From Acidobacteriota bacterium (GTDB lineage Bacteria > Acidobacteriota > Vicinamibacteria > Vicinamibacterales > SCN-69-37), in contig JAHEFO010000010.1 of NCBI GenBank assembly GCA_024640135.1, forward strand, positions 1-37,998: 37,998 bases of DNA, in the 5' to 3' direction. Position numbers and translations under genes: made by a program. How positions within the stretch are numbered: position 1 is the stretch's first letter; the number at the start of each line of letters is the position of its first letter. The notes beneath the pieces are model-generated. The model made no database searches, was not told the origin of the DNA, and saw only the letters and a program-made list of their open reading frames with translations. This document shows positions 1-37,998 of the stretch, one piece after another.

Positions 1-3000
1 AGAAAATCTGCACGGCAACGACGATGCCTTCGATGCCAGGAGGGCACGTCAGCGACGCGTCTTTGACGTCTCCAGCCTTCTCGCCGAAAATCGCGCGCAG
101 CAGCTTCTCTTCCGGCGTCAGCTGAGTCTCGCCCTTCGGCGTGACCTTGCCCACCAGAATGTCGCCGGGCTTGACCGACGCGCCAATCCGGATGATCCCG
201 CTCTCGTCCAGATCGCGCAGGTAGCTCTCAGAGACGTTGGGAATATCCCGCGTAATCTCTTCCGGGCCGAGTTTCGTGTCGCGCGCCTCGATCTCGAACT
301 CTTCGATGTGAATCGACGTGTAGTAGTCGTCCTTCACCATCCGCTCGGACACCAGAATGGCGTCCTCGAAGTTGTAGCCACGCCACGGCATGAACGCGAC
401 GAGCACATTCCGCCCCAACGCCAGCTCACCGAGTTCGGTGCAAGGACCGTCGGCCAAGACCTGGCCCTTGGCCACCCGCTGCCCCACCCGCACAATCGGC
501 CGCTGATTGATGCACGTGTTCTGGTTCGATCGCTTGAACTTCGTCAGGCCGTAGATATCCGCGCCCATTTCGCGCGTCACGCCCTCGATGTCGCTCCCCT
601 CGACACGCACCACGATGCGCTTGCTGTCAATGTAGTCGACCACGCCGGTCCGGCGAGCCACGACCACCGCACCCGAGTCACGCGCCGTGATGTATTCCAT
701 GCCCGTGCCGACGTACGGCGCGCGGGCCTGCAGCAGCGGCACAGCCTGGCGCTGCATGTTCGATCCCATCAACGCCCGGTTCGCGTCGTCATGCTCCAGG
801 AACGGGATGAGCGAAGCAGCCACCGACACCAGCTGTTTCGGCGACACGTCAATGAAGTCCACCTTGTCGCGCGCCGCCAGAACGAACTCTCCGGCCTGAC
901 GGGCATTCACCCGCTCTTCCTTGATGTAGAGCCGTTCGTCCAGCTCGATGTTCGCCTGCGCGACGATGTACTGATCTTCCTCCCAGGCGGACAGGTAGAA
1001 GCAGTGCGGCTCGAACTCCACGCCCTTCTTCTTCGACCGGCCGTCGGCTCCCACCAACTCGTGGGCTTCCACGACGTCACCCACCGAATATTTGGGATTG
1101 CCTCCGGCGTTGGTTACCACCACGAAGTCGAGCACGTGGCCGTCCTTGACCTTGCGGTACGGCGACTCGATGAAGCCGAAGTCGTTGATGCGGGCATAGG
1201 AGGCCAACGATGAGATCAGGCCGATGTTCGGACCTTCCGGCGTCTCAATCGGACAGATGCGTCCGTAGTGGGTCGGGTGCACGTCACGCACCTCGAACCC
1301 GGCGCGCTCGCGCGACAGGCCTCCGGGCCCGAGGGCCGAGAGACGCCGCTTGTGGGTCACCTCGGACAGGGGATTGGTCTGGTCCATGAACTGCGACAAT
1401 TGGGACGAACCAAAGAACTCGCGAATGGCTGCCATCACCGGCTTGGCATTGATCAGGTCGTGGGGCATGGCAGTCGCCATTTCCTGATAGACCGACATCT
1501 TCTCCTTGATCGCGCGCTCCATGCGAACCAGGCCGATGCGGAACTGGTTCTCGAGGAGTTCGCCCACGGAGCGGACGCGCCGATTGCCGAGATGATCGAT
1601 GTCATCGACCCCGGCCGGATTCTTGCGCAACTGCAGGAGGTACTTGATGACATCGTAGAAGTCCTGCGGATGCAGGACCTTCTCGTCGAGGGGCGTCTGC
1701 AGTTTCAATTTGGTATTGAGCTTCAGGCGGCCAACCCGGGAGAAGTCGTACTTCTGCGCGTTGAAGAACATGTTTTCGAACAGGTTGCGCGAGCTGTCGA
1801 GCGTCGGCGGATCGCCCGGCCGGAGGCGCCGGTAGATCTCGATCAGCGCCTCCTCGTGCTTCTGGATCGGATCCTTCTTGAGCGTCTGCGACAGCACCGA
1901 ACCGACATCGTCCTTTTCCGGGAAGAAGACGGCGATTCGATCGACGTTCATCTCCTGGGCCATCGCAATGACACGCTCGGAGAGTTCGTCGTTCGCCTCC
2001 AACAGGACCTCCCCGGTGGAGGGGTCGACCACGTCGGCGGCCGCGTAGGCCCCGTCGCGCTCGGACTCCGCCAGTTCGATGCCCTCGACACCAGCCTTGC
2101 GCAGGGCCTCGAGCTGATCCCGGCGGATCTTCTTGTTCGCATAGATCTGAAGGTCGGAGCCCGGAATCTTCATCGACGCGCCCGAACGCCGGCCCAGCAG
2201 CGAGTCGTCCACCTTCCAGAGCACCCGCCCGTCCTGGAGCAGCAGCTCGTCGACGGTGTGGAACGTCCGCAGGATTTCGGCCACACTCCTCAGCCCGAGG
2301 GCGCGCAGGAACACCGATGCCAGGAACTTGCGCTTTCGATCAATGCGCACGTAGAGCAGGTTCTTCGCGTCGTACTCGAACTCCACCCACGAGCCGCGGT
2401 ACGGAATAATCTGCGCCGCAAACAGGGTCTTGTCTTCCGCGTGGAAGAAGGCACCAGGCGAACGGTGCAACTGACTGACGATGACCCGCTCGGTGCCGTT
2501 GATGATGAAGGTGCCATGGTCACCCATCAGCGGGATGTCGCCGAAATAGACTTCCTGCTCCTTGATGTCCCGGATCGTCTTCACGCCCGTTTCAGGGTCT
2601 TTGTTCCAGACAACCAGGCGGATGGTGACCTTGAGCGGCACGGCGTAGGTCATGCCACGCTCCTGGCACTCCTCCACGTCGTACTTCAGCTTCATGCCGA
2701 CGGTGGTGCCGCAGATGTCGCAGACGTCGCCCCGGGCATCATTGGACCGCCCGCACGAATAGCAGATCACGTGACCTTCGCCGTACGGGTCTGCCACCAG
2801 AACGGATCCGCACCCCTCGCACTTCTTCCGCAGATGCTCCAGCCCCGAGAGGCGACCGCACTTGCACTCCCAATTGCCGATGGAATAATCAATGAACTCG
2901 AGTGACGAGTTCTCGCGGAAGTCGCTGATCGGGAAGACCGACTTGAACACCGATTGCAGACCCACATCTTCGCGCTCTGCCGGCAGACGATTCATCTGCA

Positions 3001-3115
3001 GGAAGCGCTCATACGACTTCTTCTGAATCTCGATGAGATTCGGAATCGGAATCGTGGTATTAATCTTCGAAAAATCGATGCGTTCGCGGTAGACGTTCTT
3101 GGGCAGGCTGTACAT
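1..3115 (-). CDS. rpoB: RNA polymerase beta subunit (C-terminus cut off by window edge)
   Basis: This encodes the beta subunit of RNA polymerase, which forms one side of the catalytic cleft. About 1038 codons are present, from the start ATG at 3115 to a point matching the conserved [15 protein letters not shown]...DVKD region (near 1-125); the rest lies outside the window. The rifampicin region is intact near 1310-1420 ([12 protein letters not shown], then [13 protein letters not shown]), with the usual Asp, His and Ser at the classic resistance positions, so it looks rifampicin-sensitive. A GAGG ribosome site lies 8 bases before ATG. Residues about 82-142 are an insertion not present in E. 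coli RpoB. It holds four Cys pairs (84/86, 99/102, 118/121, 132/135), which suggests two zinc sites, and sits just before the conserved ECQERGMTY segment. rplL lies 188 bases upstream in the same operon. The gene call is certain; the zinc role is inferred. Confidence 0.98.
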
Positions 3116-3238
3116 TCAGTAATCCTCGGGCCGTGCCGGAGAGACATCGGTGCGTGGGCCCCACGCCGATGCCATAACTTCAGACCGGAGTCGCACACAC
3201 CCCGGTCCGTCACGAAAGAAACTGGGTCACGTCATTCA

Positions 3239-3273
3239 CACGAGGCGTGAAGGACATCCTTCACGGCCTCGTG
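3239..3273 (-). other. Long hairpin in the rplL-rpoB gap
   Basis: The arms CACGAGGCGTGAAGGA (3239-3254) and TCCTTCACGGCCTCGTG (3257-3273) pair over 16 bases with a single bulge and a very small loop. In the minus-strand transcript this lies between rplL and rpoB. No T-run follows, so it is not a standard intrinsic terminator. The E. coli rplL-rpoB gap holds an attenuator and an RNase III cleavage site, and a similar processing or attenuation role is inferred here. A second, shorter hairpin (CATCGG/CCGATG arms, 3145-3171) follows it just before rpoB. Confidence 0.6.
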
Positions 3274-3303
3274 CAAACCCCGAACCCAGGGCAACCCCCA
3301 GAG

Positions 3304-3690
3304 CTACTTGACTTCGACCTTCGCGCCGGCTTCTTCGAACTTCTTCTTGATGGCAGCAGCCTCATCCTTGGTCACGCCTTCCTTGATGGCTTTGGGCGCG
3401 CTCTCGACGAGGTCCTTGGCTTCTTTCAGGCCAAGGCTGGTGACTTCACGCACCACCTTGATCACGTTGATCTTGTTGCCGCCGAAATCGGTCAGCATCA
3501 CCGTGAATTCGGTCTGCTCTTCGGCTGCCGCCGCAGCACCGCCGCCTCCCATGCCCGGCATCGCCATCGGCATCGCGGCAGCGGCGGACACGCCGAGCTC
3601 CGTCTCCAGTGCCTTGACGAGCTCCGACAGCTCGAGCACCGAAATCCCCTTGATGTAGTCCACCACCTGCTGCTGTGTCATATCGGCCAT
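3304..3690 (-). CDS. rplL: 50S ribosomal protein L7/L12
   Basis: L7/L12 forms the flexible stalk of the large subunit that recruits and activates translational GTPases. The 128-residue product has the N-terminal dimer domain ([15 protein letters not shown]), an Ala/Gly/Met-rich hinge (about residues 38-55), and the conserved C-terminal domain ([18 protein letters not shown], then [14 protein letters not shown]). The start is ATG 3690, not an upstream in-frame codon at 3714, because AGGAGAA sits just before 3690 and the product then begins as the family does. It is 103 bases downstream of rplJ, which encodes the protein that anchors it to the ribosome, and is followed by the structured gap before rpoB. 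Nothing unusual is seen. Confidence 0.98.
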
Positions 3691-3793
3691 TGTTCTTCTC
3701 CTGAATCGAATCAAAAAATTGAAATGTGCTGTCCGGCTACTCGCTCTTGGGGCTTGAAGCCTCCAACAGCCAATTCCCGATCACCAATGCTGC

Positions 3794-4333
3794 CTACTCG
3801 CTCGCCGCGCCTTCCGCCTTCTTCTTCTCTGCCTGCGACAGAACATTCATCAAGTCGCGCGGCACCGCCGACAGCACGGTCACGAGTTGCTGCATCGGAG
3901 CCTGGAGAACGAAGAGAAGCTTGGCGTACAGCTCCGGCCGGCCCGGCAGGCTTGCCAGTTCCGCCATCGTGGCCGCAGGCACCACCTGTCCCTGCACGAC
4001 GGCCGCCTTGATGCTGGCGGTCGGCACTCCCTTCAGGAACACCGTGAGGGCCTTGGCCATCGCGACCGGATCCTGGTCGGTGAACACCACGGCGGTCTGC
4101 CCGACGAAGTGCGACATCAACCCCTCGAACGGCGTGCCTGCCGTGGCGCGCCTGGCCAGCGTGTTCTTCACGACGGTATAGCGCGCACCCGTGGCGCGAA
4201 TCTGCCGTCGGAGATCTGTGACCTGGGGCACGGAAATGCCCCTGTAGTCCACCAGCACCGCAGTCTGGGCTGCGCCAAATGCGGTGGTGAGCTGCTCCAG
4301 CTCGGTTGCTTTTTCTGCTCTTGTGACTGCCAT
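3794..4333 (-). CDS. rplJ: 50S ribosomal protein L10
   Basis: L10 binds 23S rRNA and carries the L7/L12 dimers at the stalk base. The 179-residue product has the family start ([12 protein letters not shown]), the [17 protein letters not shown] segment and [10 protein letters not shown]. Its C-terminal helix ends in a charged [11 protein letters not shown] tail. The start ATG 4333 follows GGGAG. Only 21 bases separate it from the rplA stop, so the L10-binding mRNA leader that many bacteria have between rplA and rplJ does not fit here. Feedback control, if present, must act elsewhere in the operon (inference). Confidence 0.97.
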
Positions 4334-4354
4334 TATCGAAACTCCCGCCGGCGC

Positions 4355-5059
4355 CTAATGTTTGACGAGCTGATCGAGGTTCGTCGCGTCGATGACCACC
4401 CCGGGACCCATCGTTGACGACATCGTCACACTCTTGACATACCGGCCTTTGGCGGCCGACGGCTTGGCCTTGATGATGCTGTCCATCAGCGCGTGCGCGT
4501 TCGCCACCAGATTGGCGGCGTCAAAGGACACCCGGCCAACCGGAGCGTGCACCACGCCGGCTTTGTCAACGCGAAACTCCACCTTGCCGGCCTTGATTTC
4601 CTGGACCGCCTTGGCCACGTCCATGGTGACCGTGCCCGTCTTCGGATTCGGCATCAGACCGCGCGGCCCCAGGACCTTCCCCAGCTTGCCCACGGCCCGC
4701 ATCATGTCCGGGGTCGCCACGACGGCATCGAAATCCTGCCATCCGCCCAGAATCCGATCCACCAGTTCCTCGCCGCCAACCTCGTCGGCCGACGCCTCGG
4801 TCGCCTCCCGCTGCTTTTCCGCGTTCGCGATCACGAGCACCTTCTTCGACTTGCCCAGGCCATGGGGCAACACGACGGTGCCCCGAACCATCTGGTCGGC
4901 GTGCTTCGGATCAACACCAAGGCGGATCGACATCTCGACCGTCTCGTCGAACTTGGTGTATTTGACCTTTTGAATCAGGGGAACAGCCTCTTCCACGGTG
5001 TGCGGCCGGACCGGCACCTGATCGCGCGCGGCCTGGTATTTCTTCCCTCTCGAACGCAT
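4355..5059 (-). CDS. rplA: 50S ribosomal protein L1
   Basis: L1 forms the mobile L1 stalk at the tRNA exit side and is a translational repressor of its own operon in E. coli. The product is 234 residues. Visible family segments are [51 protein letters not shown] and [20 protein letters not shown] 5059 is preferred to a longer frame starting at 5101 because GAAGGAG precedes 5059 and the first residues (MRSRGKKYQ) match L1 proteins. The gap of about 114 bases to rplK contains low-complexity TGATTGGTGAGTGGGGAG-type sequence. Typical length and composition. Confidence 0.98.
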
Positions 5060-5173
5060 AACACTCCTTCGGTGGTTCAAACGGGCAACACGCCCTCCCA
5101 CCTCTCACAAATCACGACTTGGGGATTGAGTCTCTGCGCGTGACGACCCAAGAACACACTCCCCACTCACCAA

Positions 5174-5599
5174 TCATCCAAGCACGTCCAGCCCCATGGA
5201 CCGGGCGGTGCCGCTGACGGACCGGACCGCCGCGGCAAGCTCCTCACAATTCAGATCCGGGAGCTTGATCTTCGCGATCTCCTCAAGCTGCTTCTGGGTG
5301 ACGGTCCCCACCTTGTTCTTGTTGGGAACGCCCGATCCCTTGGCAATGTTCGCCGCGCGCTTGAGCAGCACCGCGGCCGGCGGTGTCTTCAAGATGAAGC
5401 TGAACGACCGGTCGGCGTAAATAGTGACCACTGCCGGGATAATCAGCCCGTCCTGCGCCGCGGTTTTCGCGTTGAAGTTCTTGCAGAAGTCCATGATATT
5501 GACGCCGTGAGGGCCGAGCGCCGTGCCCACAGGCGGCGCCGGCGTCGCCTTCCCCGCGGCAATCTGGAGCTTGACCTGGGCTTGTACCTTTTTCGCCAT
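5174..5599 (-). CDS. rplK: 50S ribosomal protein L11
   Basis: L11 forms the GTPase-associated centre with 23S rRNA and is needed for the RelA stringent response. The 141-residue product is full length. It shows the proline-rich N-terminal hinge ([26 protein letters not shown]), the [12 protein letters not shown] segment and the C-terminal rRNA-binding domain ending [14 protein letters not shown]. The N-terminal prolines are the usual thiostrepton-contact residues. AAGG precedes the ATG. nusG lies 39 bases upstream, the standard nusG-rplK-rplA order. Confidence 0.98.
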
Positions 5600-5638
5600 A
5601 TCTGACCTTCGCTATTCCTTCCGACGGCGCTCGTGCGC

Positions 5639-6181
5639 CTAAAACTTTTCAACCTGGAGAAAGTCCAGTTCCACCGGTGTCGCGCGCCCGAAGATCGTGA
5701 CCATGACCTTCAGGGTGTTGCGATCGGTATTGACCTCCTCCACAACGCCGTTAAAGCTGGCAAACGGCCCCTCGTTGATTCGCACCTGATCGCCCTTCTC
5801 AAACGAGTACTTCGGTTTCGGCTTCTCGGCCGCCACCGTCACCTGGTGCAAGATCTGGTCGACTTCCTCACGGGTCAGCGGCATCGGCTTCGCGCCAGCG
5901 CCCACAAACCCCGTCACCTTCGGCGTGTTCTTGACGACATGCCAGGCGTTGTCGGACATGTACATGTCCACGAGAATGTATCCGGGAAAGAACCGCCGGG
6001 AACTCTTCACTTCCTTGCCGCCCCGGCGCTCGACGATGTCCTCGGTGGGGATCAGCACTTCACCGATTTCATCCTGCAGGCCATAGGCCTGCACCCGCTG
6101 CTCCAACGACTCGCGGACCTTGTTCTCGAATCCCGAGTACGTGTGGATGATGTACCACTGCTTCGTCTTGACGTCGGTCAT
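5639..6181 (-). CDS. nusG: Transcription termination/antitermination factor NusG
   Basis: NusG binds RNA polymerase and couples it to Rho or to the ribosome. The product is 180 residues. The NGN domain begins [23 protein letters not shown] and includes [14 protein letters not shown]. The KOW domain contains [24 protein letters not shown] and ends [17 protein letters not shown] 6181 is chosen because it overlaps the secE stop as ATGA and because family members begin just before KQWY; the open frame runs further upstream only as an accident inside secE. The overlap implies translational coupling to secE. Confidence 0.98.
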
Positions 6182-6420
6182 GCGCCACCGAACCGGGTAA
6201 ACACCCAACGGACACCGGCCGAAACACCCAGGTCGACCGCATAGAGGTAGATGCCAAACAACGCGGAGACGAGAATGACCACCAGTGTGGTCGCCCACAC
6301 CTCGCCGCGGGCGGGCCAACTCACCCGCGTCAATTCGTTCCGGACCTCTGAGAGAAACCGACGGGCACGGGCAATTCGCCCGCCCGCCTGACTCGCCAGT
6401 TCTTTCCCGCTATCGACCAT
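6178..6420 (-). CDS. secE: Preprotein translocase subunit SecE
   Basis: SecE is the small clamp subunit of the SecYEG protein channel in the inner membrane. The 80-residue product is the short one-helix form. It has a charged cytoplasmic segment with the family motif [19 protein letters not shown] (about residues 29-47) and then a single membrane helix (about 47-68). ATG 6420 has AAAGG before it. A TTG at 6441 is in frame but lies only four bases from the end of tRNA-Trp, so it is unlikely. The stop overlaps the nusG start. tRNA-Trp directly upstream is a common arrangement for tuf-tRNATrp-secE-nusG. Confidence 0.96.
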
Positions 6421-6444
6421 TGCTGCCTTTACACCCGTCAAGTC

Positions 6445-6520
6445 TGGCAGGCCAGGAGGGACTCGAACCCCCAGCCCTCGGTTTTGGAGACCGATGCTCT
6501 ACCAATTGAGCTACTGGCCT
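6445..6520 (-). tRNA. tRNA-Trp (CCA anticodon)
   Basis: The minus strand folds into a full cloverleaf. The acceptor arms AGGCCAG/CTGGCCT pair, the D arm is AGCTCAATTGGTAGAGC, and the anticodon loop CTCCAAA reads CCA (codon UGG). The T arm is GGGGGTTCGAGTCCCTC, with discriminator G and an encoded CCA tail. It lies between rpmG and secE in the same transcript direction. Confidence 0.97.
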
Positions 6521-6588
6521 AAACACATGGGGAAATGGGAAATAGGGACGCTGCCGTCGACCATTTCGAACACCTCTCCAAGAACCCG

Positions 6589-6738
6589 CTACTTCGACTC
6601 CTTGTGCCCGGTATGCCTGCGGCAGAACCGACAGAACTTATTGAACGCCAGCCGCTCAGAACTCTTCTTCCGGTTCTTCGTCGTGCTGTAGTTGCGGCGC
6701 TTGCACTCGGAACACGCCAACGACACGATCTCGCGCAT
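6589..6738 (-). CDS. rpmG: 50S ribosomal protein L33, zinc-binding form
   Basis: L33 is a small large-subunit protein near the E site. The 49-residue product is short but clear: [20 protein letters not shown], then [20 protein letters not shown] and GHKESK. Two Cys pairs (9/12 and 36/39) make it the C+ or zinc-ribbon form; many bacteria also have a zinc-free paralogue, not seen in this window. The start ATG 6738 follows GAAGGTGAG. It lies between tuf and tRNA-Trp-secE, a place where rpmG is found in many phyla. Confidence 0.96.
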
Positions 6739-6805
6739 AACTCACCTTCGTGACAATCGGCAGGACCTTGGCGCTCCCGCCTCGAGAACCTGCACAGCCG
6801 CGACC

Positions 6806-6848
6806 CGAGCCCCGGCGCGTCGCGCGCAGGGACCCGGCTCAGGGCTCG
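6806..6848 (-). other. Hairpin just after tuf
   Basis: CGAGCCC (6842-6848 read on minus) pairs with GGGCTCG (6806-6812 read on minus) over seven bases, starting eight bases past the tuf stop, with a GC-rich loop that can fold further. There is no T-run. It may slow RNA decay or mark processing between tuf and rpmG. Confidence 0.3.
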
Positions 6849-6855
6849 TTATTCG

Positions 6856-8055
<1,200 letters not shown>

Positions 8056-8150
8056 TGCTCTCTCGTCTCCGTTTATCGGCCAGGCTACGTGCCCCCAGCC
8101 TACAAGTTACTGCCCGATTACTACCCAACCACTTCGCCGTGTCACTCTTC

Positions 8151-8226
8151 TGGAGCCGATGACCGGGATCGAACCGGTGACCTCGTCCTTACCAAGGACG
8201 TGCTCTGCCAACTGAGCTACATCGGC
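8151..8226 (-). tRNA. tRNA-Thr (GGU anticodon)
   Basis: The acceptor stem GCCGATG/CATCGGC is perfect, with discriminator T (U) and encoded CCA. The anticodon stem CGTCC/GGACG holds the loop TTGGTAA, giving GGT (codons ACC/ACU). It is the last tRNA before tuf, at the place of E. coli thrT. Confidence 0.97.
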
Positions 8227-8344
8227 CTACGCTCGTCGCCCGCTTCGCGCGCAGCTTCGGCCGACTGTGCCGGCCCGTTCCCTCTCCCCAACCCGCAGCC
8301 CTGACCAATCGAAAGCGCAGGCACCGCGAACGTCTCGCGTTGGC

Positions 8345-8419
8345 TGGAGCGGGAGACGGGGATCGAACCCGCGACCAACAGCTTGGAAGGCTGTGACTCT
8401 ACCACTGAGTTACTCCCGC
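8345..8419 (-). tRNA. tRNA-Gly (UCC anticodon)
   Basis: The acceptor GCGGGAG/CTCCCGC is perfect, with discriminator T (U) and encoded CCA. The loop CTTCCAA in the ACAGC/GCTGT stem gives TCC (codons GGA/GGG). It is at the place of E. coli glyT. Confidence 0.97.
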
Positions 8420-8560
8420 CTCCGTCTCGCTCCGTTCCGCTCTGGACACTCCGTTTCGCTCAGGCGGACATGCCCGCCACGACCCCTGCTTTCCTGCCAT
8501 CCGCAGATCGGATCCCCTAAGCCTACCAGCATCAGCCCCCATGTGGCGCATGGGGCAAGC

Positions 8561-8647
8561 TGGTGGCGAGGGAAGGATTCGAACCTTCGAAGGCGCTGGG
8601 CCGACAGATTTACAGTCTGCTGCGTTTGACCGCTTCGCTACCTCGCC
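8561..8647 (-). tRNA. tRNA-Tyr (GUA anticodon)
   Basis: This is an 87-base class II tRNA with a long variable arm. The acceptor is GGCGAGG/CCTCGCC with discriminator A and encoded CCA. The anticodon loop CTGTAAA gives GTA (codons UAU/UAC). It is at the place of E. coli tyrU. Confidence 0.97.
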
Positions 8648-8685
8648 CGATACATTGACTGCCCTTGCCGTGACCCCCGAAAATA

Positions 8686-8762
8686 TGGAGCTGGCGAAGG
8701 GATTTGAACCCCCGACCAGCTGATTACAAATCAGCTGCTCTACCGGACTGAGCTACGCCAGC
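8686..8762 (-). tRNA. tRNA-Thr (UGU anticodon)
   Basis: The acceptor GCTGGCG/CGCCAGC is perfect, with discriminator T (U) and encoded CCA. The loop TTTGTAA in the GCTGA/TCAGC stem gives TGT (codons ACA/ACG). It is the first tRNA of the tuf transcript, at the place of E. coli thrU. Confidence 0.97.
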
Positions 8763-8776
8763 CAGACGAAACCGTG

Positions 8777-8806
8777 ATGGTAGCACGGCGCGTGCCAAAG
8801 CAGCAA
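8777..8806 (-). promoter_or_regulatory. Candidate promoter for the tRNA-tuf operon
   Basis: On the minus strand TTGCTG (8801-8806) and TACCAT (8777-8782) are spaced by 18 bases. The expected transcript start lies a few bases before the first tRNA-Thr base (8762). The boxes match sigma-70 consensus only partly, but the position between rlmB and the tRNA cluster fits. Read-through from rlmB is an alternative. Confidence 0.4.
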
Positions 8807-8810
8807 CCGC

Positions 8811-9533
8811 CTATTCACGGTCCCGGCGCTGCCGCGCCGCCTCAAAAAGGGCCACTCCGGCTGCCACCGAGACGTTGAGACTCTCCACCATCCCTCCCAT
8901 GGGGATCCGGATCAGCCGATCGCAGGTCTCCCGCACGAGCCGGCGCAACCCCTGGCCCTCCGCTCCCACGACAAACGCCGTGGGCAGCGTGTAGTCCAGC
9001 GCGTCATAAACGTCGCTCGCCTCGCCGTCCAGACCCACCGTCCAGACCCCCTGGGTCTTCAACGTTTCCAGGGCTCTCGAAATATTGACCACCGTGGCGA
9101 TCTTGACGTGGTGTACGGCACCAGCTGACGCCTTGGCCGTCGCTCCGTCCAACGGCGCGGCATGTCGGGCCTGCCGGACAACGCCGTGACAACCCGCACC
9201 ATCAGCGGAGCGCAGGATGGCCCCGACATTCTGCGGGTCCTCTATCCCGTCGAGCACCACGATCAACGGGGGGCCCTCCGCCTGGAGCACCAACTCTTCC
9301 ACCGTGTAGGCGGCCAACGCCTCCAAATCGGCAGCCACACCCTGGTGGACACCACCGCGGACCATTCGCTCAAGGGCCTTTCGGTCCACGGTTTCAACGA
9401 TGATGCGCAGCTCGCGGGCCCGCGCAATCAGCGTATCGACACGAGGCCCGGCTCCCCGTACGTGCACGAGGCGAGACACCCGACGAGCCTTCAGGGCCTC
9501 TCCCACCGCGTGGATTCCGTAGATCAGGGGCAT
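8811..9533 (-). CDS. rlmB: 23S rRNA 2'-O-methyltransferase, TrmH/SpoU family (RlmB-like)
   Basis: SpoU-family enzymes methylate a ribose 2'-OH in tRNA or rRNA using S-adenosylmethionine; RlmB acts on a peptidyl-transferase-loop guanosine of 23S rRNA. The 240-residue product has an N-terminal substrate-binding domain (YGIHAVGEAL at residues 5-14). The knotted catalytic domain carries motif 1 (PQNVGAILRSADGAG, 100-114), motif 2 (FVVGAEGQGLRRL, 187-199) and motif 3 (IPMGGMVESLNVSVAAGVALFE, 210-231). Full length for RlmB. The exact target is assigned by overall similarity; a related family member is possible. It is 44 bases after gltX and is the last gene before the tRNA-tuf promoter region. Confidence 0.9.
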   Translation of the reverse strand: MPLIYGIHAVGEALKARRVSRLVHVRGAGPRVDTLIARARELRIIVETVDRKALERMVRGGVHQGVAADLEALAAYTVEELVLQAEGPPLIVVLDGIEDPQNVGAILRSADGAGCHGVVRQARHAAPLDGATAKASAGAVHHVKIATVVNISRALETLKTQGVWTVGLDGEASDVYDALDYTLPTAFVVGAEGQGLRRLVRETCDRLIRIPMGGMVESLNVSVAAGVALFEAARQRRDRE

Positions 9534-9577
9534 CCAGACAGATTACCGCAGATACGGAGACGGGGAGACGGGTCTCC

Positions 9578-11047
9578 TCATGACCCCATCTTCCGGGCTC
9601 GCTCCGCACAGGTCGGCACCTGGGCCATCACCGCGGCAACCTGATCGATGGCGGGCAGCGCCAGATCCAGTTCGGGGCCCGAATCCCATCCCGTCATTGC
9701 CACCCGGATGGGATGGAACAGGGCGCGGCCCTTGACGCCAGTCGCCGCCCTGGCGCTGGCTGCCGCGGCCCGGAACGACTCCCGGGTCAGTGGGCCGGAA
9801 CCGGCAACCGCTTCGGCAAACGCCGACACCACCCGAGCCCCGTCCGGCTCGGCGTCCACCAGGCGGCGGGCTTCAGCCGCGTCCCAGTCAAAGGCAAAGG
9901 CAACCCGCTGGGGCACCTCCTCCAGCCGGTCGACCGCGCCGACGGCCATCGGCAGAACCGCGGCCACCGCAGCGAACGCCCCCGGGTCATCAGCGCCAAC
10001 CATGCCGGCTGTCACGAACCAGGGCAAGGTCAACGTCACGAGCCTGGCAGGATCGGCCTGCTTCATGTAATGCCGATTGATCCACGCGAGCTTCTCGATG
10101 TCGAAGACCGCGGCGCTGTGGCTGACCCGCGTCAAATCAAATCGTCGCGCCATCTCGTCGGCCACCACCAGTTCCTCACCCTCTCCGGGAGACCACCCGA
10201 GCAGCGCCAGGTAGTTGACAAGGGCTTCGGGCAGGTACCCGCGCGCCCGGAACTCCGACACGCTCGTGGCGCCGTGCCGCTTTGACAAAGGCGCATGATC
10301 GGGCCCCAGCACCAGCGACAAGTGAGCAAACACGGGCGGGGTCCAGCCCAGAGCCTGGTAAATGAGAATCTGTCGAGGCGTGTTGGAGATGTGGTCCTCG
10401 CCGCGGATGACATGGGTGATCGCCATCTCGGCGTCGTCAACCACCACCGCGAAGTTATATGCCGGCCCACCATCGGATCTGACGATGACGGGATCCCCGA
10501 TCACGCTGGTCTGAAACGTGACATCGCCCCGGACCAGATCGTGAAACGTCAGGTCCTCCCCCTCGGGAACCGCAAACCGCAGCGCTGCGGCCTCGCCGGC
10601 CTCCCGCCTTCGAGCGACCTCATCTGCGCCCAGAACCCGGCAACGGCCGGAATACCGAGGTGGCAGGCTCCCGGCAAGGGCCGCAGCCCGCTCCTGCCCC
10701 AGCTGTTCGGCGCTGCAGAAGCAGTAGTACGCGCGGCCGGCCGCAATGAGACGATCGGCCGCCTGCCGGTACCGATCCGTGCGCCCGGACTGCCGGTACG
10801 GTGGATACGAGCCTCCGACGTCCGGCCCCTCATCCCAGTTCAGCCCAAGCCACCGCAGGTCCTCCAGGATTCCCTCCTCGGACACACGGGTCGATCGCTG
10901 GGTATCGGTGTCCTCGACGCGCAGGACGAAGGTGCCACCCTGGCCGCGAGCCAGCAGCCAGTTGAACAACGCCGTACGCGCGTTGCCGACGTGCAGCAAC
11001 CCAGTCGGGCTCGGAGCGAATCGGACGCGCATTGGTCCCGACGTCAT
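9578..11047 (-). CDS. gltX: Glutamyl-tRNA synthetase
   Basis: GltX charges tRNA-Glu with glutamate. The 489-residue product has the class I signatures: FAPSPTGLLHVGNARTALFNW with the HIGH-like HVGN at 19-22, and PLSKRHG (KMSKS-like) at 253-259. VEDTDTQRS and VIRGEDHISNTPRQ are also typical of the family. The ATG at 11047 overlaps the ispDF stop as ATGA; a second Met at residue 6 is possible. Whether it also charges tRNA-Gln cannot be told here; no gatCAB or glnS is in the window. The ispD-ispF-gltX order matches Bacillus. Confidence 0.97.
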   Translation of the reverse strand: MTSGPMRVRFAPSPTGLLHVGNARTALFNWLLARGQGGTFVLRVEDTDTQRSTRVSEEGILEDLRWLGLNWDEGPDVGGSYPPYRQSGRTDRYRQAADRLIAAGRAYYCFCSAEQLGQERAAALAGSLPPRYSGRCRVLGADEVARRREAGEAAALRFAVPEGEDLTFHDLVRGDVTFQTSVIGDPVIVRSDGGPAYNFAVVVDDAEMAITHVIRGEDHISNTPRQILIYQALGWTPPVFAHLSLVLGPDHAPLSKRHGATSVSEFRARGYLPEALVNYLALLGWSPGEGEELVVADEMARRFDLTRVSHSAAVFDIEKLAWINRHYMKQADPARLVTLTLPWFVTAGMVGADDPGAFAAVAAVLPMAVGAVDRLEEVPQRVAFAFDWDAAEARRLVDAEPDGARVVSAFAEAVAGSGPLTRESFRAAAASARAATGVKGRALFHPIRVAMTGWDSGPELDLALPAIDQVAAVMAQVPTCAERARKMGS

Positions 11048-12240
11048 GGCCGGTCTCCCGTCAACAGCGCCACGGCGTGCGACGCGATGGCCTCGCCCCG
11101 GCCGATGGCATCCACACCTTCGTTCGTCTTGGCCTTGACACTCACCGCATCCAACGACACTCCCAGCGTCTCGGCCAGTTTCGCGCGCACGGCAGGCACA
11201 TGCGGGAACAGCTTCGGCCGTTCCAGTACCACCGTCACATCCACGTTGACAACGCGCCAGCCCTTCTCACGCACGAAGGCGACCGCACGCGACAGGAGGT
11301 CGAGCCCGGGTGCGTCCTTCCACTGCGGGTCGGTATTGGGAAACAAGCCGCCGATGTCGCCCGCCGCGGCGCCGCCAAGAAGGGCATCGGTGAGGGCATG
11401 ACACACCACATCCCCGTCAGAGTGCCCCAGGGGACCGCTCTCGTTCGGCACGATGACGCCCGCCAGCACGAGGGTCCGTCCCGGGACGAGCCGATGCAGG
11501 TCGTAACCGGTCCCGACGCGGGTATGCCGCGGTGCGGTGGCTTGCTGCGCCAGTTGAATATCGTCTGCTGTCGTGACCTTCACGTTCCTGATGTCTCCCT
11601 CGACCACCTGCACTTCGTGTCCCATCTGCTCGACCAACTGTGCCTCATCGGTCGCCTCGCCCCCTGCCTCACCTGCCGCGATCGCGGCAGCCAGGACTTC
11701 GCGCGTGAATCCCTGTGGCGTCTGCGCCAGCCATACCTCGTCTCGTGGCACGGTCTCCGCCACCAGGCGCGTCGCATCGGCCGAAGTTCCTGCCGTGACG
11801 CGCTTGACGGTGTCCTTGACCCGAACCGCCGGCACGGATGCGCCCGTCTGTTCGGCCGCCGCGATCACGCGATCGATAACCGCGCGGGACACAAACGGAC
11901 GCGCCGCATCGTGGACGAGCACGATGCGGGCCGCGTCTGACACTGCGGCAAATCCCGCGCGCGTCGAGTCCTGCCGGCGATCGCCGCCCGCCACCACACG
12001 GACGGATGCGCGCGTGGCCCCGACCAACGCCAGTCCATCGGACACCCACGCGGCCGGCAGAACCACGACCAATTCCCCGACGGCGGGATGCGCATCACAC
12101 GCCGCGACGCTCCGCCGCAGCATCGACTGGCCGCCCAAATCGGCCAGCTGCTTCGGCACTGCTCCACCGGCGCGCACGCCCCGGCCGGCGGCGACAAGGA
12201 TTACCGAGACAGACACAATGGTGATTCTAGTGCACGTCAC
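11044..12240 (-). CDS. ispDF: Bifunctional IspD-IspF enzyme of the MEP isoprenoid pathway
   Basis: The fused enzyme would catalyse two steps: MEP cytidylyltransferase (IspD) and MEcPP synthase (IspF). In the 398-residue product IspD covers about residues 12-235, with VILVAAGRGVR (13-23), Lys30, VLVHDAARPFV (108-117) and ATDEAQLVE. IspF covers about 238-398, with metal ligands Asp247, His249 and His281 (GYDLHR, HALTDALLG) and LFPNTDPQWK. The joint is only a few residues (APRHT). The frame starts at GTG 12240, overlapping the previous stop as GTGA; an internal GTG at 12216 is another option and removes eight residues. The intermediate step, IspE, is encoded about 10 kb away at 21918. Confidence 0.95.
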   Translation of the reverse strand: MTCTRITIVSVSVILVAAGRGVRAGGAVPKQLADLGGQSMLRRSVAACDAHPAVGELVVVLPAAWVSDGLALVGATRASVRVVAGGDRRQDSTRAGFAAVSDAARIVLVHDAARPFVSRAVIDRVIAAAEQTGASVPAVRVKDTVKRVTAGTSADATRLVAETVPRDEVWLAQTPQGFTREVLAAAIAAGEAGGEATDEAQLVEQMGHEVQVVEGDIRNVKVTTADDIQLAQQATAPRHTRVGTGYDLHRLVPGRTLVLAGVIVPNESGPLGHSDGDVVCHALTDALLGGAAAGDIGGLFPNTDPQWKDAPGLDLLSRAVAFVREKGWRVVNVDVTVVLERPKLFPHVPAVRAKLAETLGVSLDAVSVKAKTNEGVDAIGRGEAIASHAVALLTGDRP

Positions 12241-12887
12241 ACCGCGAGACCGCAGTACGCATTCACGCGATCGAGTGTGAGCGCCAGCGCGGCCGCGGCG
12301 GTCGCCGGGATGAGTTCCGCGGGAGCAAATATCACAACCAGCGCCCGGGTCGTCCCTTCCGTCACCATCGTCCGCGCGGAATCAGAGGTCGGATTGCCGA
12401 AGGCCCCAAGCTCGTCGGCCAACACCAGGCGCGCGTCCACATGCACTTGGTCTTTTCGGATCCCGGCGTACTCCTCGCTGGGCCGGCCAAGTCGCAGGAC
12501 AACCGGCCCCTGGATTCGGTTCGCGTCGTAAAGCCCGAACGGCAACTGGGACTCGAGTGAACACCAGTTGATGACATCCACCAGGCTGTTGATGCGCGGC
12601 AGGGGCTGGCCCTTTCTGACCCGCCGTCGAAGGGCTTCCGAGGACGGACGGGTCTTTGTGGGGTCGAGGCCGACGCGCTTGTACATCGTGCGAACGGCCG
12701 CGGTCGTCGCCACCACATCTGCCGACGCACACACGCGGGCAGCCGCGTCTGCGAGCGGGCGGTCCAGGCGCGGCTCACGCGCCACCACGTGAACGGATGG
12801 CACAAATGCGGCCACCGGCCGGATCAGGGCCACAAGCGACGGGTCAACGTCCACCGCAGTGGGCCGGGCATCGACAGCCACGGTCAC
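12237..12887 (-). CDS. Stand-alone B3/B4-domain protein, related to the PheRS beta editing domain
   Basis: The 216-residue product resembles the B3/B4 domain of phenylalanyl-tRNA synthetase beta, the fold that removes wrongly attached tyrosine. Visible family segments are [20 protein letters not shown] (68-87), [22 protein letters not shown] (100-121), [20 protein letters not shown] (164-183) and a hydrophobic C-terminus. There is no synthetase catalytic core or tRNA-binding region. Family members are annotated only as PheRS-related; a trans-editing or D-aminoacyl-tRNA type role is conceivable but unproven. It starts at GTG 12887 inside the stop of the PIN/TRAM gene (GTGA) and ends in another GTGA with ispDF, so it is translated as part of this operon. 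Confidence 0.85.
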
Positions 12888-13936
12888 CCCTCAGCCGTGG
12901 GGCGCAGACGTTTCCCCGTGCCCTCACTCTCGATCGGAGGGCCCCCGTCGGAGGCTTCCAGGTGACGTCCAAAAATCATGCGGCCGGCAGTGGTCTGGAG
13001 CACGCTGGTCACCACGATTTCGAGGTTATGACCGATCCGACTCCTCGCATTGTCCACGACCACCATCGTGCCATCGTCCAGGTAGGCGACGCCCTGGTTG
13101 TATTCCTTCCCTTCCTTGATGATGAAGACGGACATCACCTCACCGGGCAGCACGACAGGCTTCAGCGCATTGGCCAGTTCATTGAGGTTCAGGACCGCGA
13201 CACGGTGGAGTTGCGCCACCTTGTTCAGGTTGAAGTCCTGGGTGACGATCTTGCCCAGTTTCGTCCGGGCCAACTCGATGAGCTTCAGATCGACTTCCTT
13301 GATGTCCGGGAAGTCGATGTCCGAAATCTCCACCTCCACGCCGGCCATCTTCTGAATCTTGTTCAGGACATCGAGACCGCGGCGGCCCCGATTTCGCCTG
13401 AGGGAATCGGACGAATCCGCCACGAACTGCAGTTCCCTGAGGACAAACTGCGGCACGATCAACGTCCCGTCCAGAAAACCGCTCTCGACGACCTCGGCAA
13501 TTCGCCCGTCAATGATGACACTGGTATCGAGGATCTTGTAGGAGCGCTGGGGACGCGCGTCTCGAAACAAGCCGACCAGCTTCGACGGCTCCAGCCACTC
13601 GCCTTTGCGCGCACCAAACACCAGTCCCAGGTACGGCAGGACGATGATGATGAGGCTGTGCAGGAAGCGGACCTTTGAGTCTTCGGTGTTCGCCCAGTAC
13701 AGTGCCCCGGTGAGCGTGCTGGCCACAACGAGCATGACGCCGAAGCCCAGGAGGCCGCCCAGAAGCTCGGTGGCCGCGACCTCGCGCAGCCGTGTCTCGG
13801 CCACCACAATCAGGAGCGCCACGGCGAGGCCGACTGCGCCATTGATAACGGGTTGACCAATCAGTGGCTGGATCTGAACTGCGGCAAACACCACGGCGCC
13901 GACAAACAGCCCCCGCACGAGCACCAAACCGTGCAT
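12884..13936 (-). CDS. PIN/TRAM-domain integral membrane protein (YacL-like)
   Basis: The 350-residue product has about four N-terminal membrane helices (residues roughly 5-23, 30-47, 56-78, 92-108). A cytoplasmic PIN domain follows (about 134-250) with the nuclease-type acidic residues Asp137 ([12 protein letters not shown]), Glu168 and Asp234 (IVTQDFNL). A TRAM domain (about 258-325) then predicts RNA binding. This is the architecture of Bacillus YacL, a membrane-bound putative ribonuclease of unclear substrate. In Bacillus yacL lies between disA/radA and ispD, and here it lies directly after radA, without disA. The Ser/Gly/Glu-rich tail past residue 328 looks disordered. ATG 13936 is 23 bases after the radA stop. 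Confidence 0.92.
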
Positions 13937-13959
13937 AAGCCATTCTACAGCGGCAACGG

Positions 13960-15321
13960 TTACATCAACACATCCAGGGCTTCGCCGACATTCCGCACAC
14001 CGACCACATCCATGTCCTTCGGCACATCGCCGGTCGCCACGTTGCCGTCAGGCACGATGCAGCGAGAGAAGCCGAGTTGCGCCGCCTCCCGAAGACGGAG
14101 CGCCGCGTGCGACGTGGCTCGCACTTCGCCCGCCAGTCCCACCTCTCCGAACACGACGGTGTGCGGGAGAAGGGGACGGTTGCGCAGGCTCGAGGCCACC
14201 GCCGCGAGTATCGCGAGGTCTGCAGCAGGTTCGTCCACCGCCATCCCTCCCGCCACGTTCACGTAGACATCGTCGCTGACCAGGTTGAGCCCGGCGCGTT
14301 TGTCGAGCACGGCAAGCAGCAGCGACAAACGGTTCGGGTCGACGCCGCTCGCGGTGCGCCTCGCGTTCCCAAACGTGGCCGTTCCCACCAACGCCTGCAC
14401 CTCAACCAGAATCGGCCGTGACCCTTCGACGCAACACAACACCGAGGAGCCCGGCACATTCTCGGGCCGTTCGGCGAGAAACAGAGCCGACGGATTCGCC
14501 ACAGCCCTGAGGCCTTCGCCGGTCATCTCGAACACCCCCAACTCGCTGATCGCGCCAAAACGATTCTTGACCGCACGCACGACCCGGTGGGCATGATGCC
14601 GATCGCCTTCGAAGTACAACACCGTGTCCACCACGTGCTCGAGCACCTTGGGGCCCGCCAATGCCCCATCCTTCGTAACGTGCCCGACCACGATGGTGGG
14701 CAGGTTGCGCCCCTTGGCTGTGAACAACAAATCGGTGGCCGCCTGGCGTACTTGTCCGACACTTCCAGGCGCCGACGCCATCTTGAGAGAAAACACAGTC
14801 TGGATGGAGTCGACAATCAGCAGCGCGGGTCGAACGCGATCGACCTCTTCGAGAATGCGTTCGATGCACGTTTCGGCGAGCAGGAACAGCGGTGCGTCAC
14901 CGACCCCGAGACGCTCTCCGCGCATCTTGACCTGATGCTCTGATTCCTCGCCCGAGGCATAGAGGACCGGGCCGACATCGCTCGCAAATGCGGCTGCGGC
15001 CTGCAACAGGAGCGTGGACTTGCCGATGCCGGGTTCGCCGCCAAGCAGGACGAGTGAGCCGGGGACGATGCCACCGCCCAGCACCCGATCGAACTCGCTG
15101 ATGCCACTCGAGAATCGCGTGGAGACGACCGCGTCCACGTCAGCGTACCGCAGGGCCCGACCTCCACCAAGAGGCTCGGCAGCTCCCTTGCGTTCCACGG
15201 TCTTGCCGGGCTTCTCGACCATCTCCTCGACAAACGAGTTCCAGGCGTCGCATTCCGGGCAGCGGCCAAGCCACTTCGGGGCCTGGGCGCCGCAGGACTG
15301 ACAGGCAAAGACAGACTTCAT
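13960..15321 (-). CDS. radA: DNA repair protein RadA
   Basis: RadA is a RecA-like helicase that helps branch migration in recombination and replication-fork repair. The 453-residue product has a C4 zinc finger (Cys7, 10, 21, 24: CQSCG, CPECD) and a Walker [10 protein letters not shown] (95-103). It also has the RadA-specific KNRFG motif within [16 protein letters not shown], and a C-terminal Lon-like domain ([19 protein letters not shown]). ATG 15321 is chosen because RadA proteins begin a few residues before the zinc finger; an in-frame TTG at 15366 would add 15 residues and is unlikely. The preceding gene in the transcript is alr and the next is the PIN/TRAM gene. Confidence 0.97.
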
Positions 15322-15384
15322 GAATCGGCCGTCTGGAACCTGGTTTGTGGAATCTGACACCTGCAATCTCTCATCCGTGACCTC

Positions 15385-16581
15385 CTAGTAGACGCGCTCA
15401 ATACGGCTGCCCAGACGGCACGTGACTTCCCAGGGGATGGTGCCAATTTCCGCAGCAATCTCCCTTGCCGTCACTTCCTCGTCGCCCTGCCGGCCGATCA
15501 CGACCACCTCATCACCAGGCGACACATCCTCTCCCGTCACATCCACCATCATCATGTCCATACAGATGGAACCGACGACCTGCCTTCTCCGGCCGCGCAC
15601 CAGCACGTGCCCCCGGCCCGCCAGACGCGTATCGATTCCGTCGGCGTACCCGGCGGGGACAATGGCAATACGTCGTGCCCGATCCTCCTGCCAGGTCATG
15701 CCGTAGCCGGTGCCTTCACCGGGCCGCAGCCCCTTTACCGCCACGATACGACTCGTGAGTGACAGGGCAGGTCTCAGGTCAAGATCCGCAGCGGCCAGCG
15801 GCGGCGGCACGATGCCGTAAAGCAGCAGGCCCGGACGGACGGCGTCGTACCAGGTTCTGGAGTCCCGCAACAGGGCGGCCGAATTTGCCGCATGGCGCAT
15901 GACGCCGCGTAACCCTAACGCGCCAAGCGCGGCCACGCCGCGCTCGAACCGCCGCCGCTGCTCTTCCAGCCACGGCGACTCGGGCTGGTCGGCCATGGCA
16001 AAGTGTGTGTACACAGCCTCAATCCGCAGATGGGACATGGCCAGCACGTCCGGAATGGTTCGGCGCAGATTGTCGTGGCGAAAACCGAGTCGGTTCATGC
16101 CGGTGTCAATCTTCAGGTGACACCCAATGACGACGCGGCGAGCTGCCGCCGCATCTTCAAGGGCACGCGCGGCGAACGGCGTGGACACCGTCGGCGTCAG
16201 CCGATGGGAGAACAGGTGCGCCAGGTTGCTCACGCTGAGCGCACCGAACACCAGAATGGGCCGTGTCACACCGGCTTCGCGCAAGGTGACGCCTTCCTCG
16301 AGGTCGGCGCACGCAAACATGGAGGCCCCCGCCGCCTCGAGCGCCAGCGCCACGGGCGCGGCGCCGTGGCCATACGCGTTTGCCTTGACGACAGCAATCA
16401 ACTGGGGAACCGCCGGGCTCGCGTGCCCGGGTGGCCGGGTCCCCAAGGACTCCGGTGCCCCGGCGATCTCGCCCGGTCGATCCGCGGAGCCCTGCAGGAG
16501 CACGGCGCGAACCCGCCTCAGGTTATGCTGCAGCGCGTCGAGGTGTACGGTAGCCACCGTGGGCCGCGTCATCCCCGCCAT
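15385..16581 (-). CDS. alr: Alanine racemase
   Basis: Alr makes D-alanine for peptidoglycan using pyridoxal phosphate. In the 398-residue product the PLP lysine is Lys66 (AVVKANAYGHGA) and the second catalytic residue is Tyr293 (GTGYGMTW). KIDTGMNRLGF and SICMDMMMVDV are further family segments. Lys66 is about 27 residues further from the N-terminus than in E. coli Alr. A Gly/Pro/Ala-rich insertion (about residues 29-57) lies between the first helix and the first strand of the barrel. ATG 16581 follows GGGGATAG; an alternative ATG lies three codons in. The dnaB stop is six bases upstream, so the two are co-transcribed. Confidence 0.96.
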   Translation of the reverse strand: MAGMTRPTVATVHLDALQHNLRRVRAVLLQGSADRPGEIAGAPESLGTRPPGHASPAVPQLIAVVKANAYGHGAAPVALALEAAGASMFACADLEEGVTLREAGVTRPILVFGALSVSNLAHLFSHRLTPTVSTPFAARALEDAAAARRVVIGCHLKIDTGMNRLGFRHDNLRRTIPDVLAMSHLRIEAVYTHFAMADQPESPWLEEQRRRFERGVAALGALGLRGVMRHAANSAALLRDSRTWYDAVRPGLLLYGIVPPPLAAADLDLRPALSLTSRIVAVKGLRPGEGTGYGMTWQEDRARRIAIVPAGYADGIDTRLAGRGHVLVRGRRRQVVGSICMDMMMVDVTGEDVSPGDEVVVIGRQGDEEVTAREIAAEIGTIPWEVTCRLGSRIERVY

Positions 16582-16587
16582 CGCTGA

Positions 16588-17931
16588 CTATCCCCGAGAC
16601 CCGGACTGGAGATTCTCGAAACGGGTGTACTGCTTCAGAAACGCGAGATCGACAGAACCAATGGGACCGTTTCGCTGCTTTCCGATGATGATTTCCGCCA
16701 CACCCTCCACGTCGGGACGCCGTTCTTCCTCGGCTTGCTGGTACATTTCCTCGCGGTAGATGAACATGACGACGTCGGCATCCTGCTCGAGGGCGCCCGA
16801 CTCGCGCAGGTCTGACAACTGCGGGCGGTGGTCCGACCGCGTCTCCGTGGCCCGGCTCAATTGGGACAACGCGAGGATCGGAATCTGCAACTCCTTGGCC
16901 AGGATCTTCAGTGAGCGCGAGATCGACGCGAGTTCGGTCTGGCGATTGTCGAACTTGCCCCGGCCCTGCATCAACTGCAGGTAGTCAATCACCAACATGT
17001 CGAGGCCATGCTCGAGCTTGAGGCGCCGCGATTTCGCGCGCATCTCGAGAATGCCGGCCGACGCGGTATCGTCGACAAACACCTTCGCATCATGGAGTCG
17101 CGCGAAGGCCGTATTGAGTTTGTCGTAGTCCTGTTCACCAAGGAATCCGCCTCGAAACCGGTGCGCATCCACGCGCGCCTCGGACGTGAGCATGCGCATG
17201 AAGAGCTGCTCCTTCGACATTTCGAGACTGAAGATACCAACGGTCTTGTCGGCTTCCATCGCACAATTCAGCGCGATATTGAGGGCGAAACTCGTCTTGC
17301 CCATCGAAGGCCGCGCCGCAATGATCACCAGATCAGATTTCTGAAAACCTGACGTCATCTCGTCCAGGTCGACGAAGCCGCTGGGCACGCCGGTCACGAG
17401 CCCGCGATTCGCCTGCAGCGACTCGAGCATCTCGTAGCCGCTGGCCACCAGGTCGCTCAGCTTCACGAAGCCCGATCGCATCCGCCCCTCGGCGATCTGA
17501 AAGATCGACCGCTCCGCCTCGTCAAGCAACGTGTCCGCGTCTTCTTCCGCGTCGTACGCGCGGGACAGTACTTCGGTCGACGACTGGATCAGCCGGCGAA
17601 GCGTGGACTTCTCCTTGACGATCTTCGAGTAGTACTCGACGTTGGCTGATCGCGGCACCCCGTCGGTCAGCGCGCTGACATAGGCTGGCCCTCCGACCTC
17701 GTCGAGTTCTCCGCTGCGAATGAGTTCAGCCCGGAGTGTGACCAGGTCGACCGGCTCATTCCGATCGGTGAGCACGACCATCTTCTCGAAGATGCGCCGG
17801 TGGGCATCCCGGAAGAAGTCGTGGGAGTCCAGTACCTCAGCGGCCTGGTTGAAGGCCTGGTTATCGATCAGAATCGCGCCGAGCACACTCTTTTCAGCAT
17901 CCAGATTGTGCGGCAGGGTGCGGTCAGCCAT
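16588..17931 (-). CDS. dnaB: Replicative DNA helicase DnaB
   Basis: DnaB is the hexameric 5'-3' helicase of the replication fork. The product is 447 residues from ATG 17931. It has the N-terminal collar domain (LPHNLDAEKSVLGAILID) and the RecA-like motor domain with Walker A ARPSMGKTS (about 206-214), SLEMSKEQLFMRML, Walker B-type LDMLVIDYLQLM, and LSQLSRATETR with DLRESGALEQDADVV. No intein is present, although this gene is a common intein site. A TTG eight codons upstream (17955) is in frame; neither start has a clear ribosome site, and ATG gives the usual N-terminus. It lies between rplI and alr as in many bacteria. Confidence 0.97.
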   Translation of the reverse strand: MADRTLPHNLDAEKSVLGAILIDNQAFNQAAEVLDSHDFFRDAHRRIFEKMVVLTDRNEPVDLVTLRAELIRSGELDEVGGPAYVSALTDGVPRSANVEYYSKIVKEKSTLRRLIQSSTEVLSRAYDAEEDADTLLDEAERSIFQIAEGRMRSGFVKLSDLVASGYEMLESLQANRGLVTGVPSGFVDLDEMTSGFQKSDLVIIAARPSMGKTSFALNIALNCAMEADKTVGIFSLEMSKEQLFMRMLTSEARVDAHRFRGGFLGEQDYDKLNTAFARLHDAKVFVDDTASAGILEMRAKSRRLKLEHGLDMLVIDYLQLMQGRGKFDNRQTELASISRSLKILAKELQIPILALSQLSRATETRSDHRPQLSDLRESGALEQDADVVMFIYREEMYQQAEEERRPDVEGVAEIIIGKQRNGPIGSVDLAFLKQYTRFENLQSGSRG

Positions 17932-17965
17932 GGGAGAAGAATAGACTGTGGCCAATGGGAAATGA

Positions 17966-18033
17966 GGGAAATCTCAGGTGCCAGCGAAAGATCAGCAACT
18001 CGCTGCCGACATTCCCCGGCGCCTGAGATTCCC
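17966..18033 (-). repeat. Nested inverted repeat between rplI and dnaB
   Basis: GGGAAATCTCAGGTGCC (17966-17982) pairs with GGCGCCTGAGATTCCC (18018-18033) with one bulge and one G-T mismatch. Inside it AGCGA (17983-17987) pairs with TCGCT (18000-18004). In the transcript this gives a long two-tier stem in the 156-base gap after the rplI stop. No T-run follows. It could protect the upstream ribosomal-protein RNA from decay, lower dnaB expression, or be a dispersed repeat. Confidence 0.6.
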
Positions 18034-18087
18034 CCATCTCACCCACGTCGCCATCTGCACGCTGCGTGGGCGCCCCAAGACGAACCA

Positions 18088-18609
18088 CTAGTCCGGGGCC
18101 GGTTCTGTCACCTCATCTGCCGCCTGGTCCGCCACCGGCGAGTCCACCTGGCCTGCCACCTGCGCTGCCACGATCTTGATCGTCACCGACGCCGGCACAT
18201 CCCGATGCACTTTGATGGCCACCACATGCTCGCCGAGGGTCTTCAGGGGGTCGCTGAGCAGGATTCTCCGTCGATCGACCACAATCTGACGCGCGTTGAG
18301 CGCCTCAGCAATGTCGCTGGAGGTCACGGACCCGTAGAGCGTGTCATGCTCGCCAACGCGCCGGCCAATCGAGATATCTGCCGCAGCCAGTGCCGCGGCC
18401 AGCGCCTGGGCCGCCACCCGCTCGTCGTTTTCCAGCACTTCCGCTTTGGCCCGCTCGCGCTCGATTTGCTTCTTGCCTTCCTCGGTCACGCGCAGCGCCA
18501 GCTTGCGCGGCAGGAGGTAATTGCGCGCGTAGCCGTCGGCGACCTTCACCACCTCTCCCCGGTTCCCGAGGAACTCCACGTACTGTCTCAGAATGACTTC
18601 CGTTGCCAT
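18088..18609 (-). CDS. rplI: 50S ribosomal protein L9
   Basis: L9 is the elongated two-domain protein near the L1 stalk. The 173-residue product has the N-terminal domain (EVILRQYVEFLGNRGEVVKVADGYARNYLLPRKLA), the long connecting helix (about residues 42-75) and a C-terminal rRNA-binding domain (LYGSVTSSDIAEALNARQI). It is about 25 residues longer than E. coli L9. The extra part is an acidic, Ala/Val/Asp-rich tail with no recognisable fold. ATG 18609 follows GGAGAAACGGC, 18 bases after the rpsR stop. Confidence 0.97.
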   Translation of the reverse strand: MATEVILRQYVEFLGNRGEVVKVADGYARNYLLPRKLALRVTEEGKKQIERERAKAEVLENDERVAAQALAAALAAADISIGRRVGEHDTLYGSVTSSDIAEALNARQIVVDRRRILLSDPLKTLGEHVVAIKVHRDVPASVTIKIVAAQVAGQVDSPVADQAADEVTEPAPD

Positions 18610-18627
18610 GCCGTTTCTCCTTCGCCC

Positions 18628-18930
18628 CTAGTCCGTGACATACGGAATCAACGCAAGCGTACGCGCACGTTTGATTGCCGTCTGGAGCGCGCGCTGGTGC
18701 TTGGCGCAGGTTCCGGAAATGCGACGCGGCTGAATCTTGCCGCGCTCGGGGATGAATGGCGTCAGCAACTTCACGTCCTTGTATGAGACATGGTCGATCT
18801 TCTCGACGCAGAACTTGCAGACTCGACGCCGGCGGAAGAATCCGCCGCCGCGGCGTCCGCCCTTTTCTTCCTTGCCCTTGGACGCGCCCTTGGGGCCACC
18901 GCGCCCGCCACCTCTTGATTCGCCAATCAT
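18628..18930 (-). CDS. rpsR: 30S ribosomal protein S18
   Basis: S18 pairs with S6 on the platform of the small subunit. The 100-residue product has a clear core: [34 protein letters not shown], then [29 protein letters not shown]. The core holds Cys residues in the zinc-type spacing (CKFC plus a later Cys). An extra N-terminal segment of about 25 residues is rich in Gly, Arg and Lys ([24 protein letters not shown]) and is likely flexible and RNA-binding. ATG 18930 overlaps the rpsF stop as ATGA, coupling the two partner proteins. Confidence 0.97.
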
Positions 18931-19388
18931 CGGTCCCCCTCCCCGTATCCGTCATTACCATCCGAGTCGTCGGACTCTGACTGCCGTCGGCTCAATTCCT
19001 GCTCGGTCGGCTCGGCGGGCAGGCCCCGTCGCAACCGTCGAGCGACCGTCGCCGCCTTGCGGCGCGCCTGCATCCGCGAATCCTTCTCCAGCACTTCATC
19101 CACGCGAATAACCAGGTGCCGCATGACGTTGTCGAGCACCCGAAGACGCCGATCAAGTTCGGAGGTCATCTCCGGCGGGCCATTCAGGATCGCCAGGACG
19201 TACACGCCTTCCCGCTGGCGATTAATCTCATACGCCAGTCGGCGCCGCCCCCAGGGTTCTGTGCGTTCAATGGTGCCACCAAACCGATCGACCACTGTGG
19301 CGACCTGCTGGTGCAGTTCGGCCAACTGTTCTTCAGTCGAGTCCGGCACCGCGATATAGACGAGTTCGTACTGACGGTGAATGCTCAT
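18927..19388 (-). CDS. rpsF: 30S ribosomal protein S6
   Basis: S6 binds S18 and helical junctions of 16S rRNA. The 153-residue product shows [46 protein letters not shown] and [15 protein letters not shown]. It has a longer C-terminal tail (about residues 105-153), first basic and then Ser/Asp/Gly-rich. ATG 19388 is certain because a strong AAGGAGG lies seven bases before it. A further upstream ATG at 19406 would place that site inside the coding region. The leader in front holds a hairpin resembling the S6:S18 regulatory element. Confidence 0.97.
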
Positions 19389-19409
19389 GTGCCTCCTTCT
19401 GGACATCTG

Positions 19410-19433
19410 GCCGGTTCCCCAATCGGCACCGGC
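19410..19433 (-). promoter_or_regulatory. Candidate S6:S18 leader hairpin upstream of rpsF
   Basis: GCCGGT and ACCGGC pair over six bases around the loop GCCGATTGGGGA, 22-45 bases upstream of the rpsF start. The S6:S18 complex of many bacteria represses its own mRNA by binding a leader hairpin that exposes a CCG trinucleotide mimicking 16S rRNA. The CCG in this loop and the position fit that family, but the full consensus could not be checked. Confidence 0.5.
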
Positions 19434-19447
19434 AAGGAGCTTTCCTT

Positions 19448-20059
19448 CTAACTTCCCGAATTATCTACTTCTTCTTCGCTTCCCGATCTTTCTTCATCCG
19501 ATCGATTGAACACGTTCATCACGGGCCCGATGCCGTCACGAATCCACACCTCAACGGCGTCGGCCGCCCGTTCAATCGCCCCCTCGACGCTGACCAGTTC
19601 TTCCGGCAAGAACCGGGACAGCACATGGTCTGCCAAATCCCGCCGTGGGTCCCCTCGTCCGGCTCCGATTCTGAGCCGTTGATACCCCTGGGTTCCGATC
19701 GCGGCGGCAATCGACCGCAACCCGTTGTTCCCGCCTTCCGACCCTTCCGGCCTCGCTCGCAAGCGCCCGACCGGCAGGTTGACGTCATCACACACGATCA
19801 GCACCTGTGTCAGGTCGATCTTGTAGAACGTCATCAGCGCGGACACGGCTTCACCGCTGAGGTTCATGAACGTCGTCGGCTTGACCAACAACACGCGGCC
19901 TTCAAGCGGACGCCAATCCGCAGTCTCCGCCAAGTGCCGCCACGTCTCGAGCTTCAGACCGTGGCGGACCACCAGCCGGTCTACGACCTCGAAGCCGATG
20001 TTGTGACGCGTCCCGCGATATCGAGAGCCCGGATTCCCGAGACCAACGACCAGCTTCAC
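19448..20059 (-). CDS. pth: Peptidyl-tRNA hydrolase
   Basis: Pth frees tRNA from peptides dropped by stalled ribosomes. The 203-residue product has GLGNPGSRYRGTRHNIGFEVVD with Asn9 and catalytic His19, TTFMNLSGEAV with Asn66, and CDDVNLPVGR with Asp91. The usual GGHNGL loop reads GGNNGLRSI here: His113 of the E. coli enzyme is Asn111, while the following Asn is kept. The C-terminus (residues about 184-203) is an acidic Ser/Glu tail. The start is GTG 20059, nine bases after the rplY stop. The prs-rplY-pth order is shared with Pseudomonas. Confidence 0.96.
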   Translation of the reverse strand: MKLVVGLGNPGSRYRGTRHNIGFEVVDRLVVRHGLKLETWRHLAETADWRPLEGRVLLVKPTTFMNLSGEAVSALMTFYKIDLTQVLIVCDDVNLPVGRLRARPEGSEGGNNGLRSIAAAIGTQGYQRLRIGAGRGDPRRDLADHVLSRFLPEELVSVEGAIERAADAVEVWIRDGIGPVMNVFNRSDEERSGSEEEVDNSGS

Positions 20060-20068
20060 TCAGGCGGC

Positions 20069-20731
20069 CTACTTCTCTTCCTTGTCCTTGTCCGTCTTGC
20101 CCTTCTTGGCCACTTCGGGCTCGGCCGCAGCCGCCGGCGCGGCGACCTCCTCCGTCGGGGCCTCAACCTCGAGGCGCGGCGCCACGATGTGAACAATCAA
20201 CATCTCAGGTTCACTGACGGCCTTCCACCTGCCGTCAGCCGGCAAATCGCGTACGCGAACACCCTGGCTGATCATCAATTCCGTCACGTCGATCACGATG
20301 TGTTCGGGAATATCCGCCGGCAGGCACTCGACGGTCACCTCGCGGTGCACGAAATCCAGTGTGCCGCCCTGCACCTTGACGCCCTTCGACTCGCCGGCCA
20401 ACTGCACCGGCACGGTCACGCGCAGGGCTTTGTCCATGGCCACGCGAAAGAAATCTGCATGGAGCAGACGATGCGTGATCGGGTCGATCTGATACTGCTT
20501 GACCAGCACTCTCGCATCGGACTTGCCGTCGATGTGCAGGTCGATGATCGAGTTGACACCCGAAAGCGAGTGCAGGATCTGACTGAGCTCCTTCGGGTCA
20601 ACGCTGACCGACTCCCCAATCTTGCTCTCACCTCCGTACAGCACCGCCGGAATCTTGCCCGACTGCCTGAGGCGAACGGCCTCGTTCTTCCCGGTTGTTT
20701 CGCGGCGAACCGCCTGCAATGTCGCATTCAT
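20069..20731 (-). CDS. rplY: 50S ribosomal protein L25, long CTC form
   Basis: L25/CTC binds 5S rRNA. The 220-residue product is the long two-domain type. The N-terminal 5S-binding domain (ATLQAVRRETTGKNEAVRLRQSGKIPAVLYGG) carries HRLLHADFFRV, and the C-terminal TL5-type beta domain runs about residues 95-190. The product ends in an Ala/Glu then Lys/Asp-rich tail (KKGKTDKDKEEK). ATG 20731 has AGAGGAA before it. The open frame continues upstream through prs but that part is out-of-frame sequence of prs. It is 13 bases after prs. Confidence 0.96.
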   Translation of the reverse strand: MNATLQAVRRETTGKNEAVRLRQSGKIPAVLYGGESKIGESVSVDPKELSQILHSLSGVNSIIDLHIDGKSDARVLVKQYQIDPITHRLLHADFFRVAMDKALRVTVPVQLAGESKGVKVQGGTLDFVHREVTVECLPADIPEHIVIDVTELMISQGVRVRDLPADGRWKAVSEPEMLIVHIVAPRLEVEAPTEEVAAPAAAAEPEVAKKGKTDKDKEEK

Positions 20732-20744
20732 CGTTTCTATTCCT

Positions 20745-21689
20745 CTACACAAACAACTTCGAGACTGACGTCTCTTCATGAATGCTGCGGATGGCCTGCG
20801 CCAGCAGGCGCGCCACCGACAACACCACAATCTTCTCGCAGGTCGACTTCGCCGGCCCCAACGGGATCGTGTTGGTGACGATGAGCTTGTCGATCGGCGC
20901 GGCCTCGATCCGGCCAATCGCCGGTCCAGACAACACGCCGTGCACCGCAAACGCCAGAACCCGGCTCGCGCCATTGTCCCGGAGCGCCTGCGCCGCCTTC
21001 TGAATGGTCCCGGCCGTATCAATAATGTCGTCCGAGATCACGCAGACCCGGCCGCTCACATCGCCAATCACGTTCATCACTTCCGCGGTGCCGTCCTCGC
21101 TGCGACGCTTGTCGATAATCGCCAATTCCGCATCGAGCCGCTTGGCGTACGCCCGCGCCCGCTCAGCTCCTCCGGCGTCCGGAGACACGATGGTCATGGG
21201 GCCGAAATTCTGCCGCGCCAGGTACTCAATCACTGCCGGTGCCGCGAACAGGTGGTCCACCGGGATGTCAAAGAACCCCTGAATCTGCGCCTTGTGCAGA
21301 TCCATCGTCAGCACCCGGTTGGCCCCGGCGGCGCCGAGCAGGTTCGCCACCAGCTTGGCCGAAATCGGGACACGAGGCTTGTCTTTCCGGTCCTGCCGCG
21401 CGTAGCCGTAGTACGGAATGACCGCCGTAATACGCGACGCCGACGACCGGCGGAACGCGTCGATCATCACGCACAATTCCACCAGGTGCTCATCCACCGG
21501 CGTGGAGGTGGGTTGCACGATGAACACATCAGTCCCGCGGATGTTCTCGTCGATCTGGAACGAGACTTCGCTGTCCGGAAACCGGTGCAGACGCGCCGAC
21601 CCGAGCGGCGTCTCCAGCTGCTCGGCAATTTCCTTCGCCAGCGCCGGATGCGCGCTCCCCGAGAACACCTTCAGTTGACCGTGGCTCAT
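20745..21689 (-). CDS. prs: Ribose-phosphate pyrophosphokinase
   Basis: Prs makes PRPP from ribose 5-phosphate and ATP for purine, pyrimidine, His and Trp synthesis. The 314-residue product has LKVFSGSAHPALAKEIAEQL, RFPDSEV and IPYYGYARQDRKDKPR (ATP and ribose-phosphate contact). It also has MDLHKAQIQGFFDIPVDHL and the PRPP loop ISDDIIDTAGTI (218-229). ATG 21689 is preferred over a GTG two codons upstream. tRNA-Gln lies 75 bases upstream and rplY 13 bases downstream. purH in this window uses the same pathway but is in another operon. Confidence 0.97.
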   Translation of the reverse strand: MSHGQLKVFSGSAHPALAKEIAEQLETPLGSARLHRFPDSEVSFQIDENIRGTDVFIVQPTSTPVDEHLVELCVMIDAFRRSSASRITAVIPYYGYARQDRKDKPRVPISAKLVANLLGAAGANRVLTMDLHKAQIQGFFDIPVDHLFAAPAVIEYLARQNFGPMTIVSPDAGGAERARAYAKRLDAELAIIDKRRSEDGTAEVMNVIGDVSGRVCVISDDIIDTAGTIQKAAQALRDNGASRVLAFAVHGVLSGPAIGRIEAAPIDKLIVTNTIPLGPAKSTCEKIVVLSVARLLAQAIRSIHEETSVSKLFV

Positions 21690-21764
21690 GTTCACTCACA
21701 GCCCGTCATTCGCATCCACCCGACCAGCCTCTTCGCGGCCCCGCCGCGAGCCCTCGAAGGGAGT

Positions 21765-21839
21765 TGGTTGGGGCGGAAGGATTCGAACCTTCGAATACGG
21801 GTTCCAAAGACCCGCGCCTTACCGCTTGGCCACGCCCCA
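21765..21839 (-). tRNA. tRNA-Gln (UUG anticodon)
   Basis: The acceptor TGGGGCG/CGCCCCA is perfect, with discriminator A and encoded CCA. The anticodon loop CTTTGGA in the CGGGT/ACCCG stem gives TTG (codons CAA/CAG). It lies between ispE and prs, the same place as in Pseudomonas. Confidence 0.97.
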
Positions 21840-21917
21840 TCCCGTCCGCACACGTGCACCGTAAAGGGACCCGCCCATAGCGGCGCGTCAGAGGACCGTC
21901 GCAAAACGTGAAGTCTA

Positions 21918-22829
21918 TCACAAGCCCATGCGGCGGGCCGCCTCGCGTCGGGACTGGGTCTGAGCCACAAGGACCAGCCAGTCCGGTCGCCTCAAACGCC
22001 GGGCCGCCCGCGCGGCTCCGGACTCCGGAAACAGCCCAAACACCGCGGACCCGCTTCCACTCATCTGCGCGCCCGAGGCCCCGAGGGACAGGCAGGCCTC
22101 GATTATTTCACCAATCACGGGATGGCGGCGCCCAACCGGGGCCATCAGGTCGTTTTCCAGACGCACGGGGCCGTTGGGCCATCCCAGTTCCACTTCGGCC
22201 ACGCTCCCGCGACCCTCAGGCTGGCCGGCCGGAGCCTCGGCCGCGTCACTCGCCCGATCCGCATCGAGCCAGGCGTAGGCCTCGGCCGTCGAGACGCCAA
22301 ACGACGGCTTGACGATGACCACGCCCAGGCGCTGGACGTCGTCAACCGGATACAACTCCTCCCCGCGGCCCGTACCCAGTGCGGTACCGCCCTGGAAGAA
22401 AAACGGCACGTCGGAACCCAGGCGGGTCGCCAGGTGCATCAGATCGCGGCGCGATTGGTGCGCACCCCAGAGGGTGTTGAGCCCCACCAGCGCGGCGGCG
22501 GCATCCGCACTACCGCCCCCCAACCCAGCCTGGGAGGGAATCGTCTTGTCGATCTTGACGTGGGCATCCCTGGGGTCGCCGGTGCGTCCCATCGCTGCCC
22601 ACAACACCTCGGCCGCCTTCCAGACCAGGTTCGACCGGTCAGACGGCACACCGGGTGTCCGGCACGCCAGACCGAAGGGGCCACGGCGCTCCGAGATCGT
22701 CAGCGTGTCGTGCAGCGTGACCGACTGGAGCAATGTCCGAAGGTCATGATAACCATCCGCACGCCGGGCCCCCACGTGCAGCGTGAGATTGATTTTGGCG
22801 GACGGTCGAAGAATCAATGTGCGTGCCAT
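21918..22829 (-). CDS. ispE: 4-diphosphocytidyl-2-C-methyl-D-erythritol kinase
   Basis: IspE phosphorylates CDP-ME, the step between IspD and IspF in the MEP pathway. The 303-residue GHMP kinase has SAKINLTLHVGARRADGYHDL (10-30) with the catalytic Lys and family HxL region, and the ATP loop IPSQAGLGGGSADAAAAL (97-114). It also has LGSDVPFFFQGGTA with Asp140, and the third GHMP motif MSGSGSAVFGLF. ATG 22829 is six bases after the stop of the LolB-like gene. The three MEP genes ispD, ispF and ispE are thus all on the minus strand of this window. Confidence 0.96.
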   Translation of the reverse strand: MARTLILRPSAKINLTLHVGARRADGYHDLRTLLQSVTLHDTLTISERRGPFGLACRTPGVPSDRSNLVWKAAEVLWAAMGRTGDPRDAHVKIDKTIPSQAGLGGGSADAAAALVGLNTLWGAHQSRRDLMHLATRLGSDVPFFFQGGTALGTGRGEELYPVDDVQRLGVVIVKPSFGVSTAEAYAWLDADRASDAAEAPAGQPEGRGSVAEVELGWPNGPVRLENDLMAPVGRRHPVIGEIIEACLSLGASGAQMSGSGSAVFGLFPESGAARAARRLRRPDWLVLVAQTQSRREAARRMGL

Positions 22830-22835
22830 GGAATC

Positions 22836-23651
22836 CTACTCAGCACCCTTTCCATCTTTCAGCGGACGAGTCGATCGCAAGTCGTCAAGCGTGATCGGCA
22901 CAAATGCGTCGGGCACCGTCAGAGTAAACATTCCCGGATCCAGCTCGATGTTGGCCTGAACCTGACTGACCGAGAACGTCAGCAGGAGCGGCGTCACATC
23001 CGGCGACGTGGCGGACACTCGGACCTCCGATGGAAACGCCCCTTCCCACGCTCGATACTCGACGAGGAGCCCGTCCCGGGTTGCGGCCTCCTGTTGCCAG
23101 GCCCCATGCCGGCGGCGGATCCACGCTCGTCTGCCTGAACCCAGGTCAAGAGCCGCGCGATCGGAGTAGGCAAGACCAGTCACCTCCGACGTAGGCGCGG
23201 CCACGCACCCGGTCAGGGCGTCCAGCAGGTCCACCGCACCCCAGCGCAACCCGGTCAGCCCATCCACGATGTCCCGCGTGGGCGCCCGGAGCACGCGCTC
23301 GTCACGCGGCAGAAGCAGAACCGCCTGGTCAGCGCGTCCCGCCATCTGGACCCAGGACCGGCCGAGGCCCGGCACTTCAAGGTAGACATCGTTCGCGCGT
23401 GTGAAGGCGGAATGTAACGTGGCGGAAAACCGCTGCTGGGACGTTCCCGCCCACCCCGTCATCCTGATTTGAGCCACGAACACGGCGGTGTTCGCGCAGC
23501 GCGCGGTCAGGTCACGCCACACCTGGGCGGCCTCGGCAAACGGTGCGCCGGGTCCCGCTGGGGGAACATAGAAGCGCGCGGCACATGCGGCGGCGCCTCC
23601 CAGACACCCGAGCAGGACCAGCCGCGCCCAGGCGCGGCCTCCGGGGATCAC
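22836..23651 (-). CDS. LolB-like outer-membrane lipoprotein (DUF4292-type)
   Basis: The 271-residue product starts with a basic, hydrophobic leader (about residues 7-24). Cysteines at 16 (LLGC) and 23 (AAAC) are candidate lipoprotein sites, so it is predicted to be exported and lipid-anchored. The body is beta-rich, with the WxG-type segment RMTGWAGTSQQRFSATLHSAF and SWVQMAGRADQAVLLLPRDERVL. This resembles LolB/DUF4292 proteins that accept lipoproteins at the outer membrane. The sequence match is modest; the better support is position, since TPR-lolB-ispE-tRNAGln-prs is the Pseudomonas order. The start is GTG 23651, overlapping the TPR gene stop as GTGA. Confidence 0.7.
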   Translation of the reverse strand: MIPGGRAWARLVLLGCLGGAAACAARFYVPPAGPGAPFAEAAQVWRDLTARCANTAVFVAQIRMTGWAGTSQQRFSATLHSAFTRANDVYLEVPGLGRSWVQMAGRADQAVLLLPRDERVLRAPTRDIVDGLTGLRWGAVDLLDALTGCVAAPTSEVTGLAYSDRAALDLGSGRRAWIRRRHGAWQQEAATRDGLLVEYRAWEGAFPSEVRVSATSPDVTPLLLTFSVSQVQANIELDPGMFTLTVPDAFVPITLDDLRSTRPLKDGKGAE

Positions 23652-25297
23652 GACCGCCCCGCCAACTCCTTGGCGCGGTCGCGCATGCGGGTGACTTCTT
23701 CGACATCGATACCGTTCTGGTCACCGGCCAGGGCGCGGTCCCAGGCGGCCTGGGCCTCGCGGTAGCGCTTGAGCTGGAACAGTGATGAGGCAAGGTGGTG
23801 CAGTACCAGAGAGTCGGTCGGCACGGCGGCAGCGGCGCGTTCCAGCACGGCGCGTCCTTCGTCGGCCTTGCCCTGCTGCACGTAGGCCCATCCCAGGCTG
23901 TCGAGGTATGAAGGATTGTCGGGGTCGCCCGCCAGGGCGCGCTGCACGAGTTCGACGGCTTCGTCGAGATCCTTCTTCTGGTCGGCCAGCAGGTACCCCA
24001 GACCATTGAGTGCGTCTCGATCACCCGCGTTCTGTGCCAGGAGTTCGCGGTACAGACGCTCGGCATTGTCGAGCTGTGTGTCGCGGGCATACGCGGCTGC
24101 CAGGGCGTGGGTCAAACCAAGGTCGCCTGGAACCCGGCTGTGTCCATCTTCAAGGACCCGCACGGCCCGGTTCATTTCGCCGCTCTGTTCCAGAGCGTTG
24201 GCGAGGTCGATCGCGGCCCGCAGGTAGGCTCCACCCGCCGGCAGGTCCCTGAGGGCAGCCAGCAGGGGTTCGAGGGTCGCCACCGCGCCCCGATAGTCTC
24301 CCCGCGCCGCATGACTCTCAGCGAGAGCCAGCGGCCCTCGCGGGTCATCCGGGTCGATCTCGGAGATCTTCCTGGCGGCGGCATCGGCCGCCTCGGGATG
24401 TCCGGCCCGGTTCTCGACCTGCGACAGGAGATACCACGCGCTGATGTCGCGCGGCGAGTCTGTGGTCAGCGTGAGCAATTCGCGCCGCCCTTCCTCAATC
24501 TCCCCGGCGTTGACCAACGCCGTGGCATAACGGCTGCGGATCATCACATTACTGGGATTGGTCCGCGCCAATTCGGCCCAATGCGGAATGGCGTCCGACT
24601 CGCGGCCGGCGCGGTCGTACAGCTCTGCCAGCCACGTCCGCGCCCTCGCAAGATCGGGCTCGTCGCGCACGAGTGGCTCGAGCACGGCGATGGCTTCAGC
24701 AAACTGCCCGGTGGCGTTCAGTGCCTCAACCAGCATCAGCACGCCCTCGGGGTAACCGGGCTGATCGTTCAGGAACCCTTGCAGTGTCTCAATCGCCTTG
24801 GGGTGCTGCCCGGTGCGCACATACAGACGCCCCAGTGACAATTCGACGCCGAGATCGCGAGTCCCGCCCGCCAGCGCCTTCTCGAAGTGAGTGATCGCCT
24901 GGGCGACCAACGCCGCCTGCTGCGCCCCTGGCGGAGCGTTGTCGGCCAGCGCCGAGCGTACGAATCCCAGAATCCGATGGGCTTCCCGATTCTCCGGGTC
25001 CGATTTCAGCGCGGCTTCAGCCTCCGCGATTGACTCGGCCGCGCGTCCCTCACGCGCATACAGACCTGCCAACTCGGCGCGCACGTCGGCCGCCGCTGGC
25101 ACGAGTTCGATCGCCTGGCGGTACGCGGCGATCGCGCCGGCCACATCGCCCCGTCCTTCCAGCGTTCGCCCCTGAATGAAGAGGAAATACGCCTCGGCGG
25201 TCGCGGCGGTCGTGGGCGGCGCCACCACCTCCTGGACCGCTGCTGTGGTGATCTGGGCCGGCACGGAGGCAGGCGGAGGAGGAACAAACCAAATCAT
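23648..25297 (-). CDS. Tetratricopeptide-repeat protein
   Basis: The 549-residue product is almost entirely TPR repeats, with about a dozen helix pairs from residue 35 on. A clear example is GAIAAYRQAIELVPAAADVR, and another is DALNGLGYLLADQKKDLDEAVELVQRAL. The repeats predict a protein-protein scaffold. The first residues (MIWFVPPPPASVPAQ) are hydrophobic and proline-rich. A GTG at 25330 would add KQSILFIRLP and make a better export signal, so the start is uncertain. The Pseudomonas PA4667-type TPR protein occupies the same place before lolB, which suggests a role in the envelope. Its promoter must lie in the 64-base gap shared with the divergent Trm112 gene. Confidence 0.9.
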   Translation of the reverse strand: MIWFVPPPPASVPAQITTAAVQEVVAPPTTAATAEAYFLFIQGRTLEGRGDVAGAIAAYRQAIELVPAAADVRAELAGLYAREGRAAESIAEAEAALKSDPENREAHRILGFVRSALADNAPPGAQQAALVAQAITHFEKALAGGTRDLGVELSLGRLYVRTGQHPKAIETLQGFLNDQPGYPEGVLMLVEALNATGQFAEAIAVLEPLVRDEPDLARARTWLAELYDRAGRESDAIPHWAELARTNPSNVMIRSRYATALVNAGEIEEGRRELLTLTTDSPRDISAWYLLSQVENRAGHPEAADAAARKISEIDPDDPRGPLALAESHAARGDYRGAVATLEPLLAALRDLPAGGAYLRAAIDLANALEQSGEMNRAVRVLEDGHSRVPGDLGLTHALAAAYARDTQLDNAERLYRELLAQNAGDRDALNGLGYLLADQKKDLDEAVELVQRALAGDPDNPSYLDSLGWAYVQQGKADEGRAVLERAAAAVPTDSLVLHHLASSLFQLKRYREAQAAWDRALAGDQNGIDVEEVTRMRDRAKELAGRS

Positions 25298-25325
25298 GGG
25301 CAACCGTATGAAGAGTATTGATTGT

Positions 25326-25355
25326 TTCACAGTCGACCGGCGGATGGCTTATATT
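25326..25355 (+). promoter_or_regulatory. Candidate promoter for the envelope cluster; leaderless mRNA possible
   Basis: TTCACA (25326-25331) and TATATT (25350-25355), each one base from sigma-70 consensus, are spaced by 18 bases. The expected transcript start, about seven bases on, falls at or next to the ATG at 25362, and no ribosome site precedes that ATG. The mRNA may thus be leaderless. Confidence 0.5.
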
Positions 25356-25361
25356 CGCGCC

Positions 25362-25541
25362 ATGGCTCTTGACCCTGCGTTGCTCGAGATTCTGGTCTGC
25401 CCCGAATGCAAGACGCCCGTACGGCTCGTGAACGATGGCGCCGGGCTGCAATGCGGCACCTGCCATCGCATCTATCCCGTCAAGGACGACATCCCCGTGA
25501 TGCTCGTCGACGAGGCGGAGATTCCCGCTCCCAGCCGTTGA
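25362..25541 (+). CDS. Trm112/YcaR-family small zinc-ribbon protein
   Basis: The 59-residue product matches the Trm112-like family: MALDPALLEILVCPECKTPV, then LQCGTCHRIYPVKDDIPVMLVDEA. Cys13/16 and Cys31/34 form the likely zinc site. In yeast Trm112 activates methyltransferases; bacterial members such as YcaR have no settled role and often lie beside lipid A or LPS genes, as here. ATG 25362 is used because the product then begins as the family does. The stop overlaps the next start as TTGA. An in-frame upstream extension exists but crosses the promoter region. Confidence 0.92.
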   Translation: MALDPALLEILVCPECKTPVRLVNDGAGLQCGTCHRIYPVKDDIPVMLVDEAEIPAPSR

Positions 25542-26620
25542 CGATCCTGCTGGTTCGGCTGCGGCTCATCGGTGACGTGGTCTTCACGACACCGGCGATA
25601 CGAGCCCTTCGCGATCGGTTTCCGCAGGCGCGACTCCTGTACCTGGTGGAGTCCGCAGCCGCACCGGTCGTGGCGAACAATCCCCACCTTTCCGGCGTCA
25701 TCGTCGTGCCGCACACGCGTGGCTGGACACGGCTCCGGGATGACCTGCGCCTGGCGCGCCGCCTTCGCGCGGAGCGCTGCGATCTGGCGGTCGACTTTCA
25801 CGGCGGGCCCCGGAGCGCCTGGCTGACCTGGGCCTCGGGCGCGACGCGCCGCGTGGGCTACGACATCCCCGGACGCGCCTGGATGTACACCGACGTCGTC
25901 CATCGGCCCAGGGGCCTGCACCCCCGGCACTCCGTCGAAAACCAGTGGGACCTCCTCGCAGCGGTGGATCCGAATCTCGCGGGAGGGGCGGACCGCACTG
26001 CCTTCCGTGTCGAAATGCCCACGGACCCAGAGGCCACGGCCGCCGTGACGACCCGCCTCGCCCGCATGCGAGTGGACACGTCGCCCCACGATACCCGCCT
26101 GATCGTCCTGCACGTGAGTGCGGGGAATCCCTTTCGCCGGTGGCCGGAGGAGGCATTTGCGGACATCGCGGCGGGACTAGTGCGACAATCAGCGGACCGT
26201 CGCGTGCTGGTCACTGCCGGACCTTCGGACCGGGCAGCCGTGGACCGCGTGGTGGGGCTGGCTCGCGAGCGGGCGGGCGGCAGCGCGACCCAGATTCTCG
26301 ATGCGGAGGACTTTTCCCTCGCGGAACTGCGGGCGGTGCTGGACCGAAGCGCGTTGTACATCGGGGGCGACAGCGGGCCCTTGCACGTGGCGGCCACGTC
26401 GGACGTGCCGATTGTGGGACTCTATGGACCAACGCTGCCGGCACGCTCGGCGCCGTGGCGTCCATCGGAGTTGGCGACGGCTTCCGTCGACGCGGGCGAT
26501 CTGCCGTGCCGGCCCTGTGACCAGCGCGTATGTGCCCCAGGCGACTTCCGGTGCCTCACCTCGATTGAGGCACTGACGGTCCTGCGGGCGGCGGAAGGAA
26601 TTCTCGAGGGAGCGTCATGA
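25538..26620 (+). CDS. Glycosyltransferase family 9 (LPS heptosyltransferase-like)
   Basis: GT9 enzymes add heptose to the LPS inner core from ADP-heptose. The 360-residue product begins ILLVRLRLIGDVVFTTPAIRALR with the catalytic-type Asp13, and has the donor-binding motif YIGGDSGPLHVAATSDVPIVGLYGPT (274-299). It ends with a Cys cluster (324, 327, 332, 339) as in many GT9 proteins of this group. The start is TTG 25538 by overlap with the Trm112 stop (TTGA) and family N-terminus; a longer frame from 25406 is out-of-frame Trm112 sequence. WaaC-, WaaF- and WaaQ-type roles cannot be told apart here. Confidence 0.93.
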   Translation: MTILLVRLRLIGDVVFTTPAIRALRDRFPQARLLYLVESAAAPVVANNPHLSGVIVVPHTRGWTRLRDDLRLARRLRAERCDLAVDFHGGPRSAWLTWASGATRRVGYDIPGRAWMYTDVVHRPRGLHPRHSVENQWDLLAAVDPNLAGGADRTAFRVEMPTDPEATAAVTTRLARMRVDTSPHDTRLIVLHVSAGNPFRRWPEEAFADIAAGLVRQSADRRVLVTAGPSDRAAVDRVVGLARERAGGSATQILDAEDFSLAELRAVLDRSALYIGGDSGPLHVAATSDVPIVGLYGPTLPARSAPWRPSELATASVDAGDLPCRPCDQRVCAPGDFRCLTSIEALTVLRAAEGILEGAS

Positions 26621-27810
26621 CAACGACCGGTGCGCGGGTGGTCACAATCTCAACGGCGGGGTTCGCGCTCGTCGCGTTCTCACTTGGAGCCACACAGTGG
26701 TCGATCTTTGCCGCCCAGACCGCCTTCGAGGTGGCGGCCATTCTCTGGGCGGTCGAACTCTTCCGGCATCGACGCCGCTTTGACGCGCCGCCGTTCTTTG
26801 TTCCGCTGCTGGCCTACGCGGCACTCACGCTGGTGAGTGCGCTGTTCAGTCCCGACCGGCTCGCCAGCCTGAGCGACTCCAGGCAACTGCTGCTCTTTCT
26901 CATGGTACCGGTTGTGGCGATGTTCGCCCGCGGGGATCGGGCAACCCGGATCGTGGACGTCGTCATCGCGTTCGGCGCCGCCAGCGCCGTGGTCGGCATC
27001 CTGCAGTCCGGCATGTTCGGCTACAACACGCTCGATTCACGACCGGTTGGACCGCTCAGCCACTGGATGACATTCTCCGGGGTGCTGATGCTGGCAACGG
27101 GCGCAGCCTTCGCCCGGTTGTTGTACGTCAGGAAGGACTGGGCCTGGCCCGCCATCGCCGTGCCGGCACTCCTCGCCGCGCTGGCGCTCTCACTGACCCG
27201 CAATGCCTATCTCGGCACGGGCGCCGCGTTGTGCGCGCTCCTGGCCATTCGAAACTGGCGGCTCCTGCTGGTCCTCCCGGTCGCCGGACTGATCGTCATG
27301 CTGGTTGCGCCAGGTGTGGTCATGACCCGGATCAACTCGATCGGTGATCCCAACGATCTGGCCACGCGCGATCGTTTCGCGATGCTGCGGATGGGAGTGC
27401 ACATGATTCAGGACCACCCGCTGACTGGCGTCGGCCCGGAAATGGTGGAGCGTGTATACCTGGAGTACCGGGACCCGCTCTACGTCAATCCCACCAACCC
27501 TCACCTGCACAATGTGCCGATGCAGATCGCCGCGGAACGTGGCTTGCCCGCGCTGGCCGCCTGGCTCTGGTTCGTCGTTGTCGCCTCACGTGACCTGTGG
27601 CGGCAGTTGCTTCGGGGACCCGCGCGGGCCGTGGCCGGTGCCGGCCTCGCGGCCATGGTGGCCATGCTGGTCGCCGGCCTCTTCGAATACAACTTCGGCG
27701 ACTCGGAGTTCCTTATGCTGTTTCTCGGCTTGATCACGCTGCCGTGGGCCGCCGCCCGCCCTGATCCTGCCGCCGGGGCCAGCCCGGAGTTCGCCGGGGA
27801 CCGCGCATGA
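26617..27810 (+). CDS. O-antigen ligase/polymerase-family membrane protein
   Basis: The 397-residue product has about ten to eleven membrane helices and the Wzy_C/WaaL domain. A large periplasmic loop (about residues 232-305) carries RDRFAMLRMGVHMIQDHPLTGVGPEMV and the conserved His segment NPTNPHLHNVPMQIAAERGLPAL (291-313). Arg195 in LSLTRNAYLG fits the second conserved Arg of the family. WaaL moves O-antigen from its lipid carrier to lipid A-core, and Wzy polymerises it; sequence alone does not separate the two. The gene overlaps the GT9 stop and the kinase start by ATGA on both sides. Confidence 0.9.
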   Translation: MTTTGARVVTISTAGFALVAFSLGATQWSIFAAQTAFEVAAILWAVELFRHRRRFDAPPFFVPLLAYAALTLVSALFSPDRLASLSDSRQLLLFLMVPVVAMFARGDRATRIVDVVIAFGAASAVVGILQSGMFGYNTLDSRPVGPLSHWMTFSGVLMLATGAAFARLLYVRKDWAWPAIAVPALLAALALSLTRNAYLGTGAALCALLAIRNWRLLLVLPVAGLIVMLVAPGVVMTRINSIGDPNDLATRDRFAMLRMGVHMIQDHPLTGVGPEMVERVYLEYRDPLYVNPTNPHLHNVPMQIAAERGLPALAAWLWFVVVASRDLWRQLLRGPARAVAGAGLAAMVAMLVAGLFEYNFGDSEFLMLFLGLITLPWAAARPDPAAGASPEFAGDRA

Positions 27811-28775
27811 CGCCCCTGGCGGACGTGCTCGAGGGTCTCGCCAATCTGCGCATTGGCGTGATCGGGGACGTGATGCTCGACCACTTTCTTGTCGGCCGGG
27901 TCGATCGCATCTCTCCGGAAGCGCCCGTGCCGGTCGTGCGTTTCGAACGCGACGAGTTTCGTCTCGGCGGAGCAGCCAACGTGGCCTCCAATGTGCGGGC
28001 CCTTGATGGCGCAGCGCACCTGGTGGGCTGCGTAGGCAATGACCACGCGGCCTCGCAGGTGCGCGCGGCTCTGGCGGACCAGGGGATCACGCCTGAGGGA
28101 TTGGTGACCGACGCCGCGCGGCCCACCATTCGCAAGGTCCGCATCGTGACCACACGGAATCAGCAGGTCGCCCGAGTGGACTACGAGGAAGACCATGAGT
28201 TGAGTCGCACAACCGCTGAAGCGCTCCTGGAGGCGGCCCGCCATGCGGCCGGGGTCAGTCAGGCGATCGTCCTTTCGGACTATCACAAGGGCGTGGTCTC
28301 GTCGGGGCTCATCGCCGCGGTCGTTGCGGCCGCCGGCTCCACACCAGTCATCGTCGATCCCAAGGTGCCTGATGCCACCCGTTACCGGGGAGTCACGTTG
28401 CTCACCCCCAACCATCACGAAGCGGAATTGATGACGGGGACACGGATCCGCACGGCAGACGACGCGCGTCACGCGGCGCGTTCGCTGCACACGGCCACAC
28501 ACGCGAACATCCTCATCACGTGGGGTGAACACGGCATGTGGTTGCTCGATGCGTCGGGATCCTCCACGGTGGAACTGGCCATCCCGGCCACCGCGCGCGA
28601 GGTGGCCGATGTCACGGGAGCGGGCGACACCGTCGTGGCCACGCTGGCGCTGGCGCTGGCCTGCGGCGCCTCACTGAGCGACGCGGCGCAGTTGGCCAAT
28701 CGCGCCGCAGGGATCGTCGTGGCCAGGTTTGGCCCAGCGACGGCCAGCCGCGCCGAGCTGCGTGCCGCACTCTAG
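27807..28775 (+). CDS. hldA: Heptose 7-phosphate kinase (HldA/RfaE N-domain type)
   Basis: This PfkB-family kinase makes heptose 1,7-bisphosphate on the path to ADP-heptose, the donor for GT9. The 322-residue product has GDVMLDHFLVGRVDRISPEAPVPVV (20-44), GGAANVASNVRALDGAAHLVG (54-74), DPKVPD and TPNHHEAELMTG. The catalytic loop is VTGAGDTVVATLALAL with Asp274. The C-terminal nucleotidyltransferase domain of fused HldE is absent, so a separate HldC is needed and is not in this window. It overlaps the ligase gene by ATGA and is the last gene of the cluster. Confidence 0.92.
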   Translation: MTPLADVLEGLANLRIGVIGDVMLDHFLVGRVDRISPEAPVPVVRFERDEFRLGGAANVASNVRALDGAAHLVGCVGNDHAASQVRAALADQGITPEGLVTDAARPTIRKVRIVTTRNQQVARVDYEEDHELSRTTAEALLEAARHAAGVSQAIVLSDYHKGVVSSGLIAAVVAAAGSTPVIVDPKVPDATRYRGVTLLTPNHHEAELMTGTRIRTADDARHAARSLHTATHANILITWGEHGMWLLDASGSSTVELAIPATAREVADVTGAGDTVVATLALALACGASLSDAAQLANRAAGIVVARFGPATASRAELRAAL

Positions 28776-28796
28776 CTCGTGTCCCAGTCCGGGCGC

Positions 28797-30524
28797 TCAG
28801 CCTTCGCAGGCCGCGCCGGTGCCGACCAGCAGGACTTCGGGCCACGGGCTGCCATCCAGCACGAGCTTCAACTTCGCCTCGAAAAGCGTCTGCCGCTGGA
28901 TGATGCACACCGGCAGCGCCGGGTCCGCGGCGATGCCCTCGAATTCAGCGTAGTCGCCGGGTCCGATCACGACGTACAACTCGTCGGCGGCGCGCGCGCG
29001 CTGGACGAAGCTGGGCATGTCGAAGTACTCCTCAACCGGTCGACCGAGGTAGTACACGAAGCTCGGCAGCGACATCCTGTAGTGCGCGACAACGGGCGGC
29101 GGCCGCCCGTCGCGCGTACGTGCCTGAATGGTCTTCACCATCGGGACGACGGGCTTGAAGGCCTCGACGCCGGGCAACGCCACCAGCACGAAGATGTAAT
29201 TGGCCACCACCATGGTTCCGGCCAGGGCAAGGACCGCCGCGCGCGCCCGCTGCTGCCAGACCAGCACCGCCACGACAAGACTCCCCGCCAACAACGACAC
29301 TGCCAGGGCGTTCGCGCCAGCGATCTGATGGAGTTTCGCGCTCCCGCCAAACAGGACCCACAGGCCGACTGCGATGGCCAGCACGAGGGGAATCGTGGCG
29401 GCAATCAGCATCCGCACCTGTCGCCCCCCGCGGCGGAGGCTGTCAAGGGCTGCGTCGGCGGCCAGCGCGGCGAGCGCCGGCAGAATCGGGAAGATGTACA
29501 GGTCCTGCTTCGACTGGGAGAACGAAAACACCCCTACGAGCAGACCAATCCAGAGGATCAGGAACCGTCGAATGTCCTGCCGCCCAGCGTCGTCGCGCGA
29601 CCCGGCCGACAACGGCCGCACACGGGACCATAGTGCCCTCGCCCCGGTGACCAGACCAGCGATGACCAGAAGCGACCAGGGAAACAAGTCGGCAATCACG
29701 ACCGGCAGGTAGAAGAAGATGTCCCGCTCGCCGGGTTGCATGGCTTCGGTGTACCGTCCGAGGTTCTCACCGATCCAGAAGGCCTTGACAGGTTCCAAGC
29801 CGTGCTGCGCGTAGACGGCGCCCCACCAGGGCAGGTTGATCGCCAGCACAATCAGTGCTCCAGGGATGAGCCACAGCCTGGTGACATCCGACAACCGTCG
29901 CTCGACGACGAGCCACGCGCCAATGGCGGCCAGGGGAAAAACCAGCGCGATCGGCCCCTTCGTCAGTACGCCCAGGCCAATGGCGACGTACATCAGTGCC
30001 AGTGCCGGCCGTCGTCGCGCGGGTTGCGTTTCGGCAAGCAGAAAGGCGCCGACGGCGAGCGTCATGAACATCGTCACCCAGATGTCGATGAAGATTCGCC
30101 GCGAGAACATCACGAACTGCGGCGCCGTCGCGACGAACAGGACCGCCAGCCATCCCGCCAACGATGACCGGACGGCGCGTCCGCAGAGGTACGCGGCCAG
30201 AAGGATGCCAAGGGCGCCGAGCGCGATCCCGACACGCTGGACAGTCACCGAGACATCGAACAGGTGATAGAGGCCGGCCACGACCCAGTAGCTCAGGACA
30301 GGCTTGTTCATCCTGGGCTCGCCATTGAAGACGGGGTTCACGTAATCGCCCGAGAGCACCATCTGGCGAGGTGTTTCGACATAGAACGCCTCGTTCGCGT
30401 CCCAGATGCTGTTGAGCCCAAGACCAAGAAACAACAGAACGGCTGCCGGCGCCAGGAGGAATCGTACGCTCGTGATTGCCGTATCGGCCCGATGCCTCAT
30501 TGGCTCATTGGCCGTCTGGCTCAT
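28797..30524 (-). CDS. ArnT/PMT-family membrane glycosyltransferase
   Basis: The 575-residue product has about eleven to twelve membrane helices and the GT83/ArnT-like architecture. The first periplasmic loop is WDANEAFYVETPRQMVLSGDYVNPVFNGEPRMNKPVLSYWV (41-81), with the acidic pair typical of polyprenyl-phosphate sugar transferases. RRIFIDIWVT and LTKGPIAL follow. A soluble C-terminal domain (about 440-575) ends the protein. Such enzymes move a sugar from a polyprenyl carrier to lipid A, glycans or proteins; the substrate is unknown here. It converges on hldA with 21 bases between stops and starts 11 bases after purH, within a short tandem repeat. An ATG nine codons in is another possible start. 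Confidence 0.9.
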   Translation of the reverse strand: MSQTANEPMRHRADTAITSVRFLLAPAAVLLFLGLGLNSIWDANEAFYVETPRQMVLSGDYVNPVFNGEPRMNKPVLSYWVVAGLYHLFDVSVTVQRVGIALGALGILLAAYLCGRAVRSSLAGWLAVLFVATAPQFVMFSRRIFIDIWVTMFMTLAVGAFLLAETQPARRRPALALMYVAIGLGVLTKGPIALVFPLAAIGAWLVVERRLSDVTRLWLIPGALIVLAINLPWWGAVYAQHGLEPVKAFWIGENLGRYTEAMQPGERDIFFYLPVVIADLFPWSLLVIAGLVTGARALWSRVRPLSAGSRDDAGRQDIRRFLILWIGLLVGVFSFSQSKQDLYIFPILPALAALAADAALDSLRRGGRQVRMLIAATIPLVLAIAVGLWVLFGGSAKLHQIAGANALAVSLLAGSLVVAVLVWQQRARAAVLALAGTMVVANYIFVLVALPGVEAFKPVVPMVKTIQARTRDGRPPPVVAHYRMSLPSFVYYLGRPVEEYFDMPSFVQRARAADELYVVIGPGDYAEFEGIAADPALPVCIIQRQTLFEAKLKLVLDGSPWPEVLLVGTGAACEG

Positions 30525-30528
30525 TGGC
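30496..30528. repeat. Three copies of CTCATTGGC at the glycosyltransferase start
   Basis: CTCATTGGC occurs at 30496-30504, 30504-30512 and 30520-30528. Read on the minus strand the copies give repeated GCCAATGAG. They thus provide two in-frame ATG codons and one out-of-frame ATG that meets a stop after three codons. Slippage here would change the N-terminus or the frame. Confidence 0.75.
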
Positions 30529-30535
30529 TGATCGA

Positions 30536-32104
30536 CTAGTGTCTGAAATGCCTGCGTCCTGTGAAGACCATCGCCATGCCGTGCTCGTCCGCCGCCGCAA
30601 TCACCTCATCATCCCGAACCGAGCCGCCCGGCTGGATCACGGCCGTGGCTCCCGCGGACGCCACAACGTCGAGACCGTCACGGAACGGAAAGAACGCGTC
30701 GGAGGCCGCCACTGACCCGGCCAGCCGGTTCCCGGCCTTCATCACGGCGGTGCGCACCGCATCGACCCGACTCATCTGTCCGGCTCCAATGGCGAGCGTG
30801 GCGTCAGCCGACGTAAAGATGACCGCGTTCGACTTGACGTGCGCGCACACGCGCCAGGCAAATCGCAGGGCCATCCACTCGTCCGGAGTCGGCGATCGTC
30901 GCGTGACCACACGCGGCCCTTCGGCAGCCGGCCAGATCTGAGCCGCCTCGACCACGCGATCGCGGTCCTGGACCAACCAGCCCCCAAGAATCGAGCTGAC
31001 GTCGCGCTCCGGCCCGAGCCCATCGAATGACGCGGTAACGACCCGCAGATTCGGCTTGGTCGCCAACACAGCCCGCGTCTCCTCGTCTGCGGCCAGGCCT
31101 GGTGCGATCACGCCCTCAATGAACGTGGACGTGAGCGCGTGGGCCAACTCCAGGTCGATCGGACGATTGAGACCCACGATTCCACCAAAAGCCGAGAGCG
31201 GGTCGGCTTCGCGAGCACGAATGTACGCGTCGACCGAGGTATGACCCGTCGCCACGCCGCACGGATTGGTGTGCTTGATGACAACGGCGGCTGACTCCGT
31301 GAACTCCATGGCGATCCGGACTGCGGCGTCGAGATCGAGCAGATTCGTGAACGACAGGTCCTTGCCTTGATGAACGACGGCGCCACCGAACCCCCGTGGG
31401 CTCATCGAGTACCACGCCGCCGTCTGGTGGGGGTTCTCACCGTAACGCAGGTCGCGGACCTTGCTGAGCACCGGCGCCCATCGGGTGCTCGAAGAACCTC
31501 GTGTGAACACGCCGGCCGTGTCCACCTTGATCTCGCCGAGCGTTCCGGCAATCGTGCGATCGTAGTCAGCCGTGTGGCCATACGCCTTGCGGGCGAGGTC
31601 GAACCGGAGGCCCAACGCCCCCCCATCCGCGCGCAGCGCGTCGACGACCCGGTTGTAGTCCCCGGGGTCGACGACCACCAGGACATCCCGGAAGTTCTTG
31701 GCGGCAGCGCGAAGCAGGCTGGGGCCGCCAATGTCGATCTCCTCAATCAGGTGATCGAACGGCAGGTCCGGCTTGGCCGCTGCCTGGGCAAACGGATAAA
31801 GATTGACGACCACGAGGTCAATCAGTCCGATCCCGTGCTCAGCCAGGGCAGCCAAATCCGCAGGAACCTGACGCCTCGCCAGAATGCCTCCGTGGATCAT
31901 CGGGTGCAATGTCTTGACCCGACCGTCCATCATTTCAGGGAACCCGGTGACGTCCGAAACCCCGACGACGGGCAATCCCGCTTCTGTCAGCGCCCGGGCG
32001 GTGCCCCCCGTGGAAACCAGTTCCCAGCCCAACTCCGACAAGGCCTGTCCCAGCGGAATCAGGCCGGTCTTGTCCGAAACACTCAGCAATGCACGTTTTG
32101 GCAC
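30536..32104 (-). CDS. purH: Bifunctional AICAR formyltransferase/IMP cyclohydrolase
   Basis: PurH carries out the last two steps of IMP synthesis. The 522-residue product has the MGS-like cyclohydrolase domain (ALLSVSDKTGL, TGGTARAL, DGRVKTLHPMIHGGIL 60-74, VVVNLYPF). It also has the formyltransferase domain with LRYGENPHQTAAWY and the catalytic Lys277-His278 (VIKHTNPCG), and ends FTGRRHFRH. The start is GTG 32104, with AAGAGGAC seven bases before it and family-like MPKRALLSVSDKTG. A longer frame from 32197 would run through the promoter of the divergent cold-shock gene. A GATAAT box on the minus strand (32150-32155) could be its -10. Confidence 0.97.
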   Translation of the reverse strand: MPKRALLSVSDKTGLIPLGQALSELGWELVSTGGTARALTEAGLPVVGVSDVTGFPEMMDGRVKTLHPMIHGGILARRQVPADLAALAEHGIGLIDLVVVNLYPFAQAAAKPDLPFDHLIEEIDIGGPSLLRAAAKNFRDVLVVVDPGDYNRVVDALRADGGALGLRFDLARKAYGHTADYDRTIAGTLGEIKVDTAGVFTRGSSSTRWAPVLSKVRDLRYGENPHQTAAWYSMSPRGFGGAVVHQGKDLSFTNLLDLDAAVRIAMEFTESAAVVIKHTNPCGVATGHTSVDAYIRAREADPLSAFGGIVGLNRPIDLELAHALTSTFIEGVIAPGLAADEETRAVLATKPNLRVVTASFDGLGPERDVSSILGGWLVQDRDRVVEAAQIWPAAEGPRVVTRRSPTPDEWMALRFAWRVCAHVKSNAVIFTSADATLAIGAGQMSRVDAVRTAVMKAGNRLAGSVAASDAFFPFRDGLDVVASAGATAVIQPGGSVRDDEVIAAADEHGMAMVFTGRRHFRH

Positions 32105-32122
32105 GAATTGTCCTCTTCGGTC

Positions 32123-32151
32123 TTGACACGACCCCATTGCCCGACTAGCAT
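32123..32151 (+). promoter_or_regulatory. Promoter for the cold-shock gene
   Basis: A perfect TTGACA (32123-32128) and TAGCAT (32146-32151) are spaced by 17 bases. The predicted start near 32158 gives a leader of about 105 bases before the ATG at 32263. A minus-strand GATAAT for purH would overlap the -10. Confidence 0.6.
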
Positions 32152-32189
32152 TATCGATCGACGTTGGGCGGGAACATCGTCGACGTGGG

Positions 32190-32213
32190 GACCGCATGCG
32201 CGGTCTTTTTTTT
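32190..32213 (+). terminator. Intrinsic terminator inside the cold-shock leader
   Basis: GACCGC (32190-32195), loop ATGC, GCGGTC (32200-32205) and eight T form a canonical intrinsic terminator on the plus strand. It lies between the predicted promoter and the cold-shock gene, with no plus-strand gene upstream to terminate nearby. This suggests an attenuator. A further stem (TCGACG 32158-32163 with CGTCGA 32178-32183) lies just before it. Confidence 0.7.
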
Positions 32214-32262
32214 CTAGTGCGGCGGATTCACCGTCGCCGATCTCGCAAGGCAGGCAAGTACG

Positions 32263-32469
32263 ATGCGAATTACGGGCAAGGTCAAGTGGTTCAACAACGC
32301 TAAAGGTTATGGCTTCGTCGAACGCGAAGGGGGCAACGACGTGTTCGTGCACTTCTCCGCGATTCAGGGCGCCGGTTTTCGGACTCTCGAAGAGGGCCAA
32401 GAGGTCGAATTCGAGATCGTCGACGGTCCGAAAGGCCCCCAGGCCGGAAACGTCACCAAACCAAGCTAA
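32263..32469 (+). CDS. Cold-shock domain protein (CspA family)
   Basis: The 68-residue product is a single cold-shock domain that binds single-stranded RNA and DNA. It has the RNP1-type KGYGFVERE (14-22) and RNP2-type DVFVHFSAI (26-34), with [14 protein letters not shown] at the start and the [17 protein letters not shown] end. These proteins melt mRNA structure and can prevent termination at hairpins. The ATG follows AGGCAAG. The leader contains its own intrinsic terminator, and CspA-type proteins are known antiterminators, so self-control is possible (inference). Confidence 0.97.
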
Positions 32470-32481
32470 GCCACACACACG

Positions 32482-32506
32482 GGGCCGGAACCTGGTGTTC
32501 CGGCCC
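32482..32506. terminator. Strong hairpin after the cold-shock gene
   Basis: GGGCCGGAAC (32482-32491), loop CTGGT and GTTCCGGCCC (32497-32506) pair perfectly over ten bases, 13 bases after the stop. The following TCACTTGT is only weakly T-rich, so it is a likely but not canonical terminator or RNA 3' end stabiliser. It lies between the cold-shock gene and the convergent unknown gene. Confidence 0.55.
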
Positions 32507-32563
32507 TCACTTGTCCCGTCTCCGACACCACCCACCACGCACCCCACACCCGGCTCTTCCGAA

Positions 32564-32998
32564 CTACTTAATCAAACACCACACCAGCGGCAGCCACAGC
32601 TCCCGCGCGTATGGCAGTGGCCTGTCGTCAATCAGGACCTCAGTGCCAGCCACGCTGGCGATGATCTCATACAAGTCGCGCACCTTGAGCGGCGCCTCCC
32701 CAGGAAAAAACCTGGCGCGATAGCGCGCCTCGCCATCAACCCGCACTTCCTGAAACTCATCTGCCGTCCTGGCCAGCTCGAGCGCGCGCCCGAACTCCTC
32801 GCCTGCAAAGCGCGGGAACACCAACGTGATCGAAAACGGCATGGCGGCCGCCCCGAACAGCGCACGGCGGAGCTCCGGGTGAATGGCGGCCAGTTCCTCC
32901 TCGGTCGGCTGCTCGGACAATTCTGCATACGGCCAGAACCGTTCGAGCGGCTGGTGGGCCGGCTGATTCGGCAACACGCGTTCAGGTGGCTTCGACAC
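32564..32998 (-). CDS. Conserved-looking protein of unknown function
   Basis: I do not assign a function. From GTG 32998 the product is 144 residues. It is soluble, with no export signal, and rich in charged residues: ERFWPYAELSEQPTEEELAAIHPELRRALFG, PFSITLVFPRFAGEEFGRALELARTADEFQEV, RARFFPGEAPLKVRDLYEIIASVAGTEVLIDDRPLPYARELWLPLVW. The alternating pattern suggests a small alpha/beta fold. It resembles hypothetical proteins I recall from Acidobacteriota near selA, which I cannot verify. An in-frame ATG at 33103 would add 35 residues but would come within seven bases of the divergent selA start, so the shorter form is preferred. A still longer frame starts inside selA and is rejected. Confidence 0.7.
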   Translation of the reverse strand: MSKPPERVLPNQPAHQPLERFWPYAELSEQPTEEELAAIHPELRRALFGAAAMPFSITLVFPRFAGEEFGRALELARTADEFQEVRVDGEARYRARFFPGEAPLKVRDLYEIIASVAGTEVLIDDRPLPYARELWLPLVWCLIK

Positions 32999-33019
32999 GA
33001 TGGACGCTGATGCTATCCT
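32992..33019 (+). promoter_or_regulatory. Candidate selA promoter
   Basis: TCGACA (32992-32997) and TATCCT (33014-33019) are spaced by 16 bases, about 90 bases before the selA start. The match to consensus is partial and the site would overlap the start of the divergent unknown gene. Confidence 0.3.
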
Positions 33020-33109
33020 GTCCCATCCGGCCTCGCAACCAAAGGGGGCACGGGAGGCGCGTGGGTCCGGCGCCTGTGACGGAAGGACCGACGTGGCCGA
33101 CATGGCGCA

Positions 33110-34534
33110 ATGAATCCCCGCCGAATTCCCTCGATCGATGTGCTCCTGCAGCAGCCCGCCATGCGTGCGCGCGTCGCCCAGGACGGCCACGCGGCGGTCG
33201 CCAACGCCCTGCGCCGGGCCGCGGATGACTGGCGGACCCTGCAGAGCACCCAAGACACATCCGGGGGTGGGGCGGACCAGCCGACCGCCTGGATCGTGGC
33301 CGGCGCGCTGAAGGCGCTGGACGCGACCGTGGCGGCTTCTCTTCGTCCCGTCCTCAACGCCACGGGCGTCATCATCCACACCAACCTCGGGAGGGCGCCC
33401 CTGGCCGCAGCAGCCATGACGGCCGCGGCTGACGTGGCGTGCGGCTATTCCAACCTCGAATACGACCTGGACGCCGGTGGCCGCGGCCACCGGCATGTCC
33501 ACGCCGAAGGGTCGTTGTGCAGGCTGACGGGAGCCGAGGCAGCCGTGATCACGAATAACAATGCCGCGGCCACCTGGCTGGTGCTGGCGGCTCTGGCCGC
33601 CGGCCGCGAGGTCATCGTTTCGCGCGGAGAACTGGTCGAAATCGGAGGGGGGTTCCGGGTGCCCGAGATCATGGCCCAGTCAGGGGCTGTGCTCCGCGAA
33701 GTCGGCACGACCAATCGCACCCGCCTGAGCGACTATGCCGCCGCGATCGGCGACCGAACAGCAATGTTGCTCAGGGTGCACCCGTCCAACTTCCGGATCG
33801 AAGGTTTCACGGAGCGCCCATCGCTGACCGACCTAACGGCCCTCGCACATCGATTCGACTTGCCGGTCTTCGAGGACCTTGGCAGCGGTTGGCTGGGATT
33901 GCCTCACTCGGGCGGATGGCCCAAGGCCCTGGCAGATGAACCATCCGTTGCCGATAGTGTCCGCGCGGGAGTGGATGTGGTCTCCTTCAGTGGTGACAAA
34001 CTGCTCGGTGGCCCACAGGCCGGGATTGTCGCCGGCCGACGCCCACTCCTGGACCAGGCACGGCGGCACCCCCTGATGCGCGCGGTCCGCGCCGACAAGC
34101 AGACCTACGCCGCGCTGGAAGCGACCCTGGCGCTCTGGCAGCGGGAGCCAGCCCGCGCCGAGATTCCCGTCGTCCGCATGCTCCTCGAGCCCGCAGAGGC
34201 CATCGGGCGCCGGGCGGAGGCCATGGCCGGGCGAATCAGGCAGATGCGCTCAGAGGCAGCCCCTGGAAGCCAGACGCCCATCTGCACAGTCGTGGATGGC
34301 TCTTCGACCATTGGCGGTGGCAGCGCACCGCAGTCTGCGATTCCCACGCGGCTCCTGTCGATTCAGCCAACAGACCGTACCGCCACGCAGGTCGAGGCGG
34401 CCCTGCGGACTGGCACCCCTTCCGTGGTTGCCCGCATCCAGCATGACGCGGTGTTGTTGGACCTGAGGACCATCGCACCGGTGGACGATGCGCGGCTCGA
34501 GACGGCCCTCGGCCAGTCTCTGGGATTGGCCTGA
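33110..34534 (+). CDS. selA: L-seryl-tRNA(Sec) selenium transferase
   Basis: SelA converts Ser-tRNA(Sec) to Sec-tRNA(Sec) using selenophosphate and PLP. The 474-residue product begins IPSIDVLLQQPAMRARVAQDG and has RPVLNATGVIIHTNLGRAPL (79-98), AAVITNNNAAATWLVLAAL and SRGELVEIGGGFRVPEIMAQSGA. The PLP lysine is Lys297 in VSFSGDKLLGGPQAG. All key segments are intact. It implies that the organism makes selenoproteins. However, selB, selD and the tRNA-Sec gene, often next door, are not here: downstream is the convergent nuoN, 24 bases away. The ATG is used as it gives the family N-terminus. Confidence 0.96.
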   Translation: MNPRRIPSIDVLLQQPAMRARVAQDGHAAVANALRRAADDWRTLQSTQDTSGGGADQPTAWIVAGALKALDATVAASLRPVLNATGVIIHTNLGRAPLAAAAMTAAADVACGYSNLEYDLDAGGRGHRHVHAEGSLCRLTGAEAAVITNNNAAATWLVLAALAAGREVIVSRGELVEIGGGFRVPEIMAQSGAVLREVGTTNRTRLSDYAAAIGDRTAMLLRVHPSNFRIEGFTERPSLTDLTALAHRFDLPVFEDLGSGWLGLPHSGGWPKALADEPSVADSVRAGVDVVSFSGDKLLGGPQAGIVAGRRPLLDQARRHPLMRAVRADKQTYAALEATLALWQREPARAEIPVVRMLLEPAEAIGRRAEAMAGRIRQMRSEAAPGSQTPICTVVDGSSTIGGGSAPQSAIPTRLLSIQPTDRTATQVEAALRTGTPSVVARIQHDAVLLDLRTIAPVDDARLETALGQSLGLA

Positions 34535-34558
34535 CTGAAGACCCGCCGGGCCGCCGTC

Positions 34559-36007
34559 TCAGAAGATTGAGGCCACTGAGTCCGCGGCCAGCGAGAGCAG
34601 GCCACCCGGCAGGACACCGAGGTACAGCACGCCGGCGAACGCCACAACAAGGCCGACCGTCGTGACGGGAGAGACCGCCGGGCGGCCCTCCGGCGCGGTC
34701 TCGTCGCTCATGTACATCATGACCACAATGCGAAGGTAGAAGAAGACCGAGATGACGCTGGTCAGCACCCCGATAATGGCCAGGGCGTACATGCCCTCCT
34801 GTATCGCGGCGTTGAAGATGTACCACTTGCCGATGAAACCCACCGTCGGCGGGAAGCCGCCAAGCGACAGCAGGAAGAACGTCAGCAACGCCGACAGGCC
34901 AGGCCGCTCCCGCCACATCCCCGCGAAATCACGCACGTCGTCATGTTGTCGATCGGGTGTGGCCAGGGCCGCCAATACGCCGAACGCACCGAGATTGGTG
35001 ACGGCGTAGCCGACCAGATAGAACAGCATGGCGGCCTTGCCGGCCGAACTGGCGGCAACCAGACCGAGCAGCAGATACCCTCCATGGGCAATGCTGGAAT
35101 ACGCCAGCATCCGCTTGACGCTCGTCTGGGCGACCCCCACCACGGTACCCAGGATCATCGTCAATGCCGCGATGACCATGACGACCGGCGCCCAATCGAG
35201 CCTCAACGGCTCCAGCGTCGAGAGAAACACCCGGATGAACGCCGCGAACGCGGCCGCCTTGACACCCGTGGACATGAACCCGGTCACCAGCGTCGGCGCG
35301 CCTTGATACACGTCCGGCGTCCACATGTGGAACGGCACGGCCCCGACCTTGAACGCAAATCCCACCAGCAGAAGCACCATCGCCACGATGGTCAGGATTC
35401 CGGGGTCGAGCGCTGATGACGCGACCCGCATCCCGATTTCATCCAGACGCGTCGTGCCCGTGACGGCATAGGCCATCGCGATTCCATAGAGGAAGAACGC
35501 ACTCGAGAATGCGCCGAGGACGAAGTACTTGAATGAGGCCTCAGCGCCCTCAACACTGGACCGTTTGAGGGCCGTCATCACGTAGACCCCCAGCGACATG
35601 ATTTCGAGGGCGACAAAGATCACCAGAAGATCTGTCGTCGAGGCCATCAGCATCATGCCGACGATGGCGAACAACATCAGCGTGTAGTACTCGCCGAGCG
35701 GCAACTGGTCTCGGTCCGCATTCCCGAGCGAAAGGACAATGGTCAGAATGCCGATGGCACAGAGCGTGATGTTGAAGAAGACGCTGAAGTTGTCGACGCT
35801 GATGACGCCGAATCCCACCAGATTCTGGTTCCATTGGCTCACGCACGCGGCGATGGCGCCGCCAAGGCCGATGAGCCCATACAGGCCAAACCAGTGTGCG
35901 GCGGCCACCTCGCGCTGCCTGCGGAATGCCTCGGCAATCATGGTGGTGCACGCGGCCAATGTCACCATGAGAACGGGTGCGACGGCCATGAAGTCATTGA
36001 TGTTCAT
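34559..36007 (-). CDS. nuoN: NADH-quinone oxidoreductase subunit N
   Basis: NuoN is one of three antiporter-like proton-pumping subunits of respiratory complex I in the inner membrane. The 482-residue product has about 14 helices. Key segments are LLVIFVALEIMSLGVYVMTAL with the conserved Glu, FKYFVLGAFSSAFFLYGIA, VGFAFKVGAVPFHMWTPDVYQGAPT with the channel Lys, and SVKRMLAYSSIAHGGYLLLG. The ATG at 36007 overlaps the nuoM stop as ATGA. It is the last gene of the complex I operon and converges on selA. Confidence 0.97.
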   Translation of the reverse strand: MNINDFMAVAPVLMVTLAACTTMIAEAFRRQREVAAAHWFGLYGLIGLGGAIAACVSQWNQNLVGFGVISVDNFSVFFNITLCAIGILTIVLSLGNADRDQLPLGEYYTLMLFAIVGMMLMASTTDLLVIFVALEIMSLGVYVMTALKRSSVEGAEASFKYFVLGAFSSAFFLYGIAMAYAVTGTTRLDEIGMRVASSALDPGILTIVAMVLLLVGFAFKVGAVPFHMWTPDVYQGAPTLVTGFMSTGVKAAAFAAFIRVFLSTLEPLRLDWAPVVMVIAALTMILGTVVGVAQTSVKRMLAYSSIAHGGYLLLGLVAASSAGKAAMLFYLVGYAVTNLGAFGVLAALATPDRQHDDVRDFAGMWRERPGLSALLTFFLLSLGGFPPTVGFIGKWYIFNAAIQEGMYALAIIGVLTSVISVFFYLRIVVMMYMSDETAPEGRPAVSPVTTVGLVVAFAGVLYLGVLPGGLLSLAADSVASIF

Positions 36008-37572
36008 CGCGTGCCCTCCGCCGGGACGGGCATGCCATCAGGCACCGGGTCGGCAAGCGCCGGGACGCCAGACATCTCCGGTGACCTCTCGACGTTCACG
36101 GGCCCGACCCCGCGCACCTGTTCAACCACCCGCTTCACGGCCGGTTCCATCGGCTGGAGGAACACTCGAGGCGCCACGCCCATCCCGATGCACATCGCGA
36201 CAATCGGCACGATCACGACCCACTCGCGCGGGCTGAGGTCCCGCAGCCCCTGGTTCTTGGGATTGGTGAGCGGGCCATAGTTGACACGCTGGAACATCCA
36301 CAACATGTAGACCGCGGACAGAATGACGCCGGACACGGCAATCACCGTGAGCCAGCGATGTTCCGCGAACGACCCGACGAAGATCAGGAACTCCCCGACG
36401 AATCCATTCATGCCTGGCAGAGCGATTGACGCCAGCGTAATCAGCAGAAACATGGCCACCAGCTTCGGCATCACGGCCTTCAGGCCCCCGTACTCGGCAA
36501 TGAGCTTCGTGTGGCGACGTTCGGACAGCATGCCCACGATGAGGAACAGCCCGCCCGTCGACACACCGTGTGCCAGCATCTGAAACACCGCGCCCTGAAC
36601 GCCGTTGACGTTCATCGCGCAGAGACCGAGGACCACGAACCCCAGGTGGCTGACCGAGGAGTACGCCACCAGCTTCTTCATGTCGGGCTGCACCATGGCG
36701 ACCAGAGCGCCGTACACGATGCCAATCACGGCAAGAACGGCCAGGTACGGGGCGAACTGCATTGCCGCCTCGGGGAACAGCGGAAACGAGAAACGCAACA
36801 GGCCGTAGGTGCCCATCTTCAGCAGAACACCAGCCAGGATCACTGAACCGGCGGTGGGCGCCTGCACGTGCGCATCCGGCAGCCATGTATGAAACGGAAA
36901 CAACGGCACCTTGATGGCAAAGGCCACCGTGAAGGCAAGAAAGAGCCAGGTCTGCAGGCCGGCTGGAATATTGAGCGCGTACAGGTCCAGCAAGTCGAAG
37001 CTGACGACGCCGGTCACGGTCTGGTGGTAGTACGCAATCCAGATGATAGCCAGCAGCATCAGGACCGACCCGGCCATCGTGTAGAGCATGAACTTGACGG
37101 CCGCATAGATGCGCTGCTCGTATCCCCAGACACCGATGAGGAAGTACATCGGAATCAGCATCGCGTCCCAGAAGAGGTAGAACAGGAACAAGTCGAGCGA
37201 GATGAAGACGCCGATCATGGCCGCCTCGAGGAGCAGCATGAAGAAGGAGAACTCCCGCACGCGCTGGTCGATGGAATTCCACGAACACAACAGACTGATT
37301 GGGGTCAGAAACGTGGTCAGCAGGACCAACCAGAGGCTGATGCCATCCAGGCCAATGTGGTACGAGATGCCGAAGTCCGGCAGCCAGGTGTACTGCTCGA
37401 CAAACTGATAATCCGCTGACGTGCCGTCAAATCCGGCCAGCAGGGACAGACTCGCCAGGAACGTGACCAGGGAAATCCCCAGCGCCATCTGGTGGACCAG
37501 GCGATCTCGGCCCTTGCCGAGCAACAACAGCAACAGCCCGCCAACGAACGGCATCAGCACAAGAGAAGTCAA
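36004..37572 (-). CDS. nuoM: NADH-quinone oxidoreductase subunit M
   Basis: NuoM is a proton-pumping antiporter-like subunit of complex I. The 522-residue product shows YHIGLDGISLWLVLLTTFLTPI, FYLFWDAMLIPMYFLIGVWG with the conserved Glu-like region, VAFAIKVPLFPFHTWLPDAHVQAPTAGSVILAGVLLKMGTYG, and KKLVAYSSVSHLGFVVLG. The C-terminal tail beyond the last helix is rich in Pro, Val and Glu (about 35 residues). The start is set at TTG 37572 because it overlaps the nuoL stop as TTGA and gives TSLVLMPFVGG like other NuoM proteins; GTG 37578 and ATG 37554 are alternatives. The longer frame from 37740 is out-of-frame nuoL. Confidence 0.95.
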   Translation of the reverse strand: MTSLVLMPFVGGLLLLLLGKGRDRLVHQMALGISLVTFLASLSLLAGFDGTSADYQFVEQYTWLPDFGISYHIGLDGISLWLVLLTTFLTPISLLCSWNSIDQRVREFSFFMLLLEAAMIGVFISLDLFLFYLFWDAMLIPMYFLIGVWGYEQRIYAAVKFMLYTMAGSVLMLLAIIWIAYYHQTVTGVVSFDLLDLYALNIPAGLQTWLFLAFTVAFAIKVPLFPFHTWLPDAHVQAPTAGSVILAGVLLKMGTYGLLRFSFPLFPEAAMQFAPYLAVLAVIGIVYGALVAMVQPDMKKLVAYSSVSHLGFVVLGLCAMNVNGVQGAVFQMLAHGVSTGGLFLIVGMLSERRHTKLIAEYGGLKAVMPKLVAMFLLITLASIALPGMNGFVGEFLIFVGSFAEHRWLTVIAVSGVILSAVYMLWMFQRVNYGPLTNPKNQGLRDLSPREWVVIVPIVAMCIGMGVAPRVFLQPMEPAVKRVVEQVRGVGPVNVERSPEMSGVPALADPVPDGMPVPAEGTR

Positions 37573-37998
37573 CGCCACAGGTAGTACCCCAGGATCGTCA
37601 CGACCCCCAGAAAGATGGACATCGCATAGGCGCGCACGGACCCGGTCTGCAACCGACGAATCACCGCGCTCCAGCCCCGAACCGCGTAACCGACGCCGTT
37701 GACCGTGCCGTCGATGATCCCGGCGTCCACCCCGCGCCACAACAGGCCGTCCGACAGCCCCTTGACAGGCTGCACGATCACCGCGTCATAGAACTCATCC
37801 ACGTAGTACTTGTTCAGCAGCCACCGGTGAAGGCCGCTGAACCGGGTGGCCATCGCGCTGGCGCGCTGCGGGGTCTTGAGGAAGAAGACATACGCCAGGC
37901 CGATCCCCATCAGCGCGGTCAGCACAGAGCCAACCATGAGCAGAAGCTCGGTACCCGTGCCTCCGTGCGCCACATCACCCTCCGCCGCATGGGCCTCC
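37569..37998 (-). CDS. nuoL: NADH-quinone oxidoreductase subunit L (C-terminal part only)
   Basis: Only the last 142 residues are inside the window; the frame is open to the edge. The visible part matches the NuoL C-terminus: a membrane helix (LLLMVGSVLTALMGIGLAYVFFL), the lateral-helix region with LNKYYVDEFYDAVIVQPVKGLSDGLLWRGVDAGIIDGTVNGVG, and a final helix ending VVTILGYYLWR. NuoL pumps protons at the far end of the complex I membrane arm. Its stop overlaps the nuoM start. Confidence 0.94.
   Translation of the reverse strand, partial: EAHAAEGDVAHGGTGTELLLMVGSVLTALMGIGLAYVFFLKTPQRASAMATRFSGLHRWLLNKYYVDEFYDAVIVQPVKGLSDGLLWRGVDAGIIDGTVNGVGYAVRGWSAVIRRLQTGSVRAYAMSIFLGVVTILGYYLWR

What the first reader, a model, noticed from the sequence alone, without database searches (positions are those of the whole stretch)
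32123..32262. Cold-shock gene leader with promoter, upstream stem and an intrinsic terminator: a likely attenuator
A consensus -35 and fair -10 are followed by about 105 bases of leader. It holds a stem (32158-32183), then a perfect GACCGC/GCGGTC hairpin with eight T (32190-32213), then the csp gene. No plus-strand gene nearby needs this terminator, and it is the only canonical one I see in the window. CspA-family proteins can act as antiterminators, so the gene might control itself or sense temperature through this leader.
Basis: partly seen in the sequence, partly recalled or inferred. Interest (0 to 1): 0.62.

Follow-up and report, generated by a model that had tools for sequence, protein, structure and literature searches.

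The report
Built-in stop signal before cold-shock gene
In an order of Acidobacteriota, a cold-shock gene is preceded by a conserved RNA hairpin and a transcription stop signal that RNA polymerase must read through to express the gene, in genomes where such stop signals are otherwise almost absent; what opens it is untested.

Summary
Promoter, P1 and terminator recur in 62 of 75 orthologous leaders (shuffles give 0.7), in 13 of 15 families of the order, with compensatory changes in P1. Only 24 nt separate T-run and start codon in two relatives, so csp must be reached by read-through. Strict hairpin+T6 terminators are otherwise nearly absent: 4 in 1.24 Mb from four genomes, 3 of them at csp. This supports a conserved transcription attenuator. 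No conserved antiterminator was found, so a purely RNA switch is not supported; if read-through is regulated, a trans factor is likeliest. Csp itself is the best candidate (half the leaders hold GUCUUUU, the tightest RNA heptamer in a table of B. subtilis CspB affinities), but that is inference. The leader matches no Rfam family, and I found no paper describing an intrinsic terminator in a csp leader. Looser look-alikes occur in csp leaders of other phyla.

The parts
32123..32151 (+). sigma-70-type promoter of csp: TTGACA, 17 nt, TAGCAT
   Evidence: 60 of 63 leaders have a promoter scoring at least 9 of 12, shuffles 2%
32158..32183 (+). P1, stem-loop at the expected 5' end of the transcript
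   Evidence: 6 of 7 modelled P1 pairs show two-sided changes in 57 sequences
32190..32213 (+). intrinsic-terminator-like hairpin GACCGC-ATGC-GCGGTC followed by T8
   Evidence: R1 model match 32150-32218, E 2.8e-16, next best in genome 0.05
32203..32209 (+). GTCTTTT across the 3' arm and T-run: same heptamer (GUCUUUU) as the tightest-bound RNA in a published table for B. subtilis CspB
   Evidence: present in 31 of 63 leaders; Kd 88 nM in PMC6467422
32219..32237 (+). second leader hairpin, GCGGCGG/CCGTCGC, absent in some relatives
   Evidence: fold; missing in L006, L007
32246..32262 (+). conserved ribosome-binding region CAAGGCAGGCAAGTACG just before ATG
   Evidence: by eye across leaders
32263..32469 (+). 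csp gene, CspA-family cold-shock protein, 68 aa
32481..32507 (+). strong hairpin after the csp stop codon, without a U-tract
30536..32104 (-). purH, divergent neighbour; not the target of the + strand terminator
   Evidence: start placed at GTG 32104 by eye; purH N-terminus upstream of 51 of 75 orthologues

Best explanation
The leader is a transcription attenuator of csp. RNA polymerase starts at the strong promoter just upstream of P1, P1 folds at the 5' end and leaves the terminator arm free, and the terminator releases a short RNA of about 55-65 nt in a large share of rounds. csp is expressed only by the polymerases that read through. Shown by comparison: the anatomy, its conservation, the covariation of P1, and that csp must be read through. 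Inferred: that termination happens in the cell, and that read-through is regulated. With no antiterminator found in the RNA, I think regulation acts through a protein on the nascent leader, most likely Csp itself, so that csp output tracks free Csp. I put the attenuator itself at about 0.8 and Csp as its regulator at about 0.35.
For: 62/75 orthologous leaders against 0.67 by shuffling; 13 of 15 families. P1 plus terminator: 95.8% of cells paired, 8 pairs with two-sided change against 3.2 shuffled (1/500), slid controls far lower. Promoter near-consensus at a fixed place, -10 to T-run mostly 44-63 nt. T-run to ATG as short as 24 nt in L006/L007 and about 23 nt in L288/L290 (by eye), so no room for a second promoter. 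Strict terminators: 1 in 400 kb of G012, 2 in 400 kb of G092, 0 in 400 kb of G099, 1 in the window; three of the four are csp leaders. csp 3' hairpins lack U-tracts (longest T-run 1-4). The element is kept in 18 leaders where no purH start was seen upstream. For Csp as actor: E. coli CspD binds nascent RNA and weakens intrinsic termination, and CspA/C/E do so at metY-rpsO (PMC9765468); B. subtilis CspB/CspD affect read-through, mostly favouring termination (PMC8307031); GUCUUUU at the terminator/U-tract junction in 31/63.
Against: No transcript data. The terminator 5' arm is not more paired upstream than in shuffles (0.54 against 0.59), so no RNA switch is visible. GUCUUUU is missing in about half the leaders (GCCUUUU, GGCUUUU), and the U-tract lies inside RNA polymerase when termination is decided, so Csp binding there could not itself cause antitermination. 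Two families (f4, f5) have lost the terminator, so it is not essential. The window's leader alone does not fold better than shuffles (z -0.98).
Confidence: 0.72

Rival explanations
1. Fixed, unregulated terminator: a partial stop that scales down a very strong promoter to a constant csp level.
For: No antiterminator is found; promoter and terminator are kept together; the terminator is lost in two families without loss of the gene.
Against: A weaker promoter would do the same job; U-tract and P1 are kept across 13 families in genomes that hardly use U-tracts.
Confidence: 0.3
2. The short RNA is the product: a small RNA gene (P1 + terminator) whose read-through also makes csp.
For: Promoter, stem-loop and terminator form a compact 55-65 nt unit.
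Against: Linker and loop sequence vary between families; structure rather than a seed sequence is conserved; always directly upstream of csp; no other strong copy in the genome.
Confidence: 0.12
3. RNA thermosensor acting on translation or folding, as in E. coli and Listeria cspA; the terminator look is incidental.
For: csp leaders elsewhere are thermosensors (PMC8079631); further hairpins lie between the T-run and the ribosome-binding region in most relatives.
Against: The extra hairpins are missing in some relatives while P1 and the terminator stay; the hairpin abuts T6-T9 in nearly every leader that has it; a hairpin of about -12 kcal/mol in the window should not melt at ambient temperature; Rfam cspA hits are sub-threshold and vanish for the leader alone.
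Confidence: 0.15
4. Terminator of an upstream + strand transcript, unrelated to csp.
For: Terminators often lie between genes.
Against: The upstream gene purH is divergent; a conserved promoter lies between it and the hairpin; the element stays with csp where purH is not seen.
Confidence: 0.03

Closest known systems
E. coli cspA leader / Rfam RF01766 cspA thermoregulator
   Same: long structured 5' leader of a CspA-family gene; sub-threshold RF01766 match (39.4 bits, cut-off 78) over leader plus coding sequence
   Different: the match vanishes when only the leader is searched; the known mechanism acts on translation through temperature-dependent folds, with no intrinsic terminator reported in the sources I read
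Listeria cspA thermosensor (PMC8079631)
   Same: about 100-nt csp leader
   Different: described as a refolding switch on the Shine-Dalgarno region, not a terminator
E. coli cspB/cspG premature termination (PMC7815308)
   Same: premature termination in a csp 5' region
   Different: Rho-dependent, in the 5' UTR or ORF; here a canonical intrinsic terminator
Csp antitermination at metY-rpsO and small-RNA terminators (PMC9765468)
   Same: Csp proteins alter intrinsic termination
   Different: those targets are other genes; here the terminator sits in csp's own leader
Protein-dependent attenuators such as pyr/PyrR (from general knowledge)
   Same: terminator in a leader, regulator encoded downstream
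   Different: pyr leaders have defined antiterminators and binding loops; none is visible here

Membership tests
Transcription attenuator (terminator in a 5' leader) | promoter upstream of an intrinsic terminator, with the gene reached only by read-through | tested here: met
   (sequence level only)
Transcription attenuator (terminator in a 5' leader) | conservation and covariation of the leader structure | tested here: met
Transcription attenuator (terminator in a 5' leader) | alternative antiterminator pairing (defining for RNA-switch attenuators, not required for protein-dependent ones) | tested here: not met
Transcription attenuator (terminator in a 5' leader) | regulated change in read-through in the cell | not testable with these tools
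   no transcriptome data
Rfam RF01766 cspA thermoregulator | score above the gathering cut-off | tested here: not met
   39.4 bits against 78; 33.7, 35.2, 50.9 and 54.5 in relatives; none in the leader alone
Rfam RF01766 cspA thermoregulator | temperature-dependent refolding that exposes the ribosome-binding site | not tested
   no probing data; not modelled here
Ribosome-mediated (leader-peptide) attenuator | short translated leader ORF before the terminator | tested here: not met
   by eye, no ATG with a Shine-Dalgarno between the expected start and the terminator in the window

The most novel reading that the evidence does not exclude
Csp controls its own synthesis through intrinsic termination in its leader, so the leader reports free Csp (and hence the cell's RNA-structure load); this arrangement arose or persisted in several phyla.
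Probability: 0.28. Interest if true: 0.75.

Novelty: new variant of a known kind. Interest (0 to 1): 0.57.

Why it matters
Cold-shock gene control is described mainly at translation and mRNA folding. A csp leader with a conserved intrinsic terminator, in genomes that barely use such terminators, would place part of the control at transcription and gives a clean test of whether Csp proteins regulate themselves as termination factors. It also offers a compact reporter for Csp activity in a poorly studied lineage.

Tried and rejected
Antiterminator within the RNA: 5' arm pairing no higher than shuffles. Kissing between the P1 loop (CGGG) and sequence after the T-run: considered by eye, but that sequence is the 5' side of the next hairpin and is transcribed too late to affect termination. 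Wider distribution with model R1: outside the class the inspected hits were non-csp terminators, some after tRNA genes. Other targets inside the class: the non-csp hits inspected are weak (about 31 bits or less) and show no shared function. A first strict scan found almost no leader terminators in other phyla; a looser detector found 9 of 71 against 0.83 by shuffling, and 3 of 30 against 0.33 in other Acidobacteriota, so the first negative was too strict. The G-U pair kept in the stem (17 leaders with partner G, 13 with A) was considered as a sign of selection for GUCUUU; suggestive only, since the sequences are related.

Full report
What is there. The promoter TTGACA-17-TAGCAT, the stem P1, the hairpin GACCGC/GCGGTC with T8 and the csp gene are at the stated places. 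The upstream neighbour purH is divergent. On the minus strand the hairpin is not followed by a T-run in the window, so the signal is one-way.

Where it comes from. The window is contig C76 of a 4.32-Mb, 394-contig genome. The window is therefore placed in Vicinamibacterales.

Conservation. I took csp orthologues of 80% identity or more from 100 relatives. In 62 of 75 leaders a hairpin directly followed by T6 or more lies 15-130 nt before the start, against 0.67 expected from shuffles. A looser sequence rule counts 63, with T-runs of 6-9 in 62 of them. It occurs in 13 of the 15 sampled families of the order. It is missing in f4, and in f5, where P1 is kept but the T-run has decayed (by eye). 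The paralogous csp genes checked have no such T6 element.

Structure. A covariance model of P1 plus terminator matches the window at E 2.8e-16 and nothing else in the genome below 0.05. In 57 aligned leaders 95.8% of cells pair, with 8 pairs changed on both sides against 3.2 in shuffles and much lower values when partners are slid. P1 carries most of this. The terminator core CCGC/GCGG is almost invariant and so says nothing by covariation. That alignment was fitted to the model, which favours the structure; the unfitted alignment A1 also shows two-sided changes in 5 of 15 pairs.

Read-through. In L006 and L007 the T-run ends 24 nt before the start codon, and in L288 and L290 about 23 nt (by eye). 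No promoter fits there, so csp must be transcribed through the terminator. The promoter is near-consensus in 60 of 63 leaders.

Rarity of such terminators. Strict hairpin+T6 sites, both strands: 1 in 400 kb of G012, 2 in 400 kb of G092, none in 400 kb of G099, one in the window; three of these four are csp leaders. For the fixed motif GGCCGC-N3-8-GCGGTCTTTTT, 12 of 15 occurrences in 100 genomes are at coordinates of csp leaders (compared by me). The csp 3' ends inspected carry strong hairpins with no U-tract.

Mechanism. No antiterminator is visible, and no leader peptide. I therefore favour attenuation by a protein on the nascent RNA, with a fixed partial terminator as the main rival. Csp is the natural candidate: Csp proteins weaken intrinsic termination in E. 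coli (PMC9765468) and mostly favour it in B. subtilis (PMC8307031). The direction here cannot be predicted. The window's terminator/U-tract junction reads GUCUUUU, the tightest of the RNA heptamers listed for B. subtilis CspB (88 nM, PMC6467422), but only half the leaders keep it, and it is hidden in the polymerase when termination is decided. It may matter for the released RNA or the mRNA.

Beyond the order. A looser detector finds terminator-like elements in 9 of 71 csp leaders of other phyla and 3 of 30 of other Acidobacteriota, about ten times the shuffle level. Examples after good promoters are L153 and L195 (Methylomirabilota), L218 (Nitrospirae), L320 and L302 (other Acidobacteriota). 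Some may be thermosensor hairpins or terminators of upstream genes. This was not followed with covariation.

Known or new. The leader alone has no significant Rfam match; sub-threshold cspA matches span the coding sequence. Nine literature searches found csp leaders as thermosensors and Rho-dependent termination in E. coli cspB/cspG (PMC7815308), but no intrinsic terminator in a csp leader. The library lacks most subscription papers; the S. aureus csp thermoswitch paper could not be read. [quoted passage not shown]

Noticed in passing
L281 around 1371-1437, L298 around 1408-1475: Two genomes of the window's family share a hairpin-T7/T8 element with GAGCTGGGGAGCCAGGTCG, weakly similar to Rfam RsmY (about 26 bits, cut-off 57); a candidate small RNA.
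   Followed up: partly
window 32481-32507; L004-L033 after csp: csp 3' ends carry very stable hairpins (about -24 to -45 kcal/mol for the 70-nt stretch) with no U-tract, as if this lineage ends transcripts without U-tracts.
   Followed up: partly
L307, L308, L313, L328 leaders: In family f16 (same class, another order) more distant csp genes also have a leader hairpin GCCGCC/GGCGGC at a similar place, with T0-T5 after it.
   Followed up: no
L153, L154, L156, L195 leaders: All four Methylomirabilota csp leaders seen have a CCGC-containing hairpin followed by T-rich sequence.
   Followed up: no
L040, L044-L047, L051-L053, L055, L057: In family f6 the -35 box (TTGGCA) overlaps the purH start codon on the other strand.
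   Followed up: no
terminator stem, A3 columns 94-97 and 117-120: The CCGC/GCGG core is invariant in nearly all leaders although other stems would pair equally well; unexplained.
   Followed up: partly
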